From positions 248,001 to 312,000 of the forward strand of contig NZ_AKKV01000020.1 of the NCBI RefSeq assembly GCF_000269865.1: 64,000 nt of DNA, written 5' to 3'. A program made the position numbers and the translations under genes. The notes beneath the pieces were generated by a model. The model searched no databases, was not told the origin of the DNA, and saw only the letters and a list, made by a program, of their open reading frames with translations. Below are positions 1-64,000 of the stretch, in pieces. The stretch's first letter is position 1. Each line of letters starts with the position of its first letter. The stretch comes from Fictibacillus macauensis ZFHKF-1 (GTDB lineage: Bacteria > Bacillota > Bacilli > Bacillales > Fictibacillaceae).

Positions 1-363
1 TATACACGGAATGTTATGCTCTCGGGCAATTTCCTTTAAATACGGCATACAGATGGAGCCATAGCCCTTGTTAGCTGGACCCCGAATATCACCGATAAAG
101 ATTCCGTCCTCTCCTTTAAAAGCCGCATCAATTGAATAGTCCCACGTACCTTGAAAAGAGGACGCACAGTCATTTAACATTATTTTGCACTGATGCTGAT
201 TTTCTTGCTTATACACAATTGTTAAATGCTCATCCTTACTTTGTTCTACACCGACAACGTCCCATCGTTTGGCAATTTCTTTTAGATCATTTTGCATACG
301 TAATACTTGAAATTCAAGGTCACTAACCTCATTCATTGCACGTTCTGCTACCATCGTTGACAT
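1..363 (-). CDS. Partial GNAT-like hypothetical protein (C-terminus cut by window edge)
   Basis: An open frame begins at an ATG at 363-361 behind a strong SD (AAAGGAGG, about 6 bases upstream) and runs 121 codons to the window edge without a stop, so the C-terminus is missing. The visible end reads GPANKGYGSICMPYLKEIA, which resembles the acetyl-CoA-binding and following helix of GNAT acetyltransferases (G-x-G then a helix). The first ~40 residues look helical. The GNAT assignment is an inference from that one motif; no substrate can be suggested. Confidence 0.6.
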   Translation of the reverse strand, partial: MSTMVAERAMNEVSDLEFQVLRMQNDLKEIAKRWDVVGVEQSKDEHLTIVYKQENQHQCKIMLNDCASSFQGTWDYSIDAAFKGEDGIFIGDIRGPANKGYGSICMPYLKEIAREHNIPCI

Positions 364-465
364 GTGGAACCTCCTTTCCATTGTTTTTTCCGTTTCATCA
401 CACAAGTTCTTATTTTAATAAAATAATGACGTGGCTGCAAAGTGGAGAATAACGCATATAAGAAG

Positions 466-506
466 ATAAAAAGAGATGAAGCGCTGTTTTAAGCGCTTCA
501 TCTCTT
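466..506 (-). terminator. Intrinsic terminator after patB
   Basis: A 15-bp perfect stem (471-485 with 492-506, 6-nt loop) is followed on the minus strand by a short T-rich tract (TTTTAT). It overlaps the last base of the patB stop codon and should end the oxidoreductase-patB transcript. Confidence 0.8.
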
Positions 507-1690
507 CATAGCCGAGTTTTTATACGGTTTACGGCTGTTTCGAGCCGATTTAGCCCTTCTTTTAACGTTTCCAGTGGACAAGCAATATTCATGCGTTCAA
601 ACCCTTGTCCATTTGTTCCAAAAATATAACCTTCATCTAAAGCAAGACCAGCTTCTTTTTGCATCACTGCTTCAAGCGCTTTAAAATCGATGGATAACTT
701 TCGACAGTCTAGCCATACAAGATACGTTCCTTCTGGCTCAATGACCGTGATCTCAGGAAGCCGCTCCGCGATAAACGTCTTAAGATAAGCAATGTTTTCT
801 TCTAAATAGAGAAGCAATTCATTAAGCCACGCTTCGCCGTGTTGATAGGCTGCTTCCGCTGCAACAATCCCGAGCGCCCCTGGGGACGAAAATCCATTTT
901 TCTCAAGATGCTCTATAAAAAGCTGCCGTCTTTTTTTATTCGGAATGATAAGCGCCGAAAATTGTAAACCTGCTAAATTAAACGTTTTGCTCGGTGCAAT
1001 GCCAGTCAATGTTCGTTGTTCTATTTCTTCATTTAAAGAAGAGACAACGGTATGCTCATAATTGGAATAGACAAGGTCATGATGAATTTCGTCTGCAAAT
1101 AATAACACTTCATACTGAATACAAAGCTTTGCGAGCTGCGTAAGTTCATCTTTTCGCCATACGCGTCCAATCGGATTATGAGGACTGCAAAGCAACATCA
1201 TTTTAATATGACCACTTGCCATTTTCTCTTCTAAATCACGAAAATCGATTGTATACTGTTGCCCATCAAATTGTAACGGACTATCATAAAGCGTTCGTTT
1301 ATTTTTCGTAATCAGGTTAGAAAATGGATAATAAACAGGGCTTTGCAGGAGGATGCCATCGCCCTCTTTCGTATACGTTTGGATGGCCGCAGCGATCGCT
1401 GGTACGATTCCCGCTGTAAAAACAAGCCATTCTGGATCCACTGTCCAACCGTGTTTTCTTTGCAACCACGTCGTGATCGCTTCACGCGTTTGTTCTGTTG
1501 CTTTTGAATAGCCAAAAATACCGTGAGCAATTCGTTCACCCAAGGCGTCTAGCACAGGTTGTGGCGCCTTAAAATCCATGTCTGCTACCCACATCGGTAA
1601 GAGCGCTTCTCCTCCAAATAGTTGATCCACATGATCCCACTTCACAGAATGTGTATTCTTTCGATCGAATACATCATGAAAGATACTCAC
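506..1690 (-). CDS. patB: PatB/MalY-type PLP cystathionine beta-lyase/aminotransferase
   Basis: This is a fold-type I PLP enzyme of 394 residues, the usual size for PatB/MalY carbon-sulfur lyases, which cleave cystathionine to homocysteine, pyruvate and ammonia or act as aminotransferases. The Schiff-base lysine sits in APSKTFNLAG (about K235), with the PLP-contacting Asn in HNPIGR (about 172) and Asp in ADEIHHD (about 200). I chose the GTG at 1690 because it has an SD (AAAGGGGA) and overlaps the upstream stop as GTGA. An in-frame TTG at 1726 lies deeper in the upstream gene and lacks a better SD. The 4-nt overlap implies translational coupling with the flavin oxidoreductase. Family is confident; the physiological substrate is not shown. 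Confidence 0.87.
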   Translation of the reverse strand: MSIFHDVFDRKNTHSVKWDHVDQLFGGEALLPMWVADMDFKAPQPVLDALGERIAHGIFGYSKATEQTREAITTWLQRKHGWTVDPEWLVFTAGIVPAIAAAIQTYTKEGDGILLQSPVYYPFSNLITKNKRTLYDSPLQFDGQQYTIDFRDLEEKMASGHIKMMLLCSPHNPIGRVWRKDELTQLAKLCIQYEVLLFADEIHHDLVYSNYEHTVVSSLNEEIEQRTLTGIAPSKTFNLAGLQFSALIIPNKKRRQLFIEHLEKNGFSSPGALGIVAAEAAYQHGEAWLNELLLYLEENIAYLKTFIAERLPEITVIEPEGTYLVWLDCRKLSIDFKALEAVMQKEAGLALDEGYIFGTNGQGFERMNIACPLETLKEGLNRLETAVNRIKTRL

Positions 1691-2595
1691 GATTTCTTCA
1701 TCCCCTTTAACTTTTTTTGTATCCAAATGGCCGCTTGGACACCGTCTCCCATCGCAATAGCCACTTGTTCAGAGTGAGCCGTTACATCACCAGCTGCCCA
1801 TATGTTGTGTATTGACGTCTCTTTCGTTCTCGCATCCGTTACAATATGTCCCTTATGCATATGAACACCAAGGGAGCGCAGCAATTCGGTATGTACGATA
1901 TTGCCTCCAAAAGCGACAAAAGCACAGTCTCCCATTAAGAGAGAGTCGTCTTCTAATTGCACACCTGCAAAGATTGAAAAGCGTGACGTTATGATGGCTT
2001 TCACCTTTTTTTGCACATAAGAAATTCCTTGCTGTTGCAAGGCGTGCTTTTGGTTTGCACTAAGCAGTGGATCTTCATGATGAATATACGTGACTCGTCG
2101 GGCCCAGCTTAGCAACGCCAATGCCATTTGACACCCTGCCTCGCCAGCTCCTATGACGATTACGTTACGATCAAGCGCTTCATACCCATCACAGTCTGGA
2201 CAAATATAAATGCTTTCGCCTAAACATTCTTTTAATGAAGGAATAGCTGGTAATCGGTCGGTAATGCCCGTTGCTAGCAACAAAGTTTGCGTTTGCCATT
2301 GCGTCGTAGCTGTTGAGACAACAAACGTCCCATCTCCTTGCCGCTCGATGGCTGTAACGTAGTCAGAGACAATCGGTACACCAACCTTCTCAAGTTGTTT
2401 TTGCCCATTTTCTCGTAAAGTTTTTCCACTGACACCGTCAGGATAACCTAACAAATTACGATATTTTCTACAGAGAGACGAGCGCCCGGAATGAGCGTCT
2501 ACAAGCAAGACGTTGCGCTGATAGCGCCCGAGCTGTATGCCCGCTTGCAACCCCGCAATGCCGCCCCCAATAATAAGACATTCATATTGTAGCAA
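1687..2595 (-). CDS. Thioredoxin reductase-like NAD(P)/FAD-dependent oxidoreductase
   Basis: The protein has the two-dinucleotide-domain layout of the TrxR family: an N-terminal FAD motif GGGIAGL, a redox cysteine pair CPDC at about 132-135, a second Rossmann motif GAGEAG, and a C-terminal AAGDV FAD motif. The intact CxxC suggests disulfide-reductase chemistry, but the small size (302 residues) and remote sequence do not prove that thioredoxin is the partner. The TTG at 2595 is preferred because AGGTGG lies 4 bases upstream; an earlier in-frame TTG at 2637 has no clear SD. It is first in a two-gene unit and couples to patB through a GTGA overlap. Confidence 0.8.
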   Translation of the reverse strand: MLQYECLIIGGGIAGLQAGIQLGRYQRNVLLVDAHSGRSSLCRKYRNLLGYPDGVSGKTLRENGQKQLEKVGVPIVSDYVTAIERQGDGTFVVSTATTQWQTQTLLLATGITDRLPAIPSLKECLGESIYICPDCDGYEALDRNVIVIGAGEAGCQMALALLSWARRVTYIHHEDPLLSANQKHALQQQGISYVQKKVKAIITSRFSIFAGVQLEDDSLLMGDCAFVAFGGNIVHTELLRSLGVHMHKGHIVTDARTKETSIHNIWAAGDVTAHSEQVAIAMGDGVQAAIWIQKKLKGMKKS

Positions 2596-2710
2596 CGTTC
2601 CACCTACTTTTTTAGAATCTCTCTTTACTATGTCCAAAAAAGGGAGGCAGATGTCTTCTTTTTGTTAGTATGAAGAGAACAGGAAAAAATTGCAACAAAT
2701 CCAACTTCAT

Positions 2711-2744
2711 ACAAAAAAGCTGTTTACGTAGGCAGTAAACAGCT
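2711..2744 (-). terminator. Intrinsic terminator after the M1-type peptidase gene
   Basis: Perfect 10-bp stem AGCTGTTTAC/GTAAACAGCT (2718-2727 with 2735-2744) followed on the minus strand by TTTTTT. Confidence 0.88.
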
Positions 2745-2763
2745 CTAGAAACGCATCCTTATT

Positions 2764-4260
2764 TTATTTAGCTACAATGCGATGATCTTGGAAGAATTCC
2801 CCTAAGTTTTTCCCGCTCTCGCGTTGCATAATGGTCATAAAGTCTTTTGTAGTCGTTACTTTAAATTTCTTTTCTTTAAAGTACGCTTTCATGGCTTTAT
2901 AGAACACATCATCGCCCAATTTCATTCGTAAATCATTCAATGTTCGTGAACCATAATCATAAATCATTTGATAGTAAGCATTTATGCCAGAACTGCCGTT
3001 CGCTGTAAACGCTGAAACCGGAGAGGATAACAAGTAATTACCAACCGGCGGTGTTCGCAATTGATTGAGTGTATTGCCGTATAACGCTTGAGAATAAGCG
3101 GCAAACGATTCATCTAACCACGGCTCATCGTATTCGTTATCGCCAATAATGCCATAAAACCACTGATGACCAATTTCATGAGCGGTGACTGATTTTACCC
3201 ATTCTTGCGAGCGTGGTCCCGCAATACTAATCATCGTAAGCTGTGGATATTCCATCCCGCCAAACCAACCTTCCATGCCAACGATATCAAGCTCTGGCCA
3301 TGGATAGGTGCCAAAATGATCGGAGAAAAGTTTAATACTTTTTAACCCAGACTCCATCATGCTATCGGCATATTTTGCTTGCAGATCATTATAATAAACG
3401 TTCACTTTTACACCATTCACACGCTTGGATTTCACTTTATACGTTGAATCCATTTCAAGCGCAAAGTCACGAACATCTTTCGCTTTATAATGATGCAGTG
3501 CTAAATTGCCCATTTTTTGTGGTTTGCCTACCTCTGTTCCTGTGGCGGCAATCACTTGTTTTTTATCTGTTGTCCATTTCACATCATAATCGCCTGTTAG
3601 CGAGTAAAACGATTCACCGGCTTCATAATACGGATTTATATTCCAGCCTTTCTGATCATAAACGGCAAGAATCGGAAACCAGTTACCAAGGGAAGTCGTC
3701 GTTTTGTACCAACCGAAGCGATCTGGTAAGTTAGGAACGTTCACCGTAAAATCCATCGTAACTGTTGACTTTTGATCTTTTTTCAATGACAGAGAAGGAA
3801 TGTGGAGAGCCGTATCATCAACGTTATACACGGCACGTTTGCCGTTCACTTTAACGTGACTGACATCCATGCCTCCATTGTTTGAACGATACATTTTTGC
3901 ATTGCCCCATAAGTTAAAATAGAGCTCATCTAATTTCTTTTTCGTATTGTTTAAAAATGTGACAGACAATTTCCCCGTAATCCGATGTTTTTTACCATCA
4001 TAATACGCTTGGATTTTATAATCTGGGTGAGTCGGACCGACAACACCTTTCATACCAGCGTCTTTATTGCTGGCAGCAAATGGCGCTTTAGGTACCATCC
4101 CGTCGAACTTAAAAGACTTACCTTGTTGAAGATGAGGGTTTGCTTGCGGCAACTGATTCTTGTGTGGTGAAGCAAATGCGTGTGATCCTGAAAATAAACT
4201 TGCTGCAATCATTGCTGCTGACGCGGATGCAACCAATGTTTTCTTTTTCAAATTTCTCAT
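2764..4260 (-). CDS. Secreted M1-family (aminopeptidase N-like) zinc metallopeptidase
   Basis: A 498-residue protein with a signal peptide: basic start MRNLKKK, hydrophobic stretch to about residue 25, and AFA at 28-30 as a likely cleavage site. Residues 75-290 look like the N-terminal beta-domain of M1 peptidases. The catalytic domain shows the exopeptidase-type GGMEYP motif (334-339), zinc motif HEIGHQWF (HExxH 361-365) and the distal Glu in WLDESFAAY (E384), so the site is complete. It lacks the long C-terminal helical domain of full aminopeptidase N. It probably acts outside the cell on peptides. It is monocistronic, with a strong terminator behind it. Confidence 0.86.
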   Translation of the reverse strand: MRNLKKKTLVASASAAMIAASLFSGSHAFASPHKNQLPQANPHLQQGKSFKFDGMVPKAPFAASNKDAGMKGVVGPTHPDYKIQAYYDGKKHRITGKLSVTFLNNTKKKLDELYFNLWGNAKMYRSNNGGMDVSHVKVNGKRAVYNVDDTALHIPSLSLKKDQKSTVTMDFTVNVPNLPDRFGWYKTTTSLGNWFPILAVYDQKGWNINPYYEAGESFYSLTGDYDVKWTTDKKQVIAATGTEVGKPQKMGNLALHHYKAKDVRDFALEMDSTYKVKSKRVNGVKVNVYYNDLQAKYADSMMESGLKSIKLFSDHFGTYPWPELDIVGMEGWFGGMEYPQLTMISIAGPRSQEWVKSVTAHEIGHQWFYGIIGDNEYDEPWLDESFAAYSQALYGNTLNQLRTPPVGNYLLSSPVSAFTANGSSGINAYYQMIYDYGSRTLNDLRMKLGDDVFYKAMKAYFKEKKFKVTTTKDFMTIMQRESGKNLGEFFQDHRIVAK

Positions 4261-4483
4261 TCATACGCCTCCCTTTATTTGTTACTCTGTTTAAATTCCA
4301 GATTATTCTAAAAAATCCCTTCCGACAAAAGCAGGAACTACACGACAAATTTTTATCTGTCAAAAGTACTAGTTCTAGAACAAATTCGCTGTTTTTTTTT
4401 AGAAAAAATAGTGTGAAACGGAAGGAATTTAGATAGTTGTGTCGAATAACTGAGAAAGTACATTATTTCAAGGGGGATCTTCA

Positions 4484-5131
4484 ATGAAAATTAAGTCGCA
4501 CTATATCCCAAAAACGAAAGTTACGTATGTAACCGAAAAAACGACCATCGCAGAAGCAAGACATCGTCTTATAGAATCAGGCTATCGTTGTATACCTGTT
4601 CTTGATGAGAGCGAAACACACTTTCGTGGACTCATCTATAAAGAAAGTACGTCTGATTATATTATTGATGGTGTGGGCTCGCTTACTGAACCGGTCACCT
4701 CGTTATTAAAAGAACAAGACAGCTTTATTAACGAAGAAACTCCTTTTTACCAAGCTTTATTTTCCATTCGCAGACTTCCCTTTTTAGCTGTTGTCAATGA
4801 ACAACACGTCTTTCTTGGCATTTTAACGCACTCGAAAGTAATGGATATCATTGAAGATTCTTACGGACTGAAAAAAGGTGGCTATGCCTTAACGGTTTCT
4901 ACTACAGAAGGAAAAGGCTCCCTACGAAAATTATTTGCTGCCATTCCTGATGACTATAATATTGAAGGCGTCTTCACGCAAGATGCTGGGAAATCGTTTG
5001 TACGCAGAATTGTCATCACGTTTAACTCCGTTCTAACTGAAAAAGAAACAGATGCGCTTATTTATAAAATTGAACACTCTGGCTTCAAAGTAGCTGATGT
5101 AGAAAATGTAAAGGACCATGCGACGCACTAA
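4484..5131 (+). CDS. cbpA: CbpA-type cyclic di-AMP-binding CBS-domain protein
   Basis: A 215-residue soluble protein with two CBS motifs in residues 1-140 (repeats around GYRCIPVLDES and LPFLAVVNEQH...GILTHS) and an ACT-like C-terminal domain (about 148-208). The order and the opening KSHYIPK match my memory of the Listeria CbpA c-di-AMP receptor family; AcuB-type CBS-ACT proteins are the main alternative. CBS pairs in this family bind c-di-AMP, linking the protein to osmotic or potassium signalling, but ligand binding is inferred. The ATG has a good SD (AAGGGGGA). It is monocistronic and converges on eutH. Confidence 0.75.
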   Translation: MKIKSHYIPKTKVTYVTEKTTIAEARHRLIESGYRCIPVLDESETHFRGLIYKESTSDYIIDGVGSLTEPVTSLLKEQDSFINEETPFYQALFSIRRLPFLAVVNEQHVFLGILTHSKVMDIIEDSYGLKKGGYALTVSTTEGKGSLRKLFAAIPDDYNIEGVFTQDAGKSFVRRIVITFNSVLTEKETDALIYKIEHSGFKVADVENVKDHATH

Positions 5132-5144
5132 GCATGATTACCAT

Positions 5145-5196
5145 AAAAAAAGAACGATGGCAAAAGAGCTCGCTCTTTTGCCATCGTTCTTTTTTA
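5145..5196. terminator. Bidirectional terminator between cbpA and eutH
   Basis: A stem of at least 20 bp (5150-5169 with 5172-5191) has A-tract and T-tract on both sides, so it can end both the converging cbpA transcript and the long eut transcript, whose last stop codon is at 5199. Confidence 0.92.
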
Positions 5197-5198
5197 AC

Positions 5199-6476
5199 TT
5201 ATACGGTTTTCACTTCAGGAAGAGGACGCTCTTCCACAAGACCTTCTCCTTCATATTCCGATAGATGGCGAACGCCTGTTGCAAAATCTTGCTGCTCTAA
5301 CTCCATCGCCTTTGGAACAGATAACCAATAAGCAAAACCAACGGCAATGACACCTGCACCAAATTTCCCAAGTAAGATTGGTAAGATTAACGATGGTTGA
5401 AAATTGGCTGTAAAGGATAGATGATCGCCAAATAAAAAGGCTGAACATACCGCAAAGGAAATGTTGACCACTTTATCTTTCGCACGCATGAATTTCACGA
5501 GACGAAACATCGCTAAAATATTCGCGCAAGACGCTAACAGTCCTGCACTTCCAGAAGCACCAAGTCCTAATTTGCGCCCCATAGCATTCAACGGTCTTGC
5601 GCCGAATTTTCGAATCATATACACCATCGGAAACGCTCCACAAAGCATAATACCGATATAACCTGCTGTTTCTAGTGCACGGAATTGATCTTTCTTATCG
5701 GCAATAATAGGATCAAAGCCCCACGAACCAAAGAGCGCCGAAAAGGCACCTGTAAAGTATTCAACAATTGCAAAAACTAAAACGAGTTTAATGCCTGCAT
5801 CCATTAGTTTTCCAAACCACATAAAGCCTTTAATCATCACATCAGGATAAAATTTTAGACCGAGGGCAAGGACAACTACAAAAATAATTAACGGCGATAA
5901 ATTTAAAAGAATTTGCCCAAGTGTTAGTGATAGTTGATAACTACCTTCACCGCCCGTACTAATGACGCCACGAACATTTGCATTCATTAACATCATCGTG
6001 ACACTGGCAATAAAGACACCAATCGGAATCGTCAACACACCCGACATCACACCTAACGCCATATATTTATGATCGCGCTTATCAAGCATGGCTAGTCCAA
6101 CTGGAATAGAGAATACAATCGTTGCTCCAGATATAAAGCCAACCGTCATCGCCATAATCCAGCTTTCCTTCGTAGCCGCTAGCGCATTGGCGAGTTGATA
6201 GCCACCCATATCTACCGCAATAATCGTTGTCGCAGCTATCGCCGGATCTGCCCCAACGGCATGAAACAACGGTCCGCATACTTTTTCAATAAAGGCCGAT
6301 AAATAAGGAATGGCCGCCATAATACCTGCTGCCGGGACAAAAATATAGCCAACGGAATGCAATCCTTCCATAAACTCGCGCCCAATGCCGTCCTCACTGT
6401 TTTTAATGGCCGCAAAGGCACCAATAACCGCACACGCCATAATGACATAAATCACATACGTTCCAATCTGACTCAA
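5199..6476 (-). CDS. eutH: Ethanolamine transporter EutH
   Basis: A polytopic membrane protein of 425 residues with about ten hydrophobic segments and a short charged C-terminus. The residue pattern (GADPAIAATTIIAVDMGGYQ, an SGSAG-like small-residue segment, LFGDHLSFTANFQP) is that of the EutH family, proposed to import ethanolamine when it is scarce or protonated. The start was set at TTG 6476 because AGGAGGGG lies 7 bases upstream; the frame stays open further upstream but without an SD. It is last in the eut unit, separated from the BMC gene by a hairpin and a cre-like site. Confidence 0.9.
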   Translation of the reverse strand: MSQIGTYVIYVIMACAVIGAFAAIKNSEDGIGREFMEGLHSVGYIFVPAAGIMAAIPYLSAFIEKVCGPLFHAVGADPAIAATTIIAVDMGGYQLANALAATKESWIMAMTVGFISGATIVFSIPVGLAMLDKRDHKYMALGVMSGVLTIPIGVFIASVTMMLMNANVRGVISTGGEGSYQLSLTLGQILLNLSPLIIFVVVLALGLKFYPDVMIKGFMWFGKLMDAGIKLVLVFAIVEYFTGAFSALFGSWGFDPIIADKKDQFRALETAGYIGIMLCGAFPMVYMIRKFGARPLNAMGRKLGLGASGSAGLLASCANILAMFRLVKFMRAKDKVVNISFAVCSAFLFGDHLSFTANFQPSLILPILLGKFGAGVIAVGFAYWLSVPKAMELEQQDFATGVRHLSEYEGEGLVEERPLPEVKTV

Positions 6477-6505
6477 AGGATAACCCCTCCTTTTTACTTT
6501 TACTT

Positions 6506-6519
6506 TGAAAGCACTTACA
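6506..6519. promoter_or_regulatory. Candidate cre (CcpA) site in the eutH leader
   Basis: TGAAAGCACTTACA matches the cre consensus TGWNANCGNTNWCA at all defined positions but the central G. It lies just upstream of the eutH SD, where a roadblock could reduce eutH under catabolite repression. Short degenerate motif, so only suggestive. Confidence 0.3.
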
Positions 6520-6527
6520 TTTCTATG

Positions 6528-6573
6528 AATCAAGTAACCCGCTCATCGTAAAAGAGGTACGGGTTACTTGATT
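6528..6573. repeat. Inverted repeat between the second BMC-H gene and eutH
   Basis: A perfect 14-bp inverted repeat (6528-6541 with 6560-6573) encloses 18 nt. No U-tract follows on the minus strand, so it is not a normal terminator. It could act as an RNA stability or processing element that sets eutH expression separately from the shell genes. Confidence 0.7.
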
Positions 6574-6577
6574 TAGA

Positions 6578-6946
6578 TTATTTACTTTTTTTCTTCGGTG
6601 CTGTCTTTACGTCTGCCTCTTCATCTCTTGATGTTTCTTTCGGTTTCAAGACGTTTGGCTTCGCAGCAGGCTGTAACATACCGGCTAATTCATCATCTGG
6701 ACGTGGAATAATATGACTCGACACGAGTTCTCCGACGCGCATCGCTGCTTCTCTTCCAATCTCAACAGCCGCCTGTACGGCACCAACGTCACCTTCGACT
6801 AAAACGGTAACGAGCGCACCATCGACTTTCTCCTGCTTTAATAGCTTTACATCAGCTGCTTTAATCATGGCATCAGCTGCTTCAATTGAGCCGATTAAAC
6901 CTTTCGTTTCGATCATACCAATTGCTTTTCCCATAAGATTATTCAC
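6578..6946 (-). CDS. BMC-H microcompartment shell protein with a basic C-terminal tail
   Basis: One bacterial-microcompartment domain (about residues 6-88), with the [21 protein letters not shown] opening and the HIIPRPDDEL end of hexamer-forming shell proteins of the EutM/PduA/PduJ type. It carries an extra tail of about 30 residues that is charged and ends in KKKSK, absent from the 93-residue paralogue at 8539-8820. The tail may bind cargo, DNA or cytosolic partners. Its start overlaps the eutN stop by 4 nt (ATGA), so the two are coupled. Confidence 0.9.
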   Translation of the reverse strand: MNNLMGKAIGMIETKGLIGSIEAADAMIKAADVKLLKQEKVDGALVTVLVEGDVGAVQAAVEIGREAAMRVGELVSSHIIPRPDDELAGMLQPAAKPNVLKPKETSRDEEADVKTAPKKKSK

Positions 6947-7215
6947 CTCTTCTCAACATCGATCGAATCGACAATACCAATAACGACTGAATCGAGAGGA
7001 ACATCGTGATCATCCATTACAAAACGCGCTGCACTTCCGTTCGTAATCATCACTTTATCACCTAAACCGGCGCCTACTCGATCTGCAGCAATAATTGGCG
7101 AATCAACTGCTGTTCCATCGGGATTTTCTAATTGCACAAACAAAAATTTTAAACCGGTTAGTCCCTCTTCTTTTCGGGTAGCCCAAATATTACCTATAAC
7201 CGTGCCTAAGCGCAT
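6943..7215 (-). CDS. eutN: EutN/CcmL-type pentameric vertex protein
   Basis: At 90 residues it spans the whole EutN_CcmL fold, with the typical opening MRLGTVIGNIWATRKEEGLTG, the IIAADRVGAGLGDKVMITNGSAAR core and a C-terminal VVGIVDSIDV strand. Proteins of this family form pentamers that cap the vertices of the polyhedral shell. Stop and start overlap with the next BMC-H gene (ATGA), suggesting stoichiometric coupling. Confidence 0.93.
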   Translation of the reverse strand: MRLGTVIGNIWATRKEEGLTGLKFLFVQLENPDGTAVDSPIIAADRVGAGLGDKVMITNGSAARFVMDDHDVPLDSVVIGIVDSIDVEKR

Positions 7216-7233
7216 CCCATCACCCCAAATCGC

Positions 7234-7869
7234 TTACGTTCTACTAAGCGTGATCTCTTTTCTTCTTGCCGCATCTCGTGCCAACGGCGTAACAATGGTT
7301 CCCGGTGCAAGCAGCAGTGTTTGTTCAGTGAATGCTTCGACTGCACGTTCGGTTAATAAAGGGGCATCATAGACGGCAGTAGATGAAGAGACTTTCGTTT
7401 CCTGCTGCTCATGAAGCCATTGCTCCATTGTCGTACAGCTCACACCAAAAGCTTCTAATCTACTTTTTTGATTGTGTAAGTAAGCCTTATACGCACTGTT
7501 TCCATTAAATTTAAAAGAGTCCTCGTAAGACAGAAACAATGTTGGTTGTAATCCTTGGTGCAACGCTTCGGCAAGCGCTTTACTTTTTGCCGTATCCGTT
7601 AAACCTAATGCACCACGCACAATCAAATCTTGATCACAATTTAAAAATATAATGTCGCTTTCCTTCTTTACGTCGAGATCCTTTTGTAGCGAAGAAAGCA
7701 CGGTAAGCTCATAGCGCTGACCGATCGCTTGCGTTAGCTTATTCATGCTCCCTTCATCCTCCACCTCTCCCCATACGTAAAGATGTGGTTTTACGGGAAG
7801 CGCTGACAGTTGTTGAAGTACTTCTTGAACAATGGTAGCAATAAGCGTTGCATCCACAGAAGTTGTCAT
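7234..7869 (-). CDS. Conserved microcompartment-associated protein of unknown function (TIGR02536-like)
   Basis: A 211-residue protein I believe belongs to the ethanolamine-utilisation 'hypothetical' family TIGR02536, found in Gram-positive eut operons; that recollection needs a search. The first ~20 residues (DATLIATIVQEVLQQLSAL) form an amphipathic helix like an encapsulation peptide, and a linker and globular part follow. A conserved-looking segment near the C-terminus reads GTIVTPLARDAARRK. No catalytic motif is recognised. It overlaps pduL by 4 nt, so it is translationally coupled to a lumen enzyme and is probably itself lumenal. Confidence 0.8.
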   Translation of the reverse strand: MTTSVDATLIATIVQEVLQQLSALPVKPHLYVWGEVEDEGSMNKLTQAIGQRYELTVLSSLQKDLDVKKESDIIFLNCDQDLIVRGALGLTDTAKSKALAEALHQGLQPTLFLSYEDSFKFNGNSAYKAYLHNQKSRLEAFGVSCTTMEQWLHEQQETKVSSSTAVYDAPLLTERAVEAFTEQTLLLAPGTIVTPLARDAARRKEITLSRT

Positions 7870-8516
7870 GACGTAGTTGTTCCCTTCAACAACGTGCCTG
7901 TCACTACTCCCGAAACAGCAGCAGCGTTTGCTTCATCCGTATCAATATGCATTTCACACGTATAGCGGTCAGATATGCGAATCAATACATCATGAAAGGC
8001 GACTGGCCGTTCTGATGAAATAACAACCGTTACTTTTTCCCCATCAGCTACATTAAAGCGCTGACCATCTTCAACACTCATATGAATATGACGTTGGGCG
8101 ACGATGACGCCTTCTTCAAGTACGATGCTTCCTCTGGGACCAATCAGCACACATGAAGCAGAGCCCTTAATATCTCCCGACTGACGAAGCGGTGGCTTAA
8201 TCCCTATTTTCAAGGCATCGGTCAGGGAGATCTCCACTTGGGTAGCATTACGAACGGGTCCTAAGACACGAACCCGTTCGATGCTTCCTTTCTTCCCAGC
8301 AATCGTAACCGTTTCTTCGGCTGCAAATTGTCCAGGTTGTGATAAATCAGCTCTATGTGTTAATTCATACTGAGGTCCAAATAAGATCGTCACATGCTCT
8401 TGTGAAAGATGAACATGACGCGCGGATACAGCGATCGGAACACTGTTTTGTTCAGTTTGTTCTTGAAGTTTATGAACGACTTGTTCTACGATAGAGCGAA
8501 CCATTTGCTCATTCAC
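7866..8516 (-). CDS. pduL: PduL-type phosphotransacylase
   Basis: This 216-residue protein has the two PduL repeats with their histidine motifs: AVSARHVHLSQEHVTILFG near residue 30 and IVAQRHIHMSVEDGQRF near 145, which bind the two active-site zinc ions. It converts acetyl-CoA and phosphate to acetyl-phosphate and CoA, recycling CoA inside the compartment; here it takes the place of EutD, which is absent. The N-terminus (MVRSIVEQVVHKL) is an amphipathic helix of the encapsulation-peptide type. The downstream gene overlaps it by 4 nt. Confidence 0.9.
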   Translation of the reverse strand: MNEQMVRSIVEQVVHKLQEQTEQNSVPIAVSARHVHLSQEHVTILFGPQYELTHRADLSQPGQFAAEETVTIAGKKGSIERVRVLGPVRNATQVEISLTDALKIGIKPPLRQSGDIKGSASCVLIGPRGSIVLEEGVIVAQRHIHMSVEDGQRFNVADGEKVTVVISSERPVAFHDVLIRISDRYTCEMHIDTDEANAAAVSGVVTGTLLKGTTTS

Positions 8517-8538
8517 AGGTGATCGCCTTCCTTTCTAT

Positions 8539-8820
8539 TTAGAGCAATTCTCCCTTTGGTAAAATCGCTTCTAATTCGTTATGTGGACGTGGAATTACGT
8601 GAACAGATAATAGTTCACCAATTCGTTGTGCAGCCGCTGCTCCTGCTTCAGTTGCTGCTTTTACTGCTCCTACATCACCACGTACGAGTACTGTAACTAA
8701 CCCGCCACCTACATGAACTTTTCCTACAAGATTAACATTTGCTGCTTTTACCATTGCGTCCGCTGCCTCCACTGATGCAACAAGACCTTTCGTTTCAATC
8801 ATTCCTAATGCGTTAGACAT
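8539..8820 (-). CDS. eutM: Major BMC-H shell protein EutM
   Basis: A 93-residue single-BMC-domain protein ([26 protein letters not shown]...[15 protein letters not shown]), the size of EutM/PduA hexamers that tile the shell facets, with a small-residue pore segment. It has no extension, unlike the paralogue at 6578-6946. A strong SD (GAGGAAC) precedes the ATG. It lies between the aldehyde dehydrogenase and pduL genes. Confidence 0.93.
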
Positions 8821-8851
8821 TTTTAGTTCCTCCTCAAGGATTGGTTATTTT

Positions 8852-10387
8852 TTAGTGTGATTGTTTTGCTAACGTTGCACTTACTAGTTTCTTAATGGCA
8901 ACAGGATCATTCGCCATCTCAGGACTAGCTTTCGCTAGCACTTGAGCGACAATCGCTTGAATGCTGTCATCTGTTGCGAGCTGTGTTTCCTGTTGCTCGT
9001 CGTTTACAGTTGTTTCAACTGCTTTTTCTACGACAATGTCTCTTGTTCCATACGCCACACGTTTTTTCATAAACAAATGGGTAACCGTTACGTTGTCAGA
9101 TGTCACATTCCCGCCATACGTTCCGCAACCGAGTGTAAAGGATGGCTTCAAGTTCGTTGTTGCACCAACAGCCCCAAGTGCTGAAGGCGTATTAACAAGC
9201 AAACGGGAAACAGGCATTTTTAAGGCGAACGTTTTAACGATTTCATCGTCCGATGTGTGCAGCGCAAGCGAATGACCACGGCCGCCAAGCGCAAGAAGTT
9301 GATTGGATAAATCAAGCGCTTCCACTGAATCACTTGCTGTATAGAATGCAAACACAGGTGCTAGTTTTTCAATCGAAAACGGCACATGTTTGCCGACTTC
9401 TGTTTCGAAGGCAATTAATAACGTTGTCTCGCTTGGCACGGAGATGCCGGCCATTTTTGCAATGACTAGCGGCGACTTCCCAACGATTTTCGGATTTAAT
9501 TTGCCTGGAAGTGGAGAAATCGTTGTCTCCATCTTTTTCTTTTCTTCATCGTTTAAAAAATAAGCACCGCGGTTTTTTAATTCACGAACCGCCATTTCTT
9601 TAATATTCTTATCGACAATAATGCTTTGTTCTGAAGCACAAATGGTTCCATAATCAAATGTTTTGCTATCAACGATATGGCCGACAGCGGCTTTTACATT
9701 GGCCGTTTTTTCGATATACGCTGGAACGTTACCTGGTCCAACGCCAAAGGCCGGCTTTCCTGAGCTATACGCTGCGCGTACGAGTCCGCTGCCACCAGTA
9801 GCAAGAATAACGTTAACGTCACGGTGCTTCATCAACTGCTGCGTTGCTTCCATCGTAGGCGATGAGATCCAACCGATGAGGCCTTTAGGCGCTCCCGCTT
9901 TTTCAGCGGCTTCAGCGCAAATTTCCGCTGCCGTAATCGTACAGTTCTTTGCCGATGGATGCGGACTAAATACGATGGCGTTACGTGCTTTAACCGCAAT
10001 TAGCGTTTTGAAAATGGCGGTTGATGTTGGATTCGTTACTGGAACAATGCCAGCAACGACGCCATATGGAACAGCAACCTCTATTACTTTTTGACGCTGA
10101 TCTTCTTGAAGAATGCCGACCGTTCTAACATCTTTAATCGATTCATAAACGTCTTTAGAACCCACTTGGTTTTTAATCTCTTTATGTGCGACAACGCCAA
10201 GACCTGTTTCCTCTACAGCGAGCTTTGCCAGGTGAAGAGATTGCGCATACGCCGCATCAGCGATTGCTTGCACGACAGCATCCACTTGCTCTTGCGTAAA
10301 CGTACTGAAAATTTCTTGTGCTTCTTTTGCTTGTTGTACAGCATTTCTCATTTCTTGTAAGGAAACGAGATCGTGATCAAATGCCAT
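8852..10387 (-). CDS. eutE: CoA-acylating acetaldehyde dehydrogenase EutE with a C-terminal encapsulation peptide
   Basis: An aldehyde dehydrogenase-superfamily protein of 511 residues with the acylating-class active-site Cys in DYGTICASEQS (C250) and the nucleotide-binding segment GGSGLVRAAY. It should oxidise acetaldehyde to acetyl-CoA with NAD+ and CoA inside the shell. The N-terminus enters the catalytic domain directly, while the last ~41 residues are a linker plus an amphipathic helix (SIQAIVAQVLAKA) and a second helix, which looks like a cargo tag placed at the C-terminus. It sits between eutL and eutM. Confidence 0.92.
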   Translation of the reverse strand: MAFDHDLVSLQEMRNAVQQAKEAQEIFSTFTQEQVDAVVQAIADAAYAQSLHLAKLAVEETGLGVVAHKEIKNQVGSKDVYESIKDVRTVGILQEDQRQKVIEVAVPYGVVAGIVPVTNPTSTAIFKTLIAVKARNAIVFSPHPSAKNCTITAAEICAEAAEKAGAPKGLIGWISSPTMEATQQLMKHRDVNVILATGGSGLVRAAYSSGKPAFGVGPGNVPAYIEKTANVKAAVGHIVDSKTFDYGTICASEQSIIVDKNIKEMAVRELKNRGAYFLNDEEKKKMETTISPLPGKLNPKIVGKSPLVIAKMAGISVPSETTLLIAFETEVGKHVPFSIEKLAPVFAFYTASDSVEALDLSNQLLALGGRGHSLALHTSDDEIVKTFALKMPVSRLLVNTPSALGAVGATTNLKPSFTLGCGTYGGNVTSDNVTVTHLFMKKRVAYGTRDIVVEKAVETTVNDEQQETQLATDDSIQAIVAQVLAKASPEMANDPVAIKKLVSATLAKQSH

Positions 10388-10408
10388 GATATGGCTCCTT
10401 TCTCTTCC

Positions 10409-11062
10409 TTAATAGCTTCTAGGTGACTTTGCTATGGAAATAATTGCTTCTCTAAAGGCTTCTGCTGCGGCACGGCATGCTGATTCCGTTCCTGTTACTA
10501 AGCCTCCACCATAATTTGTTTCTGAAGGTGGTCCGTAAAAGGTCGCAAGTTGTACGTCAGCTGCTTTCAACGCATAGTCAAGACCAACAACCGCTTCAAG
10601 CGGAGGAGCAATTAAATAGGCAAGAGGCTGTCCTATAGCAATTCCAGCCACTTTTGATAAGTAACTGCCTGTTCGTGAAATTACGTGGGCAAACAGCGCA
10701 TGGTTGCCTTCTTCATCAAGCGCCTCAAAAGCCGCTTCATGCTCAATCGTATGAATGGCCGCATCAATACCACTTCTTACCTCATCGGGAGTCGGACCGG
10801 CAACAATGCCGATAAATTCTCCGGAAAGTGGGCCAGAAGCATGACTAGCACCAGCATAAAACGATTTAGCATACGCTACTTCGACATTCGCTTGTTTCGT
10901 GGCCTCATCAAGTGCTGTAAAGCCCACATCATCGCTCGTCGTTGTTAAAATCCCTAAACTTTTAAACGACGATGGAACATGAAGCGCCTCACATAGAGCA
11001 GCATCTGCATTCGGAATAAGCCGTACAGCTAAAATGTCCGTTTGTATTCTTCGTAAGCTCAC
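10409..11062 (-). CDS. eutL: EutL-type tandem-BMC (BMC-T) shell protein
   Basis: A 217-residue protein with two tandem permuted BMC domains; the second ends in the EutL-like YYG-type segment read here as PPSETNYGGGLVTGTESACRAA. EutL trimers form pseudohexamers with a large gated central pore, thought to pass cofactors or substrates. It follows eutC with a 13-nt gap and its own SD (GGAGGGA), between the lyase genes and eutE. Confidence 0.92.
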   Translation of the reverse strand: MSLRRIQTDILAVRLIPNADAALCEALHVPSSFKSLGILTTTSDDVGFTALDEATKQANVEVAYAKSFYAGASHASGPLSGEFIGIVAGPTPDEVRSGIDAAIHTIEHEAAFEALDEEGNHALFAHVISRTGSYLSKVAGIAIGQPLAYLIAPPLEAVVGLDYALKAADVQLATFYGPPSETNYGGGLVTGTESACRAAAEAFREAIISIAKSPRSY

Positions 11063-11075
11063 TCGTTGTCCCTCC

Positions 11076-12005
11076 TTATTTTTCTTTCTGTAGCAAGGAA
11101 ACGCCGCTCGCTTTAAAGGTTAATACTTTCTTAATAACATTTCCTAAGTAAGCCCCAGCCTCTGCCGGTGGAATTCCACCTCTATGAATATTGGAAACAA
11201 CCATACGATCCGCTTCAATCGTTCCTTTGCGCGGCTGATAGCAAATATAGGCACTTAATGATTCAGCGGAAATTAACCCTGGTCTTTCACCAATTAATAA
11301 AATAATAACGTCTGGTTGTAACAATTCACCGATTTCATCCATAACGGCCACTCGGCCATTTTTCACGAAAAAGGGTGTGCCCGTTTGAAAACCTAATTGA
11401 TTTAACGATTGTGATAGCGATAAGTACACATCTTCCGCATTTTGTTCGATCGCTTCCGAACTTAAGCCATCCGAAATCACGATTTGTACTTGTGGATTTT
11501 TTTCACACTGTGATTCAATCAGTTTTTTGCTGTCTTCATTTAACTTGCGACCAAGATCTGGACGACGAATGTATTCTTCTTGTGTTTCGGTGGACGTTTG
11601 GACAGAAAACCACTTCATGCGTGATAATAGATCCTCAGTCACTTTGCCATATACTGCATCGACAGCCGCCGCATGATCTAATCGAAATTTCAAGAGTGCG
11701 TTCGTTTTAGGTCGAACACCCGCGCGTCCAATACCAATACGGGCTGGTGTTTTCTCTTGATTTTCTAAAAGCTTTTCTTTGTTCTTTGGAGACGCTACTG
11801 TTGAATAAAAAGTAGGTTCTTCAATTGCTTCTTCGTCACTACGCGTTGTGTCAGTCACTTCTCCGAAGGTAGGTTTCGTATTTAAATTGTTATAAATTTT
11901 CACCATACGCATAGAAGCTGGTGGTTTTACTGAAGCGCTATGCTGCTCCACCTTTAATTCCTCTAATACCATGCTTGTTACTTTTTCGATTAATGTGCGA
12001 TCCAT
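11076..12005 (-). CDS. eutC: Ethanolamine ammonia-lyase small subunit EutC
   Basis: The 309-residue small subunit. The C-terminal ~210 residues carry the EutC core, with ARIGIGRAGVRPKT, LDHAAAVDAVYG, VISDGLSSEAIEQNA and LIGERPGLISAESLSAYICY, which help bind adenosylcobalamin. The first ~20 residues (DRTLIEKVTSMVLEEL) are an amphipathic helix of the type that targets the lyase to the compartment lumen, and a ~80-residue low-complexity linker separates it from the core. With EutB it converts ethanolamine to acetaldehyde and ammonia. Confidence 0.95.
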   Translation of the reverse strand: MDRTLIEKVTSMVLEELKVEQHSASVKPPASMRMVKIYNNLNTKPTFGEVTDTTRSDEEAIEEPTFYSTVASPKNKEKLLENQEKTPARIGIGRAGVRPKTNALLKFRLDHAAAVDAVYGKVTEDLLSRMKWFSVQTSTETQEEYIRRPDLGRKLNEDSKKLIESQCEKNPQVQIVISDGLSSEAIEQNAEDVYLSLSQSLNQLGFQTGTPFFVKNGRVAVMDEIGELLQPDVIILLIGERPGLISAESLSAYICYQPRKGTIEADRMVVSNIHRGGIPPAEAGAYLGNVIKKVLTFKASGVSLLQKEK

Positions 12006-12023
12006 CTCTTTACATCACCTCCC

Positions 12024-13385
12024 TTAATGGAATAGTGTTAAATCTCCTGCAAGTCCTGTTAATTTGCCTTTTTCCATTAGACCCATTGATTCAAGCCAGC
12101 CTTCAAAATGAGGCGACGTTCGTTTACTCATCGTTTGGCGAAGTGTGGCAACGTCATGATAGCTCATCGATTGATAGTTCAACATACAATCATCACCCAT
12201 CGGTGTTGCAATGATGAAGTTCACCCCAGCAGCTGTTAATAAAACACCAAGGTTTTCCATATCATTTTGATCGGCTTTAATGTGATTTGTGTAACAAATA
12301 TCAACACCCATGGAAATGTTGTGCATTTTCCCCATAAAGTGATCTTCAAGACCTGCACGAATCACTTGTTTGTTATCATACAAATACTCTGGTCCAATAA
12401 AACCTACGACTGTATTTAAAAGAAACGGTTCATATTTGCGTGCAAAGCCATAGTTGCGCGCCTCTAGCGTAACTTGATCAATATCATAATGCGCCTCAGC
12501 GGATAGCTCTGAACCTTGTCCTGTTTCAAAATACAAACGATTCGGCCCTTTTGATGTTCCGAGAGAATTAATCATATCGTGCGCTTCATCAAGAAGGGAT
12601 TGTGAGATCCCAAATGATTTATTCGCTGCTTCTGTGCCAGCGATACTTTGAAAAATCATATCTGCTGGTGCGCCTTCTTCGATCGCTTTCATTTGCGTCG
12701 TTACATGGGCAAGCACACAATTTTGCGTAGGAATCTTCCAATCTTGCATAAAATCATGCGTGGCATGAAGCAGGCGTTTCACACTTTCAACGGAATCATC
12801 GACCGGGTTAATTCCAATTACAGCATCACCAATGCCATACGATAATCCTTCTCGTAATGATGCGAGCATGCCTTCAACGTTGTCGGTCGGATGATTCGGT
12901 TGCAGACGAGAAGCAAGCACACCTTTTTGTCCAACCGGTGTATTACAACACGTAATAATCTCCATTTTACTCGCTGCAAACACGAGATCTAAATTGGACA
13001 TGAGTTTCGTAACTGCTGCAATCATTTCACTATTGAGGCCAGTGCTTAACTTACGTAAATCACTCCCCAGCGTGTCATCTGCTAAAATATGTTCACGCAA
13101 TTCCGAAACCGTCCAATTCCGCACCGCCATGTAGACTGTCTCGTTTATTTGCTCATCAATTAAACGCGAGACCGCATCCTCATCCGGAGATAAAAAGGGA
13201 TAATCGCGGATATCTTTTAACGTAATTTCACTTAAAACATGCTTAGCAGCAATTCGTTCTTGGACCGTTTCCGCTGCTAGTCCCGCTAAGCGATCGCCCG
13301 ACTTTTCTTCATTTGCTTTTGCAAATACTTCTTTTAAACTTTTAAACTGATATACTTGTCCGAGAAGTTTTGTTTGCAGCTTCAT
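12024..13385 (-). CDS. eutB: Ethanolamine ammonia-lyase large subunit EutB
   Basis: At 453 residues this is full length for the TIM-barrel catalytic subunit. Family blocks are clear: KEVFAKANEEKSGDRLAGLAA, CNTPVGQKGVLASRLQPNHP, GDAVIGINPVDDS, YFETGQGSELSAEAH and FIIATPMGDDCMLNYQS. The substrate-binding Glu of the FETGQGSELS block is present. It requires adenosylcobalamin, yet no adenosyltransferase gene (eutT) lies in this window. It is flanked by eutA (16-nt gap) and eutC (18-nt gap). Confidence 0.97.
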   Translation of the reverse strand: MKLQTKLLGQVYQFKSLKEVFAKANEEKSGDRLAGLAAETVQERIAAKHVLSEITLKDIRDYPFLSPDEDAVSRLIDEQINETVYMAVRNWTVSELREHILADDTLGSDLRKLSTGLNSEMIAAVTKLMSNLDLVFAASKMEIITCCNTPVGQKGVLASRLQPNHPTDNVEGMLASLREGLSYGIGDAVIGINPVDDSVESVKRLLHATHDFMQDWKIPTQNCVLAHVTTQMKAIEEGAPADMIFQSIAGTEAANKSFGISQSLLDEAHDMINSLGTSKGPNRLYFETGQGSELSAEAHYDIDQVTLEARNYGFARKYEPFLLNTVVGFIGPEYLYDNKQVIRAGLEDHFMGKMHNISMGVDICYTNHIKADQNDMENLGVLLTAAGVNFIIATPMGDDCMLNYQSMSYHDVATLRQTMSKRTSPHFEGWLESMGLMEKGKLTGLAGDLTLFH

Positions 13386-13400
13386 ATCGTTCTCACCTTT

Positions 13401-14819
13401 CTATTTGTGAAAAGCTAATGTTTTCACAACGACTGGAACGACTTCTGACTGTAGCATGCTACCGATGTCAAGATAGTCGCCATTATCAATACTAATTTGA
13501 TCAATACAAATAACAGGTCGATGAGGCACAATTGCTTGGATACACTGACCAAGAACTTTTGCTAAATCATTGGCCACAACAATCACGATTGGCAAGGCGT
13601 CATGGACTGTGTGGTGTAACGAGTCCACTAGCCAAACAGCCAGTTGCTGTATGTCTTTAAAGCGCAAGACACCAAGTCCTGATAAGAACAGCGCAAATAG
13701 ATTTCCTTCCGCCAATGGATCATACAGTGCTCCCGCTTGCTCCATTTCTTTTCTAACAATCTGTTCATCAATTTGACCATTTGGAAAATGGAAGCGATGA
13801 ACCGGTAGATTTTTTAATGGCAACACGTCAGGACTGACTTGAATCGTTGCTCCACTAATTTCTGTCGTTTGTGTTCCTGCGCCTAGCACGGTTGCACGAA
13901 CCGTTTCCGTAGGCGTTACTCTTTGCCAACGCGCTAAGGCAGGGCTCTCTTTAAGCTTTTGCGCTAGCTTCACTCCGATATCGTTATAGTGACCATCACA
14001 ACGATCGCTGTAATATAAACACTCACTTACGCCTCCAGAAAACATGATCACTTCTACCTCGTCAGACCAATCAGGTACATGACCGAGCAGAAAAGGATGA
14101 TGTTGTAATTCCTGACTGCCTTGTAAAGCTAAGACGAGCGTTCGCACCATCTCTTCTAATAACGCATCTACATGAGCCATGTCGACATTATTAATGCCTC
14201 TAGTACGTGCCCATTGCATGACCGGTTTTGAAACATGCGTCACCACATTGTCTTGAAATTGAATTAAACGCCCCCCGACGTGAAGGGTACATGTGCCGCA
14301 TAGTTTACCAGCTTTATAGACAGCTAGATTTGCCGTACCACCGCCAATATCAATATTCGCTACACATTGACCTGTTGCAATAGAATAGTCATACGCGCCT
14401 GATCCCTTCGCTGCGATGATGCCTTCTAGATCCGGTCCTGCGGTTGCGACAAGAAACTCACCCGCTTCGCTCGCCAAATCGTGAATCATTTCTGCTGCAT
14501 TTTCCTTTGTCGCACTTTCACCGGTAATAATGACAGCTCCTGTTCGAATAGCGCTCGAAGCAATGCCCGCTTTTTCATATTCTCCATGAACGATTTCATG
14601 AATGGCAGGCATATTTAAGTGGGTACCACCATCTAGTAACGGCGTTTGAAAAATCGGACTGCGATACAAAATTACTTTATCAATAATTTCGATGCGCGGT
14701 ACATGGCTTACACCTGCTGTATTTACAAGCGTAAATTCACTAATAATCATTTTTGTCGTGCTCGTTCCAATATCGATTCCAGCGCTTATGATCGTTTCTT
14801 TACGGTTGGCTCTTGACAT
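13401..14819 (-). CDS. eutA: Ethanolamine ammonia-lyase reactivating factor EutA
   Basis: An ASKHA-fold ATPase of 472 residues. The nucleotide-binding signature SAGIDIGTSTTKMI is at the N-terminus and a second phosphate motif (VANIDIGGGTANLAVY) near residue 175. EutA exchanges damaged cobalamin in EutBC for adenosylcobalamin, using ATP. The start is ATG 14819 with a GGGGGGAG SD; an in-frame start 57 nt upstream would lie in the leader next to the terminator. The gene follows a hairpin/terminator leader that should put it under EutV control. Confidence 0.93.
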   Translation of the reverse strand: MSRANRKETIISAGIDIGTSTTKMIISEFTLVNTAGVSHVPRIEIIDKVILYRSPIFQTPLLDGGTHLNMPAIHEIVHGEYEKAGIASSAIRTGAVIITGESATKENAAEMIHDLASEAGEFLVATAGPDLEGIIAAKGSGAYDYSIATGQCVANIDIGGGTANLAVYKAGKLCGTCTLHVGGRLIQFQDNVVTHVSKPVMQWARTRGINNVDMAHVDALLEEMVRTLVLALQGSQELQHHPFLLGHVPDWSDEVEVIMFSGGVSECLYYSDRCDGHYNDIGVKLAQKLKESPALARWQRVTPTETVRATVLGAGTQTTEISGATIQVSPDVLPLKNLPVHRFHFPNGQIDEQIVRKEMEQAGALYDPLAEGNLFALFLSGLGVLRFKDIQQLAVWLVDSLHHTVHDALPIVIVVANDLAKVLGQCIQAIVPHRPVICIDQISIDNGDYLDIGSMLQSEVVPVVVKTLAFHK

Positions 14820-14848
14820 CGTCTCCCCCCTTCTTCTCGTAAGATCGC

Positions 14849-14912
14849 CATAAAAAAAATGCCTGACAACACACAAGCAGAACTTGAGTGAATTGTCAGG
14901 CGCCGTTGCCCA
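14849..14912 (-). promoter_or_regulatory. eutA leader: EutV-type hexaloop hairpin overlapping an intrinsic terminator
   Basis: On the minus strand the eutV-eutA gap holds a terminator (TTGTCAGGC/GCCTGACAA at 14893-14901 and 14861-14869, then eight T). Its 5' arm overlaps a small hairpin, GGC-AACGGC-GCC (14899-14910), whose hexaloop has the A1/G4 pattern recognised by ANTAR antiterminators such as EutV. Holding this hairpin would block the terminator. I could not find a convincing first hairpin upstream, so the site is incomplete against the two-hairpin model. Confidence 0.6.
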
Positions 14913-15512
14913 TTAAGATGAAATTTTTACGGAAAAATCAAAGGATTGGTGCGTAATAATATACTGTGCAAGTTGCTTCATAACGATGCGATGATTCATG
15001 CAATAGCTGCGTAATTTTTGGTACGCACTCTCTTCATTGAGATGATGCGTTTCCATTATAATACCTTTTGCCTTTTCAATTAGCTTACGCTCTTCAATCT
15101 TTTCTTCTAGCTTTCTCATATCTTTTAATAAGCGTTTTACTTTTTGGCTTTGTGCCAGCGCAATTTCAACGGCTGGAATCAGCTGTTGCTCAGTTACCGG
15201 TTTAACGAGATAACCGACAATACCTGCTTTTTTTGCATCTTCCACGTCTTCTGTTTGACTATAGGCTGTTAAGAGGAGAACAGGAATGTTAAAGCTTTTT
15301 TCAATGATACGTGACGCTTTAATGCCGTTCATTTTAGGCATCTTCACATCCATTAAGATTAAGTCCGGTTGATGTAGTGCCGCCATTTCAATGGCTAATT
15401 CCCCCGTGTTCGCTTCAGCCGCGATTTCATACCCGGCTTCGCTCAGCATTTCCTTTAAATCCATTCGTAAAATGGATTCATCGTCCACGACCATAATCCT
15501 ACCTTTACTCAT
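14913..15512 (-). CDS. eutV: ANTAR-domain response regulator EutV
   Basis: A 199-residue response regulator. The receiver domain (1-120) has the acidic pair D10/D11, phospho-acceptor D55 (LMDVKMP) and a Lys in YLVKPV. A short coiled linker leads to an ANTAR RNA-binding domain (about 130-190: LIEKAKGIIMETHHLNEESAYQKLRSYCM). Phosphorylated by EutW, it should dimerise and bind hexaloop hairpins to prevent termination in eut leaders. The start is ATG 15512, 6 nt after AGGAGG; it overlaps the eutW stop by 8 nt, so the pair is coupled. Confidence 0.94.
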   Translation of the reverse strand: MSKGRIMVVDDESILRMDLKEMLSEAGYEIAAEANTGELAIEMAALHQPDLILMDVKMPKMNGIKASRIIEKSFNIPVLLLTAYSQTEDVEDAKKAGIVGYLVKPVTEQQLIPAVEIALAQSQKVKRLLKDMRKLEEKIEERKLIEKAKGIIMETHHLNEESAYQKLRSYCMNHRIVMKQLAQYIITHQSFDFSVKISS

Positions 15513-16941
15513 GTTCATCCTCCTGTTCAATCCTAAATTCAACATACGCTGTCGTTCCATGATCAGCGTTACGAGAAAGCGTAAATTGGCCGCCAAGATC
15601 AAACGTTGTTAAATTCCGTACGATTTCTAGACCAAGATGCTCTTTACTTTCTTGAAGAGGCATCCCATCACCGTCATCTTTTACAAACAGTTGGATGGTG
15701 CGCTGATCGCTGACCATTTTCACTTCAATTGATCCTTGTTTCTTTTTTTGATACCCGTGCTTTAAACTATTTTGTAACAACTCTGTTACAACGAGTGCTA
15801 AAGAAACAGCATGACTGGAAGGAAGCGTGACCGCATCAAGCTGCAGTTCCAAGTGAATGCGCGTATCTTCCATCTCTGCCTGAAAAACAAGCATTTTTGA
15901 CACTTTTTGAATGACCTCTTTAATGTCCACTTCCTCAATCCCGCTATAGGATAAATACTCATGAACCGTCGCAATGCTAACAATTCGATTTAAGCTTTCC
16001 TGATACAACCCTTTTGCCTCTTCGGGAACACCGCGTCTAAGTTGAAGGCGCAAAAGGCTTGCAACGGTCTGAAGGTTATTTTTGACGCGATGATGAATTT
16101 CCTTGATGACAGCAGACTTTACGACTAATTGACGTTCCTTCTCTCGTAAATCAGAAATGTCTCGTATGTAAAGAAGCACTCTTCCGGAGTTATCGCCGGA
16201 ACGAAGCCGAATAATGCGTTTGCAATAGACTCTTCCTTCGTAGGCTTCCTCGCGTTCACTTAAGTCGCTGTGACGAAGAACCTCTCGTGTTATGAACGGT
16301 AATACCTGGTCTACCTTTTTGCCTTTATAAGAGAGCGACGACGCATTTGAATGATTTTCCATTAGACGCAGCGCATAATTGTTTGCATACAAGATCTCTC
16401 CTGTACCCTCTAAAAACAATAAGCCTTCTTCTAACACATCAGGAATCGACGGCTCCTGAGAAATAATGCCCCATACGGTTCGGCTCATTTCCTCCGTCGT
16501 TTTCGTTAATGTTTCAATGGCTTTCTCGTCTTGAATTTGAGCCGTTATATCTTTTTCTGCAATCACTACGCCAATCACCGTTCCATTGGTATGAATAATT
16601 GGCAATACATTTTGACTAACGGTCATTCCTTCAGGAGTAACCGCACGATGATTCATAACCGGCTTCCCTGATTTAAAGGAACGAAAGACAGCTGGTTCAA
16701 ATGCTTTAGAAATACATTTTCCCGTTACATGTTCTTTATAAATAGGAATCGTTGTCCTAGGAATGGCTTCGGCAACAACAATCGCTGTTCCCTCATCAAT
16801 AATACAATCAATAAAAACATGAGATTGTGATAAGTCTGCCATCGTTTGCAACGATTGACTTTGCTCTTGGATGAGCGCAATGGCCTCATCTTCTAAGTCG
16901 GTGTACTGACGACATAACTGGTATAGCCCAGATGGTTCCAT
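15505..16941 (-). CDS. eutW: Sensor histidine kinase EutW
   Basis: A 478-residue soluble kinase. Residues 1-140 form an N-terminal sensory domain (HisK_N-like, presumably the ethanolamine sensor), 165-270 a PAS-like domain, then a HisKA_2 phospho-acceptor motif KEIHHRVKNNLQ (H283/H284) and a HATPase_c domain with DDGDGMP and a G-rich lid. No membrane segments are seen, so it senses a cytosolic ligand. ATG 16941 is chosen for its SD (AAAAGGAG, 7-nt spacing) and because an upstream TTG at 16980 falls inside the leader terminator. It has its own promoter and leader. Confidence 0.92.
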   Translation of the reverse strand: MEPSGLYQLCRQYTDLEDEAIALIQEQSQSLQTMADLSQSHVFIDCIIDEGTAIVVAEAIPRTTIPIYKEHVTGKCISKAFEPAVFRSFKSGKPVMNHRAVTPEGMTVSQNVLPIIHTNGTVIGVVIAEKDITAQIQDEKAIETLTKTTEEMSRTVWGIISQEPSIPDVLEEGLLFLEGTGEILYANNYALRLMENHSNASSLSYKGKKVDQVLPFITREVLRHSDLSEREEAYEGRVYCKRIIRLRSGDNSGRVLLYIRDISDLREKERQLVVKSAVIKEIHHRVKNNLQTVASLLRLQLRRGVPEEAKGLYQESLNRIVSIATVHEYLSYSGIEEVDIKEVIQKVSKMLVFQAEMEDTRIHLELQLDAVTLPSSHAVSLALVVTELLQNSLKHGYQKKKQGSIEVKMVSDQRTIQLFVKDDGDGMPLQESKEHLGLEIVRNLTTFDLGGQFTLSRNADHGTTAYVEFRIEQEDEHE

Positions 16942-16956
16942 GCGAAGACTCCTTTT

Positions 16957-17020
16957 GAAACAAAAAGGCTCCTTCAACACAGAGATCTCTCCTCTTTTGG
17001 TTGATAGGCGCCTTTGCCTA
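16957..17020 (-). promoter_or_regulatory. eutWV leader: perfect hexaloop hairpin overlapping a possible terminator
   Basis: TAGGC-AAAGGC-GCCTA (17005-17020) is a perfect 5-bp stem with a hexaloop of the A1/G4 pattern. The segment 17006-17015 can instead pair with 16964-16973 (9 of 10 bp), and TTTTTGTTT follows on the minus strand, forming an alternative terminator just before eutW. The terminator is weaker than the other two, because of a mismatch and a ~32-nt loop. Confidence 0.45.
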
Positions 17021-17042
17021 CTGCATATTTATTTTCAATACA

Positions 17043-17071
17043 AGAATACTGCAAATTCCGACAGTTGTAAA
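17043..17071 (-). promoter_or_regulatory. SigA-type promoter for eutWV
   Basis: TTTACA (17071-17066), a 17-bp spacer and TATTCT (17048-17043) on the minus strand, in the gap between eutP and eutW. This would give the two-component system expression independent of eutSP. Confidence 0.55.
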
Positions 17072-17082
17072 GGCTTTCATGT

Positions 17083-17574
17083 TTAAAGTACTATATTTTC
17101 AGAATTTTCATGACAATATCGCTGTATTTCTTCGTCTGTTTCGCATGCTAGTATCGGGTAAATATGGTGAATTCCAATAGCGTTTGGAGCTGACGTTAAC
17201 ACGATGGGACCTGCTGACATCGCTCGACGAAGCAACGTAATACTTCGCTTCACATCGGCTTGATCGTGGTCTATTTTTGTAATAACACCGAGCGTGCGCT
17301 TTGGAATCCCTTTCGAAAAGCCTGGTGGAAAGATACACGTCGTTCGCGTAGCATCTTGTAAAAATATAACATGACTCGCCTCAAGCGATGTGGCCATAAT
17401 CGTTTTATAAAACATCGGATTTTCACTATACTCACCTGGCGTATCGATAATCCAATCTTTATAATTCATCGCTTGTGTTTTTACTGCCACATGCGTCATT
17501 CCTAAAAGCGCATTCGTTAAGGTCGTTTTTCCTGCTCCAATAGCCCCGATAATCATAACCCGAGGTTGTTTCAC
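17083..17574 (-). CDS. eutP: EutP/PduV-type small GTPase-like protein
   Basis: At 163 residues it has a P-loop GAIGAGKTTLTNAL near the N-terminus, a G3-like DTPGEY motif and an ITKIDHD block in the position of the G4 motif, the layout of the EutP/PduV family. Family members have been linked to acetate kinase activity or compartment dynamics; the role here is not shown by sequence. The gene follows eutS by 11 nt and precedes the separate eutWV promoter. Confidence 0.9.
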   Translation of the reverse strand: MKQPRVMIIGAIGAGKTTLTNALLGMTHVAVKTQAMNYKDWIIDTPGEYSENPMFYKTIMATSLEASHVIFLQDATRTTCIFPPGFSKGIPKRTLGVITKIDHDQADVKRSITLLRRAMSAGPIVLTSAPNAIGIHHIYPILACETDEEIQRYCHENSENIVL

Positions 17575-17585
17575 GCTGACTCCCC

Positions 17586-17927
17586 CTATGATTTCGTAAT
17601 AACAGATGGTGTATATTTTAAATTTTCACTTAAAAACGTATTCACTTTTTCCATTGCTAATTCTACTTCAGAAACACTGCCAACTAGCACTAAACTTCCT
17701 GTAAACCGATCGAGAAAGCCGAGCGATACGCTCGCAGCCTTTGTTGCTAAATCTCCTGCAATGATGACCGTTTCACTTGGTGTTAACGTTAAAATGCCAA
17801 GTGCTCCTGCTTGTGTAATGCCTAACTTTTCAAACATTTCCGGATCTGGATTGGCAATTAAATGACTGAGTGTCACCTGCTTACCTGGGACAAATTCTTG
17901 AATAAATCTTTTTTTATCTTCTTCCAT
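17586..17927 (-). CDS. eutS: EutS-type circularly permuted BMC shell protein
   Basis: A 113-residue shell protein with the EutS/PduU features: an N-terminal extension ([26 protein letters not shown]) that forms the beta-barrel cap over the hexamer pore, then a permuted BMC domain with [27 protein letters not shown]. EutS hexamers are bent and thought to shape edges of the shell. It is first in the locus, preceded by a SigA promoter and an antitermination-type leader. Confidence 0.94.
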
Positions 17928-17948
17928 CGTTAAATACCCCTTTCCAAC

Positions 17949-17994
17949 AAAAAAAGCCTCTCTTCACGTTGCGTGAAAAAGAGGCGTCATTGCC
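17949..17994 (-). promoter_or_regulatory. eutS leader: hexaloop hairpin overlapping an intrinsic terminator
   Basis: On the minus strand, GGC-AATGAC-GCC (17983-17994, hexaloop with A1 and G4) overlaps the 5' arm of a strong terminator (17972-17985 with 17956-17968, then seven T). This matches the P2-plus-terminator arrangement of EutV targets. The predicted transcription start (~18000) leaves almost no room for an upstream P1 hairpin. Confidence 0.6.
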
Positions 17995-18005
17995 GTTTTT
18001 CTCTT

Positions 18006-18034
18006 ATTATAACATGCTATAAAAAGCTGTCCAA
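18006..18034 (-). promoter_or_regulatory. SigA-type promoter for the eut locus
   Basis: TTGGAC (18034-18029), a 17-bp spacer and perfect TATAAT (18011-18006) on the minus strand; transcription should start near 18000, directly before the antitermination leader. A 12-bp palindrome GAAAACGTTTTC (18043-18054) lies just upstream of the -35 and may be a CcpA or other operator. Confidence 0.8.
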
Positions 18035-18102
18035 CCCAAAACGAAAACGTTTTCTTACTAAAGATGCAAAAAGTAAAGACTACCGACTCGTTAACAGAGA
18101 AT

Positions 18103-18110
18103 GTTACAAT
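18103..18110 (+). promoter_or_regulatory. Extended -10 promoter for the 6S-like RNA
   Basis: TG at 18102-18103, one base, then TACAAT (18105-18110): an extended -10 element. No good -35 is seen. Predicted start near 18117. Confidence 0.5.
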
Positions 18111-18116
18111 GAAAAA

Positions 18117-18315
18117 AGCAGACGCGTAGGTAGAGAATAATCAAAAGCATGACTTCCTTCACCCATGAGGGAAGGAGCGACGAACACACCTTGAGGGGTT
18201 TACATACGACAAAGAAACACACCGTGTTAGTGTAAGCTAAAAGGAGATGAAAACTGACTACTAAACTAACACAAATAGCGTTTCACTACCGTTTTATTTT
18301 AGTGAAGCTATTTTT
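18117..18315 (+). ncRNA. bsrB: Probable 6S RNA (bsrB/BS203-like) upstream of recQ
   Basis: A promoter and an intrinsic terminator bracket ~199 nt with no reading frame, directly upstream of recQ. In Bacillus subtilis the ~203-nt 6S-2 RNA (BS203, bsrB) lies in the yocI-yocJ interval next to the recQ homologue yocI, so size and position agree. The RNA can form a hairpin CTTCC...GGAAG (near 18154-18175) and a long interrupted apical arm (GTTTACA 18199-18205 with TGTAAGC 18231-18237, capped by AACAC/GTGTT), consistent with a 6S-like rod. The ends are approximate. The alternative is an untranslated attenuator leader of recQ. Confidence 0.55.
18276..18315 (+). terminator. Intrinsic terminator just before recQ (6S-like RNA 3' end)
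   Basis: TAGC plus TTCACTA (18276-18279, 18282-18288) pair with TAGTGAA plus GCTA (18300-18310), with a 2-nt bulge and TTTTT after. It ends 13 nt before the recQ ATG, so recQ is expressed by read-through or processing. Confidence 0.72.
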
Positions 18316-18328
18316 AGTAGCAGGTACG

Positions 18329-20443
18329 ATGTATACTCTCGCTAAAGAAGTATTAAGTAAATATTATGGCTATGCGGATTTTCGTCCTGGTCAAGATGTA
18401 ATTATAAAAAGCATTTTAAACAAACAAAATACGTTAGGCATTATGCCAACGGGTGGGGGAAAATCAATCTGTTACCAAATCCCTGCTGTCTTATTTCAAG
18501 GCGTAACACTTGTTATTTCTCCTCTTATTTCATTAATGAAAGATCAAGTAGATTCCCTACAAAATGTCGGTATAGCAGCGACCTATTTTAATAGCTCCTT
18601 ATCACACCATGAAGTAGCACAGCGTTTAGAAGAAACAAAACAAGGTGTTTATCAACTGATCTATGTCGCTCCTGAGCGTCTAGAGGTGGCTAGCTTTCGA
18701 CACTTGTTACAGACGTTGCCGGTCTCCATGGTAGCGATCGATGAAGCGCACTGCATTTCGCAATGGGGGCATGACTTTCGGCCAAGTTACTTACGCATTA
18801 AAGAAGTCATCGAGTCCTTACCAACAAAGCCTGTCATTGCGGCGTTAACCGCTACCGCAACAGAACAAGTCAAAAGAGATATTTGTCACTTGCTACACAT
18901 TGCACCACAACAAGCCTTCGTAACAGGCTTCGCTCGCGAAAACCTAAGTTTCTCGGTTCTAAAAGATGAAGAGCGACGACCATTTATTGAACGCTACATT
19001 CAACAAAATAAAGAAAACTCTGGAATTATTTATGCAGCTACCCGCAAGGAAGTCGATCAGCTTCATCATTACTTTCAAAAAAAAGGGGTTTCAGTTGGTA
19101 AATACCATGCTGGCCTATCTGAGGAAGAACGCCGCTCTTCACAAAATGCCTTTATTCATGATGATATACTCGTCATGATTGCAACCAATGCTTTTGGAAT
19201 GGGCATTAACAAAACGAACGTACGGTATGTCATTCATTACAATGTGCCAAAAAACATCGAAGCGTACTATCAAGAAGCAGGACGTGCCGGACGTGATGGA
19301 GAGCTTAGTGAATGTTTATTATTCTTTTCGGCACGCGACGTACAATTGCAAAAATTCTTCATCGATCAAGGGCAGTCAGAAGAAGAGCGCAAAGCAAATG
19401 AATATAAAAAACTGCAACTCATGACCGATTATTGCCATACCGAGCAATGTTTGCAGCGTTTCATTATTGAGTATTTCGGTGACCAAACTACTACCGACTG
19501 TGGAACGTGCTCAAATTGTACAGACGATCGCGAGATGAGTGATATTACCGTTGATGCTCAAATGGTATTTTCCTGCATTAAACGCATGAAAAACCGTTAC
19601 GGTAAAACACTCGTTGCCCATACACTACACGGATCGCGCGCTAAAAAAGTACAAGAGCTAAAGCTTCATCAGCTTTCTACGTATGGACTTATGAACAAGC
19701 GCTCACAAAAAGAGATTTTACAGCTTATTGACTATTTAACGGCAGAAGGCTATCTCTCTCTTTCTGACGGACAGTATCCTGTTCTTTTGCTATCTCATAA
19801 AGCCATTGCTGTTCTCAAAGGCGAAGAACGTGTGATGAGAAAACAAGCACAGCAACCAATTCAAGCCGTTTCCGAACGAAATGAACTGTTTACGCAGCTG
19901 CGCACACTTCGAAAAGAAATGGCTCAAGACGCAGCTGTACCTCCTTATGTGATCTTTGCAGATAGTACCTTAACGGAAATGAGTATCAAACAACCGCGTA
20001 CGGAGCATGAGATGTTAAAAATAAAGGGAATGGGGGAGAAAAAATGGGAGCGCTACGGCGAAGCCTTTTTAACCGTTATTCTCGAATATGTAGCAAGGGC
20101 TCCTCAACCGCAGGAAACATCATCTGGCAAAAAAAATAGCCATCTTGACTCTTATCATTTCTTTATGGAGAACAAGGATATTGATAGCATTGCTAACGAG
20201 CGCGGTTTATCTCCACAAACAGTCGAAAATCACTTATTGCGCTCTGCCGAAGAAGGCTATTCTCTCCCTTGGCAACGATTGTTTTCTACAGAAGAGGAAC
20301 AGCGCGTAAAAGAAGTCATTAAGACGAGTGACAGTGCTGGATTAAGCGCCTTAAAAGAACAACTTGGTGAAGATTTTTCGTACTTTACGATTAAAGCTGT
20401 TCTATGCAAAATAGCGCTTGAACAACAAGCCGTCCACTCTTAA
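18329..20443 (+). CDS. recQ: ATP-dependent DNA helicase RecQ
   Basis: A 704-residue SF2 helicase. Walker A is MPTGGGKS (about 39-46), the DEAH box IDEAHCISQWGHDFR (about 145), and motif VI is in YYQEAGRAGRDG. The RQC zinc cluster ends in CGTCSNC, an HRDC domain covers about 510-590, and a C-terminal helix-turn-helix (HTH_40-like: SIANERGLSPQTVENHL) ends the protein. It unwinds DNA in recombination and replication-fork repair. ATG 18329 is preferred over an in-frame GTG at 18302, which lies inside the upstream terminator; the SD (AGCAGG) is modest. Confidence 0.93.
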   Translation: MYTLAKEVLSKYYGYADFRPGQDVIIKSILNKQNTLGIMPTGGGKSICYQIPAVLFQGVTLVISPLISLMKDQVDSLQNVGIAATYFNSSLSHHEVAQRLEETKQGVYQLIYVAPERLEVASFRHLLQTLPVSMVAIDEAHCISQWGHDFRPSYLRIKEVIESLPTKPVIAALTATATEQVKRDICHLLHIAPQQAFVTGFARENLSFSVLKDEERRPFIERYIQQNKENSGIIYAATRKEVDQLHHYFQKKGVSVGKYHAGLSEEERRSSQNAFIHDDILVMIATNAFGMGINKTNVRYVIHYNVPKNIEAYYQEAGRAGRDGELSECLLFFSARDVQLQKFFIDQGQSEEERKANEYKKLQLMTDYCHTEQCLQRFIIEYFGDQTTTDCGTCSNCTDDREMSDITVDAQMVFSCIKRMKNRYGKTLVAHTLHGSRAKKVQELKLHQLSTYGLMNKRSQKEILQLIDYLTAEGYLSLSDGQYPVLLLSHKAIAVLKGEERVMRKQAQQPIQAVSERNELFTQLRTLRKEMAQDAAVPPYVIFADSTLTEMSIKQPRTEHEMLKIKGMGEKKWERYGEAFLTVILEYVARAPQPQETSSGKKNSHLDSYHFFMENKDIDSIANERGLSPQTVENHLLRSAEEGYSLPWQRLFSTEEEQRVKEVIKTSDSAGLSALKEQLGEDFSYFTIKAVLCKIALEQQAVHS

Positions 20444-20487
20444 AAAAAAGGATCTAGCAGCTGCTATGCTACTAGATCCTTTTTTTA
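20442..20487. terminator. Bidirectional terminator between recQ and the small 20485-20694 gene
   Basis: Long stem AAAAAAAGGATCTAG/CTAGATCCTTTTTTT with A- and T-tracts on both sides, located between two converging genes. Confidence 0.92.
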
Positions 20488-20694
20488 CGCGTCTACAAAA
20501 TACGTTTTGTAATAGCCGCCAACTCTTCCAGAATTATCGATCACAAAATAAAATTCGTCCGTTTCATTTTGCACATCATATGATTTCCCTTCTGTAAGCA
20601 TATGATGAACCATATACTTTTTCGCTTCCGTAGAAACGCACGTTACTTTTTTAACGGCTTGTTTCGCTTGCCATGTTTTATGCATCATTTTCAA
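20485..20694 (-). CDS. Small conserved protein (DUF6501-like)
   Basis: A 69-residue protein (HKTWQAKQAVKKVTCVSTEA...YDVQNETDEFYFVIDNSG) that I recognise as a small Bacillales family, probably DUF6501; the family name should be checked. It is hydrophilic, has no transmembrane segment, and ends with an FYFVIDNSGRVGGYY strand pattern. The initiator is TTG 20694 with GAGGTG just upstream; ATGs two and three codons further in are alternatives. Monocistronic. No function is known to me. Confidence 0.75.
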   Translation of the reverse strand: MKMMHKTWQAKQAVKKVTCVSTEAKKYMVHHMLTEGKSYDVQNETDEFYFVIDNSGRVGGYYKTYFVDA

Positions 20695-20829
20695 GTGTCA
20701 CCTCATTTTTTATTCAAGAAGTGTAAAAGCCCTTCACTACCTCTTGCTTTAAAAAGTTTATCGAGTTTTAGCGCCTATTGTCAATCACCACTCACTTCAT
20801 TTTTTAGGACTTTTCTTCGTCTGTTAGCC

Positions 20830-22098
20830 TTACGCTGTCTTTTTTGCCATTTTCATAGCTTGAATGGCCTGGTTACTTTGTTCTTCATTAAATTCTTTTT
20901 CGCTTTTTGAGACAACGATGGTTGCAATACCATTGCCTATTAAATTAACGATCGCCCGTGCTTCACTCATAAAACGATCCACGCCAAGAAGTAAAGCAAG
21001 TCCTTCAACTGGAATGCTCCCAACAGCCGATAAAGTCGAGGCTAACACGATAAACCCACCACCTGTGACGGCAGCTGCGCCTTTAGACGTTAACATGAGT
21101 ATAAGAATAATCGTCAGTTGTTGCGTGATGCTTAAATCGATGCCAAAGACTTGTGCTAAAAAAACGACAGCCATTGATAAATAAATCGACGTTCCATCTA
21201 AATTAAATGAATAGCCCGTAGGAATAACAAGCCCTGTTACAGATTGGGAGCAACCGAATTTCTCCATTTTCGCCATCATTCGTGGCAATACGGATTCAGA
21301 AGAACTCGTCCCAAGAACAATGAGAATTTCCTCTTTAATAAAGCGTAGGTAGGTCCATAAACGAAAGCCATTCGCTCTACAAATTACATTTAAAACGATA
21401 AAAACAAACAAAAACATCGTCGCGTACACAGAAAGCATAAGTTTTCCAAGCTGCGCCAACGAGCCGAAGCCAAAACTACCAATTGTAAATGCCATTGCAC
21501 CAAACGCGCCAATCGGTGCTGCTTTCATAATATAGCCGATAATAGAAAAGAAAATGTGCAATAGTTTATCAAAAAAAGCAATAACGCTTTGGCCTTTTTC
21601 TCCTAGGGCCGTTAATCCTAAACCAAACAAAATAGAAAAAAACAACACTTGTAAAATATCACCTTTAGCAAATGCATCCACCATATTATGGGGAACGATA
21701 TGTGTGAAAAATTGCACCCAGTCAATTTCGCCGCCACTCTTTGATGTATATTGAGAAACATCGCCTCCTTTTATTTGAGAAGGATCTAGGCCGGCACCCG
21801 GCTTTACAATGTTAACAACAATGATCCCAATAATTAAAGCAAAGGTTGTCACAATTTCAAAATAAAGAAGCGCTTTACCGCCAACTTTACCGACTTTTTT
21901 CATATCACCCATTTTAGCAATGCCAAGTACAATCGTTAAAAAAATAATCGGTGCAATGACCATTTTTACGGCATTAATAAACGTATCGCCTAATGGTTTC
22001 ATATGCTGTCCAACATTTGGCCACACTTTACCAACGATCACCCCTAGCACAATTGCAAGAATGACTTGAAACGTTAAGTTCTTATAAAACGCTTTCAT
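20830..22098 (-). CDS. dctA: DctA-type C4-dicarboxylate:cation symporter
   Basis: A 422-residue DAACS-family transporter with about eight transmembrane segments and two re-entrant hairpins. The diagnostic serine-rich motif [13 protein letters not shown] lies near residue 260, followed by [15 protein letters not shown] near 290, and [13 protein letters not shown] near 340, matching DctA better than glutamate-specific GltP/GltT. It imports succinate, fumarate or malate with protons or sodium. It is monocistronic with a good SD (AAAGGAG). Confidence 0.87.
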
Positions 22099-22168
22099 TT
22101 TTTAACTCCTTTCTTCAATCTCTGTATTTTTATGCTGTTTAACCATCATACCACGCTTCATAACATAA

Positions 22169-22186
22169 CCTAAAGGCACCTTTAGG
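22169..22186 (-). repeat. Hairpin upstream of dctA
   Basis: CCTAAAGG/CCTTTAGG with a 2-nt loop sits in the 89-nt gap between dctA and the DUF2584-like gene. Only TT follows on the minus strand, so terminator activity would be weak. Confidence 0.45.
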
Positions 22187-22187
22187 C

Positions 22188-22430
22188 TTAATTGACGCCG
22201 TGTAAATCCAGGAGTTTATACTGAATTTCCGTTTTATTTTCGTGCCAAGTTAAAGAATAAATGGTTGCGATTGCATGGCTTTTTGCATCTTTTGTTTTGT
22301 GAACCGTAAGTGGTACATCAAGCGGATAGAGGCGATAGCCTGCTTTAACTAAGCGATAGCTATAATCTTCTTGCCGTTCTGCTTTTCCTTTCGTTACGAT
22401 CATCGTTTGCACTTCAAGTGGCATTCCCAT
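22188..22430 (-). CDS. Small conserved protein (DUF2584-like)
   Basis: An 80-residue protein beginning MGMPLEVQTMIVTKGK and containing YRLVKAGYRLYPLDVPLTV, which I recognise as the DUF2584 family of Bacillaceae; no function is known. It is soluble, predicted mainly beta. The ATG has a good SD (GGAGAAGGA). It lies between the odhAB terminator and dctA. Confidence 0.78.
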   Translation of the reverse strand: MGMPLEVQTMIVTKGKAERQEDYSYRLVKAGYRLYPLDVPLTVHKTKDAKSHAIATIYSLTWHENKTEIQYKLLDLHGVN

Positions 22431-22452
22431 TTTCCTTCTCCTCTCTTGATTA

Positions 22453-22495
22453 GAAAAAAGCTGTTTAGAAAATCATTTTGATTTTCTAAACAGCT
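22453..22495 (-). terminator. Intrinsic terminator after odhAB
   Basis: Perfect 17-bp stem (22459-22475 with 22479-22495) followed by TTTTTT on the minus strand. Confidence 0.93.
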
Positions 22496-22504
22496 CTCTT
22501 GTTA

Positions 22505-23752
22505 TTAGGATTGAAGCAATAGTGTTTCTGGATCTTCTAGCATTTCTTTTACTTTTGCTAGGAAGCTAACCGCTTCACGACCATCAACAATGCGGTGATC
22601 GTAAGAAAGCGCAATGTACATCATCGGACGATTTTCCATACGCTCTGCATCAATCGCTACTGGACGAAGTTTAATGCCGTGCATACCAAGAATCCCTACT
22701 TGCGGTGCATTTAAAATTGGTGTTGACATTAATGAACCGAAAATACCACCATTTGTAATGGTAAATGTGCCACCTTGAAGTTCAGCAAGTGTTAATTTAT
22801 TATCACGTGCTTTCTTTCCAAGTGCCATAATTTCTTTTTCAATGCCAGCAAACGTAAGCTTGTCTGCATCGCGAACGACTGGTACAACGAGTCCTTCTTC
22901 CGCACCAACAGCAATACCGATATCATAGAATTTCTTAAGAAGTACTTCGTCTCCTTGAATTTCAGCATTGAGAAGTGGGAATTGTTTTAGTGCCCCTACA
23001 ACAGCTTTTGTAAAGAATGACATATAGCCAAGCTTCACATCGTTTTGTTGCAAGAATGAGTCTTTGCGACGCTTACGAAGCTCATTAATCGCTGTCATAT
23101 CTACTTCATTAAACGTTGTAAGCATTGCTGCTGTTTGTTGAACTTCAACAAGACGCTTCGCAATCGTTTGACGACGACGTGATAATTTCACGCGCTCAAC
23201 AGGTTTACCAGGAACATCTGGCGTGCTTTGTGGCGCAGCTTTTTTCTCTGGTGCTTTTGGCGCTGGCGCCGCTGGCTTTTCAGCCGCTGCTTTTACATCT
23301 TCCGGACGAACGCGTCCTAGTGGATCACGCGCTTGTACGTTAGCTAGATCAATACCAAGTTCGCGCGCTAGTTTACGTGCAGCTGGTGAAGCAAGCGGAC
23401 GATCTGTTTCTTTTTTCGGTTCTGTTTCTTTTACTTCTTCTGGAAGCGCTGCTGCTGGTTTGTTATCTTCTTTCTTTTCAGGAGCTGGAGCTGCAGCCGC
23501 TGGAGCTTCGCTTGCACCACCTTCAGAAATAACAGCAATAATGTCGCCAACTTCAACCGTATCGCCTTCGCCACGCAACACTTCTTGAATGACACCATCA
23601 TGGTCAGCCGTAATTTCCATGTTCACTTTATCTGTTTCAAGCTCTACAATGTTATCACCTTTCTTAACATTGTCACCTACATTTTTAAGCCATTGAGCAA
23701 TGGTTCCTTCAGAGATGGATTCTCCTAGTTCTGGTACTTTAATTTCAATCAC
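22505..23752 (-). CDS. odhB: 2-oxoglutarate dehydrogenase E2, dihydrolipoyl succinyltransferase
   Basis: The E2 component of the 2-oxoglutarate dehydrogenase complex (TCA cycle), 415 residues. It has one lipoyl domain (1-77) with the lipoylated Lys in ETDKVNMEI, an Ala/Pro/Glu-rich linker, an E1/E3-binding domain ([19 protein letters not shown]), a second Ala/Pro linker, and the catalytic domain ending in [13 protein letters not shown] with the active-site His. GTG 23752 is chosen for its AGGGAGG SD at 8 nt; it overlaps odhA by 8 nt. No lpdA (E3) gene is nearby. Confidence 0.96.
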
Positions 23753-26621
23753 GTTCGTTGCCTCCCTCATGAGTCGTTGTTTTTGTCTGTTCTTTTCTTA
23801 ATGCTACCGAAACGATGCGTTCTTGTTCTTTTTTGTGAACTTCTGGGTCCCCACCAGATGGGCTTGAACGATCAGGACGTCCGATATACTTCACAGCGAC
23901 TCCTTCAGGCGCAACACCACGAAGTTTCGATTCAATGTATGCCCAAGATCCCATGTTCTTCGGTTCTTCTTGTACCCAAGAAATCTCTTCTAGGTTCGGA
24001 TAGCGATTAAGGATGTCTTTAATGTCATTTTTCGGGAACGGGTAGAGTTGCTCTACTCGAAGGGCGTGCACGTGATCTAACTCTTCTGCTTTTCCTTCAA
24101 TTTCCGTTGCAAGATCGATCGCTACTTTCCCACTGCTTAAAATAATACGTTTTACTTGGTCTACATTTTTTCCAAGCAACTCTTCTTCAACGACTAATTG
24201 GAAACGTCCTTGTGAAAGAAGCGTATGATCAGAAGCGACTCTAGGATTACGAAGCAAGCTCTTTGGCGTCATAATGACGAGTGGACGAACTTCTTCTTTA
24301 TTTAAAATCGCTGCTTGTCGACGCAACACATGGAAGTATTGGCTTGCACTTGATAAGTTAGCCACCGTCCAGTTGTTTTCAGCCGCAAGCTGAAGGAAAC
24401 GTTCAATACGTCCACTAGAATGCTCTGGTCCTTGACCTTCATAACCGTGTGGAAGCAATAAAACAAGACCTGATTTTTGTCCCCATTTTGCGCGTCCAGC
24501 TGATAAGAATTGATCAAAAATGACTTGCGCACAGTTTGCAAAGTCACCATATTGTGCTTCCCAAAGTACAAGCGTTTCTGGAGCAAATACATTATAGCCA
24601 TATTCAAAGCCAACTACAGATGCTTCAGAAAGTGGACTATTGTGAATGCCAAACGATGCCTTCACTTGCGGAATATGGTGAAGCGGTGAAAACAGCTTGC
24701 CATTTTTGCTATCATGCAGCACGAGATGACGTTGAGCAAATGTTCCACGCTCTGAATCTTGTCCTGTAATTCGGATTGGTGTTCCATCACTTAAAATGGA
24801 AGCAAACGCCAATGTTTCCGCGAGCGCCCAGTCCACTTTTCCGCCTTCTTCTAGCGCATTCGCACGACGTGCTAAAATACGCTCAAGCTTCGGATACGCG
24901 TTAAACTCTTCAGGACGCTCAAGAAGCGCTTTATTAATCGCTTTCAATTGTTCATGATCCACAGCCGTATCTTGCTTAGGAATGCCCTTAACAATCGTTT
25001 CTGGAACAACAACGTCTTTTACTTCGCCAGCCGTTTTTGCACCTTTCACTTTGTCGTATTTTTCTTGAAGCATTTGCTGTACGTCTGCGTCAATTTCCTC
25101 GCCTTTGCCAGCTGCTAATACGCCCGCTGTCTCAAGCTGCTTCGCAAACAACGTACGAACCGTTGGATGGTTGTTTACTTTTTCATAAAGCGCCGGTTGT
25201 GTTACTGTCGGATCGTCCATTTCATTGTGACCGAAACGGCGGTAACCAATAAGATCAATTAAGAAATCTTTTTGGAAGCGTGTACGGTACTCATATGCTA
25301 ACGATGCCGCGGCAATACAAGCAATTGGATCGTCTGCATTCACGTGAACAATCGGAATTTCAAAGCCTTTTGCAAGGTCACTTGAATATTTCGTTGAACG
25401 AGAGTCATAGCTTTCAGTCGTAAAGCCGATCATGTTATTGGCAATAATATGAACGGTACCACCCGTTTGGTAGCCTTTTAAGCGACTTAAGTTTAATGTT
25501 TCCGCTACAATTCCTTCACCTGGGAACGCTGCGTCACCGTGAATGGAAATCGAAAACGACTTATTCACATCTTGAACAGGATAGCCCGCTTCAGTTCGTA
25601 CTTCTTGAGCCGCACGTGTGTAACCTACAACGACTGGATTTACAAACTCTAAGTGACTTGGATTGTTAGCAAGCGTAACGCTTGCTTTCACTGTATTTTC
25701 TTCAATCGAACGATCGGCACCAAGGTGATATTTCACATCGCCAGACCAACCAAAGTTAATTCCTCGAGAACCTTCAGAAGGAATAAGCTCTTTGTTTGGC
25801 GAATGATGAAACTCAGAGAAAATTTTCTCATATGGTTTACCAAGCGTATGCGCAAGCACATTTAAACGGCCACGGTGAGCCATGCCGACCATGACATTTT
25901 TCGTTCCATTTTTTACGCTCTTAGAAACAATCTCATCAAGCATTGGTACGAGAATGTCCAATCCTTCAATCGAGAAACGCTTTTGTCCAACAAAGGTCTT
26001 ATGCAAAAATTTTTCAAAGCCTTCTACTTCGGATAACCGCTTTAACAAGGCAATTTTTTGCTCATTTGTCATTTCAGGATATAGGTAACCTGATTCCACC
26101 ATGTTGTTTAACCAGTTGCGCTCTTCTTCGACATGCACGTGGCTAAATTCATACGCTAATGATTTTGTGTAAAGATCTTTCAGACGAAGAATAGCATCTA
26201 GCGCTGTTTTCACATCGCGAGGTGCCTCACTCCAAATAAGAGTGGCTGGAATCGTTTTCAAGTCTCCCTCGCTCAATCCATAGTGAGTAGGGTCCAGCAT
26301 TTTAATATTTTTTGGTGTTTCATTAAGGGGATGAATATCAGCTGCTAAATGTCCGTATGTACGGATATTTTCCGCAAGCTTTGATGCGGCTACGATCTTG
26401 CTTACAGGCAATCCTGAAGAAGCTTGTTGCGTAGGCGCGATGTTTTCATCTGCTTCATCAGTAGATGGTGGCGGACCCCACGCTTCAAATTGTTGTCTTA
26501 ATTCCTCGTCAACTGAATTAGGATCAGCGGTATACTGTTCAAACAATTCAATCACATAACCGAGGTTAGGTCCGTAAAATCCCTGCCATGGAGAATCCTG
26601 GCTCGGACGGTTTGTACTCAT
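23745..26621 (-). CDS. odhA: 2-oxoglutarate dehydrogenase E1
   Basis: At 958 residues this is full length for the thiamine-diphosphate E1 subunit. It starts with the [22 protein letters not shown] peptide typical of OdhA, has [21 protein letters not shown] (ThDP-magnesium loop), [14 protein letters not shown], and a transketolase pyrimidine domain with [10 protein letters not shown]...[12 protein letters not shown]. It decarboxylates 2-oxoglutarate and passes the succinyl group to OdhB. It overlaps odhB by 8 nt. A SigA promoter ~225 bp upstream leaves a long leader that contains a small open frame and a weak hairpin. Confidence 0.97.
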
Positions 26622-26672
26622 TGGTTGATACCCCCTGCTGCATTTTTAATCGCAAATTTTAACAATAATAAA

Positions 26673-26692
26673 GAGAACGGAAAGAAGTTCTC
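26673..26692 (-). repeat. Hairpin in the odhA leader
   Basis: GAGAAC/GTTCTC with an 8-nt loop, followed by TTTATTATT on the minus strand. It begins at the stop codon of the 50-codon leader ORF and could be a weak attenuator. Confidence 0.35.
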
Positions 26693-26843
26693 AAAAAAGT
26701 GCCTGTTTTAAAGCAAAAGCAAATCTGTCATCAAGGCTTCCATCCCCTAAAAGCCTAACGGTGAAACCCATCATTTGCCAAAAGTCTTTCTTTTGCCATA
26801 AAGAAAAAGGTATTTCTTGAACTTCTTTATTAAACGTTTTCAT
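26691..26843 (-). CDS. Possible 50-codon leader ORF upstream of odhA
   Basis: ATG 26843 opens a 50-codon frame (starts MKTFNKEVQEIPF, includes FWQMMGF and SLDDRFAFAL) that ends with TGA at 26691. The composition looks protein-like, but there is no SD, and the ATG falls at the predicted transcription start of the odhAB promoter, so it would have to be read leaderless. I do not recognise the product. It may be a chance frame, a leader peptide or a gene remnant. Confidence 0.25.
   Translation of the reverse strand: MKTFNKEVQEIPFSLWQKKDFWQMMGFTVRLLGDGSLDDRFAFALKQALF
26829..26842. promoter_or_regulatory. Possible cre half-match at the odhAB start
   Basis: ATTAAACGTTTTCA fits the cre consensus except the first two bases and lies at +1 of the odhAB promoter. 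odhAB is CcpA-repressed in Bacillus subtilis, which makes the site plausible. Confidence 0.3.
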
Positions 26844-26847
26844 GGTT

Positions 26848-26875
26848 ATTTTAGCACAGTATTGCCACACGTCAA
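26848..26875 (-). promoter_or_regulatory. SigA-type promoter for odhAB
   Basis: TTGACG (26875-26870), a 16-bp spacer and TAAAAT (26853-26848) on the minus strand. Confidence 0.65.
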
Positions 26876-26887
26876 AAGTTAACTTTC

Positions 26888-26921
26888 AAAAAAAATAACC
26901 GGAAGCATGGAAATGCTCCCG
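26888..26921 (-). terminator. Intrinsic terminator after rarD
   Basis: CGGGAGCAT/ATGCTTCCG stem with a 4-nt loop and a T-rich tract (TTATTTTTTTT) on the minus strand. Confidence 0.85.
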
Positions 26922-26928
26922 ATTTCAG

Positions 26929-27861
26929 CTACATACTATAGGTTTTACGCTTATTTTTGGGCTGTAAGCGCACCATCCACTTATGTTTAGAAAAAGAAAA
27001 AAGAAGAAGTGCCAACCAAATAAAGCAAAAAGCAATGAGATGAACCGTTGAAAATAGTTCATGATATAAGAATACGCCTAATAAAAGCATAATAGATGGC
27101 GCGATATATTGTAAAAAGCCAACCATTGCAAGCGAAATTCGTTGTGCACCTGATGCAAAAAACAAGAGCGGAATGGCCGTCGCTATGCCTGCACATAAAA
27201 TGAGCGCGTTAATGCCAGCTCCTGAGGTTGCAAAAACGCCAAAGCCACGCTGTCCCCAAAACAGAAGAAATAGCAGCGCTAGCGGCGTTACAAACATCGT
27301 TTCATACGTTAAACCAAGCACCGCATCATAATTACCCAATTTTTTTACTAACCCATATAAACCAAAACTTAAGGCAAGTGATAAAGCAATCCATGGAAAG
27401 TGACCGTATTGAATGGTTAACATCAATACACCAATCAACGCCACACCAAATGAAGCTTTCTGCCAAAAGTTTAACTTTTCTTTTAACACAATAATGCCAA
27501 GGAGCACTGAGATAAGCGGATTGATATAATAGCCCATACTCGCTTCAATGACATGATCTGCATTGACGGCCCAAATATAAATAAGCCAGTTCGCACTTAT
27601 CAGTAAAGAAGCGGCTAAAATCGCAAAAAAGTGCTTGCGTTCTGTAAATAATTGTTTTAAATTTTGAAAAAAGGCACGCGTTTTTCCGGTTACAACTACA
27701 ATGATCATCATAAAAACAAAAGACCATACTATTCGATGAGAAAGGAGCTCACCTGCCTCGATGCTATGAAGCGGCTTCCAATAGAGTGGTAAAAATCCCC
27801 ACATGAAATAAGCGAGCGCTGTAAAAATAATCCCCTTCGTGTGCTCTGACTGTTTGTTCAT
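26929..27861 (-). CDS. rarD: RarD/EamA-family drug/metabolite transporter
   Basis: A 310-residue membrane protein with ten hydrophobic segments in two EamA repeats. The opening GIIFTALAYFMWGFLPLYWK and the block LSHRIVWSFVFM are typical of RarD. Substrate unknown; the family was named from chloramphenicol sensitivity data and is presumed to export metabolites. ATG 27861 gives the usual RarD length. An upstream in-frame start at 27930 would add 23 residues without a better SD. Monocistronic. Confidence 0.88.
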   Translation of the reverse strand: MNKQSEHTKGIIFTALAYFMWGFLPLYWKPLHSIEAGELLSHRIVWSFVFMMIIVVVTGKTRAFFQNLKQLFTERKHFFAILAASLLISANWLIYIWAVNADHVIEASMGYYINPLISVLLGIIVLKEKLNFWQKASFGVALIGVLMLTIQYGHFPWIALSLALSFGLYGLVKKLGNYDAVLGLTYETMFVTPLALLFLLFWGQRGFGVFATSGAGINALILCAGIATAIPLLFFASGAQRISLAMVGFLQYIAPSIMLLLGVFLYHELFSTVHLIAFCFIWLALLLFSFSKHKWMVRLQPKNKRKTYSM

Positions 27862-27956
27862 CGATGTACTAACCCCTATCTGTTCAATTTCTATCGTCCT
27901 TATTATAGTGAAGTAAACATCATTGTACAAAAAAAGTGCTCTAAGCTCTTCACCTC

Positions 27957-27990
27957 ATAAAAAAAGACCTTCTTAACGAAGATCTTTTTT
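27957..27990 (-). terminator. Intrinsic terminator overlapping the end of the thioredoxin-fold gene
   Basis: AAAAAAGATCTTC pairs with GAAGGTCTTTTTTT (one G-T) around a 5-nt loop. The 5' arm lies in the last codons of the gene at 27973-28560. Confidence 0.8.
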
Positions 27991-28560
27991 ACGTGCTTGT
28001 TTAAATAATGTTAGCACACTATCGGTGACCGACTGCCATAATTCACGATCGGTAGAAAGACGTTGACGAAAATTTTGATACATAACTTGTTGTGCAGAAG
28101 CAAAGTCTGGATCCTCGCTGTGAGGGAGTTTCGCACGCTCTGCCATAATATGTTCTTGAACAGCCGCAGAGCGCGGTCCCCATACTGCCCATTCCTCACC
28201 ATGTTCATCAAAAAAGATAAACTTGGGAATAGCTCGCGCTGTTCCGTTCGTTAAATAGCGATCCATAAGTTCTAGGTTCTCATCACGAATTAAGTAAGAA
28301 AGCTCAATGTTTGCTGCTTCTGCCATTTTACTAATAACAGGGACACAAAGAAGTGCGTCGCCACACCAATCAGCGGTGAGTACAACCCCTTTAATCTTTT
28401 TAGTAGATAGCAACGCAAGCTCACTTACTTCTGCTTCTGAGAGCGTGTAGTTTTGCTCAATGCTTAACAGTTCTTCTTGATTGGTCGTCATATTTTCAAT
28501 ATAAGCTTCTTTCGTCATTCCTTTTTCAAACCAATACGGCAATGTTTTCATTTTATTCAC
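27973..28560 (-). CDS. Thioredoxin-family protein with a single active-site cysteine region
   Basis: A 195-residue cytosolic thioredoxin-fold protein. The active-site position reads TADWCGDALLCVPV, so instead of WCxxC it has Cys-Gly-Asp-Ala-Leu-Leu-Cys, and the cis-Pro loop follows in ARAIPKFIFFD. This matches the Bacillus thioredoxin-like family annotated as Thioredoxin_9-type rather than classical TrxA. The altered spacing argues against dithiol-disulfide exchange like TrxA. The gene is monocistronic, with AGAGGTG before the ATG. Confidence 0.78.
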   Translation of the reverse strand: MNKMKTLPYWFEKGMTKEAYIENMTTNQEELLSIEQNYTLSEAEVSELALLSTKKIKGVVLTADWCGDALLCVPVISKMAEAANIELSYLIRDENLELMDRYLTNGTARAIPKFIFFDEHGEEWAVWGPRSAAVQEHIMAERAKLPHSEDPDFASAQQVMYQNFRQRLSTDRELWQSVTDSVLTLFKQARKKDLR

Positions 28561-28882
28561 CTCTTGCTTGATTGTAGCGCGTTACGCCTTATTTGAAAAG
28601 TGTACCGCACATAAATCACTGAGTGAAATTTGTACTTTTAAGACGGCAATAAGCAAGCATCTAAACTGTATTATAACAGATTTTCTCTCCGAAGAATGCT
28701 ATAAAAAGTGATATCATTTCTCTGATTGGCCAAAACGCATAATCTTACCTTTTCATTCCAAAAAACAGCTACGTTGTTCACTGTAAGTAGCCTTTCATCC
28801 TAGTCCATTTCGCTTATAATCATCCTTCTCCATCTTCCAGCTATTATACGTTTTTTCTGCTCTATAACAGGATTTGTAACTT
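28561..28882. other. 322-bp intergenic region, mostly without recognised content
   Basis: AT-rich gap between the YjaZ-like and thioredoxin-fold genes. It holds a minus-strand TATAAT (28675-28670) without a clear -35, a likely promoter for the thioredoxin-fold gene. I found no ORF with an SD, no riboswitch consensus and no strong terminator after the YjaZ-like gene. Confidence 0.5.
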
Positions 28883-29707
28883 TCAAGTAAAGAGGTCTTC
28901 AGCGACAAAAGCAGCACTTGGTAACAGCGTTAGCTCTTCAATGGAGAGTGAACTATTTTTTTCCATATAGCGCTCGATTAAGTAGAAGCCTATGGCATAA
29001 CCACCCCAAAACGGCAACCCTTTTTCTTTACTTCCAAACATAAAGGGATCGGTTGCAGCTCCACTACAATCAAGAGAATGTTTAAACGTACTTTCCCATA
29101 AGGAGAGAGCTTCAGACTTTGTTAACGCCTCTTTATATGGCCCGAGATTATGCTCTCCTAGTCTATTCTTAACAAAATGTTCGGCTAAGCCTTCTAGTAT
29201 GAGACGATCAAGTAACGTCTCTTCCTCTTCTGCTCCCCCCACAGCACTCATGCGCCAAAGATGATGATATTCGTGAGTAATGACCGATTTTAACGTGTGA
29301 CGGACGTTTTCTGCTGGGAAAACAACAAATGAAATAATACCATTCCAATCGGTAAAAGCAGAAACGCCACCTAATTTCGAGCGTACGAACGCATCTTGTT
29401 CATCTAACAGAAAGAGGTCAAACTGTACATCCCTTTTCGTAGGATACTGACGCGCTAATGCTTTCAATTCTTCGGTGATCAACCGTTCAAGATCAAGCGC
29501 TTTTATCAATGCTACCTGCTTTTCAAGTACCGAAAGCTCCTTCGTATAGTGAAACAATCCAAAAAATGACATCGTTTCAAATTCCTCTTCCTTAAAACAG
29601 AAGCTAGTTAACAATGTTTCTTTCACGTTCACAGCAGGATTGCCTTTTACAGTTGAAATAAACGTCTCCATTTGTGCAAGACGACCCCTATTTTTCACTA
29701 TACCCAC
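28883..29707 (-). CDS. YjaZ-like DUF2268 putative zinc protease
   Basis: A 274-residue protein with an HExxH zinc motif, THEYHHLWR, and a downstream Glu in LEGLAEHFVKNRLG, the arrangement of the DUF2268/YjaZ family. The N-terminal ~100 residues are mixed alpha/beta without a signal peptide, so it is predicted cytosolic. Bacillus members have no established substrate. GTG 29707 is preferred (AGGGTGG, 5-nt spacing); GTG 29716 and ATG 29671 are alternatives. Confidence 0.8.
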   Translation of the reverse strand: MGIVKNRGRLAQMETFISTVKGNPAVNVKETLLTSFCFKEEEFETMSFFGLFHYTKELSVLEKQVALIKALDLERLITEELKALARQYPTKRDVQFDLFLLDEQDAFVRSKLGGVSAFTDWNGIISFVVFPAENVRHTLKSVITHEYHHLWRMSAVGGAEEEETLLDRLILEGLAEHFVKNRLGEHNLGPYKEALTKSEALSLWESTFKHSLDCSGAATDPFMFGSKEKGLPFWGGYAIGFYLIERYMEKNSSLSIEELTLLPSAAFVAEDLFT

Positions 29708-29756
29708 ATTTACCACCCTTTCTAAAACGACCCTTTTATAGAGACTTTAGTGTATC

Positions 29757-29800
29757 AAAAAAAAAGCAAAAGCAATCCACAATGGACCGCTTTTGCTTTT
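29757..29800 (-). terminator. Intrinsic terminator after the ABC-F gene
   Basis: AAAAGCAAAAGC and GCTTTTGCTTTT arms with an inner CCA/TGG pair, then nine T on the minus strand. Confidence 0.9.
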
Positions 29801-29805
29801 CTACT

Positions 29806-31497
<1,692 letters not shown>

Positions 31498-31524
31498 TTA
31501 TCCTTTTCAAGTGACTATGAATAG

Positions 31525-31556
31525 AAAAAACCTTTACGATCATACGATCATAAAGG
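31525..31556 (-). terminator. Intrinsic terminator after aroA
   Basis: CCTTTATGATC/GATCGTAAAGG stem (31546-31556 with 31531-31541, one G-T) and TTTTTT on the minus strand ends the aroC-aroB-tyrA-aroA unit. Confidence 0.88.
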
Positions 31557-31563
31557 CTCATCA

Positions 31564-32847
31564 TTAGTTTTGTGTTAAGCGCTCTAATTCAGCGAAAAAC
31601 TTCGGATAAGACACCGTTACTGCCTCACTATTCGCAAGGATTGTCTCGCCTTGCGCAATAGAAGCAGCTACCGCTAGCATCATGCCGATGCGATGATCGC
31701 CATGGCTATCAACGTTTGCTCCATGTAATGGCGTTGGACCGTGAATAATCATGCCATCTTCTGTTGCTTCAATGTTTGCTCCCATTTTTGAAAGTTCTTG
31801 AACGACCGTATCGATGCGGTTCGTTTCTTTTACTTTTAATTCAGCAGCATCTTTAATGACCGTTGTACCAGTCGCTTGCGTCGCTGCTAAAGCGATAATC
31901 GGAATTTCATCAATTAAACGAGGAATGAGCTCGCCGCTTACTTCGGTTGCTTGCAACGCGGCGGTTTTTACCGTAAGATCCGCAAACGGTTCTGCTTCTT
32001 CGCCATGCACAGTTAATTGCTCAAGACATGCTCCCATATTGTGTAACACATCAAGTATGCCTGTACGCGTTGGATTTAAGCCAACCTTTTTTAAATGTAG
32101 TGATGAATTGGGCACAATCGATCCTGCTACTAAAAAGAAAGCCGCCGATGAAATATCTCCTGGCACTTCAATTGCAGTAGCACGGAGTGATTGTCCACCA
32201 CGAATGCTAACCGTATTGCCATCAACTTGTACATCTACACCGAACGCTTTTAGCATACGCTCCGTATGGTCACGTGATTTATGAGGCTCGGTTACTGTTG
32301 TCGTTCCACTCGCTTGTAAGCCACCTAAAAGAATAGCAGATTTCACTTGCGCACTTGCGACTGGTGACGTGTACGCCATTCCTTCTGCTTGTCCTCCTCG
32401 AATGCTTAACGGAATAAAATTGGCTTCAGCGCGTCCTTCAATGGCTGCTCCCATCGCTTGTAGCGGCTTTGTTACGCGTTGCATCGGTCGCTTTCCAATT
32501 GAATGATCGCCAATTAAAACAGAATGAAACGGTGTATTCGTTAAAATACCGAGCATTAAACGAATCGTCGTCCCAGAGTTACCCACATCTAACACTTCTG
32601 TAGGCTCCACAAGCCCATCAATTCCTTTTCCTTCTATTATAACGGAGTCTTCATGTTGCTTTATATCCACTCCTAATTTTTTAAAACAAGCTATTGTACT
32701 TAAACAATCATCGCCCGGAAGAAAGCCCGTTACGTTTGTCGTTCCATTCGCAATCGCACCAAACATAACAGATCGATGAGAAATTGATTTATCGCCTGGA
32801 ATAGGAATTTCCCCATTTAGGCCATTCACGCTCTGAAGTTTTTTCAT
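31564..32847 (-). CDS. aroA: 3-phosphoshikimate 1-carboxyvinyltransferase (EPSP synthase)
   Basis: 427 residues, full length. Blocks: [19 protein letters not shown] (1), [15 protein letters not shown] (2, PEP site), [25 protein letters not shown] and [14 protein letters not shown] with [10 protein letters not shown] and [12 protein letters not shown] at the end. It joins shikimate-3-phosphate and PEP in the shikimate pathway. It is last in the aro unit, 12 nt behind tyrA. In Bacillus literature this gene is often called aroE. Confidence 0.97.
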
Positions 32848-32859
32848 AGTAACTCTCCT

Positions 32860-33963
32860 TTAAAGTGCTATATAAGTCGTAAACTGCAATGCTTCAAGAC
32901 TATTTTTTGCTTTTTGTCGATCGTCTTCATTTTGAAAACTAATGCGCAAGACGCCGTATATATCTTCGCGCACTTCCATAATCCGAATGTTTGTAATACT
33001 CACTTGGTTTTCCGCAAGAATGGCTGTTACCCGTGAAAGCACCCCAACATCATCAAGAATATCAACGTACAAATCATAAAATGAGCGAATGGCTCCTCGC
33101 TTTTGAATCGGCAGCGCATCGCGGTATTCTTTTGCTCCTGCATAATACGAGTAGAGCTCATGATCGTCCCCTTGCGCTACCCACGAGCGAACGTCTTTCA
33201 TTTCTTCCATCCATTCATCTAAAAAGGTAAGAAGATGCGCTCGATTTTGTTTCGTAATATCTTTCCACATTTCCGGACTGCTTGAAGCAATGCGCGTAAT
33301 ATCTTTAAAGCCACCGGCCGCTAAATCATTTATTTCTTCAAAACTTTCCGCATACCGTTTCGTTTGACGCACTAAACTTGCCGCTACAATATGCGGAAAA
33401 TGACTAACGACACCCGTAAGCAAGTCATGCTGATCGGCATCTAGCGTCATAAATTTCGCACGCGTTCCACGTAACCAGTCTTTTAACTGTTCTAGTTGAT
33501 GAGGCGGTGTGTCGGAAAAAGGTGTTAACATATAAAAGGCGTTTTCAAACAAATGCGCCTTTGCACTAGCAGGGCCTGATTTATGAGAACCGGCCATGGG
33601 GTGTCCGCCAATAAACGTGATACCTTTTTCTACTAAAGCCGAAGCCGCCTTCATAATAGAACCTTTCGTACTACCTACATCCGTTATGATCACACCATCT
33701 TTTAGTGACACATCTGCTAAGTCAACTAACAACTGCTTCGTTACTTCTACCGGTGTTGCTAACAGTAGTAAATCCGCATCTTTTGCCGCTTCGAGCCAGT
33801 CTGTACATCCTTCATCAATAATGAACAGACGCTTAGCGGTTTCAAGGTTAGCCTCACTCCGATCATAGCCTATGATCATACTGTCCGGATGCTGCTGTTT
33901 AATTCCTAAGGCGACCGAGCCACCAATTAATCCTAACCCTACGATAAGAACTCTTTTATTCAC
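32860..33963 (-). CDS. tyrA: Prephenate dehydrogenase with C-terminal ACT domain
   Basis: 367 residues: NAD-binding Rossmann motif GLGLIGGSVAL at the N-terminus, the active-site block GGHPMAGSHKSGP, a dimer-forming helical domain, and a C-terminal ACT domain (about 295-367: VDILDDVGVLSRVTAILAENQVSITNIRI) for feedback control. It converts prephenate to 4-hydroxyphenylpyruvate for tyrosine synthesis. It overlaps aroB by 4 nt. The T-box leader upstream of the unit appears to carry a tyrosine codon. Confidence 0.95.
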   Translation of the reverse strand: MNKRVLIVGLGLIGGSVALGIKQQHPDSMIIGYDRSEANLETAKRLFIIDEGCTDWLEAAKDADLLLLATPVEVTKQLLVDLADVSLKDGVIITDVGSTKGSIMKAASALVEKGITFIGGHPMAGSHKSGPASAKAHLFENAFYMLTPFSDTPPHQLEQLKDWLRGTRAKFMTLDADQHDLLTGVVSHFPHIVAASLVRQTKRYAESFEEINDLAAGGFKDITRIASSSPEMWKDITKQNRAHLLTFLDEWMEEMKDVRSWVAQGDDHELYSYYAGAKEYRDALPIQKRGAIRSFYDLYVDILDDVGVLSRVTAILAENQVSITNIRIMEVREDIYGVLRISFQNEDDRQKAKNSLEALQFTTYIAL

Positions 33964-35060
33964 GCAAACTGCTCCTTGTCTCGCTGTATAAATTGTTGCA
34001 GTGCATTTAATAGTAGAAAGTCGTCTAGCTCTCGTAGATAGGTGTCTCCAATGTTGCGTAATAATACCATTGTTACCTTCCCTGCTGTTGACTTTTTATC
34101 TCGTTTCATTTTCTCTAACAATGCCTCTGCTCTCATACCATCTGGAATACTTGGGTAACCGAGTCGTTTCATCCAAGCCGTAATTTCATCAACCGGCAAC
34201 GTTTCACTGCCGAGATCACGACTTAGTTCAAGCGCAAAACGCATGCCAATGGCCACAGCGTCACCATGTGAAACAACACCGTATCCCGCTTCACTTTCAA
34301 TCGCATGACCGAGGGTATGTCCGAAGTTTAAGATAGCGCGCAAGCCACTTTCTTTTTCATCTTTGGAAACAACATTCGCCTTAATAGCTATCCCTTTTTT
34401 TAACATGTGCACAACATCTTCATCCGTTACGTGCGTTAACGAGGTTACATGGGCTTGTAGCCACGTATAAAACGCTGAATCTTGAATGAGGGCATGCTTA
34501 ATCACTTCAGCAAAACCAGAACGCCATTGTTCATGAGGCAAGGTAACAAGTGTACTCGTATCATAAAATACAGCTTCTGGTTGGTGAAACACGCCAATCA
34601 TATTTTTACCAAGCGGATGATTGATGCCTGTTTTGCCTCCAACAGCACTATCGTGCGCTAGCAGCGTCGTTGGCAGCTGTACAAAGGAAATACCACGCAT
34701 AAACGTACCCGCTACAAAACCAGCTAAATCACCAATCATTCCTCCACCTAGTGCAACAATAAAGGACTTACGATCCACTCCACTTTCAAGAGCGTAGGTG
34801 ATCGCACGATAATAGTTATCAAAAGACTTTCCATGATCGCCATGAGGTACAATGTGATCAAAGATGGGTACCCCTAAAGCCGCTAATGCTTCTTTACTAT
34901 TTTCTAAATAATGAGGCGCTACGTGATCATCGGTAAGAATAAAAATACTTGATGGTAACGACGCTTGCTTCTGAAAAAAAGAAACAAGCGCGTCTAATAA
35001 ATGACTGCCAATCATCACATCATATGATTTTGAAGGCGTTGAAACGTGAACGATTTCCAT
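33960..35060 (-). CDS. aroB: 3-dehydroquinate synthase
   Basis: 366 residues. NAD-binding part includes VPHGDHGKSF and GGGMIGDLAGFVAGTFMRGI; the zinc/active-site part has GFAEVIKHALI, ILNFGHTLGHAIE and a further His in VSHGDAVAIGM. It cyclises DAHP to 3-dehydroquinate. It overlaps aroC by 1 nt and tyrA by 4 nt, so the three are probably translationally coupled. Confidence 0.96.
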   Translation of the reverse strand: MEIVHVSTPSKSYDVMIGSHLLDALVSFFQKQASLPSSIFILTDDHVAPHYLENSKEALAALGVPIFDHIVPHGDHGKSFDNYYRAITYALESGVDRKSFIVALGGGMIGDLAGFVAGTFMRGISFVQLPTTLLAHDSAVGGKTGINHPLGKNMIGVFHQPEAVFYDTSTLVTLPHEQWRSGFAEVIKHALIQDSAFYTWLQAHVTSLTHVTDEDVVHMLKKGIAIKANVVSKDEKESGLRAILNFGHTLGHAIESEAGYGVVSHGDAVAIGMRFALELSRDLGSETLPVDEITAWMKRLGYPSIPDGMRAEALLEKMKRDKKSTAGKVTMVLLRNIGDTYLRELDDFLLLNALQQFIQRDKEQFA

Positions 35061-36229
35061 TAAAACTCACGCGCCTCTTTCATATGACGTTGAACGTTTT
35101 CCTTAATGCGATCAATATGATCAACACCAAATTGTTCAACAATCGCTGCCGCTAGCTCCCAAGCAACGACGGCCTCAGCCACTACACTAGCTGCAGGAAC
35201 TGCACAAGCATCTGAACGCTCAATGCTAGCAGAGAATGGCTCTTTCGTTTCAATATCTACGCTTTGCAGCGGTTTATAGAGCGTCGGAATGGGTTTCATC
35301 ACCCCACGAACAACGATTGGCATGCCTGTTGTCATACCACCTTCAAATCCTCCCGCATTATTCGTACGGCGTGTGTAACCTTTTTCTGCATCCCATAAAA
35401 TTTCATCATGAACTTGACTGCCCGGTTTGTGAGCTGCTTCAAAGCCAATACCAATTTCCGCTCCTTTAAAAGCATTAATGCTCATAATTGCCGCTGCTAA
35501 TTTCGCATCAAGCTTGCGATCGTAATGAACATAACTTCCAACTCCGACAGGCATTCCTTCGACGATTACTTCTACGATCCCGCCAATTGAGTCACCATTT
35601 TTCTTTGCTTCATCAATGGCCGCCATCATCTGTTGTCCTGCTTTTTCATCTAAACAACGAACAGGAGATGCTTCTGTACGAGTTTGTAACGCTTCGATGG
35701 ATTGGTAGTGTAAATCGGTAGCAACAACACCACCAATTTCAATCACATGTCCACCAACAGAAATACCTAGTTCATTTAAGAATCGTTTAGCTACGGCGCC
35801 CGCTGCTACACGCACAGTCGTTTCACGTGCTGACGAACGCTCTAAAACATTTCTCATATCACGATGATTGTATTTAATGGCTCCATTAAGATCGGCGTGT
35901 CCAGGACGAGGACGTGATAGCTGACGTTTTACTTCTTCTCCCTCGTCTTCTAACGGAGCAGCCCCCATAATTTTCGTCCAATGCGTAAAGTCATCATTGG
36001 TTACTGTTAATGTAATCGGCGAGCCTAGTGTACGGCCGTGACGAACACCACTATTAATGGCAACCGTATCTTTTTCAATTTGCATGCGACGTCCACGTCC
36101 ATACCCTTTTTGTCTTCTTAGTAGCTCTTGATCTACATCTTCTGCCGTAAGACTCAGTCCTGCTGGCACCCCTTCTAATATCGTCGTTAATTGTGGTCCA
36201 TGGGATTCTCCTGCTGTTAAATATCTCAT
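35060..36229 (-). CDS. aroC: Chorismate synthase
   Basis: 389 residues, with the FMN-binding signatures [10 protein letters not shown] at the start, [31 protein letters not shown] near 110-140, and [21 protein letters not shown] near 295. It forms chorismate from EPSP with reduced FMN. It is first in the aro unit behind the T-box leader. In Bacillus literature it is also called aroF. In Bacillus subtilis the homologous operon continues with aroH, trp and hisC genes, which are absent here between aroB and tyrA. Confidence 0.97.
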
Positions 36230-36270
36230 TATTTATTCCTCCTTATCCTATTGTAGAAAACGGCTGTATA

Positions 36271-36545
36271 CGCAAAAAAGTCCCTGCTACTCTAGCAGGG
36301 ACGAATGTGCATCGCGGTACCACCCTAAATTGCGGAATCGTAGTTCCGCCACTTCTTTTTATATAACGGCTATGCACCGTCCTTACTTAAACAACGGAAG
36401 GTATACCGCGTTTAGGTAAGGAATGCTCGAGGGTGTAATTCGATTTCTTCTTTGTGCTGATTTCCACCAACCATCAGCTCTCTATGAAACAGGGAGAAGA
36501 ATTCTACTGTTGCCTGTCATTGCGTGTTTCTATAATAAATTTTAA
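36271..36545 (-). ncRNA. T-box riboswitch leader of the aro operon (probable tyrosine specifier)
   Basis: On the minus strand the leader has the T-box core GGGTGGTACCGCG (about 36310-36330) and ends in the terminator GTCCCTGCTA/TAGCAGGGAC plus TTTTTT (36302-36275). Stem I carries GAGAGC and a TTGGTGG loop, and a GTAGAA/GAA S-turn pair flanks the specifier loop. The specifier reads TAC (Tyr) followed by A. The Stem III-like hairpin GCGGAA/TTCCGC is also visible. Uncharged tRNA-Tyr would favour the antiterminator. Codon choice was made by eye, so Tyr is likely but not proven. Confidence 0.92.
36280..36302 (-). terminator. T-box terminator hairpin
   Basis: Perfect 10-bp stem (36280-36289 with 36293-36302) with a 3-nt loop and six T after it on the minus strand. 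Confidence 0.93.
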
Positions 36546-36549
36546 AGAT

Positions 36550-36578
36550 ACTTTAACACTTAAAAGCGTGAATGTAAA
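36550..36578 (-). promoter_or_regulatory. SigA-type promoter for the T-box/aro operon
   Basis: TTTACA (36578-36573), 17-bp spacer, TAAAGT (36555-36550) on the minus strand. Confidence 0.7.
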
Positions 36579-36627
36579 GAGAAAACGTCTTTTTTTATTT
36601 TCTCCAAAAAAAACACTTCATAATCAC

Positions 36628-36657
36628 TTGACAAGATGATATTTGGTGCTTTAAAGT
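36628..36657 (+). promoter_or_regulatory. SigA-type promoter for the DAHP synthase gene
   Basis: TTGACA (36628-36633) and TAAAGT (36652-36657), spacer 18 bp. The resulting ~125-nt leader has a TGACGA/TCGTCA hairpin (about 36737-36755) before the SD but no recognised riboswitch. Confidence 0.65.
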
Positions 36658-36787
36658 AGCAAACAATTACATTAAAATTTTTCACCATGCGCTGTCTCAT
36701 CATGACTTTACGCATGATCAGCAATTAGGTTAGACATTGACGAATGAACTCGTCATGAATATAGGAGTCCCCGAGGAGGAACACACA

Positions 36788-37861
36788 ATGGCAAAAGAAC
36801 TTGAAACATTACGTAGTGAAATCGAAGTAATTGATCATGAAATTTTAGAACTGCTCAACAAACGCGCCACAGTCGTTCAAGAAATTGGTAAATTAAAAGA
36901 AATGCAAGGCGTAAAACGCTTTGATCCAGTGAGAGAGCGTAAATTGTTAAATATTATCGCTGAACACAACAAAGGACCGTTTGAAACGTCCACGTTACAA
37001 TACATTTTCAAACAAATCTTTAAAGCAAGCCTTGAACTTCAAGAAGACGATAACCGTAAAGCATTGCTCGTATCTCGTAAGAAAAAGCCAGAAAATACGA
37101 TTGTCGATGTAAAAGGTGTTGCCATTGGAACAGGCGAACAGCATTTCGTTATGGGGCCATGTGCGGTTGAAAGCTATGACCAAGTAAAACAAGTAGCACA
37201 AGCCATGAAAGCACAAGGCTTAAAATTGATGCGCGGTGGCGCCTTCAAACCTCGTACATCTCCATACGATTTCCAAGGTCTAGGTATGGAAGGATTACGC
37301 ATTTTACGTCAAGTAGCTGACGAAGAAAACTTAGCGATCATTTCTGAAATTTTAAACCCAAATGATCTCGAAGAAGCATTAAATTACGTTGATGTAGTAC
37401 AAATTGGTGCACGTAACATGCAAAACTTTGAATTGTTAAAAGAAGCAGGTAAAATTAATAAACCAATCTTACTAAAACGCGGTCTGGCAGCAACTATTGA
37501 AGAATTCATGTACGCAGCTGAGTACATTTTGGCACAAGGAAATGACCAAATTATTTTATGTGAACGCGGTATTCGTACGTACGAACGCGCAACACGTAAC
37601 ACGCTTGACATTTCCGCTGTTCCAATTTTGAAGAAAGAAACACACCTTCCTGTTATGGTTGATGTAACGCATTCTACAGGTCGTCGTGATCTTCTTATTC
37701 CTGCCGCAAAAGCAGCACTTGCCATTGGGGCAGACGGTGTTATGGCAGAAGTTCATCCAGATCCAGCTGTTGCGCTTTCTGATTCTGCACAACAAATGAA
37801 CATTCCTCAATTCAATGAATTTCTTGAAGAAGTTCGCAAACACGCTGTTGTACATGCATAA
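36788..37861 (+). CDS. aroG: Bifunctional DAHP synthase/chorismate mutase
   Basis: 357 residues. Residues 1-90 are an AroQ-type chorismate mutase ([30 protein letters not shown]); residues ~110-357 are a type Ib DAHP synthase barrel ([55 protein letters not shown]). It makes DAHP from PEP and erythrose-4-phosphate; the mutase domain allows feedback by chorismate or prephenate. ATG 36788 has GAGGAGG at 8 nt. It is divergent from aroC. Bacillus literature calls this gene aroA. Confidence 0.96.
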
Positions 37862-37871
37862 ATGTAAGACT

Positions 37872-37897
37872 AGCCTCTCTTTAGAGAGGCTTTTTTT
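37872..37897 (+). terminator. Intrinsic terminator after the DAHP synthase gene
   Basis: AGCCTCTC/GAGAGGCT stem and TTTTTTT. Confidence 0.93.
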
Positions 37898-37958
37898 ATT
37901 GTTCTCAAGTGTAGCATACATCCTTATAAAATTCCCTTCCTTTTTTCAGGAAAGAATG

Positions 37959-37967
37959 TGATATAAT
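37959..37967 (+). promoter_or_regulatory. Extended -10 promoter for the MATE gene
   Basis: TG, one base, then TATAAT (37962-37967) lies ~30 nt before the start codon; the -35 is poor. Confidence 0.55.
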
Positions 37968-37997
37968 GCTACAATCAACGATAAAAGGAACGATGCT

Positions 37998-39371
37998 ATG
38001 AACAGCACAAGTAATTTACAACAAAAAGGGGCACTTTTTTTCCGTCTCGTTCTTCCTATTTTCATTACACAAATCGGTTTGTACGCCATGAACTTTTTAG
38101 ATACGGTCATGTCTGGCCATGCTGGCGCTGCTCAACTTGCAGGTGTTGCCATTGGCACGAGCATTTGGGTGCCTGTATTTACAGGTTTAAGCGGGATTTT
38201 AACAAGCATTACCCCTCTTGTTTCACAATTAAACGGCGCCAACCAATCAACTAAAATTCCGTATGTGGTCATCCAAGGCATCTATTTAGCCATCGCCTTA
38301 GCACTTTCTGTCATTGTGCTTGGCTCATTCGTCTTAAACCCATTACTGGATGCCATGCACCTAGAACGAGCCGTCCGCGATGTTGCTCACGGTTATATTG
38401 TTGCTTTAAGTTTCGGAATGATTCCTCTGTTTATTTACAATACGTTACGCAGTTTTATTGATGCGCTCGGACGCACCCGTGTAACGATGACCATTACGTT
38501 GGTCGCACTTCCTGTTAATTTTGTCATCAATTATTTGCTCATTTTCGGAAAATGGGGCTTTCCTAAGCTCGGTGGCGTTGGATCAGGCTATGCATCGGCG
38601 ATTACGTATTGGTTTATTACACTTATTGCTCTCTATATTGTTCATAAAAAAGCACCTTTTTCAGCACTTCGTATTTTCAAGACATGGTTTCCCGTCTCTC
38701 TTCAAGCATGGAAAACACAGTTGAAAATTGGCATTCCAATCGGTTTTTCTATCTTTTTTGAAACGAGTATTTTTGCGGCAGTGACGCTATTTATGAGCGT
38801 ATACAATACGGAAACGATTGCCGCTCATCAGGCAGCACTGAATTTTGCTAGTTTTCTTTATATGTTACCTTTATCGATTTCCTTTGCAATGACCATTGCA
38901 GTAGGCTATGAAGTCGGTGCAAAACGCTTCCGTGATGCCCGTCAATACAGCCGACTCGGCATTCTTTCCGCCTTGATTTTAGCGGTTTTTTGCGCAACAG
39001 GATTGTATTTTTTCACAGATTCTATTGCGGCACTGTACTCTAACAATACGGACGTTTTATCCTTAACGAAACACTTTTTACTATACGCCATCTTTTTCCA
39101 ACTATCGGATGCCATCGCCGCCCCTATTCAAGGAGCCCTTCGTGGTTATAAAGATGTTAATGTCACGCTTGTTTTGTCCCTTATATCCTATTGGGTCATC
39201 GGCCTACCACTTGGCTATGTGCTAGCCCATTATACAGCCATCGGTCCTTATGGCTATTGGATTGGTCTCATTTCAGGTTTAGCTGCTGGAGCTTGTTTAT
39301 TATGGATGCGACTTCTCACCATTCAAAGAAAACAACATCAAGCAACCCCTGCCTACGAAAACAGCTTATAA
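37998..39371 (+). CDS. MATE-family multidrug efflux transporter
   Basis: 457 residues with twelve hydrophobic segments in two MatE halves. The first half shows MNFLDTVMSGHAGAAQLAGVAIGTSIW, typical of the NorM branch; the second begins near residue 245 (IGIPIGFSIFFETSIFAAVTLFMS). Such transporters export cationic drugs or metabolites using sodium or protons; the substrate cannot be read from sequence. ATG 37998 has AAAGGA at 8 nt. Monocistronic. Confidence 0.88.
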   Translation: MNSTSNLQQKGALFFRLVLPIFITQIGLYAMNFLDTVMSGHAGAAQLAGVAIGTSIWVPVFTGLSGILTSITPLVSQLNGANQSTKIPYVVIQGIYLAIALALSVIVLGSFVLNPLLDAMHLERAVRDVAHGYIVALSFGMIPLFIYNTLRSFIDALGRTRVTMTITLVALPVNFVINYLLIFGKWGFPKLGGVGSGYASAITYWFITLIALYIVHKKAPFSALRIFKTWFPVSLQAWKTQLKIGIPIGFSIFFETSIFAAVTLFMSVYNTETIAAHQAALNFASFLYMLPLSISFAMTIAVGYEVGAKRFRDARQYSRLGILSALILAVFCATGLYFFTDSIAALYSNNTDVLSLTKHFLLYAIFFQLSDAIAAPIQGALRGYKDVNVTLVLSLISYWVIGLPLGYVLAHYTAIGPYGYWIGLISGLAAGACLLWMRLLTIQRKQHQATPAYENSL

Positions 39372-39373
39372 GA

Positions 39374-39413
39374 AATGAAAAAGAACGAAGCAGCTGCTTC
39401 GTTCTTTTTCATT
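39374..39413. terminator. Bidirectional terminator between the MATE and VWA genes
   Basis: A perfect 40-bp palindrome (39374-39393 with 39394-39413), with A5 and T5 tracts built into the arms, between converging genes. Confidence 0.9.
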
Positions 39414-39416
39414 CCA

Positions 39417-41318
39417 TTATATTGAAAGCGCAAATAAAAGACGACGTAAGATTGGTACTAAATAGCTTACAAGCTCTGATGCGCTTGGTACAACGACTTG
39501 ATGATTGCCATAAATATTTCTCATTAATTGATTTTCTTCTTCGGTTACGTGACCGTTCGCAATATACATGCCTAGTGTTTCAATGCCCTTTTTTCTCGTT
39601 TCCATAACCGCTTCATGCGTATCACGAACGCCATGATCTTCATAATCAAACGCTGCTGGCTCTCCATCCGAAAAGACGAGTAAAAACTTTTGTTTCTCGG
39701 AACGGCGCAATAATGCTTCCGCCGCCTTTCGAATCGCATAGCCGTCACGGTTATCTTCTTGTGGCTCTAACTGTAGAATTTCAGGACCTGCCTGCGATTG
39801 TGTAGAACTCGTAAACGATAACACTTCTTGAAAATAGTTTGGTTGCTCTTCCTTCGTCGCATCGGCAGCATCTTCCCAAAAACCAATAACAGAGTGCGGC
39901 AAAGACACCGCTTTTAACGTTTCATGAAAAAGAACAATCGCTTTGTGCGTCTCTTCCATTTTATCAAACATGGAAGCCGAGCAATCCACCAATAACGTAA
40001 AGACAGCGTCGAGTTCTTTAGGTGACTCTGCTACTTTATAAAACAAACGCGGGTTTTTTTCGGTAATGAGCGTTGTTAGTTTCTTTTGACTTAAACGGCC
40101 AAAATGCAAATCCGACATTGGCGTATTCTTTTTATGCTGCAACGTTTTTAAAAAGCTTTGTTGCAAGCGGTGAACAGACGGCTGAATGTCCTTTTTGAGC
40201 TCTCGATACGTGACAACCTCTTCTAAGGAGGGGGTGACTGGCTCTCTTTCTTTAAATGTTGCATAGCGATTTAATTCACCATAGCGAAAGATCGGCTGTT
40301 CGCCTAACGCCGGTTTCCCTTGCTCATTACTTGCTGCGTCTTGTTGATCAAAATTATTGCCTTTTTTAGTTTGTGTGCCTGACTGAACGGCGCCATACGC
40401 TTGGTCGCCGCTTTCCGCTTGGCGCTCACCTTCACCGAGCAAATCAGTCGCTGTTCCTTGCTCTAAATCAAATTGTAAAAATGATTCATGAGGAGATGAC
40501 GTTTCTTCATGCCAGCTTGGCATTTCCTCTCGTACCGTCCCCTCTTCGCTCGCTTCATGTGTTGTATCATCAGGCCTCACACTTTGTAAATCGTCCTCAC
40601 GAAGAAGATCTTTCCACGTCTCATCTGTTGGTTGTGACTCATGAAAAGATAAATAAGACGTTTCCATATCTTTTACACCAGCTTGTTTCAGACGTTGAGA
40701 AATTTCTGGTAAAACGTGCACCATTTCACTCGTAGAAGAAGCCTCATGCAACTTCTGAAGAAACGGCGCTAGCTCATGGAAAAGGGGTGCTAACGTCTCT
40801 AACGAAAGCAAGCGGCGATACACTCTAGCAAATAAAAAGCAAAACAAGGCATCTAATTGACGTTTTTGAACTACATGCTGCTTAAATTGACGCTGATAAT
40901 GAGTAGCCAACGTCTTTCTTCGCACTTCAAACGCCGCCTTCATTCCTGGGCGGTTTGCTACACAAAGAGCTTCAAGGCGAATATCTTCAAAGAGTAAAAG
41001 AAGATGTTTTAAAAAATTGGCATGCTCGCTTCCTTTGATCTCATCTAACGCATTAGAAATAGCAGCCGCATCGCTATAATAATAACTACCAAATGCCCGT
41101 AAATATACATCACTCTTTAGGCCTGGGCGCGCAATTTCGTCCGCATACGGCATCCAAAACTGACTTACGTGAATGACGCCCCCTGTTCGGTTACAATAGG
41201 AATGGTAAGAAAATTCCACCTTTAGTTTTTTATCTCGAGATAGACTGCGCGCAAGATCTAATAGCTCCATTTGAAGAAAAGAATCAATTTTCGTATGAGC
41301 AAAGGTTAAAAATTTCAT
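39417..41318 (-). CDS. VWA-domain protein, partner of the MoxR ATPase (YojO/NorD-like)
   Basis: 633 residues, soluble. Residues ~430-633 form a von Willebrand A domain with MIDAS motif LVDCSASMFDK; the middle (about 230-370) is acidic and low complexity, and the N-terminal ~200 residues are helical. The layout matches CobT/NorD-like proteins that work with MoxR AAA+ ATPases to assemble or activate metal-containing complexes; the Bacillus homologue is yojO. The target is unknown, and no NO reductase gene is present. It follows the MoxR gene by 27 nt. Confidence 0.82.
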   Translation of the reverse strand: MKFLTFAHTKIDSFLQMELLDLARSLSRDKKLKVEFSYHSYCNRTGGVIHVSQFWMPYADEIARPGLKSDVYLRAFGSYYYSDAAAISNALDEIKGSEHANFLKHLLLLFEDIRLEALCVANRPGMKAAFEVRRKTLATHYQRQFKQHVVQKRQLDALFCFLFARVYRRLLSLETLAPLFHELAPFLQKLHEASSTSEMVHVLPEISQRLKQAGVKDMETSYLSFHESQPTDETWKDLLREDDLQSVRPDDTTHEASEEGTVREEMPSWHEETSSPHESFLQFDLEQGTATDLLGEGERQAESGDQAYGAVQSGTQTKKGNNFDQQDAASNEQGKPALGEQPIFRYGELNRYATFKEREPVTPSLEEVVTYRELKKDIQPSVHRLQQSFLKTLQHKKNTPMSDLHFGRLSQKKLTTLITEKNPRLFYKVAESPKELDAVFTLLVDCSASMFDKMEETHKAIVLFHETLKAVSLPHSVIGFWEDAADATKEEQPNYFQEVLSFTSSTQSQAGPEILQLEPQEDNRDGYAIRKAAEALLRRSEKQKFLLVFSDGEPAAFDYEDHGVRDTHEAVMETRKKGIETLGMYIANGHVTEEENQLMRNIYGNHQVVVPSASELVSYLVPILRRLLFALSI

Positions 41319-41345
41319 AGGATTCTCCCTTCTAACCTGCTTTTT

Positions 41346-42239
41346 TTACACAAAGAGCGTATCTGCAATATTTTTTATGAGCGCTTTTTCGCGTTCATCT
41401 TCTAATTTATCGGTAATTGCACGCAAGATTGCACGCTTTGGTGGAAGATAAAGAGAGAGATCACACGCATCCAATAACGCTCGAATAGAGGCAGCTTCTT
41501 CCGAAAGATGACCGTGTTGCGCCTGAGATACAAGGTCGCTAGAAAACTGGACAAACGTTTGGAGCATTGCTTCATCCTGTTGTTGTGATTGCTGACGCAA
41601 CATAGTCAGCAAGGCGTCGCCTTGAATATAGGGAACTTCAATAACGACAAAACGGTTTTTCAACGCCTCATTTAATGGCACCGTTCCAATGTATCCTTCG
41701 TTGATGGCCGCGATGACGTTAAATCCTTCAGCCGCTTTAATTACTTCTCCTGTAAATGGATTGGCAATCGTCCGGCGATAATCAAGCATCCCATTTAAGA
41801 TGGGTAACGTTTCCGGTTTGGACACATTAATTTCATCAATATATAAAAAATGACCTGCGAGTGCCGCTTTCGTTACAGGTCCAGGAATAAAGGTAATGTG
41901 AGATTGACCATCTTCATAAGTAATTGTTTTATGGCCAAGCAACGCTTCAGCATCTAAATCCACAGAACAGTTCACTGCATGAAGCGGCTGTCCGAAAAGC
42001 GCTGATAAATGTTCAGCAAGCTTCGTTTTCCCAGATCCCGTTGGCCCTTTTAAAAGCACATTTTTCCCCATTAATAGGGCGGTTATCGCATCATTTAAAA
42101 TCGCATGATCGTGCGCTCGGTACCCTTCACTGCCAATCATCGCTTGCTCTTCTGCACTATAGGAAGCCAAGCGTTGTTTTCGTTGTTCATCAAGACGAGC
42201 TTGTAATGAAGCTGCAAGCTCGTGAGCATAATTCTCCAT
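41346..42239 (-). CDS. MoxR-family AAA+ ATPase (YojN-like)
   Basis: 297 residues: Walker [15 protein letters not shown] (about 64-77), Walker [18 protein letters not shown], sensor-1 region [13 protein letters not shown], and a C-terminal helical lid with [10 protein letters not shown]. MoxR proteins are chaperone-like ATPases that act with VWA proteins, here the adjacent downstream gene. The Bacillus homologue is yojN. The gene diverges from fabL. Confidence 0.87.
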
Positions 42240-42349
42240 AATATACGTTAATCACCTTTCATGTAAGCCTAAAAAATCTCTTCTATCGTATACTTTTTAA
42301 GCACGTGTTTCAAATGATTGCAGTTGAAGTCATTAGTGTCTCCCTGACA

Positions 42350-43169
<820 letters not shown>

Positions 43170-43216
43170 GAAAAGAGTAACAAAGTGGCTGGGACTTAAA
43201 CAGCCTTACCACATAC

Positions 43217-43259
43217 AAATGGCTTGATCATCGGTTTCGATTGATTAAGCCATTTTTTT
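43217..43259 (+). terminator. Intrinsic terminator after fabL
   Basis: AATGGCTTGATCA and TGATTAAGCCATT arms (one mismatch) followed by TTTTTTT. Confidence 0.85.
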
Positions 43260-43330
43260 CATGTCGCTCGTTCGTTTAAGCAGCCATTGATTGCACCAAA
43301 ATGGAGTAGGATGCAAGCTCCTCTGTATTA

Positions 43331-43393
43331 GCGCGCAGACTAGGTCCGTTCGCGCTCAGGTGCCTTCGATTCGCGCGCAGACTAGATAAATCA
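43331..43393. repeat. Dispersed repeat block, copy A (about 21-nt period)
   Basis: Three units of 20-21 nt, each beginning GCGC(G)C: GCGCGCAGACTAGGTCC, GCGCTCAGGTGCCTTCG, GCGCGCAGACTAGATAA. The units are joined by (G/A)TTC. Related to the block at 43534-43596. Confidence 0.7.
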
Positions 43394-43533
43394 CCTCCAG
43401 CGGCGGATGTAAAGGATGATCAATAGAACAAATAAAGAGATAATCTCATAAATGCGCTCAAAAATGAGAAGAAATAGTGTAAAAGCTCTTCCATAATTGT
43501 GAAAAGAGTGAAGCGCATAAGAGATTCTTAGTT

Positions 43534-43596
43534 TGTGCGCAGACCCAGACCATTCGTGCGCAGAAGCCTCCGACTCGCGCAATCTAAGTCCATCCC
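43534..43596. repeat. Dispersed repeat block, copy B (about 21-nt period)
   Basis: Units TGTGCGCAGACCCAGACC, TGTGCGCAGAAGCCTCCG, CGCGCAATCTAAGTCC, each about 21 nt, sharing GCGCAGA and the following TTC/CTC junctions with copy A in the same order. Confidence 0.65.
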
Positions 43597-43673
43597 ACCG
43601 CATGTGCCACAAAGTGTGTCCCTCCTCCTTTTTTGTCAAAAAACGTCACTTTTTCGCTTGAAAAAAGAAACAA

Positions 43674-43745
43674 TTGACCAATGAGTCAGCAAGCGTTTAT
43701 AATAATCCGGTAGCAATTATTTATTAATTAATGACCAATGAGTCA
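43674..43745 (+). promoter_or_regulatory. Promoter with duplicated TetR-type operator
   Basis: TTGACC (43674-43679), 18-bp spacer, TATAAT (43698-43703). TGACCAATGAGTCA occurs twice, at 43675-43688 (over the -35) and at 43732-43745 (just before the start codon). Each copy has TGAC/GTCA half-sites. This fits autorepression of the TetR-MFS unit. Confidence 0.78.
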
Positions 43746-43763
43746 CTATAATGTAATGGGGTG

Positions 43764-44645
43764 ATGACTACGAATGAAAGGAAACAACTGATCATAGAAG
43801 AAGCAAGTGCTTTATTTGCTAACAAAGGCTATGATGCTACGTCTATTCAAGAAATCGCAACTGCTTGCGACATTTCAAAAGGTGCCTTTTATTTGCACTT
43901 TAAATCAAAAGAGGCGCTACTTCTCTCTATTTTTCAATACAACCAAGATCATCTTCGCAAAAAAATCCGTGCCATCGAGGCGCTACACTTACCAGCTCGC
44001 GACACCTTTATCAAGCAACTTTCTATGCAGCTTTCGGAAATTATTGAACGACGTGATTTTATTATCATGCATTATCGCGAACAAACAGTGGCACTAAATG
44101 ATGAAATACGCGCACTGACAAAAGCAACCCAACGTGAAATTCAAGAATGGTATGAAAACATGCTGTTAACCATTTACGGTCAACAGTTAACACCCTATCG
44201 ATACGATCTTTCCTTACTTTTAGATGGCATTCGAAACGGCTTTATTCGATTATTACTCATTACATCGTTGCCGCTTAATACAGAAGAGATAGGTACGTAT
44301 ATCTTGCATCGAATGGATGATCTTGTTAAAGGGATTTTGCACCAAGCAGCTCCACCCCTTCTAAAGGAAGAAGCGATTCAACGATTTTTTCAGCCCTCTT
44401 CTTCTCCCGAGCCTCTAGACGCAAAGGATCTTGTTCTGCACATGAAAACAATAGTGCCTACTTTAACAGGCGAGGCATCCTTACTTAAAGAAAGTGAAAA
44501 AGCCATTCTTCATTTAGAAAGAATACTATCGCAAGAAGACGTGGACGTATACAGTGTACGGGGAGCTTTAACCATCATTCAACAACTTCAACCGCTCACA
44601 ACTTACTGCCACCAGCTAGCGCAACACTATGACATTACACTGTAA
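43764..44645 (+). CDS. TetR/AcrR-family transcriptional regulator
   Basis: 293 residues, longer than the usual ~190-220. Residues 1-55 form the TetR helix-turn-helix (ERKQLIIEEASALFANKGYDATSIQEIATACDISKGAFYLHFKSKEALL). The C-terminal ligand/dimer part has an extra ~70-residue helical segment after about residue 200. It probably represses its own operon with the MFS exporter gene 21 nt downstream, through the duplicated operator, until a toxic compound binds. GTG 43761 is an alternative start; the SD is weak (GGGGTG). Confidence 0.9.
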   Translation: MTTNERKQLIIEEASALFANKGYDATSIQEIATACDISKGAFYLHFKSKEALLLSIFQYNQDHLRKKIRAIEALHLPARDTFIKQLSMQLSEIIERRDFIIMHYREQTVALNDEIRALTKATQREIQEWYENMLLTIYGQQLTPYRYDLSLLLDGIRNGFIRLLLITSLPLNTEEIGTYILHRMDDLVKGILHQAAPPLLKEEAIQRFFQPSSSPEPLDAKDLVLHMKTIVPTLTGEASLLKESEKAILHLERILSQEDVDVYSVRGALTIIQQLQPLTTYCHQLAQHYDITL

Positions 44646-44666
44646 GTCAACAAAAGGAGAGGTCAC

Positions 44667-46259
44667 ATGAATTTATCAACACCACCAACCATTAATCGAA
44701 ATGTCGTATTAATCGGTTTAATTATCGGCATGTTTTTTAGTGCCATGGAACAAACGGTCGTCGGTACAGCCATGCCAACCATTATTGGTGAATTAAATGG
44801 TTTTTCCATTTTTGCCTGGGTTACAACCGCTTATCTGATTACGTCAACCACCATCATACCGATTGTCGGCAAGCTTTCTGACTTATATGGCAGACGATCG
44901 CTTTACTTAATAGGCACCATTATTTTTGTTATAGGTTCTGGCCTTTGCGCTACCGCCTCTTCCATGGAACAATTAATCCTATACCGAGGCATTCAAGGAC
45001 TTGGTGGCGGTATGATTATGCCATTATCACAAACCATTATTGGTGACATTTTCACTGCGGAGCAACGTGCCAAATGGCAAGGTGTTTTTGGCGCTATTTT
45101 CGGCTTAAGCTCCGTTATTGGTCCTTTTATTGGTGGCTTTCTCGTTGACACCATTAGTTGGCACTGGATTTTCTTGATCAATGTGCCATTTGGTCTTTTG
45201 TCTGCCATCTTAATTTTCGTAGGCATGAAGCATGAAAGCATTCGTCCAAAAGAAGATGTGTCCATTGATTATTTGGGGATTGCCACACTTATTCCTGCCG
45301 TTGTGTTGCTGCTGCTTGGCTTAACATTTGGTGGCGATCGATTTGCATGGCTCTCAACGAATAGCTTTCTTATTTTCGGGGGGTCATTGTTACTATTAAT
45401 TGTTTTTGTTTTAATTGAACGAAAAGCAAAAGAGCCTGTCTTAGATTTATCGCTTTTTAAAAACCGCGTGTTTGCCACTACAAATGCACTTGGGTTTTTA
45501 TTAGGTCTAGGTATGTTCGGAGCCATTATGTTCGTTCCGATGTTTATGCAAGGTATTCTCGGGGTGACACCAACAAGAGCTGGTTCTACAATGACACCGA
45601 TGATGATTTCACTCATTCTTGCGAGCATTGTTGGCGGGAGATTGCTGCTAAAAGTAACCTACCGTACCGTATTAACGAGCGGTATGATCATTACGAGTAT
45701 CGGCTTTTATTTAATGAGTACGATGGGAACACAATCAAATGAAATGACCGCTTATTTCTATATGGTCATCATGGGTGTGGGTATGGGGCTTGTTATGCCT
45801 ACCTTAATGATTGCCATCCAAAATGAATTTCCTAAAACGAAGCTTGGTGCCGTCACTTCCGCTTCAACGTTTTTCCGCTCTATTGGTGGAACAATCGGTA
45901 TTACCATCCTAAATGTAGTCATGAATCACACGCTTCAACAAAAAATGACGGACGTTGCTACTCAAGAAACAACGCCGATGTTAAAAGCTATGTTTATGAA
46001 ACTCAGCGAAAAAACAGATGCTCTCTTTAGCTTATTGATTCATCCAGAACTACTAAAGTTACCAACGACATTAAAAACAACCGTCATTCACAGCATTCAG
46101 ACGATTTGGAGTGACTCATTTACGACTGTCTTTTTAACAGGCTTGATTTTTATTGGCATTGGTATTTTTGTAGCCTTATCCGTTGGATCTGGTAGAATTG
46201 CCTCAACAAAAAACGTCGCAACGACGGATGATCCTTCCGTGCAACCGCTGAAATCGTAA
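44667..46259 (+). CDS. DHA2-family MFS multidrug exporter (EmrB/QacA-like)
   Basis: 530 residues with fourteen predicted transmembrane segments, the DHA2 layout. Motif D1/A: MEQTVVGTAMPTI and GKLSDLYGRRSLYL; motif C: GLSSVIGPFIGGFL. A ~60-residue loop near 430-480 lies between the last helices. It exports lipophilic or cationic drugs by proton antiport. It is co-transcribed with the TetR regulator and has a strong SD (AAAGGAGAGG). Confidence 0.92.
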   Translation: MNLSTPPTINRNVVLIGLIIGMFFSAMEQTVVGTAMPTIIGELNGFSIFAWVTTAYLITSTTIIPIVGKLSDLYGRRSLYLIGTIIFVIGSGLCATASSMEQLILYRGIQGLGGGMIMPLSQTIIGDIFTAEQRAKWQGVFGAIFGLSSVIGPFIGGFLVDTISWHWIFLINVPFGLLSAILIFVGMKHESIRPKEDVSIDYLGIATLIPAVVLLLLGLTFGGDRFAWLSTNSFLIFGGSLLLLIVFVLIERKAKEPVLDLSLFKNRVFATTNALGFLLGLGMFGAIMFVPMFMQGILGVTPTRAGSTMTPMMISLILASIVGGRLLLKVTYRTVLTSGMIITSIGFYLMSTMGTQSNEMTAYFYMVIMGVGMGLVMPTLMIAIQNEFPKTKLGAVTSASTFFRSIGGTIGITILNVVMNHTLQQKMTDVATQETTPMLKAMFMKLSEKTDALFSLLIHPELLKLPTTLKTTVIHSIQTIWSDSFTTVFLTGLIFIGIGIFVALSVGSGRIASTKNVATTDDPSVQPLKS

Positions 46260-46265
46260 GAAGTT

Positions 46266-46301
46266 AATCCAGAAAATCCTCGTGATTTTCTGGATTTTTT
46301 T
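46266..46301 (+). terminator. Intrinsic terminator after the MFS gene
   Basis: AATCCAGAAAATC/GATTTTCTGGATT stem, 5-nt loop, then TTTTT. Confidence 0.92.
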
Positions 46302-46393
46302 GAATAGGAATGGTGAAGTATAAAAAAAGAAAGAGGTTTGCATAAGGAAAAAGAAGGGAATTTACAAACTAACTAAAAATGGAGGTGACTTTT

Positions 46394-46897
46394 ATGCTTC
46401 AGTATAAAAGAATTCTCGTTGGTGTTGATGGCTCTCAATCCGCAAAAATTGCCTTTCAACGAGCCATTACTCTCGCAAAAGAAGGCGAAATAGAATTGTT
46501 TATTGCCCACATTTCGGAAGAACCTATGCCAACTCCAACACCGCTAGATATTGATGCTTCAATGATTCAATATGTTGGTCAACAAAATACGAATGAGCAT
46601 TTATTACAACGCTATGAAGAAGAATTGCAAACAGCAGGCATTACACAGTATCGCCTCTTAAATAACGCAGGGTCACCGAAAAATGAACTTCTTTCCTTTG
46701 CTTCTATGCATAATGTTGATTTAATCATATGTGGAGCTACTGGTATGAGTACGGTTGAGCGTTTATTCATCGGTAGCGTATCTGAATATGTCATGCGACA
46801 TGCAACGTGTGATGTCCTCATCGCTCGGACACCTGAACGAAAAACAGAAGCTACAGGCGCTAGCATTAAAAGCACGACCTATACAAGCAACATGTAA
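46394..46897 (+). CDS. Universal stress protein (UspA family)
   Basis: 167 residues, a single Usp domain with RILVGVDGSQSA at the start and the ATP-binding signature GATGMSTVERLFIGSVSEYVMRHATCDVLI at the end, so it is the nucleotide-binding type. It is a cytosolic dimer in this family; its role in stress is unspecific. ATG 46394 has GGAGGTG at 6 nt. A terminator shared with the converging hydrolase gene follows. Confidence 0.92.
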   Translation: MLQYKRILVGVDGSQSAKIAFQRAITLAKEGEIELFIAHISEEPMPTPTPLDIDASMIQYVGQQNTNEHLLQRYEEELQTAGITQYRLLNNAGSPKNELLSFASMHNVDLIICGATGMSTVERLFIGSVSEYVMRHATCDVLIARTPERKTEATGASIKSTTYTSNM

Positions 46898-46942
46898 AAA
46901 AAGCGACTGAATGTAGATTTCTTGCCTACATTCAGTCGCTTT
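46894..46942. terminator. Terminator between the usp and cortex-hydrolase genes
   Basis: Perfect 17-bp stem (46900-46916 with 46926-46942). Seven T follow on the minus strand, so it works mainly for the 46950-47525 gene but also lies behind usp. Confidence 0.9.
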
Positions 46943-46949
46943 CCTCTCT

Positions 46950-47525
46950 TTATTTTGAAAATGTATGACGACCGATCACTTTTTGCGCAGGTTTATGATC
47001 TAACCAACGATTTTGTGCCGTTTTTTTATTATAGAAAAATAAGCAACCGCCTGTATTATCTTTACCTTCAATCGCTTCTTTTGCTGCTTTAACCGCATCA
47101 TTAGAAGGTGCTTTTAACGTCCCTTCCATAACAGGTTGAAATTGACCTTTATCATAAATAACCCCTTTAATAGTGGACGGAAACGACTTGGCTTCCACAC
47201 GATTCATGACGACAGCTGCTACAGCTAGTTTCCCTGCATAGCTTTCCCCGCCAGCTTCCGACTCTACAAGAGACGCTAATAGATGCGTTTCACCATTTGC
47301 TACCTTTTTTGTATTTTGCCCTTCCACTTTCAACTGTTGCCCAGGTATAATTAAATTACTGGTTAATCCATTTTTTGCTTTTAGTGCTTGGATGGAAACA
47401 CCATATTTTTGGCTAATTTTCCATAACGATTCACCATGCTGAACAGTGTGCGCACTCGCTGTAGTTGCACCTACCATCGTTAGCCCAAGTACAAATGCTG
47501 TTGTATATAATCTAAGTTTCTTCAT
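46950..47525 (-). CDS. Secreted LysM + SleB/CwlJ-type cell wall hydrolase
   Basis: 191 residues: signal peptide (1-25, ending ASA), a LysM domain (about 26-68: HTVQHGESLWKISQKYGVSIQALKAKNGL), and a Hydrolase_2 domain (about 84-190: LLASLVESEAGGESYAGKLAVAAVVMNRV...GCLFFYNKKTAQNRW). The Glu in VESEAGGE is the likely catalytic residue. SleB/CwlJ relatives degrade spore cortex or peptidoglycan. It resembles YkvT-type single-LysM proteins rather than SleB itself, which has a different binding domain. Confidence 0.88.
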   Translation of the reverse strand: MKKLRLYTTAFVLGLTMVGATTASAHTVQHGESLWKISQKYGVSIQALKAKNGLTSNLIIPGQQLKVEGQNTKKVANGETHLLASLVESEAGGESYAGKLAVAAVVMNRVEAKSFPSTIKGVIYDKGQFQPVMEGTLKAPSNDAVKAAKEAIEGKDNTGGCLFFYNKKTAQNRWLDHKPAQKVIGRHTFSK

Positions 47526-47709
47526 AAGAACTCCTCCTCTAACCTTTTAGGTGATTCATCTACATCGGTAGCATCTGTGCTTAACTACCCTCACCGTTTA
47601 TTGTTCGGAAGAGAGGAGACCTTTTTGTCCATGTCATGTTCAAGATTCGCCTTCCACTTTATGGAATAATCAGTAAAATCCTTTGTTTACACTATTTCAG
47701 GAGGTTTTT

Positions 47710-48285
47710 ATGTCTTCTTTTCTCGAACGTGTTCATACGCACTTTTCCTTCACAACGTATCCTACTTCAGAACAACTGCGCGATGCACTACATGACCTAC
47801 AAGCCACGAAAGCTGACGTCCAACCCTTTTTACAAGCACCTGAACACTATCCATATGGAAGAAAAATGATTTATAAGACTCCCTGGCTTGAAATGCTCGT
47901 CATGCATTGGTCGAAAACAATAGACTGCGCTCCTCATGATCACGGCCAGTCTTACGGATGGGTTCAACTATTATCGGGCCAATCATCTCATACGCTTTAT
48001 CGCGTTGATCAACAAGGGCAACCGCAGGCAATTAAAGAAAAGATTGAACCAACCGGCAGTTCCTTACGCGTTACCAATCAATTGGTGCATAAAATGGGCA
48101 CAGCGGGAGAAGAACCACTGATTACCCTTCACGTGTATGCGCCACCCGTCTCGGGAATGAAAGTGTACGATCTTCCAAAATGCGCGGTTTGTATCGTCGC
48201 CGATGATTGCGGAGCATGGTGGCCAGAAGATCAGCGGCAAATTGTTCAAGAAATGCGTTACTCTTCAACTCGTATAGAGCGCTAA
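47710..48285 (+). CDS. cdo: Cysteine dioxygenase (type I, cupin)
   Basis: 191 residues with the CDO cupin: HxH iron ligands in DCAPHDHGQSYG (about H76 and H78) and the third His in TNQLVHKMGT (about H127). It oxidises cysteine to cysteine sulfinate with O2. A C-terminal extension with CAVC (about 158-161) goes beyond the usual ~160 residues and could bind a metal. ATG 47710 has a good SD (AGGAGG). Monocistronic, divergent from the hydrolase gene. A 3-mercaptopropionate dioxygenase function is possible. Confidence 0.85.
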   Translation: MSSFLERVHTHFSFTTYPTSEQLRDALHDLQATKADVQPFLQAPEHYPYGRKMIYKTPWLEMLVMHWSKTIDCAPHDHGQSYGWVQLLSGQSSHTLYRVDQQGQPQAIKEKIEPTGSSLRVTNQLVHKMGTAGEEPLITLHVYAPPVSGMKVYDLPKCAVCIVADDCGAWWPEDQRQIVQEMRYSSTRIER

Positions 48286-48491
48286 AGCATATCACTTAAA
48301 AAGCACCTTCTTTTCTGCTAACATAAAACACTATTAAGCAGCAAGGTCACCAACCTATTGCGCAGTCCTCCCAAAAGAAACAGTCATTTTCCAAAACGAA
48401 AGGACGGTGAATCTGTTACTAAAAAAAGATCATTAATGAGGCCATTTCTCGTAGAAATGGGGAAAGAAATGATCTTTTTAGTAGCAGCAGA
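48286..48491 (+). promoter_or_regulatory. proI leader with hairpin and overlapping short ORF
   Basis: A 206-nt leader. AAAAAGATCATT (48423-48434) pairs with AATGATCTTTTT (48468-48479), enclosing an inner CCATTTC/GAAATGG hairpin; the T5 run then lies only 12 nt before the proI ATG. A 19-codon frame (ATG 48436) ends TGA 48493-48495, overlapping the two candidate proI starts. proI itself has no SD. Together this suggests attenuation with coupled translation; no known riboswitch or T-box core is seen. Confidence 0.45.
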
Positions 48492-49331
48492 ATGATGCTT
48501 CAGAAAAAAAAGGTGCTTTTTATTGGTGCAGGATCCATGGCCGAGGCCATTGCAGCTGGCATTGTTCAGCAAAACAAGGTACCACCTAACCACATTACTA
48601 TGACTAACAAGCAAGACGAACAACGACGTGTGCAGCTTATGAAAGACTACCATGTCATTTCTTTGCCGATTGAAGAGACAGAAGTGCAAGAAGCGGACCT
48701 CATCGTGCTTGCAATGAAGCCAAAGGATGCCGCATCCGCGATAGCCGCGCTGGCACCAAAACTCTTGCCACATCAGCTGCTTTTATCAGTGATTGCCGGG
48801 GTAACGACTACCTTTTTAGAAGGCATGCTTCCGTTAGAGCAACCCGTCATTCGAGTCATGCCTAACACATCTAGCACCATTGGAGAGTCCATTACAGCGC
48901 TCACTCCAGGAGTAGCTGTTTCAGCAGATCATCTTCAGCTAGCTAGAACCTTATTTGAAAGCATAGGGGGCGTAACCGTCATTAATGAACAACAAATGGA
49001 TGTTTTTACTGGCATTGCTGGCAGCGGTCCTGCCTATATTTACTACGTCTTAGAGCATATGGAGGAAACCGCAAAACAGGAGGGAATTCCACCTGAACTC
49101 GCGCGTGAAATCGTGGCTCAAACGGTCTTAGGGGCTAGTAAAATGGTGTTAGAAACGAAAACCTCTCCGCGTACTTTGCGAAAAAAAGTTACCTCTCCTA
49201 ACGGTACAACCGCAGCTGGGGTCGATGCTTTGAAACAACATGGTGCCGGAATGGCCTTCACAGAGGCGATTTTACGAGCGAAGAATCGTTCGACCGCCAT
49301 TGCGAAAGAGCTAGAAATGTTGCATTCCTAA
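48492..49331 (+). CDS. proI: Pyrroline-5-carboxylate reductase
   Basis: 279 residues: NADPH motif VLFIGAGSMAEAIAAGI, the central VIRVMPNTSSTIGES, and the P5CR signature block SPNGTTAAGVDALKQHG near the C-terminus. It makes proline from P5C. Two adjacent ATGs (48492, 48495) lack an SD and overlap a leader ORF stop. Several proC/proI paralogues occur in Bacillus; the name proI is chosen for sequence resemblance and is uncertain. Confidence 0.9.
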   Translation: MMLQKKKVLFIGAGSMAEAIAAGIVQQNKVPPNHITMTNKQDEQRRVQLMKDYHVISLPIEETEVQEADLIVLAMKPKDAASAIAALAPKLLPHQLLLSVIAGVTTTFLEGMLPLEQPVIRVMPNTSSTIGESITALTPGVAVSADHLQLARTLFESIGGVTVINEQQMDVFTGIAGSGPAYIYYVLEHMEETAKQEGIPPELAREIVAQTVLGASKMVLETKTSPRTLRKKVTSPNGTTAAGVDALKQHGAGMAFTEAILRAKNRSTAIAKELEMLHS

Positions 49332-49339
49332 TTCATACA

Positions 49340-49387
49340 AAAAAACCCGCCAACTCCAGCGTAACTTCTCGTTGGAGACGGGTTATT
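49340..49387 (-). terminator. Intrinsic terminator after the SGNH hydrolase gene
   Basis: AACCCGTCTCCAA/TTGGCGGGTT with CTCCA/TGGAG pairing, then TTTTTTT on the minus strand; it also lies behind proI. Confidence 0.8.
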
Positions 49388-49396
49388 CTTTTTAGG

Positions 49397-50077
49397 TTAT
49401 CGTCTTTTTCGTGAACGTAACTCACGATATCCCGATCGAAAAACTGCTTCAGCAATTACATCATGTCCTTCTTCATTAGGATGAATGCTATCCCACGACA
49501 GGAGTTCTCGCTCTCGTTGTAGAAAAGGCGTATAAAGATCGACAACCTTTACATGATTGACTTTATTATACATCAGCATCATTTCATTAAAATGACGAAT
49601 CCAACGATGGGCAATGTCCCATTTTCGATAAGGATTATACATATTCAATAATCGAATCATATAACGATGACAACTGTTTTCCTTCAAGGCACGTATATGT
49701 TGAACGATGTCCGTCATATTCTGACGACACTGAGCAACGGTACGCGCAAGACCAGCTTCATCTTTACGCAATAAGTAGCGCTTTCCAGCTTTTAGTAAAT
49801 CATTGCCACCGGCAGAAATCGTAATGATCTCCGATTGGATAACCGCGTCTTTTACTTTTCCTTCTGCTAAACCATATAACACATCTTCTGTAGTAAAACC
49901 GTTAACAGCAAAATTGTGTACGTGATAAGATTTCCCTAACACCTCTTCTGATCTGGCAGCGTATCGTTGCACGAATCCATGACTAGGATTACGCGCTCGC
50001 ACCCCAACAGAGATTGAATCTCCTAACGCCGTATAAAAACTGTTATTTTCCCGTTTTACACCCATCCTCCTATTCAC
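49397..50077 (-). CDS. SGNH/GDSL-type esterase or lipase
   Basis: 226 residues with the four SGNH blocks: GDSISVG (Ser nucleophile, about residue 18), a Gly in block II, GGNDLLKAG (Asn oxyanion) and WDSIHPNEEGH (Asp-His). No signal peptide is apparent, so it acts in the cytosol or is exported by another route. The substrate (lipid, acylated sugar or peptide) cannot be told. It ends in a basic tail. Start ATG 50077; the SD is AGGTG-like. Confidence 0.85.
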   Translation of the reverse strand: MNRRMGVKRENNSFYTALGDSISVGVRARNPSHGFVQRYAARSEEVLGKSYHVHNFAVNGFTTEDVLYGLAEGKVKDAVIQSEIITISAGGNDLLKAGKRYLLRKDEAGLARTVAQCRQNMTDIVQHIRALKENSCHRYMIRLLNMYNPYRKWDIAHRWIRHFNEMMLMYNKVNHVKVVDLYTPFLQRERELLSWDSIHPNEEGHDVIAEAVFRSGYRELRSRKRR

Positions 50078-50271
50078 CTTTCATCCATTTGCAATACAAT
50101 ATGACACAATCAAAAGAAATGTACACAAGATTTCACCTAAATGCTTGTCATCCATGAAAAAAGGCGGTACATTTACAAAGGATGCGAAATTTGACGAATG
50201 GTGTCTTTCCTCTAATCCCTAATCTTTTTAAATGTCCTCGGGCATACTGAATCATACCGAGCCTAAGCTTT

Positions 50272-50288
50272 TGTAAACCTTTTGTAAA
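50272..50288 (-). promoter_or_regulatory. Candidate PhoP box (two TTTACA repeats, 11-bp period)
   Basis: TTTACA-N5-TTTACA on the minus strand (50288-50283 and 50277-50272) matches the TTHACA-N5 repeat of Bacillus PhoP. It lies between the SGNH gene and the DUF47-pit unit, about 60 bp upstream of the -10 of the latter but in reverse orientation to it. Confidence 0.45.
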
Positions 50289-50315
50289 GGTTTTATTTCA
50301 AAGTCGAAAAAGCTG

Positions 50316-50344
50316 TTTATCTTTATGTACATACACGATATAAT
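50316..50344 (+). promoter_or_regulatory. Promoter for the DUF47-pit operon
   Basis: TATAAT (50339-50344) with a weak -35 (TTTATC, 17-bp spacer). Confidence 0.55.
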
Positions 50345-50415
50345 ACGATTGGTTTGGGTTAGCAAAAATTTTAGGGGAAATTCACTTTTTCTTAACAAAA
50401 CGGAGGTTTTAGTAA

Positions 50416-51036
50416 ATGATTTTTTCATCAAAAAAGGATTTGTTTCTAGATTTACTTATGAGCATCGCCGACAACGTTCGCGACTCAGCACAATATTTTG
50501 TCGATTTCAAAATCAAATCCGATGAAGATTTAAAAGTTTTCTCAAAAAAAATGAAGGAATATGAAAGCAAAGGCGATAAATTCATTCATGAACTTATTAT
50601 CGGTTTAAATAAAACCTTTATCACCCCCCTAGAACGTGAGGATATTTTAGAACTTGCCAACAAAATGGATGACATTCTTGATGGCATGGAACAATGTTCG
50701 TCTCGTTTCGAAATGTACAACATTACAACCGCTGACCAATTTATGATTAAATTTGCAGAACATATTCTTGAAGCGACGTATTATGTGGCTGAATCTGCAA
50801 AATTGTTAAACAAAAAGAAATTAATGGACATTCGTCCGCACGCGATCAAACTTAACGACTTAGAATCTGTAGTAGATGACCTCTTGCGTACGAGCATTAA
50901 GCACTTATTCAAGACTGAGAAAGACCCAATTAAAATTATTCAGTACAAAGAGATTTACGAATTGCTAGAGGGCGTTTCTGACAGCACAGAAGATGTAGCT
51001 GATACGTTAGAAACGATCATCATGCGTAACGCATAA
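50416..51036 (+). CDS. DUF47 (PhoU-like) Pit accessory protein
   Basis: 206 residues, helical, with the DUF47 features: MIFSSKKDLFLDLLMSIADNVRDSAQYFVDF and EREDILELANKMDDILDGMEQCSSRFEMYN. It resembles half of PhoU and typically regulates the Pit transporter encoded beside it. The Asp/Glu-rich EREDI and DDxxD segments may bind metal. It has an SD (GGAGG) and precedes pit by 11 nt. Confidence 0.92.
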   Translation: MIFSSKKDLFLDLLMSIADNVRDSAQYFVDFKIKSDEDLKVFSKKMKEYESKGDKFIHELIIGLNKTFITPLEREDILELANKMDDILDGMEQCSSRFEMYNITTADQFMIKFAEHILEATYYVAESAKLLNKKKLMDIRPHAIKLNDLESVVDDLLRTSIKHLFKTEKDPIKIIQYKEIYELLEGVSDSTEDVADTLETIIMRNA

Positions 51037-51047
51037 GGAGACTCGTA

Positions 51048-52058
51048 ATGGATACTCTTTTCGTACTTATTGTTCTTATAGCTATCTTTGCTTTTGCTTT
51101 TGATTTTATTAACGGTTTTCACGATACAGCTAATGCCATTGCTACGAGTGTTTCAACAAAAGCATTACCACCTAAAGTCGCGATTGCTTTAGCAGCTACA
51201 ATGAACTTCGTTGGAGCACTTACCTTTACTGGTGTTGCTAAAAGTATTAGTAAAGACATTGTAGATCCTTTTCAATTCTCAGATGGGAAAATTGGGCTTA
51301 CAATTGTATTGTCAGCACTTATCTCTGGTATTGCCTGGAACTTAGTGACGTGGTATTTCGGCATACCGTCTAGTTCCTCTCATGCGATTATCGGGTCCAT
51401 TGCGGGTGCAGCGATTTCCGCAAAAGGATTTGGCGTTCTAAACTATGGAGGCTTCGTAAAAATTATTGAAGCACTCATTATTTCACCGTTCGTTGCTTTA
51501 GCGGTCGGATTTATCATTATGACGCTTTTCGCAGCGATCTTTAAAAACTTTAACAAAACAAAAACGAATAAAGGGTTCCGTTCTTTCCAAGTATTCACTG
51601 CGGCTTTACAATCGTTTTCTCACGGAACGAATGATGCTCAAAAGGCGATGGGGATTATTACACTTGCCCTTGTCTCAGGTAAATATTTAAATGACTCTGA
51701 CGGCATTCCAATGTGGGTTCGTTTTGGAGCAGCGCTAGCAATGGGGATTGGGACGTCCATCGGTGGTTGGAAAATCATTAAAACTGTTGGTGGGAAAATT
51801 ATGAAGTTGCAGCCTGTAAACGGCGCAGCCGCTGACCTTTCTTCTTCTATTATTATCTTTACATTTACAGCCTTGAAGCTTCCTGTCAGTACTACACACG
51901 TGATTTCTTCTGCAATTATGGGTGTTGGTTCGGCCAAACGTGTAAAAGGGGTAAAATGGGGCGTTGCTCGTCGCATCGTTATGACGTGGATTATTACGCT
52001 ACCGATTTCCGCTATAGTTGCTTCAATCATTTATCAAATTCTACATCTTTTCGTATAA
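51048..52058 (+). CDS. pit: Pit-family inorganic phosphate transporter
   Basis: 336 residues with about ten membrane segments and the two PHO4 repeats: FDFINGFHDTANAIATSVSTKALPP near the start and FTAALQSFSHGTNDAQKAMGII near 185, each with a re-entrant Asn/Asp motif. It imports divalent-metal phosphate with protons. Some Pit relatives carry sulfate (CysP), but the DUF47 partner favours phosphate. Confidence 0.93.
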   Translation: MDTLFVLIVLIAIFAFAFDFINGFHDTANAIATSVSTKALPPKVAIALAATMNFVGALTFTGVAKSISKDIVDPFQFSDGKIGLTIVLSALISGIAWNLVTWYFGIPSSSSHAIIGSIAGAAISAKGFGVLNYGGFVKIIEALIISPFVALAVGFIIMTLFAAIFKNFNKTKTNKGFRSFQVFTAALQSFSHGTNDAQKAMGIITLALVSGKYLNDSDGIPMWVRFGAALAMGIGTSIGGWKIIKTVGGKIMKLQPVNGAAADLSSSIIIFTFTALKLPVSTTHVISSAIMGVGSAKRVKGVKWGVARRIVMTWIITLPISAIVASIIYQILHLFV

Positions 52059-52065
52059 CATAGTG

Positions 52066-52109
52066 AAACCCCCGAGAATAGTCTTCCTGGCTTTTCTCGG
52101 GGGTTTTTT
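52066..52109 (+). terminator. Intrinsic terminator after pit
   Basis: AAACCCCCGAGAA/TTCTCGGGGGTTT stem followed by T-tract. Confidence 0.93.
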
Positions 52110-52206
52110 GTTTAAAGCACTCTTTTTATCTCTTCTAGGATTCTTGTCTATACATTTATTAGTCCCTGTACATATACATAAAAAGAAAAAGTCGAGGTGA
52201 AAACAT

Positions 52207-52719
52207 ATGTACGATGAACCTACGAAACGCTCACTCCGTAATTTTCCCTATGGTGGATATGATCCATTTCATAGTCAACCCGTTTCGCATCAGCCCGAAC
52301 TAACCGAGTATTCTCCTCCTCGTCCGCCAACGAATGCCACACCGATTACACCGTTTCCAAGCGGGAATTACGCTCCACCACCACTATCTCCTCTTTATCC
52401 ACCGCAAAGTCCGTATGCTGCCTATCCAATGTTACCAGCACCGCCTCCTTACGCAGGACCGCCACAAGGATATCCTTCAAAAAAACAAGGCTTCGGTGCT
52501 TCCAAAAACAACAATCCTTACAACCAAAGCAACTCATTTCCTTTTGGTAACAGCAGCTTTCCACAAGGGTTTCCCTTTAATCAAGGCATAAACGCAACCA
52601 ACCCTCAAAATCAAGGTCAGAATCAAAGTCCCTTTAGCTGGGGAAAAACATTTAATGGCATTAACTCTGCCATGGGCTTTATGCAACAACTAGGTTCTGT
52701 TGTCTCTCTCTTTAAATAA
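52207..52719 (+). CDS. Proline/asparagine-rich YppG-like protein
   Basis: 170 residues. The first ~90 are Pro/Tyr-rich (PPRPP, APPPLSPLYPPQSPY, PAPPPYAGPPQGYP), the next ~50 Asn/Gln/Phe-rich, and the end is a short helical tail, FNGINSAMGFMQQLGSVVSLF, which resembles the C-terminal tail of the Bacillus YppG family. Such low-complexity proteins are often spore-associated. No enzymatic motif. The SD GAGGTG lies 7 nt before the ATG. Confidence 0.8.
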   Translation: MYDEPTKRSLRNFPYGGYDPFHSQPVSHQPELTEYSPPRPPTNATPITPFPSGNYAPPPLSPLYPPQSPYAAYPMLPAPPPYAGPPQGYPSKKQGFGASKNNNPYNQSNSFPFGNSSFPQGFPFNQGINATNPQNQGQNQSPFSWGKTFNGINSAMGFMQQLGSVVSLFK

Positions 52720-52739
52720 AAGAGAGACAACAGTTTTTT
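52698..52739 (+). terminator. Terminator overlapping the end of the YppG-like gene
   Basis: CTGTTGTCTCTCT/AGAGAGACAACAG stem and TTTTTT; the 5' arm lies in the last codons. Converging with the dat gene. Confidence 0.88.
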
Positions 52740-53593
52740 CAGGCATTTACTTCTTCAAAAAGAACTTGCTGCAAAGCCTGCTGTAACGTTTTGGTTACCT
52801 GTCCGATTTCATACGTTGCTTGAATGTCTCCCTTTACCTCAACAACAGGAGCAACCTCTAATGACGTACTCGTACAAAACACTTCATCCGCTCGTTCTAG
52901 AGCAGCAAGAGAAAATGCTTCTTCACGGACCGTGATATTAAGTTTCTGCGCCAAGCTGAGCACATATTGACGTGTAATGCCGTTTAAGATATAGTGATTT
53001 GCTTCATGTGTGTAAACGATGCCATTCTTTACGATAAATACATTGGACGCAGAGCCTTCTGTACATTGCCATTGGCGATGTAAAATGGCTTCCTGACAGC
53101 CCTCATCTGCTGCCTGGCGTTTAGCCATAATATTACCTAATAAATTTAAGCTTTTAATATCGCAACGTAACCAGCGAAGATCCTCGGTAACAAAACAAGC
53201 CATTCCGTTCGTTTGCTCTTCTTCCATTGAGCTTGTACTGCGTGCAAACCCTGTGATAACGGCTTGTTCTTTGTGAGTGTATACATGATTGCGCTGCGAA
53301 ACACCACGCGTCATTTGAATGTAGACGATGCCATCTTGCACACCCGTTTTCCGAAGTAATTCCTCTACACTCATTGCGATGTCTTCCCACTTACAAGGTA
53401 AAGCTATTTGCATTTTACGTGCACTTTCTACAAAACGAAGAAAATGCGGACGTAAGGCGAATGGTTTGCCACCATGGATTGAGATGACTTCATAAATGCC
53501 ATCACCAAAGTTATAGCCACGGTCTTCCAAATCAATTGAAACTTTGTCTCGCTCTACTACTTCTGTTCCGTAAAGCACCCATTTCGTTTCCAT
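52739..53593 (-). CDS. dat: D-amino acid aminotransferase
   Basis: 284 residues, fold-type IV PLP enzyme: VSIDLEDRGYNFGDGIYEVI near residue 20, the Schiff-base Lys in RCDIKSLNLLGNIMAK (K147), and EGSASNVFIVKNG. It makes D-glutamate or D-alanine for peptidoglycan from 2-oxo acids. ATG 53593 has GAGGTG at 6 nt; an in-frame GTG at 53602 lies inside that SD. 4-amino-4-deoxychorismate lyase is the main alternative in this fold, but RGYxFGDGIYEV favours Dat. Confidence 0.9.
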   Translation of the reverse strand: METKWVLYGTEVVERDKVSIDLEDRGYNFGDGIYEVISIHGGKPFALRPHFLRFVESARKMQIALPCKWEDIAMSVEELLRKTGVQDGIVYIQMTRGVSQRNHVYTHKEQAVITGFARSTSSMEEEQTNGMACFVTEDLRWLRCDIKSLNLLGNIMAKRQAADEGCQEAILHRQWQCTEGSASNVFIVKNGIVYTHEANHYILNGITRQYVLSLAQKLNITVREEAFSLAALERADEVFCTSTSLEVAPVVEVKGDIQATYEIGQVTKTLQQALQQVLFEEVNA

Positions 53594-53640
53594 TAAATTC
53601 ACCTCTTGCCCCGATTATATGCTAAAAAACCATGCACTTG

Positions 53641-53898
53641 CTATTGTTTTTGCTCTTTCACTCTTGAAACTTTATGATCTTTTACTGTAACAACATACTT
53701 TTTCTTTTCAACTGTCACATAAAATGTATCATCATATTGCTTTTTCAATTTTTCATCTATCTCAACTTTTTTATGAAAATACGTGTGAATCGCTTCCAAA
53801 TTTGCTTTGCGATCATTTTCTCGTTGAACACTTGAAAAGATCACATAAGCGGTAATCAATCCACCTATAATAAATACCCACTTTGCTGTTTTACTCAT
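53641..53898 (-). CDS. Small membrane-anchored protein of unknown function
   Basis: 85 residues: short basic start MSKTAK, one transmembrane segment (about 7-24: WVFIIGGLITAYVIFSS), then a hydrophilic, Lys-rich domain predicted beta (YDDTFYVTVEKKKYVVTVKDHK). It could be a YxeA- or DUF-type anchored protein; I do not recognise it. ATG 53898 has GGGAGGAG; longer starts lie within the upstream terminator. It sits between nadE and dat. Confidence 0.72.
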   Translation of the reverse strand: MSKTAKWVFIIGGLITAYVIFSSVQRENDRKANLEAIHTYFHKKVEIDEKLKKQYDDTFYVTVEKKKYVVTVKDHKVSRVKEQKQ

Positions 53899-53944
53899 CG
53901 CTGCTCCCCCCTCTCTTTTCCTCCCAAAATTAGTATAACGTAAC

Positions 53945-53979
53945 AAAAAAAAGCAGACAATGAGTTTCATTGTCTGCTT
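53945..53979 (-). terminator. Intrinsic terminator after nadE
   Basis: AAGCAGACAATGA/TCATTGTCTGCTT stem, 3-nt loop, TTTTTTTT on the minus strand. Confidence 0.93.
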
Positions 53980-53985
53980 CTTACA

Positions 53986-54810
53986 TTACTTCCACCAATC
54001 GTTACTTGGCGCAGCTGGTAATTGGCGTTTGTGCTCGGTCATTCGGTACCGATCTTCAATTTTTTGACGCGTTTGTTCAGATACATCTTTTCCTTCTAAA
54101 TAATCATCCAATTCTTCATACGTAATACCTAGTGCCGTTTCATCAGGAACAAGCGGTTTGTCATCCTCTAGATCCGCTGTTGGCACTTTCATATAAATGC
54201 GCTCTTCAGCATTCATTTCTTTTAACAAAGCTTTTCCTTGTCGTTTACTTAGACCGGTAAGCGGGGCAAGATCACAAGCGCCATCGCCATACTTTGTAAA
54301 AAACCCAGTAATTGCTTCAGCTGCATGATCTGTTCCAATAACAAGGCATTTACGAGAGGCAGCGATGTCATATTGTACTTTCATACGTTCACGCGCTTTA
54401 ATATTTCCTTTTAAGAAATCCGTAATCGCTGTGCCTGTTGCTTCACGAAACGCTTGAGAAGAAGCATCGACCGCTCCTTTAATGTTTACCGTTACCGTTT
54501 CATCTGGCGCAATAAATTGCAGAGCACGCTGAGCATCATCTTCATCTTTTTGTACGCCGTACGGAAGACGAACCGCAATAAAAACAAAATCTTCTCCTGT
54601 TTCTTTACGCAGTTCTTCCACCGCAAGCTGCGCAAGTTTACCGGCTAAAGAAGAGTCTTGCCCCCCACTAATGCCGAGGACATATCCTTTCATACCCGTC
54701 TTTTTTACATACGTTTTCATAAACTCAATACGACGTCGTACTTCTTCCGCAGGCTCAATGGACGATTTCACCGCCAACTGAGAAATAATGTGTTGCTGCA
54801 TCTCTTTCAT
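53986..54810 (-). CDS. nadE: Ammonia-dependent NAD+ synthetase
   Basis: 274 residues: the PP-loop motif [19 protein letters not shown] (about 43-60), [64 protein letters not shown], and a C-terminal HKRQLP. It amidates deamido-NAD with ATP and ammonia; no glutaminase domain is present. The size matches Bacillus NadE. Start ATG 54810 with AAGGTGG. Confidence 0.96.
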
Positions 54811-54927
54811 GTTTTAAGCCACCTTTACAAATCATTATCTTTCATAGACTACCCTTTTTTGCGATTAAAAAATCATGTGAGCTTTCTTCACATATAGTAT
54901 AGCACCCTTTAAAGATACACGCACATT

Positions 54928-55308
54928 TTAACGTAAACTTACGTACTCTTTTTTTAACGACTCTAAACACATTAATGAGCGAGCACTCCACTCATCACCA
55001 CGCTGTTTCAAGACGTCTTCCAGAGCTGTTAAGGCTGTTTGCAGCGAATGGTCATAAAGAGGCACTTCCCCTTCATATGCGGAAACAGTAGACAGCGGTG
55101 CCCATGTTTTTTCTTGAAAAGCCAGTGCCTTTCGTTGATGAAAAAAGCCAACATCACTCTGTTTATACTGATGCAAATCTCCTTGATCAGGATGCTTTAG
55201 CACGGCGTGCACTTCAACTAACGCTTTATCATTTTTTATGTTGACCACTTGACCAATATACTTACCTGTCTTATATAAAGCCGTAACCATCGTTCCTGTT
55301 TGTATCAT
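54928..55308 (-). CDS. kapB: Kinase-associated lipoprotein B-like protein KapB
   Basis: 126 residues, beginning with an SH3-like barrel (VTALYKTGKYIGQVVNIKNDKALVEVHAVLKHPDQGDLHQ) followed by the KapB-specific RKALAFQEKTWAP and a helical tail (about 85-126). Despite its name, no lipobox or signal peptide is seen. In Bacillus subtilis KapB is needed for KinB input to the sporulation phosphorelay; kinB is not next to it here. It overlaps the upstream 95-residue gene by 4 nt. Confidence 0.88.
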   Translation of the reverse strand: MIQTGTMVTALYKTGKYIGQVVNIKNDKALVEVHAVLKHPDQGDLHQYKQSDVGFFHQRKALAFQEKTWAPLSTVSAYEGEVPLYDHSLQTALTALEDVLKQRGDEWSARSLMCLESLKKEYVSLR

Positions 55309-55592
55309 TTTTTTCTTCCTTTCATCTTTTCTGTAATAACAAAGGCGAGTTCTTCATTTCCGAAAGAAGATAACACCTGTAATAAAAGCTCATCTGGAAC
55401 ATACGCTTCTTCTTCCTTTGCAACCGTTTCATGGATGGCGCGTTGCAACGCTTCATTGTTAGGTTGATCTGGGTAAGCAGCCGTGTATAATGCGATGGGA
55501 TCGTAGCCATGATTCGTACACCATTGCGCAAATAATAAAACCATCATTGCTTCTTGATCCTTATAATTTTTAATCACTTCTTCTGAGTTCAT
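55305..55592 (-). CDS. Small protein of unknown function coupled to kapB
   Basis: 95 residues, acidic, helical: EEVIKNYKDQEAMMVLLFAQWCTNHGYDPIALYTAAYP at the start and ELAFVITEKMKGRKK at the end. The start has an SD (AAAAAAGGAG) and its stop overlaps kapB (ATGA). I do not recognise the family. The coupling suggests a function with KapB. Confidence 0.8.
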   Translation of the reverse strand: MNSEEVIKNYKDQEAMMVLLFAQWCTNHGYDPIALYTAAYPDQPNNEALQRAIHETVAKEEEAYVPDELLLQVLSSFGNEELAFVITEKMKGRKK

Positions 55593-55608
55593 CGTCCAAT
55601 CTCCTTTT

Positions 55609-56526
55609 TTAATCTAGTGGTGAGATCGTTACGCGGTCTACAAGTGCCTCTACCTCAGCCTTTGTACATAAATCGTGCGAAAATGCCGACGCGCTTCCTG
55701 CTGCCACACCATAACGAAAAGCTTCTACTAAATCGCCATGCTGCGAATAATGCGCAAGAAAGCCAGCTACTACTGAATCTCCCGCTCCAATTGAATGCTG
55801 AACAATGCCTTTTGGAGCATTCGCAACTACGCATACTTCTTCACTTACGAATACAGCGCCTTCACCAGCCATGGAAACAATCACATGCTCTGCACCGTGT
55901 TTCATCATTTCTCTCCCTGCGTTACATGCTGCTTGTGGAGTGGAAATGGTTGAACCAAGCCATTCTGACACTTCATGCTGATTGGGTTTGATGAGAAACG
56001 GTCGCTTCGGTAACGCCTCTTCTAATGCCTTCCCTTTGCTATCAATTACAACGTATACACCTTTACTCTCCAATTGTTCTAATAGCGTCGCATAGGTGGA
56101 TGCTGCTACACTTTCAGGTAAACTTCCCGATAGAACAACATAGTCTTTTGGGGCAACAACATCTAGTAGTTGTTGCGTTAAAGAACGAAGGACTTGTTCA
56201 GATACATAAGGAGATCGTCCGTTCAATTCCGTTTCTACTTTTTGCTTTAATTTCACATTAATACGCGTTGGCTCTTCCACAGCAACCGCATGATAAACAA
56301 TTCCCTTTTCTTGTAAGGTTTCTACAATAAATTGACCTGTAAAACCACCTGCAAGTAAAAAAGCTTCACTTTTTATATGTAAATTCTGTAAAGCCATGGA
56401 AACATTAATTCCTTTTCCACCTGCTTTATAGTGCTGACGCTGAGCAACATTTACTTCGCCAACATGAAGGGTTGGTGTTTCTACATGATAATCGACAGAT
56501 GGATTTAACGTTACTGTATAAATCAT
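55609..56526 (-). CDS. fruK: 1-phosphofructokinase (PfkB family)
   Basis: 305 residues: start IYTVTLNPSVDYHVE, PfkB signature 1 KAGGKGINVSMAL, and signature 2 SIGAGDSVVAGFLAHY with the catalytic Asp (about 250). It phosphorylates fructose-1-phosphate to fructose-1,6-bisphosphate; tagatose-6-phosphate kinase (LacC) is the alternative. ATG 56526 overlaps the fruR stop by 4 nt, the classic fruRK link. No EIIFru (fruA) gene follows; the next gene is unrelated. Confidence 0.9.
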   Translation of the reverse strand: MIYTVTLNPSVDYHVETPTLHVGEVNVAQRQHYKAGGKGINVSMALQNLHIKSEAFLLAGGFTGQFIVETLQEKGIVYHAVAVEEPTRINVKLKQKVETELNGRSPYVSEQVLRSLTQQLLDVVAPKDYVVLSGSLPESVAASTYATLLEQLESKGVYVVIDSKGKALEEALPKRPFLIKPNQHEVSEWLGSTISTPQAACNAGREMMKHGAEHVIVSMAGEGAVFVSEEVCVVANAPKGIVQHSIGAGDSVVAGFLAHYSQHGDLVEAFRYGVAAGSASAFSHDLCTKAEVEALVDRVTISPLD

Positions 56527-57272
56527 AGCTTCACTACCTTTATGTTTGTTTTGTTTTCGTATAACGTTAGCGGCGTTGTTCCATTCGACGTTACTAGCGT
56601 CGCTGCCCGTAAGGATGCAACACTTGAAAAACAACTCTCTCCTAGTTTAGAGGCATCTGCAAGAACGTAGCCCACTTTAGAAAGAGATAGAACTTTTTGT
56701 TTTAACATGGCTTCTTCGGGATCTGGCGTCGTATAGCCCCATTCCGGATGAATACCATTCATACCAAGAAAACAAGCATCAAAACGATATTGTTCAAGAC
56801 TATGAAGCGCGTTACTTCCAACAAATGCACCGGTTCGCTCCTTTACTTTACCTCCAACAACATACGTTTGTATGCCTTGTTTCAATAAAGGCGAAACGAG
56901 ATCGATGCCATTTGTAACAACCGTTACACCAACCGCCGTTAAGTATGGAATCATTTTCGCAACCGTTGTACCCGCATCTAAGAAAATACACGCATAATTT
57001 GCAACGAACGTTGCCGCGTATTGCCCAATTCGTTCTTTTTCTTCACTAAATTTCACCGCTTTTTCAGCGTAAGAAGCTTCCCTATTTTTTAATGAGCGCT
57101 TAATTGCGCCGCCGTGAACACGTGATAACTTACCTTCTTTTTCAAGAGCATCCAAATCTCTACGAATGGTCGATTCTGAAGAGTGCGTTGCTTGCATTAA
57201 CTCATCAAGCGTCGCCATTTGCTTACTATCAACAAGCCCCATAATTTTTTCTAATCGTAACGAACGTAGCAT
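56523..57272 (-). CDS. fruR: DeoR-family transcriptional repressor FruR
   Basis: 249 residues. DeoR helix-turn-helix at 3-58 (RLEKIMGLVDSKQMATLDELMQATHSSESTIRRDLDALEKEGKLSRVHGGA) and a sugar-phosphate sensor domain (75-230) with IFLDAGTTVAKM and the GVTVVTNGIDL motif. It should repress its own unit until fructose-1-phosphate binds. Start ATG 57272 with GGAGG. Confidence 0.9.
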   Translation of the reverse strand: MLRSLRLEKIMGLVDSKQMATLDELMQATHSSESTIRRDLDALEKEGKLSRVHGGAIKRSLKNREASYAEKAVKFSEEKERIGQYAATFVANYACIFLDAGTTVAKMIPYLTAVGVTVVTNGIDLVSPLLKQGIQTYVVGGKVKERTGAFVGSNALHSLEQYRFDACFLGMNGIHPEWGYTTPDPEEAMLKQKVLSLSKVGYVLADASKLGESCFSSVASLRAATLVTSNGTTPLTLYENKTNIKVVKL

Positions 57273-57292
57273 CTTCCGCCTCCTTTATCCTA

Positions 57293-57321
57293 AGTATAAC
57301 GAAAGAATCATCCAATAACAA
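57293..57321 (-). promoter_or_regulatory. SigA-type promoter for fruRK
   Basis: TTGTTA (57321-57316), 17-bp spacer, TATACT (57298-57293) on the minus strand. Confidence 0.65.
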
Positions 57322-57354
57322 TCATTTTCAATCAAAAACGTTCATTTTTATCCT

Positions 57355-57383
57355 AAAAAAACAGCCAACGTGATGTTGACTGT
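57355..57383 (-). terminator. Intrinsic terminator after trhO
   Basis: ACAGTCAAC/GTTGGCTGT stem (one G-T) and TTTTTTT on the minus strand. Confidence 0.85.
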
Positions 57384-57395
57384 TAGGGCGCATCG

Positions 57396-58343
57396 TTAAG
57401 CATGCGATGCTTTTTGTTCGTTTTCTTGTTGCATTTCAAGGTCATATCGATTTTTCGGATGCTCACGGCACTCATCTGAACAAGAACGCTTATACGTTTT
57501 CTCGCACTCTTCACAACAAACGTGCTGACGGTTGCAATCAGGATTTGCGCAGTTTACATAGCGATCTTCCGTTTTGCCGCAATAATAGCATGAGGCAATA
57601 ACAACATCTTCTTCGGTACGATTGACAGGCACAGAAATACGCTCATCAAATACGTACATTTTACCATCCCAGAAACGACCTTTCGTTTCTTCGTCTTTAC
57701 CGTACGTCGCAATACCGCCTTCTAACTGATAGACATCTTGAAACCCTTCTTGAAGAAGGAAGCCAGAAAATTTCTCACAACGAATACCACCCGTACAATA
57801 CGTTAGTACTTTTTTATCTTTAAATTGATCTAAGTTTTCACGAACCCATTTCGGAAAATCTCTTGATGCTTGTACACCCGGACGAATTGCATTTCGGAAA
57901 TGGCCAATTTCATATTCATAATCGTTACGACCATCAACAATCACAACATCATCACGTTGAATCATTTCCATCCATTCTTTCGGGCTTAATCGCTTCCCTG
58001 AAAGCTCCGTTGGATTGACGTCTTGTTCAAAACGCCACGTAACGAGTTCTTGTTTTGGACGAACAAATATTTTTTTAAATGCATGTTCATCAGATTCATC
58101 AATTTTGAAAACTACATCTTCAAAACGAGGATCACTTTTTAAATCTTTCATATACTGTTCCGTTTGTTCCACTGTACCAGAAACAGTACCATTAATTCCT
58201 TCAGGAGCAACAATAATACGTCCTAGCACACCTAGCTCTTTACAATACTTTAAGTGTTGCTTCGCAAAGTATTCATGCTCCTCCACTGGTACATACTTAT
58301 AGTACAATAAAATGCGATACGGTTTTTCTACTTCTTTCGACAC
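57396..58343 (-). CDS. trhO: tRNA uridine(34) hydroxylase TrhO (rhodanese-related)
   Basis: 315 residues: an acylphosphatase-like N-terminal domain, a rhodanese domain (about 125-215) with the active-site Cys in [12 protein letters not shown] (C183), and a C-terminal Cys-rich zinc region (CYYCGK...CANPDC...CCEECEK...CSDEC). Family members hydroxylate uridine-34 of tRNAs to 5-hydroxyuridine with O2. Monocistronic and followed by a terminator. Confidence 0.93.
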
Positions 58344-58390
58344 TTTAAATCACCAACCTGCAACGTTGTATTTTTAGTTTAAAATGCATA

Positions 58391-58417
58391 TAAAAAACCA
58401 CCGGTTCCCCCGTGGTA
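58391..58417 (-). terminator. Intrinsic terminator after tRNA-Arg
   Basis: ACCAC/GTGGT stem around a GC-rich loop, then TTTTTT on the minus strand, 16 nt beyond the tRNA 3' end. Confidence 0.75.
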
Positions 58418-58432
58418 TTTATAACTTTTTAA

Positions 58433-58507
58433 TGGCGCGCCCACCAGGATTCGAACCCAGAATACGAGAGCCGAAATCTCGTGTGATATCCATTTCACTA
58501 TAGGCGC
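58433..58507 (-). tRNA. tRNA-Arg, anticodon UCG
   Basis: A complete 75-nt cloverleaf on the minus strand including encoded CCA. Acceptor stem GCGCCTA/TGGGCGC, D-stem GTGA/TCAC, anticodon stem CGAGA/TCTCG with loop TTTCGGC (anticodon TCG, G37), 4-nt variable loop, T-arm CTGGG-TTCGAAT-CCTGG, discriminator G. It would read CGA and, through U34, other CGN codons. It stands alone, not in an rRNA or tRNA cluster. Confidence 0.95.
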
Positions 58508-58597
58508 AGGAAAGTTGTTCCATTCTTTCGAGGTACTGTCACGACATTTATCATAAGACATTTCTCAAAAAAACACAACCCCCATTATAAAGATGTG

Positions 58598-58981
58598 TTA
58601 ATTCCATAACGCTCGGCTTTTTGCCTCATACTCATGTGATGGATAATAATAAACGACGGTCGGTTCCCCTTGCCGCCATGTTAACAATACTTCTTCATCG
58701 TCAATGATCGCAGGAAAATCAACAAGGCCATCATAAATATCCTTTAGTTCTACACCAAGGGAATGAATGGCTTGAATACGAGCTTGTGCCTCATGCTCCA
58801 TCAGGTCCAAGTTGCTTTCCAATTGAAAAAAATGGTCATCGGGTGGGTTGTCTGATTTTTTCACACGTTCAAGCTCGTCATAAAACTGCGCAAAGGAGCG
58901 TTGAAGCGCTTGAAGCTCCTCTAATTCCTTTGAGATTACAGGTATAAGTTGGTTTGCTTCTTCGACTGTAAAATACTTCAC
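58598..58981 (-). CDS. DUF2203 family protein
   Basis: 127 residues. Long helical N-terminal half (TVEEANQLIPVISKELEELQALQRSFAQFYDELERV) and a C-terminal block LKDIYDGLVDFPAIIDDEEVLLTWRQGEPTVVYYY that is the hallmark of DUF2203. No function known. The tRNA-Arg gene lies 90 bp downstream on the same strand. Confidence 0.88.
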   Translation of the reverse strand: MKYFTVEEANQLIPVISKELEELQALQRSFAQFYDELERVKKSDNPPDDHFFQLESNLDLMEHEAQARIQAIHSLGVELKDIYDGLVDFPAIIDDEEVLLTWRQGEPTVVYYYPSHEYEAKSRALWN

Positions 58982-59058
58982 CTACAAAACCCCTCTTAAG
59001 TTCATTCATTTCATATTATAACAACTGTTTGAGGGATTGGCACCTATTACGTGCTTTT

Positions 59059-59343
59059 TTACACAGAAACGACAGATTCTAGGTTACCTCTTTTTAAATC
59101 CAAATAAAAATCTTTAATGACAGTGTCTTCTAATAACTCATGAAAGTCCGCTCGATATTCAGAGGAAATTAAAATGTGTGCCACGACAGCTCTTGCCCCA
59201 CCAAGCATTAATCGACGCAAGGTGATACAACGTGCTACCTTAGACTTCAGATGAAATTTAGTTAAGAACAACGTTATTCTATCATTGGAATTTTCCGCTT
59301 CGTTCTTTCTACTATACATCGTTAGCGTTTCAATCGTTTTCAT
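59059..59343 (-). CDS. Small protein of unknown function
   Basis: 94 residues, basic, with helical segments (RITLFLTKFHLKSKVARCITLRRLMLGGARAVVAHILI). ATG 59343 has AGGAAGGTGG upstream; an upstream in-frame GTG-like start would add 13 residues. I cannot place it in a family. No terminator is seen downstream. Confidence 0.6.
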   Translation of the reverse strand: MKTIETLTMYSRKNEAENSNDRITLFLTKFHLKSKVARCITLRRLMLGGARAVVAHILISSEYRADFHELLEDTVIKDFYLDLKRGNLESVVSV

Positions 59344-59501
59344 AGAGTCGGCCACCTTCCTCTTTCCCTTTGTTGTTACCATATTATTCAGAAAAGAAGC
59401 GATTTATACTAATCAACGAAAAAAAATCTCTCTACTAATTTAGTAGAACATCTTTGCAAGGCTAGCAATTTTTACGCATAATAAAAGAAGGAGGCGATTT
59501 T

Positions 59502-59777
59502 ATGAAGTATTTTGCAGTAACTTTACCCATTCTAGATGAAAAGAAAAGTGTTAGGTACCGCGATGAGCATTTAGCGTATTTACAAGAAGCTACGAGCGCA
59601 GGACACATCGTTACCTATGGTCGTTTTGCCGACGGTTCGGGCGGACTCGTTATTTATAAGGCAGCGTCTCTAGCAGCTGCTGAAGAATTAGCTACAAATG
59701 ATCCTTACGTAACGACCGGTGCTCGCGACTGCGTCATTAAAGAATGGGTCATGAATACAGACGTTCTCACTTCTTAA
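59502..59777 (+). CDS. YciI-family protein
   Basis: 91 residues, a ferredoxin-like fold: KYFAVTLPILDEKKSVRYRDEHLAYLQEATSAGHIVTYGRF...GGLVIYKAASLAAAEELATNDPY. It matches the YciI family, with the conserved His in RDEHLAYL and Asp in ATNDPYV thought to form an active site. Function uncharacterised. Good SD (GGAGG). Confidence 0.88.
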   Translation: MKYFAVTLPILDEKKSVRYRDEHLAYLQEATSAGHIVTYGRFADGSGGLVIYKAASLAAAEELATNDPYVTTGARDCVIKEWVMNTDVLTS

Positions 59778-59783
59778 TGCTGA

Positions 59784-59832
59784 GCAAGACGAACCATGCT
59801 TTCACGTTACATGGTTCGTCTTGCTTCTTTTT
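59784..59832. terminator. Bidirectional terminator between the YciI and methyltransferase genes
   Basis: 15-bp perfect stem GCAAGACGAACCATG/CATGGTTCGTCTTGC with an 11-nt loop; its right arm overlaps the last codons of the converging gene. Confidence 0.88.
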
Positions 59833-60595
59833 CGATTACACCATAGTGAAACTTCGAAGACGGTCGTTTATATACATGAAAAGGAAATGCTTGAAATCGG
59901 GAACTAGCGTAATGATCTTTCATGACAACACGACATTTAGCGACCCGCAATGCTTCATGAAGTACTTCTTCTGTAATCGTCGTATGGGCCGCAACGGTTT
60001 TTAAGCCCGCTAACCCCGGAGAATCCAGTGATTGTTCAAACATCGGATCAAAATAGACCACATCAACAGAAGCGTCTTCTCTTTTTTTCAAAGCGGTCAA
60101 ATGGTCATTTGTTTCAATGACAATCCGCCGCATTGCTTCATTCATTTCAGGCAGCGAACTGTCCCATGCTCGCAAACCCTCTCTAACAAGTAAGGCTAAA
60201 TAAGGATTTTTTTCAATGCCTGTCACAGAGCCTGTTTCTCCTACTGCCAGGCTGCAGACAATCGCATCAGAGGCAAGTCCAACTGTACAATCTAACACGG
60301 TCATTCCCGTCGTTAATTGCGCCGCCGCTACGAGCGGATCATGTTCCCTGCGCAAAAGCTGCTTTACGCGAAACATGGATGAATTCGGATGAAAAAAGAC
60401 CGGCTCGTTGCTTCCAGGTGCATATAATGTTAATTTCTCAACGCCCACCATTAAAACATAATCGTTCCCTTGTTCTTGCAACGAGGCGATGGAACGATTT
60501 TTCCGATAAACAAATGTTCCTTGTACTTCTTCACAAAGAGTTAATGCCTTTTGTATTAGTTTTTCATTAAATTTTCCTGCCGTTGTAACAATCAT
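59807..60595 (-). CDS. RsmJ-like class I SAM-dependent methyltransferase
   Basis: 262 residues. Motif I VLDCTVGLASDAIVCSLAVG (about 98-117) and the DPPY-like block VVYFDPMFEQSLDSPG, with an RsmJ/DUF548-type arrangement, suggest guanine N2-methylation of rRNA, though Bacillus members (YpiP-like) are not characterised to my knowledge. The C-terminus overlaps the terminator with the YciI gene. Confidence 0.82.
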   Translation of the reverse strand: MIVTTAGKFNEKLIQKALTLCEEVQGTFVYRKNRSIASLQEQGNDYVLMVGVEKLTLYAPGSNEPVFFHPNSSMFRVKQLLRREHDPLVAAAQLTTGMTVLDCTVGLASDAIVCSLAVGETGSVTGIEKNPYLALLVREGLRAWDSSLPEMNEAMRRIVIETNDHLTALKKREDASVDVVYFDPMFEQSLDSPGLAGLKTVAAHTTITEEVLHEALRVAKCRVVMKDHYASSRFQAFPFHVYKRPSSKFHYGVIEKEARRTM

Positions 60596-60713
60596 CTGTT
60601 CTGCTCACCTATTATCTTTCTATGTATATTCACCTTCATCTATAGCACAGTTCAAAAGAAAGGGCAACGGGCTCCTCACTAAAAAAGAACTATTCCAAAC
60701 TTATGTTTGCCAT

Positions 60714-60719
60714 TATAAT
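60714..60719 (+). promoter_or_regulatory. TATAAT -10 element for plsY
   Basis: Perfect -10 at 60714-60719, ~32 nt before the plsY start; the -35 is poor. Confidence 0.5.
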
Positions 60720-60751
60720 AAGAAGAAAAGAGAGAAGCGGAAGGTGAAGTA

Positions 60752-61330
60752 ATGATTGCCATTATTTTATTGTTATCCTACGTAATTGGCTCTGTGCCTT
60801 TTGCATTAATTGTAGGAAAAGTGTTTTATGATGTAGACATTCGCGAACACGGAAGCGGAAATCTAGGCGGAACGAATACGTTTCGTGTTCTTGGAAAAAA
60901 AGCAGGTTTTATCGTAACCATTTCAGATTTGTTAAAAGGAACACTTGCAGCAGCACTGCCCTTTTTCTTCGACAGCAGCTTACCCATTCTCGTTGCTGGT
61001 ATTCCCGCGGTAATCGGTCATTGTTATCCTGTGTTTGCTAAATTTAAAGGCGGCAAAGCCGTTGCAACATCAGCGGGTGTTTTGCTATTTTATGCACCAC
61101 TTATGTTTTGTCTATTAATCGCTGTCTTTTTCCTCGTACTATATGTGACAAAATACGTATCACTATCTTCATTATTAGCATGTGCAGCCGCTGTTATTTA
61201 CGGCATCGTTGTTCGAGATGTTACCTTAACACTCGTTATGGTTGCTTTTCTATTATTTTTACTCTACCGCCATCGTGCCAATATTCGTCGCATAATCGCC
61301 AAAACGGAACCAAAGGTAAAATGGCTATAA
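60752..61330 (+). CDS. plsY: Acyl-phosphate:glycerol-3-phosphate acyltransferase PlsY
   Basis: 192 residues, five to seven membrane segments, with the three PlsY motifs: GSGNLGGTNTFRVLGKKAG (about 30-48), PVFAKFKGGKAVATSAG (about 90-106), and a late segment. It makes lysophosphatidic acid from acyl-phosphate, the first membrane step of phospholipid synthesis. ATG with AAGGTG SD. The related fatty acid gene fabL lies elsewhere in the window. Confidence 0.95.
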   Translation: MIAIILLLSYVIGSVPFALIVGKVFYDVDIREHGSGNLGGTNTFRVLGKKAGFIVTISDLLKGTLAAALPFFFDSSLPILVAGIPAVIGHCYPVFAKFKGGKAVATSAGVLLFYAPLMFCLLIAVFFLVLYVTKYVSLSSLLACAAAVIYGIVVRDVTLTLVMVAFLLFLLYRHRANIRRIIAKTEPKVKWL

Positions 61331-61408
61331 GAAATCCTAGTTCCCTTTTTCCTCCTGCTACATAAAGTGTAGTGAGATGACTATTTTTTTATGGCGGAGG
61401 GAATAGAA

Positions 61409-61762
61409 ATGGAAGGATCAAAAAGCAATATACCACTAACAGCGGGCGTGAAACCTAATGCAGCATTAAACGCACCAATTGCCTACCCTAGTATGAATGC
61501 ACCCATTACAGCACTACCTTCAGTAGGGCTTCCTCACTACGGTATGTCCTATGGCGCAGGAGGCGGATGCGGTGTATCCTACGGTGGTTTTGGGGGCCGC
61601 AATGGTTTTACGTTACTTATTGTTTTATTTATTTTGCTTATTATTATTGGTTGTTCTTGTTGGTATGGCACAAGCAAACAAGAAGAAAGCTCGTCTTGCA
61701 GTTCATCTTCTAGCTCGTCTTGCAGCTCTTCTAGCACATGTTGCAGCAGCAATTATAAATAA
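61409..61762 (+). CDS. YjcZ-like tiny-TM protein with N-terminal extension and Ser/Cys-rich tail
   Basis: 117 residues in three parts: an Ala/Pro-rich N-terminal half (1-55, repeated NAPI blocks), a YjcZ-like core with GGGCGVSYGGF and the single membrane segment GFTLLIVLFILLIIIGCSCWYG (about 68-90), and a tail of almost only Ser and Cys (ten Cys in ~30 residues). The core matches the tiny Bacillus YjcZ/TIGR01732 sporulation family; the extension and tail do not. ATG 61409 has GGAGGGA at 6 nt. Confidence 0.82.
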   Translation: MEGSKSNIPLTAGVKPNAALNAPIAYPSMNAPITALPSVGLPHYGMSYGAGGGCGVSYGGFGGRNGFTLLIVLFILLIIIGCSCWYGTSKQEESSSCSSSSSSSCSSSSTCCSSNYK

Positions 61763-61770
61763 GAACGAAA

Positions 61771-61815
61771 ACACACCAAGAAACAGCACGATAGTTGCTT
61801 CTTGGTGTGTTTTTT
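61771..61815. terminator. Terminator between the YjcZ-like and amt genes
   Basis: ACACACCAAGAA/TTCTTGGTGTGT stem and TTTTT; the other strand has a shorter T-run. Confidence 0.88.
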
Positions 61816-61818
61816 ATA

Positions 61819-63093
61819 TTACGCACGCTTACGCTTTTCTTCCTTCATAAAGGCGATATGCTCTGGATAGCCATAAGCACCATGCTCACTCAAATCTAAT
61901 CCTGATACCTCTTCTCTCTCTTGTACACGAAGACCCATCCACCTCTTTAGTACACTCAGAACAAACCATGACACTCCTCCTGCATACAGAATCGTTGCAC
62001 CAATACCCGCCAACTGCACGACCATTTGGTGAATGCCTCCGCCATAGATGAGCCCCATCTGTCCCACCCCTACTTTTTCAACAAGACGAGGAGCAGCAAA
62101 TACGCCTGTTAAAAGGGTGCCGACAACGCCAGCGATTCCATGAACAGAGCAAGCAAAAATCGGATCATCCAATCCTCGCCGCTCAACAACAATCGCTGTC
62201 CAATAAGCGATCGCTGAAGCAACTCCACCAATAATGACAGCTGCCCACGGCTCAACAAAAGCACACGCAGCCGTAATGGCTACGAGTGAAGCAATCACTC
62301 CATTTACCATCGTCGGTATGTCAGCTTTTCTACCATGCAATAATGAGAGACCGACAGCAACAACCGCACCTGCACTAGACGCAAGCATCGTAGTAAAGGT
62401 GACATAAGCAAAGAAACCATCTTTTACACTTAACGTACTTCCCGCATTAAACCCAATCCAGCCAATCCAAAGGATGAATCCACCAATGACGGTGTACACC
62501 TGATTGTGTCCAGGCAGCACATTCACAGTACCGTCCCTATTAAACTTCCCTTTTCGCGGCCCAAGAAGCACGCTCGCCACACAAGCTGCCACTGCTCCTT
62601 GCAAATGAACGACTGTGGATCCAGCAAAATCTTGCATTCCCCATGCAGCTAACCAACCACCACCAAAAACCCAATGACCAACAACCGGATAGATCGCGAT
62701 CATATAAAACGCCCCGAACAGAAAATAAAGAGATAGCTTTGCTCGTTCCGCAAACCCTCCCCAAACGATGGCTAACGATACCCCCGCAAAAGAAAGTTGA
62801 AATAAAAAGGTACTAGCAATCGGTACACCGGCAGTTGACATGCTATCTCCATGCATAAACCACCCTTCTGTTCCTAGCAACGCATTCCCTTTTCCAAAGG
62901 CAACTCCAAAGCCAATAGCCCAAAAAGAAAGGGTAGCAATAGCAAAACTTATCATTTGCTTGCCGGCAACATGAGCAGCATTTTTCATTCGTGCTGAACC
63001 CGCTTCTAGTAAGGCAAATCCGATTTGCATCCCCATCACAAGGATCGTAGCAAACATCACCCATAGCAAATTAAGCAGTACTGATTCCTTCAT
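61819..63093 (-). CDS. amtB: Ammonium transporter Amt
   Basis: 424 residues with eleven membrane segments. Signature DFAGSTVVHLQGAVAA holds the conserved Asp and first pore His; the second pore His is in CSVHGIAGVVGTLLTG; WGGFAERAKL and GFNAGSTLS are typical. The Amt family conducts NH4+/NH3. No glnK follows, unlike many amtB loci. ATG 63093 is preferred (GAGGGG at 11 nt); two upstream ATGs in the same frame have SDs too close. A GlnR/TnrA-type box lies in the leader. Confidence 0.93.
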   Translation of the reverse strand: MKESVLLNLLWVMFATILVMGMQIGFALLEAGSARMKNAAHVAGKQMISFAIATLSFWAIGFGVAFGKGNALLGTEGWFMHGDSMSTAGVPIASTFLFQLSFAGVSLAIVWGGFAERAKLSLYFLFGAFYMIAIYPVVGHWVFGGGWLAAWGMQDFAGSTVVHLQGAVAACVASVLLGPRKGKFNRDGTVNVLPGHNQVYTVIGGFILWIGWIGFNAGSTLSVKDGFFAYVTFTTMLASSAGAVVAVGLSLLHGRKADIPTMVNGVIASLVAITAACAFVEPWAAVIIGGVASAIAYWTAIVVERRGLDDPIFACSVHGIAGVVGTLLTGVFAAPRLVEKVGVGQMGLIYGGGIHQMVVQLAGIGATILYAGGVSWFVLSVLKRWMGLRVQEREEVSGLDLSEHGAYGYPEHIAFMKEEKRKRA

Positions 63094-63116
63094 AGACTTC
63101 ATCACCCCTCATCATA

Positions 63117-63133
63117 TGTCATATTTCCTTACA
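63117..63133. promoter_or_regulatory. GlnR/TnrA-type box upstream of amt
   Basis: TGTCATATTTCCTTACA matches the consensus TGTNANAWWWTMTNACA at all defined positions but one on the minus strand. It lies just downstream of the predicted start, a place suited to repression. Confidence 0.55.
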
Positions 63134-63145
63134 TCAATAAGTGAT

Positions 63146-63174
63146 ATTATATGACGAATAAAAGCTACAAGCAA
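63146..63174 (-). promoter_or_regulatory. SigA-type promoter for amt
   Basis: TATAAT at 63151-63146 on the minus strand with TTGCTT 17 bp upstream as a weak -35. Confidence 0.55.
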
Positions 63175-63213
63175 CCTTTTTTTAAGAATGGAGGATGAAT
63201 AAGAGGGTGAAAC

Positions 63214-63259
63214 AACGTAAAGAAACCGGTTCAATAATGAACCGGTTTCTTTACGTTTT
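63214..63259 (-). terminator. Terminator after the neutral protease gene
   Basis: Perfect 20-bp stem (63214-63233 with 63238-63257) with a 4-nt loop. On the minus strand it is followed by GTTTCACC, so the U-tract is poor, but the stem includes a T-rich arm. Confidence 0.65.
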
Positions 63260-63268
63260 GCACAGTAC

Positions 63269-64000
<732 letters not shown>

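Follow-up and report, generated by a model that had tools for sequence, protein, structure and literature searches.

In the 64,000-nt stretch of DNA analyzed here (the window), three eut leaders each carry a P2-type hexaloop hairpin that shares sequence with the 5′ arm of an intrinsic terminator. Quite probably, these leaders are antiterminated by phosphorylated EutV through this single P2, without an upstream P1 hairpin, and an unpaired box would replace P1 in most sampled leaders of relatives. In the mechanism proposed from sequence, phosphorylated EutV would bind one A1/G4 hexaloop (P2) in the eutS-P, eutW-V and eutA-onward leader RNAs. With EutV bound, the 3′ arm of P2 would not join the terminator, and the operon would be transcribed when EutW senses ethanolamine; antitermination at the eutW-V leader would make eutW-V autoregulated. 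Outside the E. faecalis-type clade of EutV, the short, unpaired AAGUNNAUA box occupies the place of P1 in most sampled leaders, where it probably loads EutV before P2 emerges and thus does the job of P1. In the window, the box is near-consensus only at eutW, where it is weak, and sequences at eutA and eutS are no better than shuffled sequence, so P2 alone would have to suffice there.

All three hairpins lie on the minus strand, and each was located where the initial annotation had described it, with the consensus GGC-AANGRC-GCC on the 5′ arm of a terminator. The eutS leader carries GGC-AATGAC-GCC (17983–17994), the eutA leader carries GGC-AACGGC-GCC (14899–14910), and the eutW-eutV leader carries GTAGGC-AAAGGC-GCCTAT (17004–17021), in which the stem of the core GGC-AAAGGC-GCC (17018–17007) is extendable to 6 bp (GTAGGC/GCCTAT). 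Every P2 has A1 and G4 in a loop closed by 3 bp or more, and a T run stands behind each terminator. The terminators, also on the minus strand, span 17949–17985 (eutS), 16962–17015 (eutW-eutV) and 14852–14901 (eutA) and fall within minimum-energy folds with z values of −2.95, −1.65 and −2.21, respectively. The eutW-eutV terminator is assigned from the minimum-energy fold, and the other two are assigned from the fold together with covariation; in the eutS leader, the 5′ arm of the terminator starts with the 3′ arm of P2. In all three leaders, the 3′ arm of P2 doubles as the terminator's 5′ arm, and the two structures exclude each other. In an Rfam search of the window, only one T-box and one tRNA rose above gathering scores, and no match to an ANTAR family was obtained.

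The initial annotation had made its reading depend in part on conservation of the hairpins in related eut loci, and they do recur there: a eutS hairpin of the window kind is present in nine loci, window included. In the 3.74-Mb genome, exact-pattern scans with reversed patterns as control returned 13 occurrences of GGCAANGRNGCC (22 for the control), three of which are the eut leaders, and 26 occurrences of AGCAANGRNGCT (21 for the control). Among these 39 exact consensus matches, a credible leader terminator is found only at the three eut leaders. One of the ten other GGCAANGRNGCC matches (L228) has a terminator-like fold and was rejected because it lies antisense within a 254-aa ORF, which reads by eye as an alpha/beta hydrolase. 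Four AGC..GCT sites among the AGCAANGRNGCT matches (L273, L288, L292 and L296) passed a relaxed terminator test and were also rejected, their folds not being U-tract hairpins on P2.

The genes of the locus, all on the minus strand, place the putative regulator among its targets, with eutW and eutV located between the three leaders. The eutV product (14913–15512), a relative of 6wsh/6ww6, combines the Pfam Response_reg and ANTAR domains, and eutW (15505–16941) is assigned as a sensor histidine kinase from histidine-kinase family matches below curated cut-offs and from synteny with eutV in relatives. The shell protein gene eutS (17586–17927) matches PRK15468 over the cut-off, and a eutP-like gene (17083–17574) matches TIGR02528 at 117 bits, short of its cut-off of 138. 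The genes that follow the eutA switch (5199–14819) are eutA, eutB, eutC, a gene for an L-type BMC shell protein, eutE, eutM, eutD, a 211-aa ORF, N-type and M-type genes and eutH. EutV, at 66.9 bits, is the sole clear ANTAR protein in the genome; two other matches are marginal, one scoring 22.8 bits and one 21.8 bits, which rises to 28.2 when its in-frame neighbours are included. The receiver of EutV has the phospho-acceptor Asp54, and it keeps the residues reported as RNA contacts in E. faecalis EutV except R177, which is V here and also varies in both EutV clades. The predicted single EutV regulon covering the three leaders, as first suggested in the initial annotation, is well supported by the position of eutW and eutV, the single clear ANTAR protein, the retained contact residues and the recurring hairpins.

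To compare leader architectures, P2 sites from 66 EutV loci in Bacilli were grouped by the EutV tree into 19 sites of the E. faecalis-type clade and 107 elsewhere. The tree replaced a grouping by gene order, which was dropped because eutV precedes eutW in L204, L206 and L207 although these loci fall outside the E. faecalis-type clade. Before P1 and the box were counted, hexaloops inside BLAST-matched genes, stems containing at most one G/C pair, stems other than GGC/AGC, loops other than AA-N-G, every row of L177 that had no eut gene downstream and a single row of L213 were removed. The 107 sites retain four doubtful rows: L187 near eutN, and L188, L201 and L159, which lie 201, 1128 and 1996 nt before eutW, respectively. 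All promoters are predictions from consensus matches only. The predicted eutS promoter (TTGGAC/TGGACA-16-17-TATAAT with TG before the −10; 18006–18034, minus strand), the best of the scan with 11 of 12 consensus matches, places +1 at 17999, 5 nt before P2. That of eutW-eutV (TTTACA-17-TATTCT; 17043–17071, minus strand) places +1 18 nt before P2. A promoter was called at 43 of the 107 sites, with a median distance from +1 to P2 of 19 nt.

Just upstream of P2, an unpaired AAGTNNATA box is frequent at the 107 sites. The AAGUNNAUA box, usually 4–10 nt upstream of P2, is exact at 42 of them (0.84 expected) and has at most one mismatch at 79 (about 13 expected), versus 1 of 107 for a control stretch 35–60 nt upstream. 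Of the 72 genomes that encode an EutV-like protein, 49 contain the box-P2 pattern, versus 8 of the 326 that do not encode one. No pairing of the box with flanking RNA was found (n = 79), the mean longest complement being 4.23 downstream (4.31 shuffled) and 4.16 upstream (4.01 shuffled). An origin of the box in the C-terminal codons of eutV was rejected, as just 22 of the 107 lie within an ORF and 65 of the remaining 85 still have at most one mismatch; the other 20 intergenic boxes carry at least two. In the window, AAATAAATA (17026–17034, minus strand), 7 nt upstream of the eutW P2, has one mismatch to the AAGTNNATA box.

That P2 is the EutV site while the box is a start-site feature or is read by another factor, such as the NusA KH domains, with no recruitment of EutV, is an unlikely alternative with some points in its favour. 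Two conserved blocks split by two free bases are the layout expected for paired KH domains, and the box consists of two such short blocks. This layout is similar to that of boxC, the M. tuberculosis target of the NusA KH domains, and the window's own genome has a boxA-like site followed by AACTAGATA. However, the box is no commoner before ordinary terminators than chance predicts (1 of 373, 1.1 expected), compared with 10 of 21 P2 terminators, which leaves a general terminator or NusA feature unsupported, and a literature search gave no publication with the NusA target sequence. Likewise, promoter-proximal boxes begin near the predicted +1, as a start-site feature would, but the box is also present in leaders without a promoter call and is lacking at all 19 P2 sites of the E. 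faecalis-type clade.

The Enterococcus mechanism, which the initial annotation had carried over, applies here in part: EutV and the hexaloop on the terminator are present, whereas the dual hairpin is not, a P1 hexaloop a short linker upstream of P2 being found at none of the eutS, eutW and eutA leaders. In E. faecalis, EutV acts on a dual hairpin, and induction was abolished when P1 was deleted (PMC3369931). Ordinary dual-hairpin targets, with P1 imperfect or further upstream on a longer transcript, are nevertheless an improbable explanation of these leaders. Of the P2 sites, 15 of the 19 in the E. faecalis-type clade have a P1, versus 4 of the 107 elsewhere, where only one site has it with a 2–20 nt linker. 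Some true P1s are imperfect, since the rule missed 4 of the 19 E. faecalis-type sites and, by eye, two of these four, the eutA leaders of L197 and L198, show a mismatched P1, yet the RNA upstream of P2 is structured in that clade (mean z −2.05) and not elsewhere (−0.1). The sole A1/G4 hexaloop shortly upstream of eutS (GAA-AACGTT-TTC, 18054–18043) could be taken for a distant P1, but it is separated from P2 by 48 nt and precedes the predicted promoter, while the linker in E. faecalis ranges from 5 to 12 nt and lengths of 3 or 14 nt already impaired induction (PMC3369931). The predicted starts leave 18 nt before P2 at eutW and 5 nt at eutS, where there is consequently no room for P1. Walshe et al. 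describe one hexaloop as the minimal EutV-binding motif (PMC8934654). Against the single-P2 model stand the essential P1 of E. faecalis, the only system in which this was tested, and the binding of NasR to P2 alone, about twelve times weaker than to P1P2 (PMC7496416). Also against it are the zero exact box-P2 matches in the window's own genome, the lack of a box at eutA and eutS, and L168 and L215, where gene order is the same as in the window and the eutS hairpin was not found.

It is very improbable that the hairpins are incidental to constitutive attenuators on which no protein acts: the terminators are stable by themselves, but their stems covary in RNAalifold (in 11 eutA leaders, 12 of 18 pairs show compensatory changes; in 9 eutS leaders, 7 of 13 do) while the loop positions and P2 stem are constant (A1, G4 and the paired stem were search requirements), and the box-P2 pattern is tied to EutV genomes.

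Outside the window, a further RNA of the same genome (L005) is a candidate decoy of the EutX/Rli55 type. Like EutX/Rli55 as described in PMC5821096, this non-coding transcript has a cobalamin aptamer (123 bits), a terminator and then two EutV-type hairpins without a terminator of their own; no plus-strand ORF of at least 60 aa was found between L005:1747 and 2531. Unlike EutX/Rli55, it lies far from the eut operon, its hairpins (about L005:1820–1843 and 1911–1926) are some 70 nt apart rather than closely spaced, and it was not found in relatives. No convincing counterpart was seen at any of the 70 cobalamin riboswitches scanned, out of 72 in 15 genomes (12 with EutV and 3 without; the other two lie in G203). 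L360 qualified yet lies inside a 191-aa ORF, and L307 did so only on the strand that does not carry its riboswitch. In a family DNA search with the L005 RNA, other genomes matched the aptamer part only.

The leaders resemble the E. faecalis EutV antiterminators of eutP, eutG, eutS and eutA (Ramesh 2012, PMC3369931; Walshe 2022, PMC8934654) in EutV/EutW, the A1/G4 hexaloop overlapping a terminator and the eut genes. The P2 core AANGR is common to both, the published E. faecalis core being AGCAANGRRGCUY. In contrast to E. faecalis, they have no P1, many relatives carry the AAGUNNAUA box, the predicted start lies 5–20 nt from P2, and eutW precedes eutV. The NasR-nasF and AmiR-amiE leaders likewise have, as the site of ANTAR antitermination, a P2-type hexaloop that overlaps a terminator but are described as two-hairpin targets (PMC3369931; PMC7496416). 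It is fairly likely, as a joint reading, that Bacilli have a second ANTAR antiterminator architecture, in which a single P2 in the terminator is not accompanied by P1; an unpaired AAGUNNAUA box would usually stand in the place of P1 for recruitment, shortly after the promoter where one is present. In that joint reading, the architecture would occur across all sampled EutV lineages except the E. faecalis type and would extend beyond the eut locus to a distal eutH and amino acid permeases, and the window eutS leader, in which the box is missing and P2 sits at the very 5′ end of the transcript, would be its most reduced form. Further such targets would be glutamine-synthetase-like, aldehyde dehydrogenase and peptidase C26 genes, which suggest gamma-glutamyl amine catabolism.

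ANTAR targets are, by accepted definition, dual hairpins, and this definition was built into the genome searches described in PMC3369931 and PMC8164766; the EutV-RNA structure paper leaves the role of single-hexaloop sites to further work (PMC8934654). The present leaders offer naturally occurring single-hexaloop candidates that sit on terminators, and with the box as a concrete candidate to replace P1, this question can be tested directly. If the proposed architecture is correct, the published dual-hairpin covariance searches, as described, would pass over it, and a box + P2 model should recover ANTAR regulons missed by dual-hairpin models.

The minus strand of the window carries an ethanolamine-utilisation operon in the order eutS, eutP, eutW, eutV, eutA, eutB, eutC, a BMC shell protein gene (eutL position), eutE, eutM and eutD, followed by genes for a 211-aa protein, a eutN-type protein and a second eutM-type protein, and by eutH. 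The 211-aa protein (7234-7869, minus strand) has no Pfam match at 1e-5, and its relatives keep 30-39% identity. The initial annotation described one hexaloop hairpin shared by the eutS, eutW-eutV and eutA leaders, and these hairpins are indeed present on the minus strand at 17994-17983, 17018-17007 and 14910-14899, respectively, each overlapping the 5' arm of an intrinsic terminator. The hairpin pattern GGCAANGRNGCC has 13 matches in the genome vs 22 for the reversed control pattern; therefore, its occurrence in three of three eut leaders is not attributable to chance. EutV, which among named proteins is closest to that of Fictibacillus fluitans (80% identity), is the sole clear ANTAR protein encoded in the genome; two further matches are marginal. 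Elsewhere on the minus strand of the window, a T-box leader is found at 36294-36529 (RF00230, 129 bits).

Conservation of the hairpins was examined in 66 distinct EutV loci (the window included) drawn from named contigs and from genomes of the family and class. Relatives in Fictibacillus and Aneurinibacillus likewise have terminator-overlapping hexaloops at eutS, eutW and eutA; in other families the genes concerned are eutA, eutH or eutL. The eutS hairpin is present in 9 loci and was not found in L168 and L215, two loci with the same gene order. RNAalifold shows compensatory changes in 12 of 18 terminator pairs across 11 eutA leaders and in 7 of 13 across 9 eutS leaders. Of 97 near-gene sites outside the E. 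faecalis-type clade, 63 have a GGC/GCC stem and 29 an AGC/GCT stem; because the search demanded A1, G4 and a paired stem, the constancy of these features is partly by construction.

In Ramesh et al. (PMC3369931), the ANTAR target is defined as two hairpins, P1 and the terminator-overlapping P2, and induction in E. faecalis drops upon P1 deletion or a change of A1 or G4 in either loop. Walshe et al. (PMC8934654) report that EutV touches one hexaloop at a time, make a single hexaloop the new minimal motif for binding while retaining P1 as a recruitment hairpin, and ask for work on single-hexaloop sites. When P1 was defined as an A1/G4 hexaloop with a stem of 3 bp or more within 45 nt upstream of P2, none was found at the eutS, eutW and eutA leaders of the window. 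The nearest candidate 5' of eutS lies 48 nt from P2, upstream of the predicted promoter. By the same measure, P1 occurs at 15 of 19 P2 sites in the eight loci whose EutV clusters with that of E. faecalis (support 100/100). Of the 107 P2 sites in the remaining 58 loci, 4 have a P1, and 1 has it with a linker of 2-20 nt. The 38 nt 5' of P2 are structured in the former group (mean z -2.05) and not structured in the latter (mean z -0.1). Promoters were predicted at 43 of the 107 sites, with a median of 19 nt from predicted +1 to P2 (22 nt or less in 31 of 43). In the window this distance is 18 nt for eutW and 5 nt for eutS, so that, if the eutS promoter is correct, there is no room for P1.

A short conserved sequence, AAGTNNATA, lies just 5' of P2 in many relatives. 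At the 107 sites, which were picked blind to this box, it is exact at 42, where base shuffles predict 0.84, and within one mismatch at 79, where they predict about 13; in 74 of the 79 it lies 4-10 nt from P2. Without the 22 boxes inside ORFs, 65 of 85 are within one mismatch. With the same tolerance, the box occurs at 1 of 107 sites in a control stretch 35-60 nt upstream of P2 and at none of the 19 sites of the E. faecalis-type clade. It is found 5' of eutA, eutH, eutL and eutW and shows no excess of pairing with flanking RNA. A whole-genome search for box-N4-10-P2 gave 100 matches vs 12 for the reversed control. Of the 398 genomes of the class, 57 were hit: 49 among the 72 that encode an EutV-like protein and 8 among the 326 that do not. 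Before terminators lacking P2 the box is at chance level (1 of 373; 1.1 expected), but the same terminator detector places it at 10 of 21 P2 terminators, which ties it to ANTAR sites. In the window, the eutW box (AAATAAATA) has one mismatch, and eutA and eutS have two each, which is shuffle level. The whole genome holds no exact box-P2 match, which slightly reduces the odds of a second, box-plus-P2 ANTAR architecture. In this genome (C48:3232-3249), a boxA-like TTCCTTGAAAACTAGATA is seen; the boxA-type stretch followed by AACTAGATA resembles the AAGTNNATA box in layout. Neither single-hexaloop antiterminators in Bacilli nor the AAGUNNAUA box is described in the accessible text of PMC3369931, PMC8934654, PMC5821096, PMC7496416 and PMC8164766. 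Further literature searches on both, conducted largely outside subscription journals and thus not implying absence in print, brought up no additional paper on them.

Termination would be the default state of the eut leaders. Upon detecting ethanolamine, EutW would phosphorylate EutV, and an EutV dimer would take P2 and prevent the 3' arm of P2 from joining the terminator. For E. faecalis, the model has the dimer bind P1 first and then P2, whereas the window leaders lack P1. The RNA-contact residues reported for E. faecalis EutV are all kept in the window EutV except R177; thus, hexaloop contact should be alike. According to PMC7496416, NasR affinity for P2 alone is about twelve times weaker than for P1P2, so EutV may need some aid at P2. 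Where present, the box is a candidate EutV landing site in place of P1, and we infer that EutV reads it. The main rival explanation, that the box is a NusA-type site, leans on a boxC sequence that literature searches did not confirm.

A candidate decoy RNA of the EutX/Rli55 type lies outside the window, far from the eut operon (L005:1501-2000, equal to C31:3795-4294 of the same genome). The matches in the window include no cobalamin riboswitch; the genome has five, one of them at C31:3795-3987. This riboswitch is followed by a terminator hairpin (L005:1769-1790) and, 3' of it, by two ANTAR-type A1/G4 hairpins, TTGATCGTC-AATGGC-GATGATCAA and then GAAGC-AACGGC-GCTTC, the same layout as in EutX/Rli55. 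Both hairpins are in the minimum-energy fold (z -8.1), and the stretch has no plus-strand ORF of 60 aa. Across the 66 loci (2.27 Mb, both strands), hexaloops of this type with 8 bp or more number 13, and no two comparable hairpins lie within 150 nt of each other. The review PMC5821096 notes that EutX could theoretically sit anywhere in a genome. No counterpart was found in relatives (70 of 72 riboswitches scanned, from 15 genomes, 12 of them with EutV), the aptamer part alone matched in a family-wide DNA search, and no promoter was called in a consensus scan. A ZMP/ZTP riboswitch is also seen at L005:2917-3010 (minus strand; RF01750, 51.5 bits).

Finally, such leaders reach beyond the main eut clusters. 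In one genus (g49), a distal eutH far from the main cluster has box and P2 upstream (L253:1500-2873, Pfam EutH 410 bits; also L258). Box-P2 or P2 leaders precede peptidase C26 and aldehyde dehydrogenase genes in L203, amino acid permeases in L206 and L159, and M20 peptidase, aldehyde dehydrogenase and glutamine-synthetase-like genes in L213, a second EutVW-like system of Fictibacillus. Genes of these kinds with such leaders adjoin EutV-like regulators in L203, L205, L213, L214, L206, L207 and L159. The peptidase C26, aldehyde dehydrogenase and glutamine-synthetase-like genes may point to gamma-glutamyl amine pathways.
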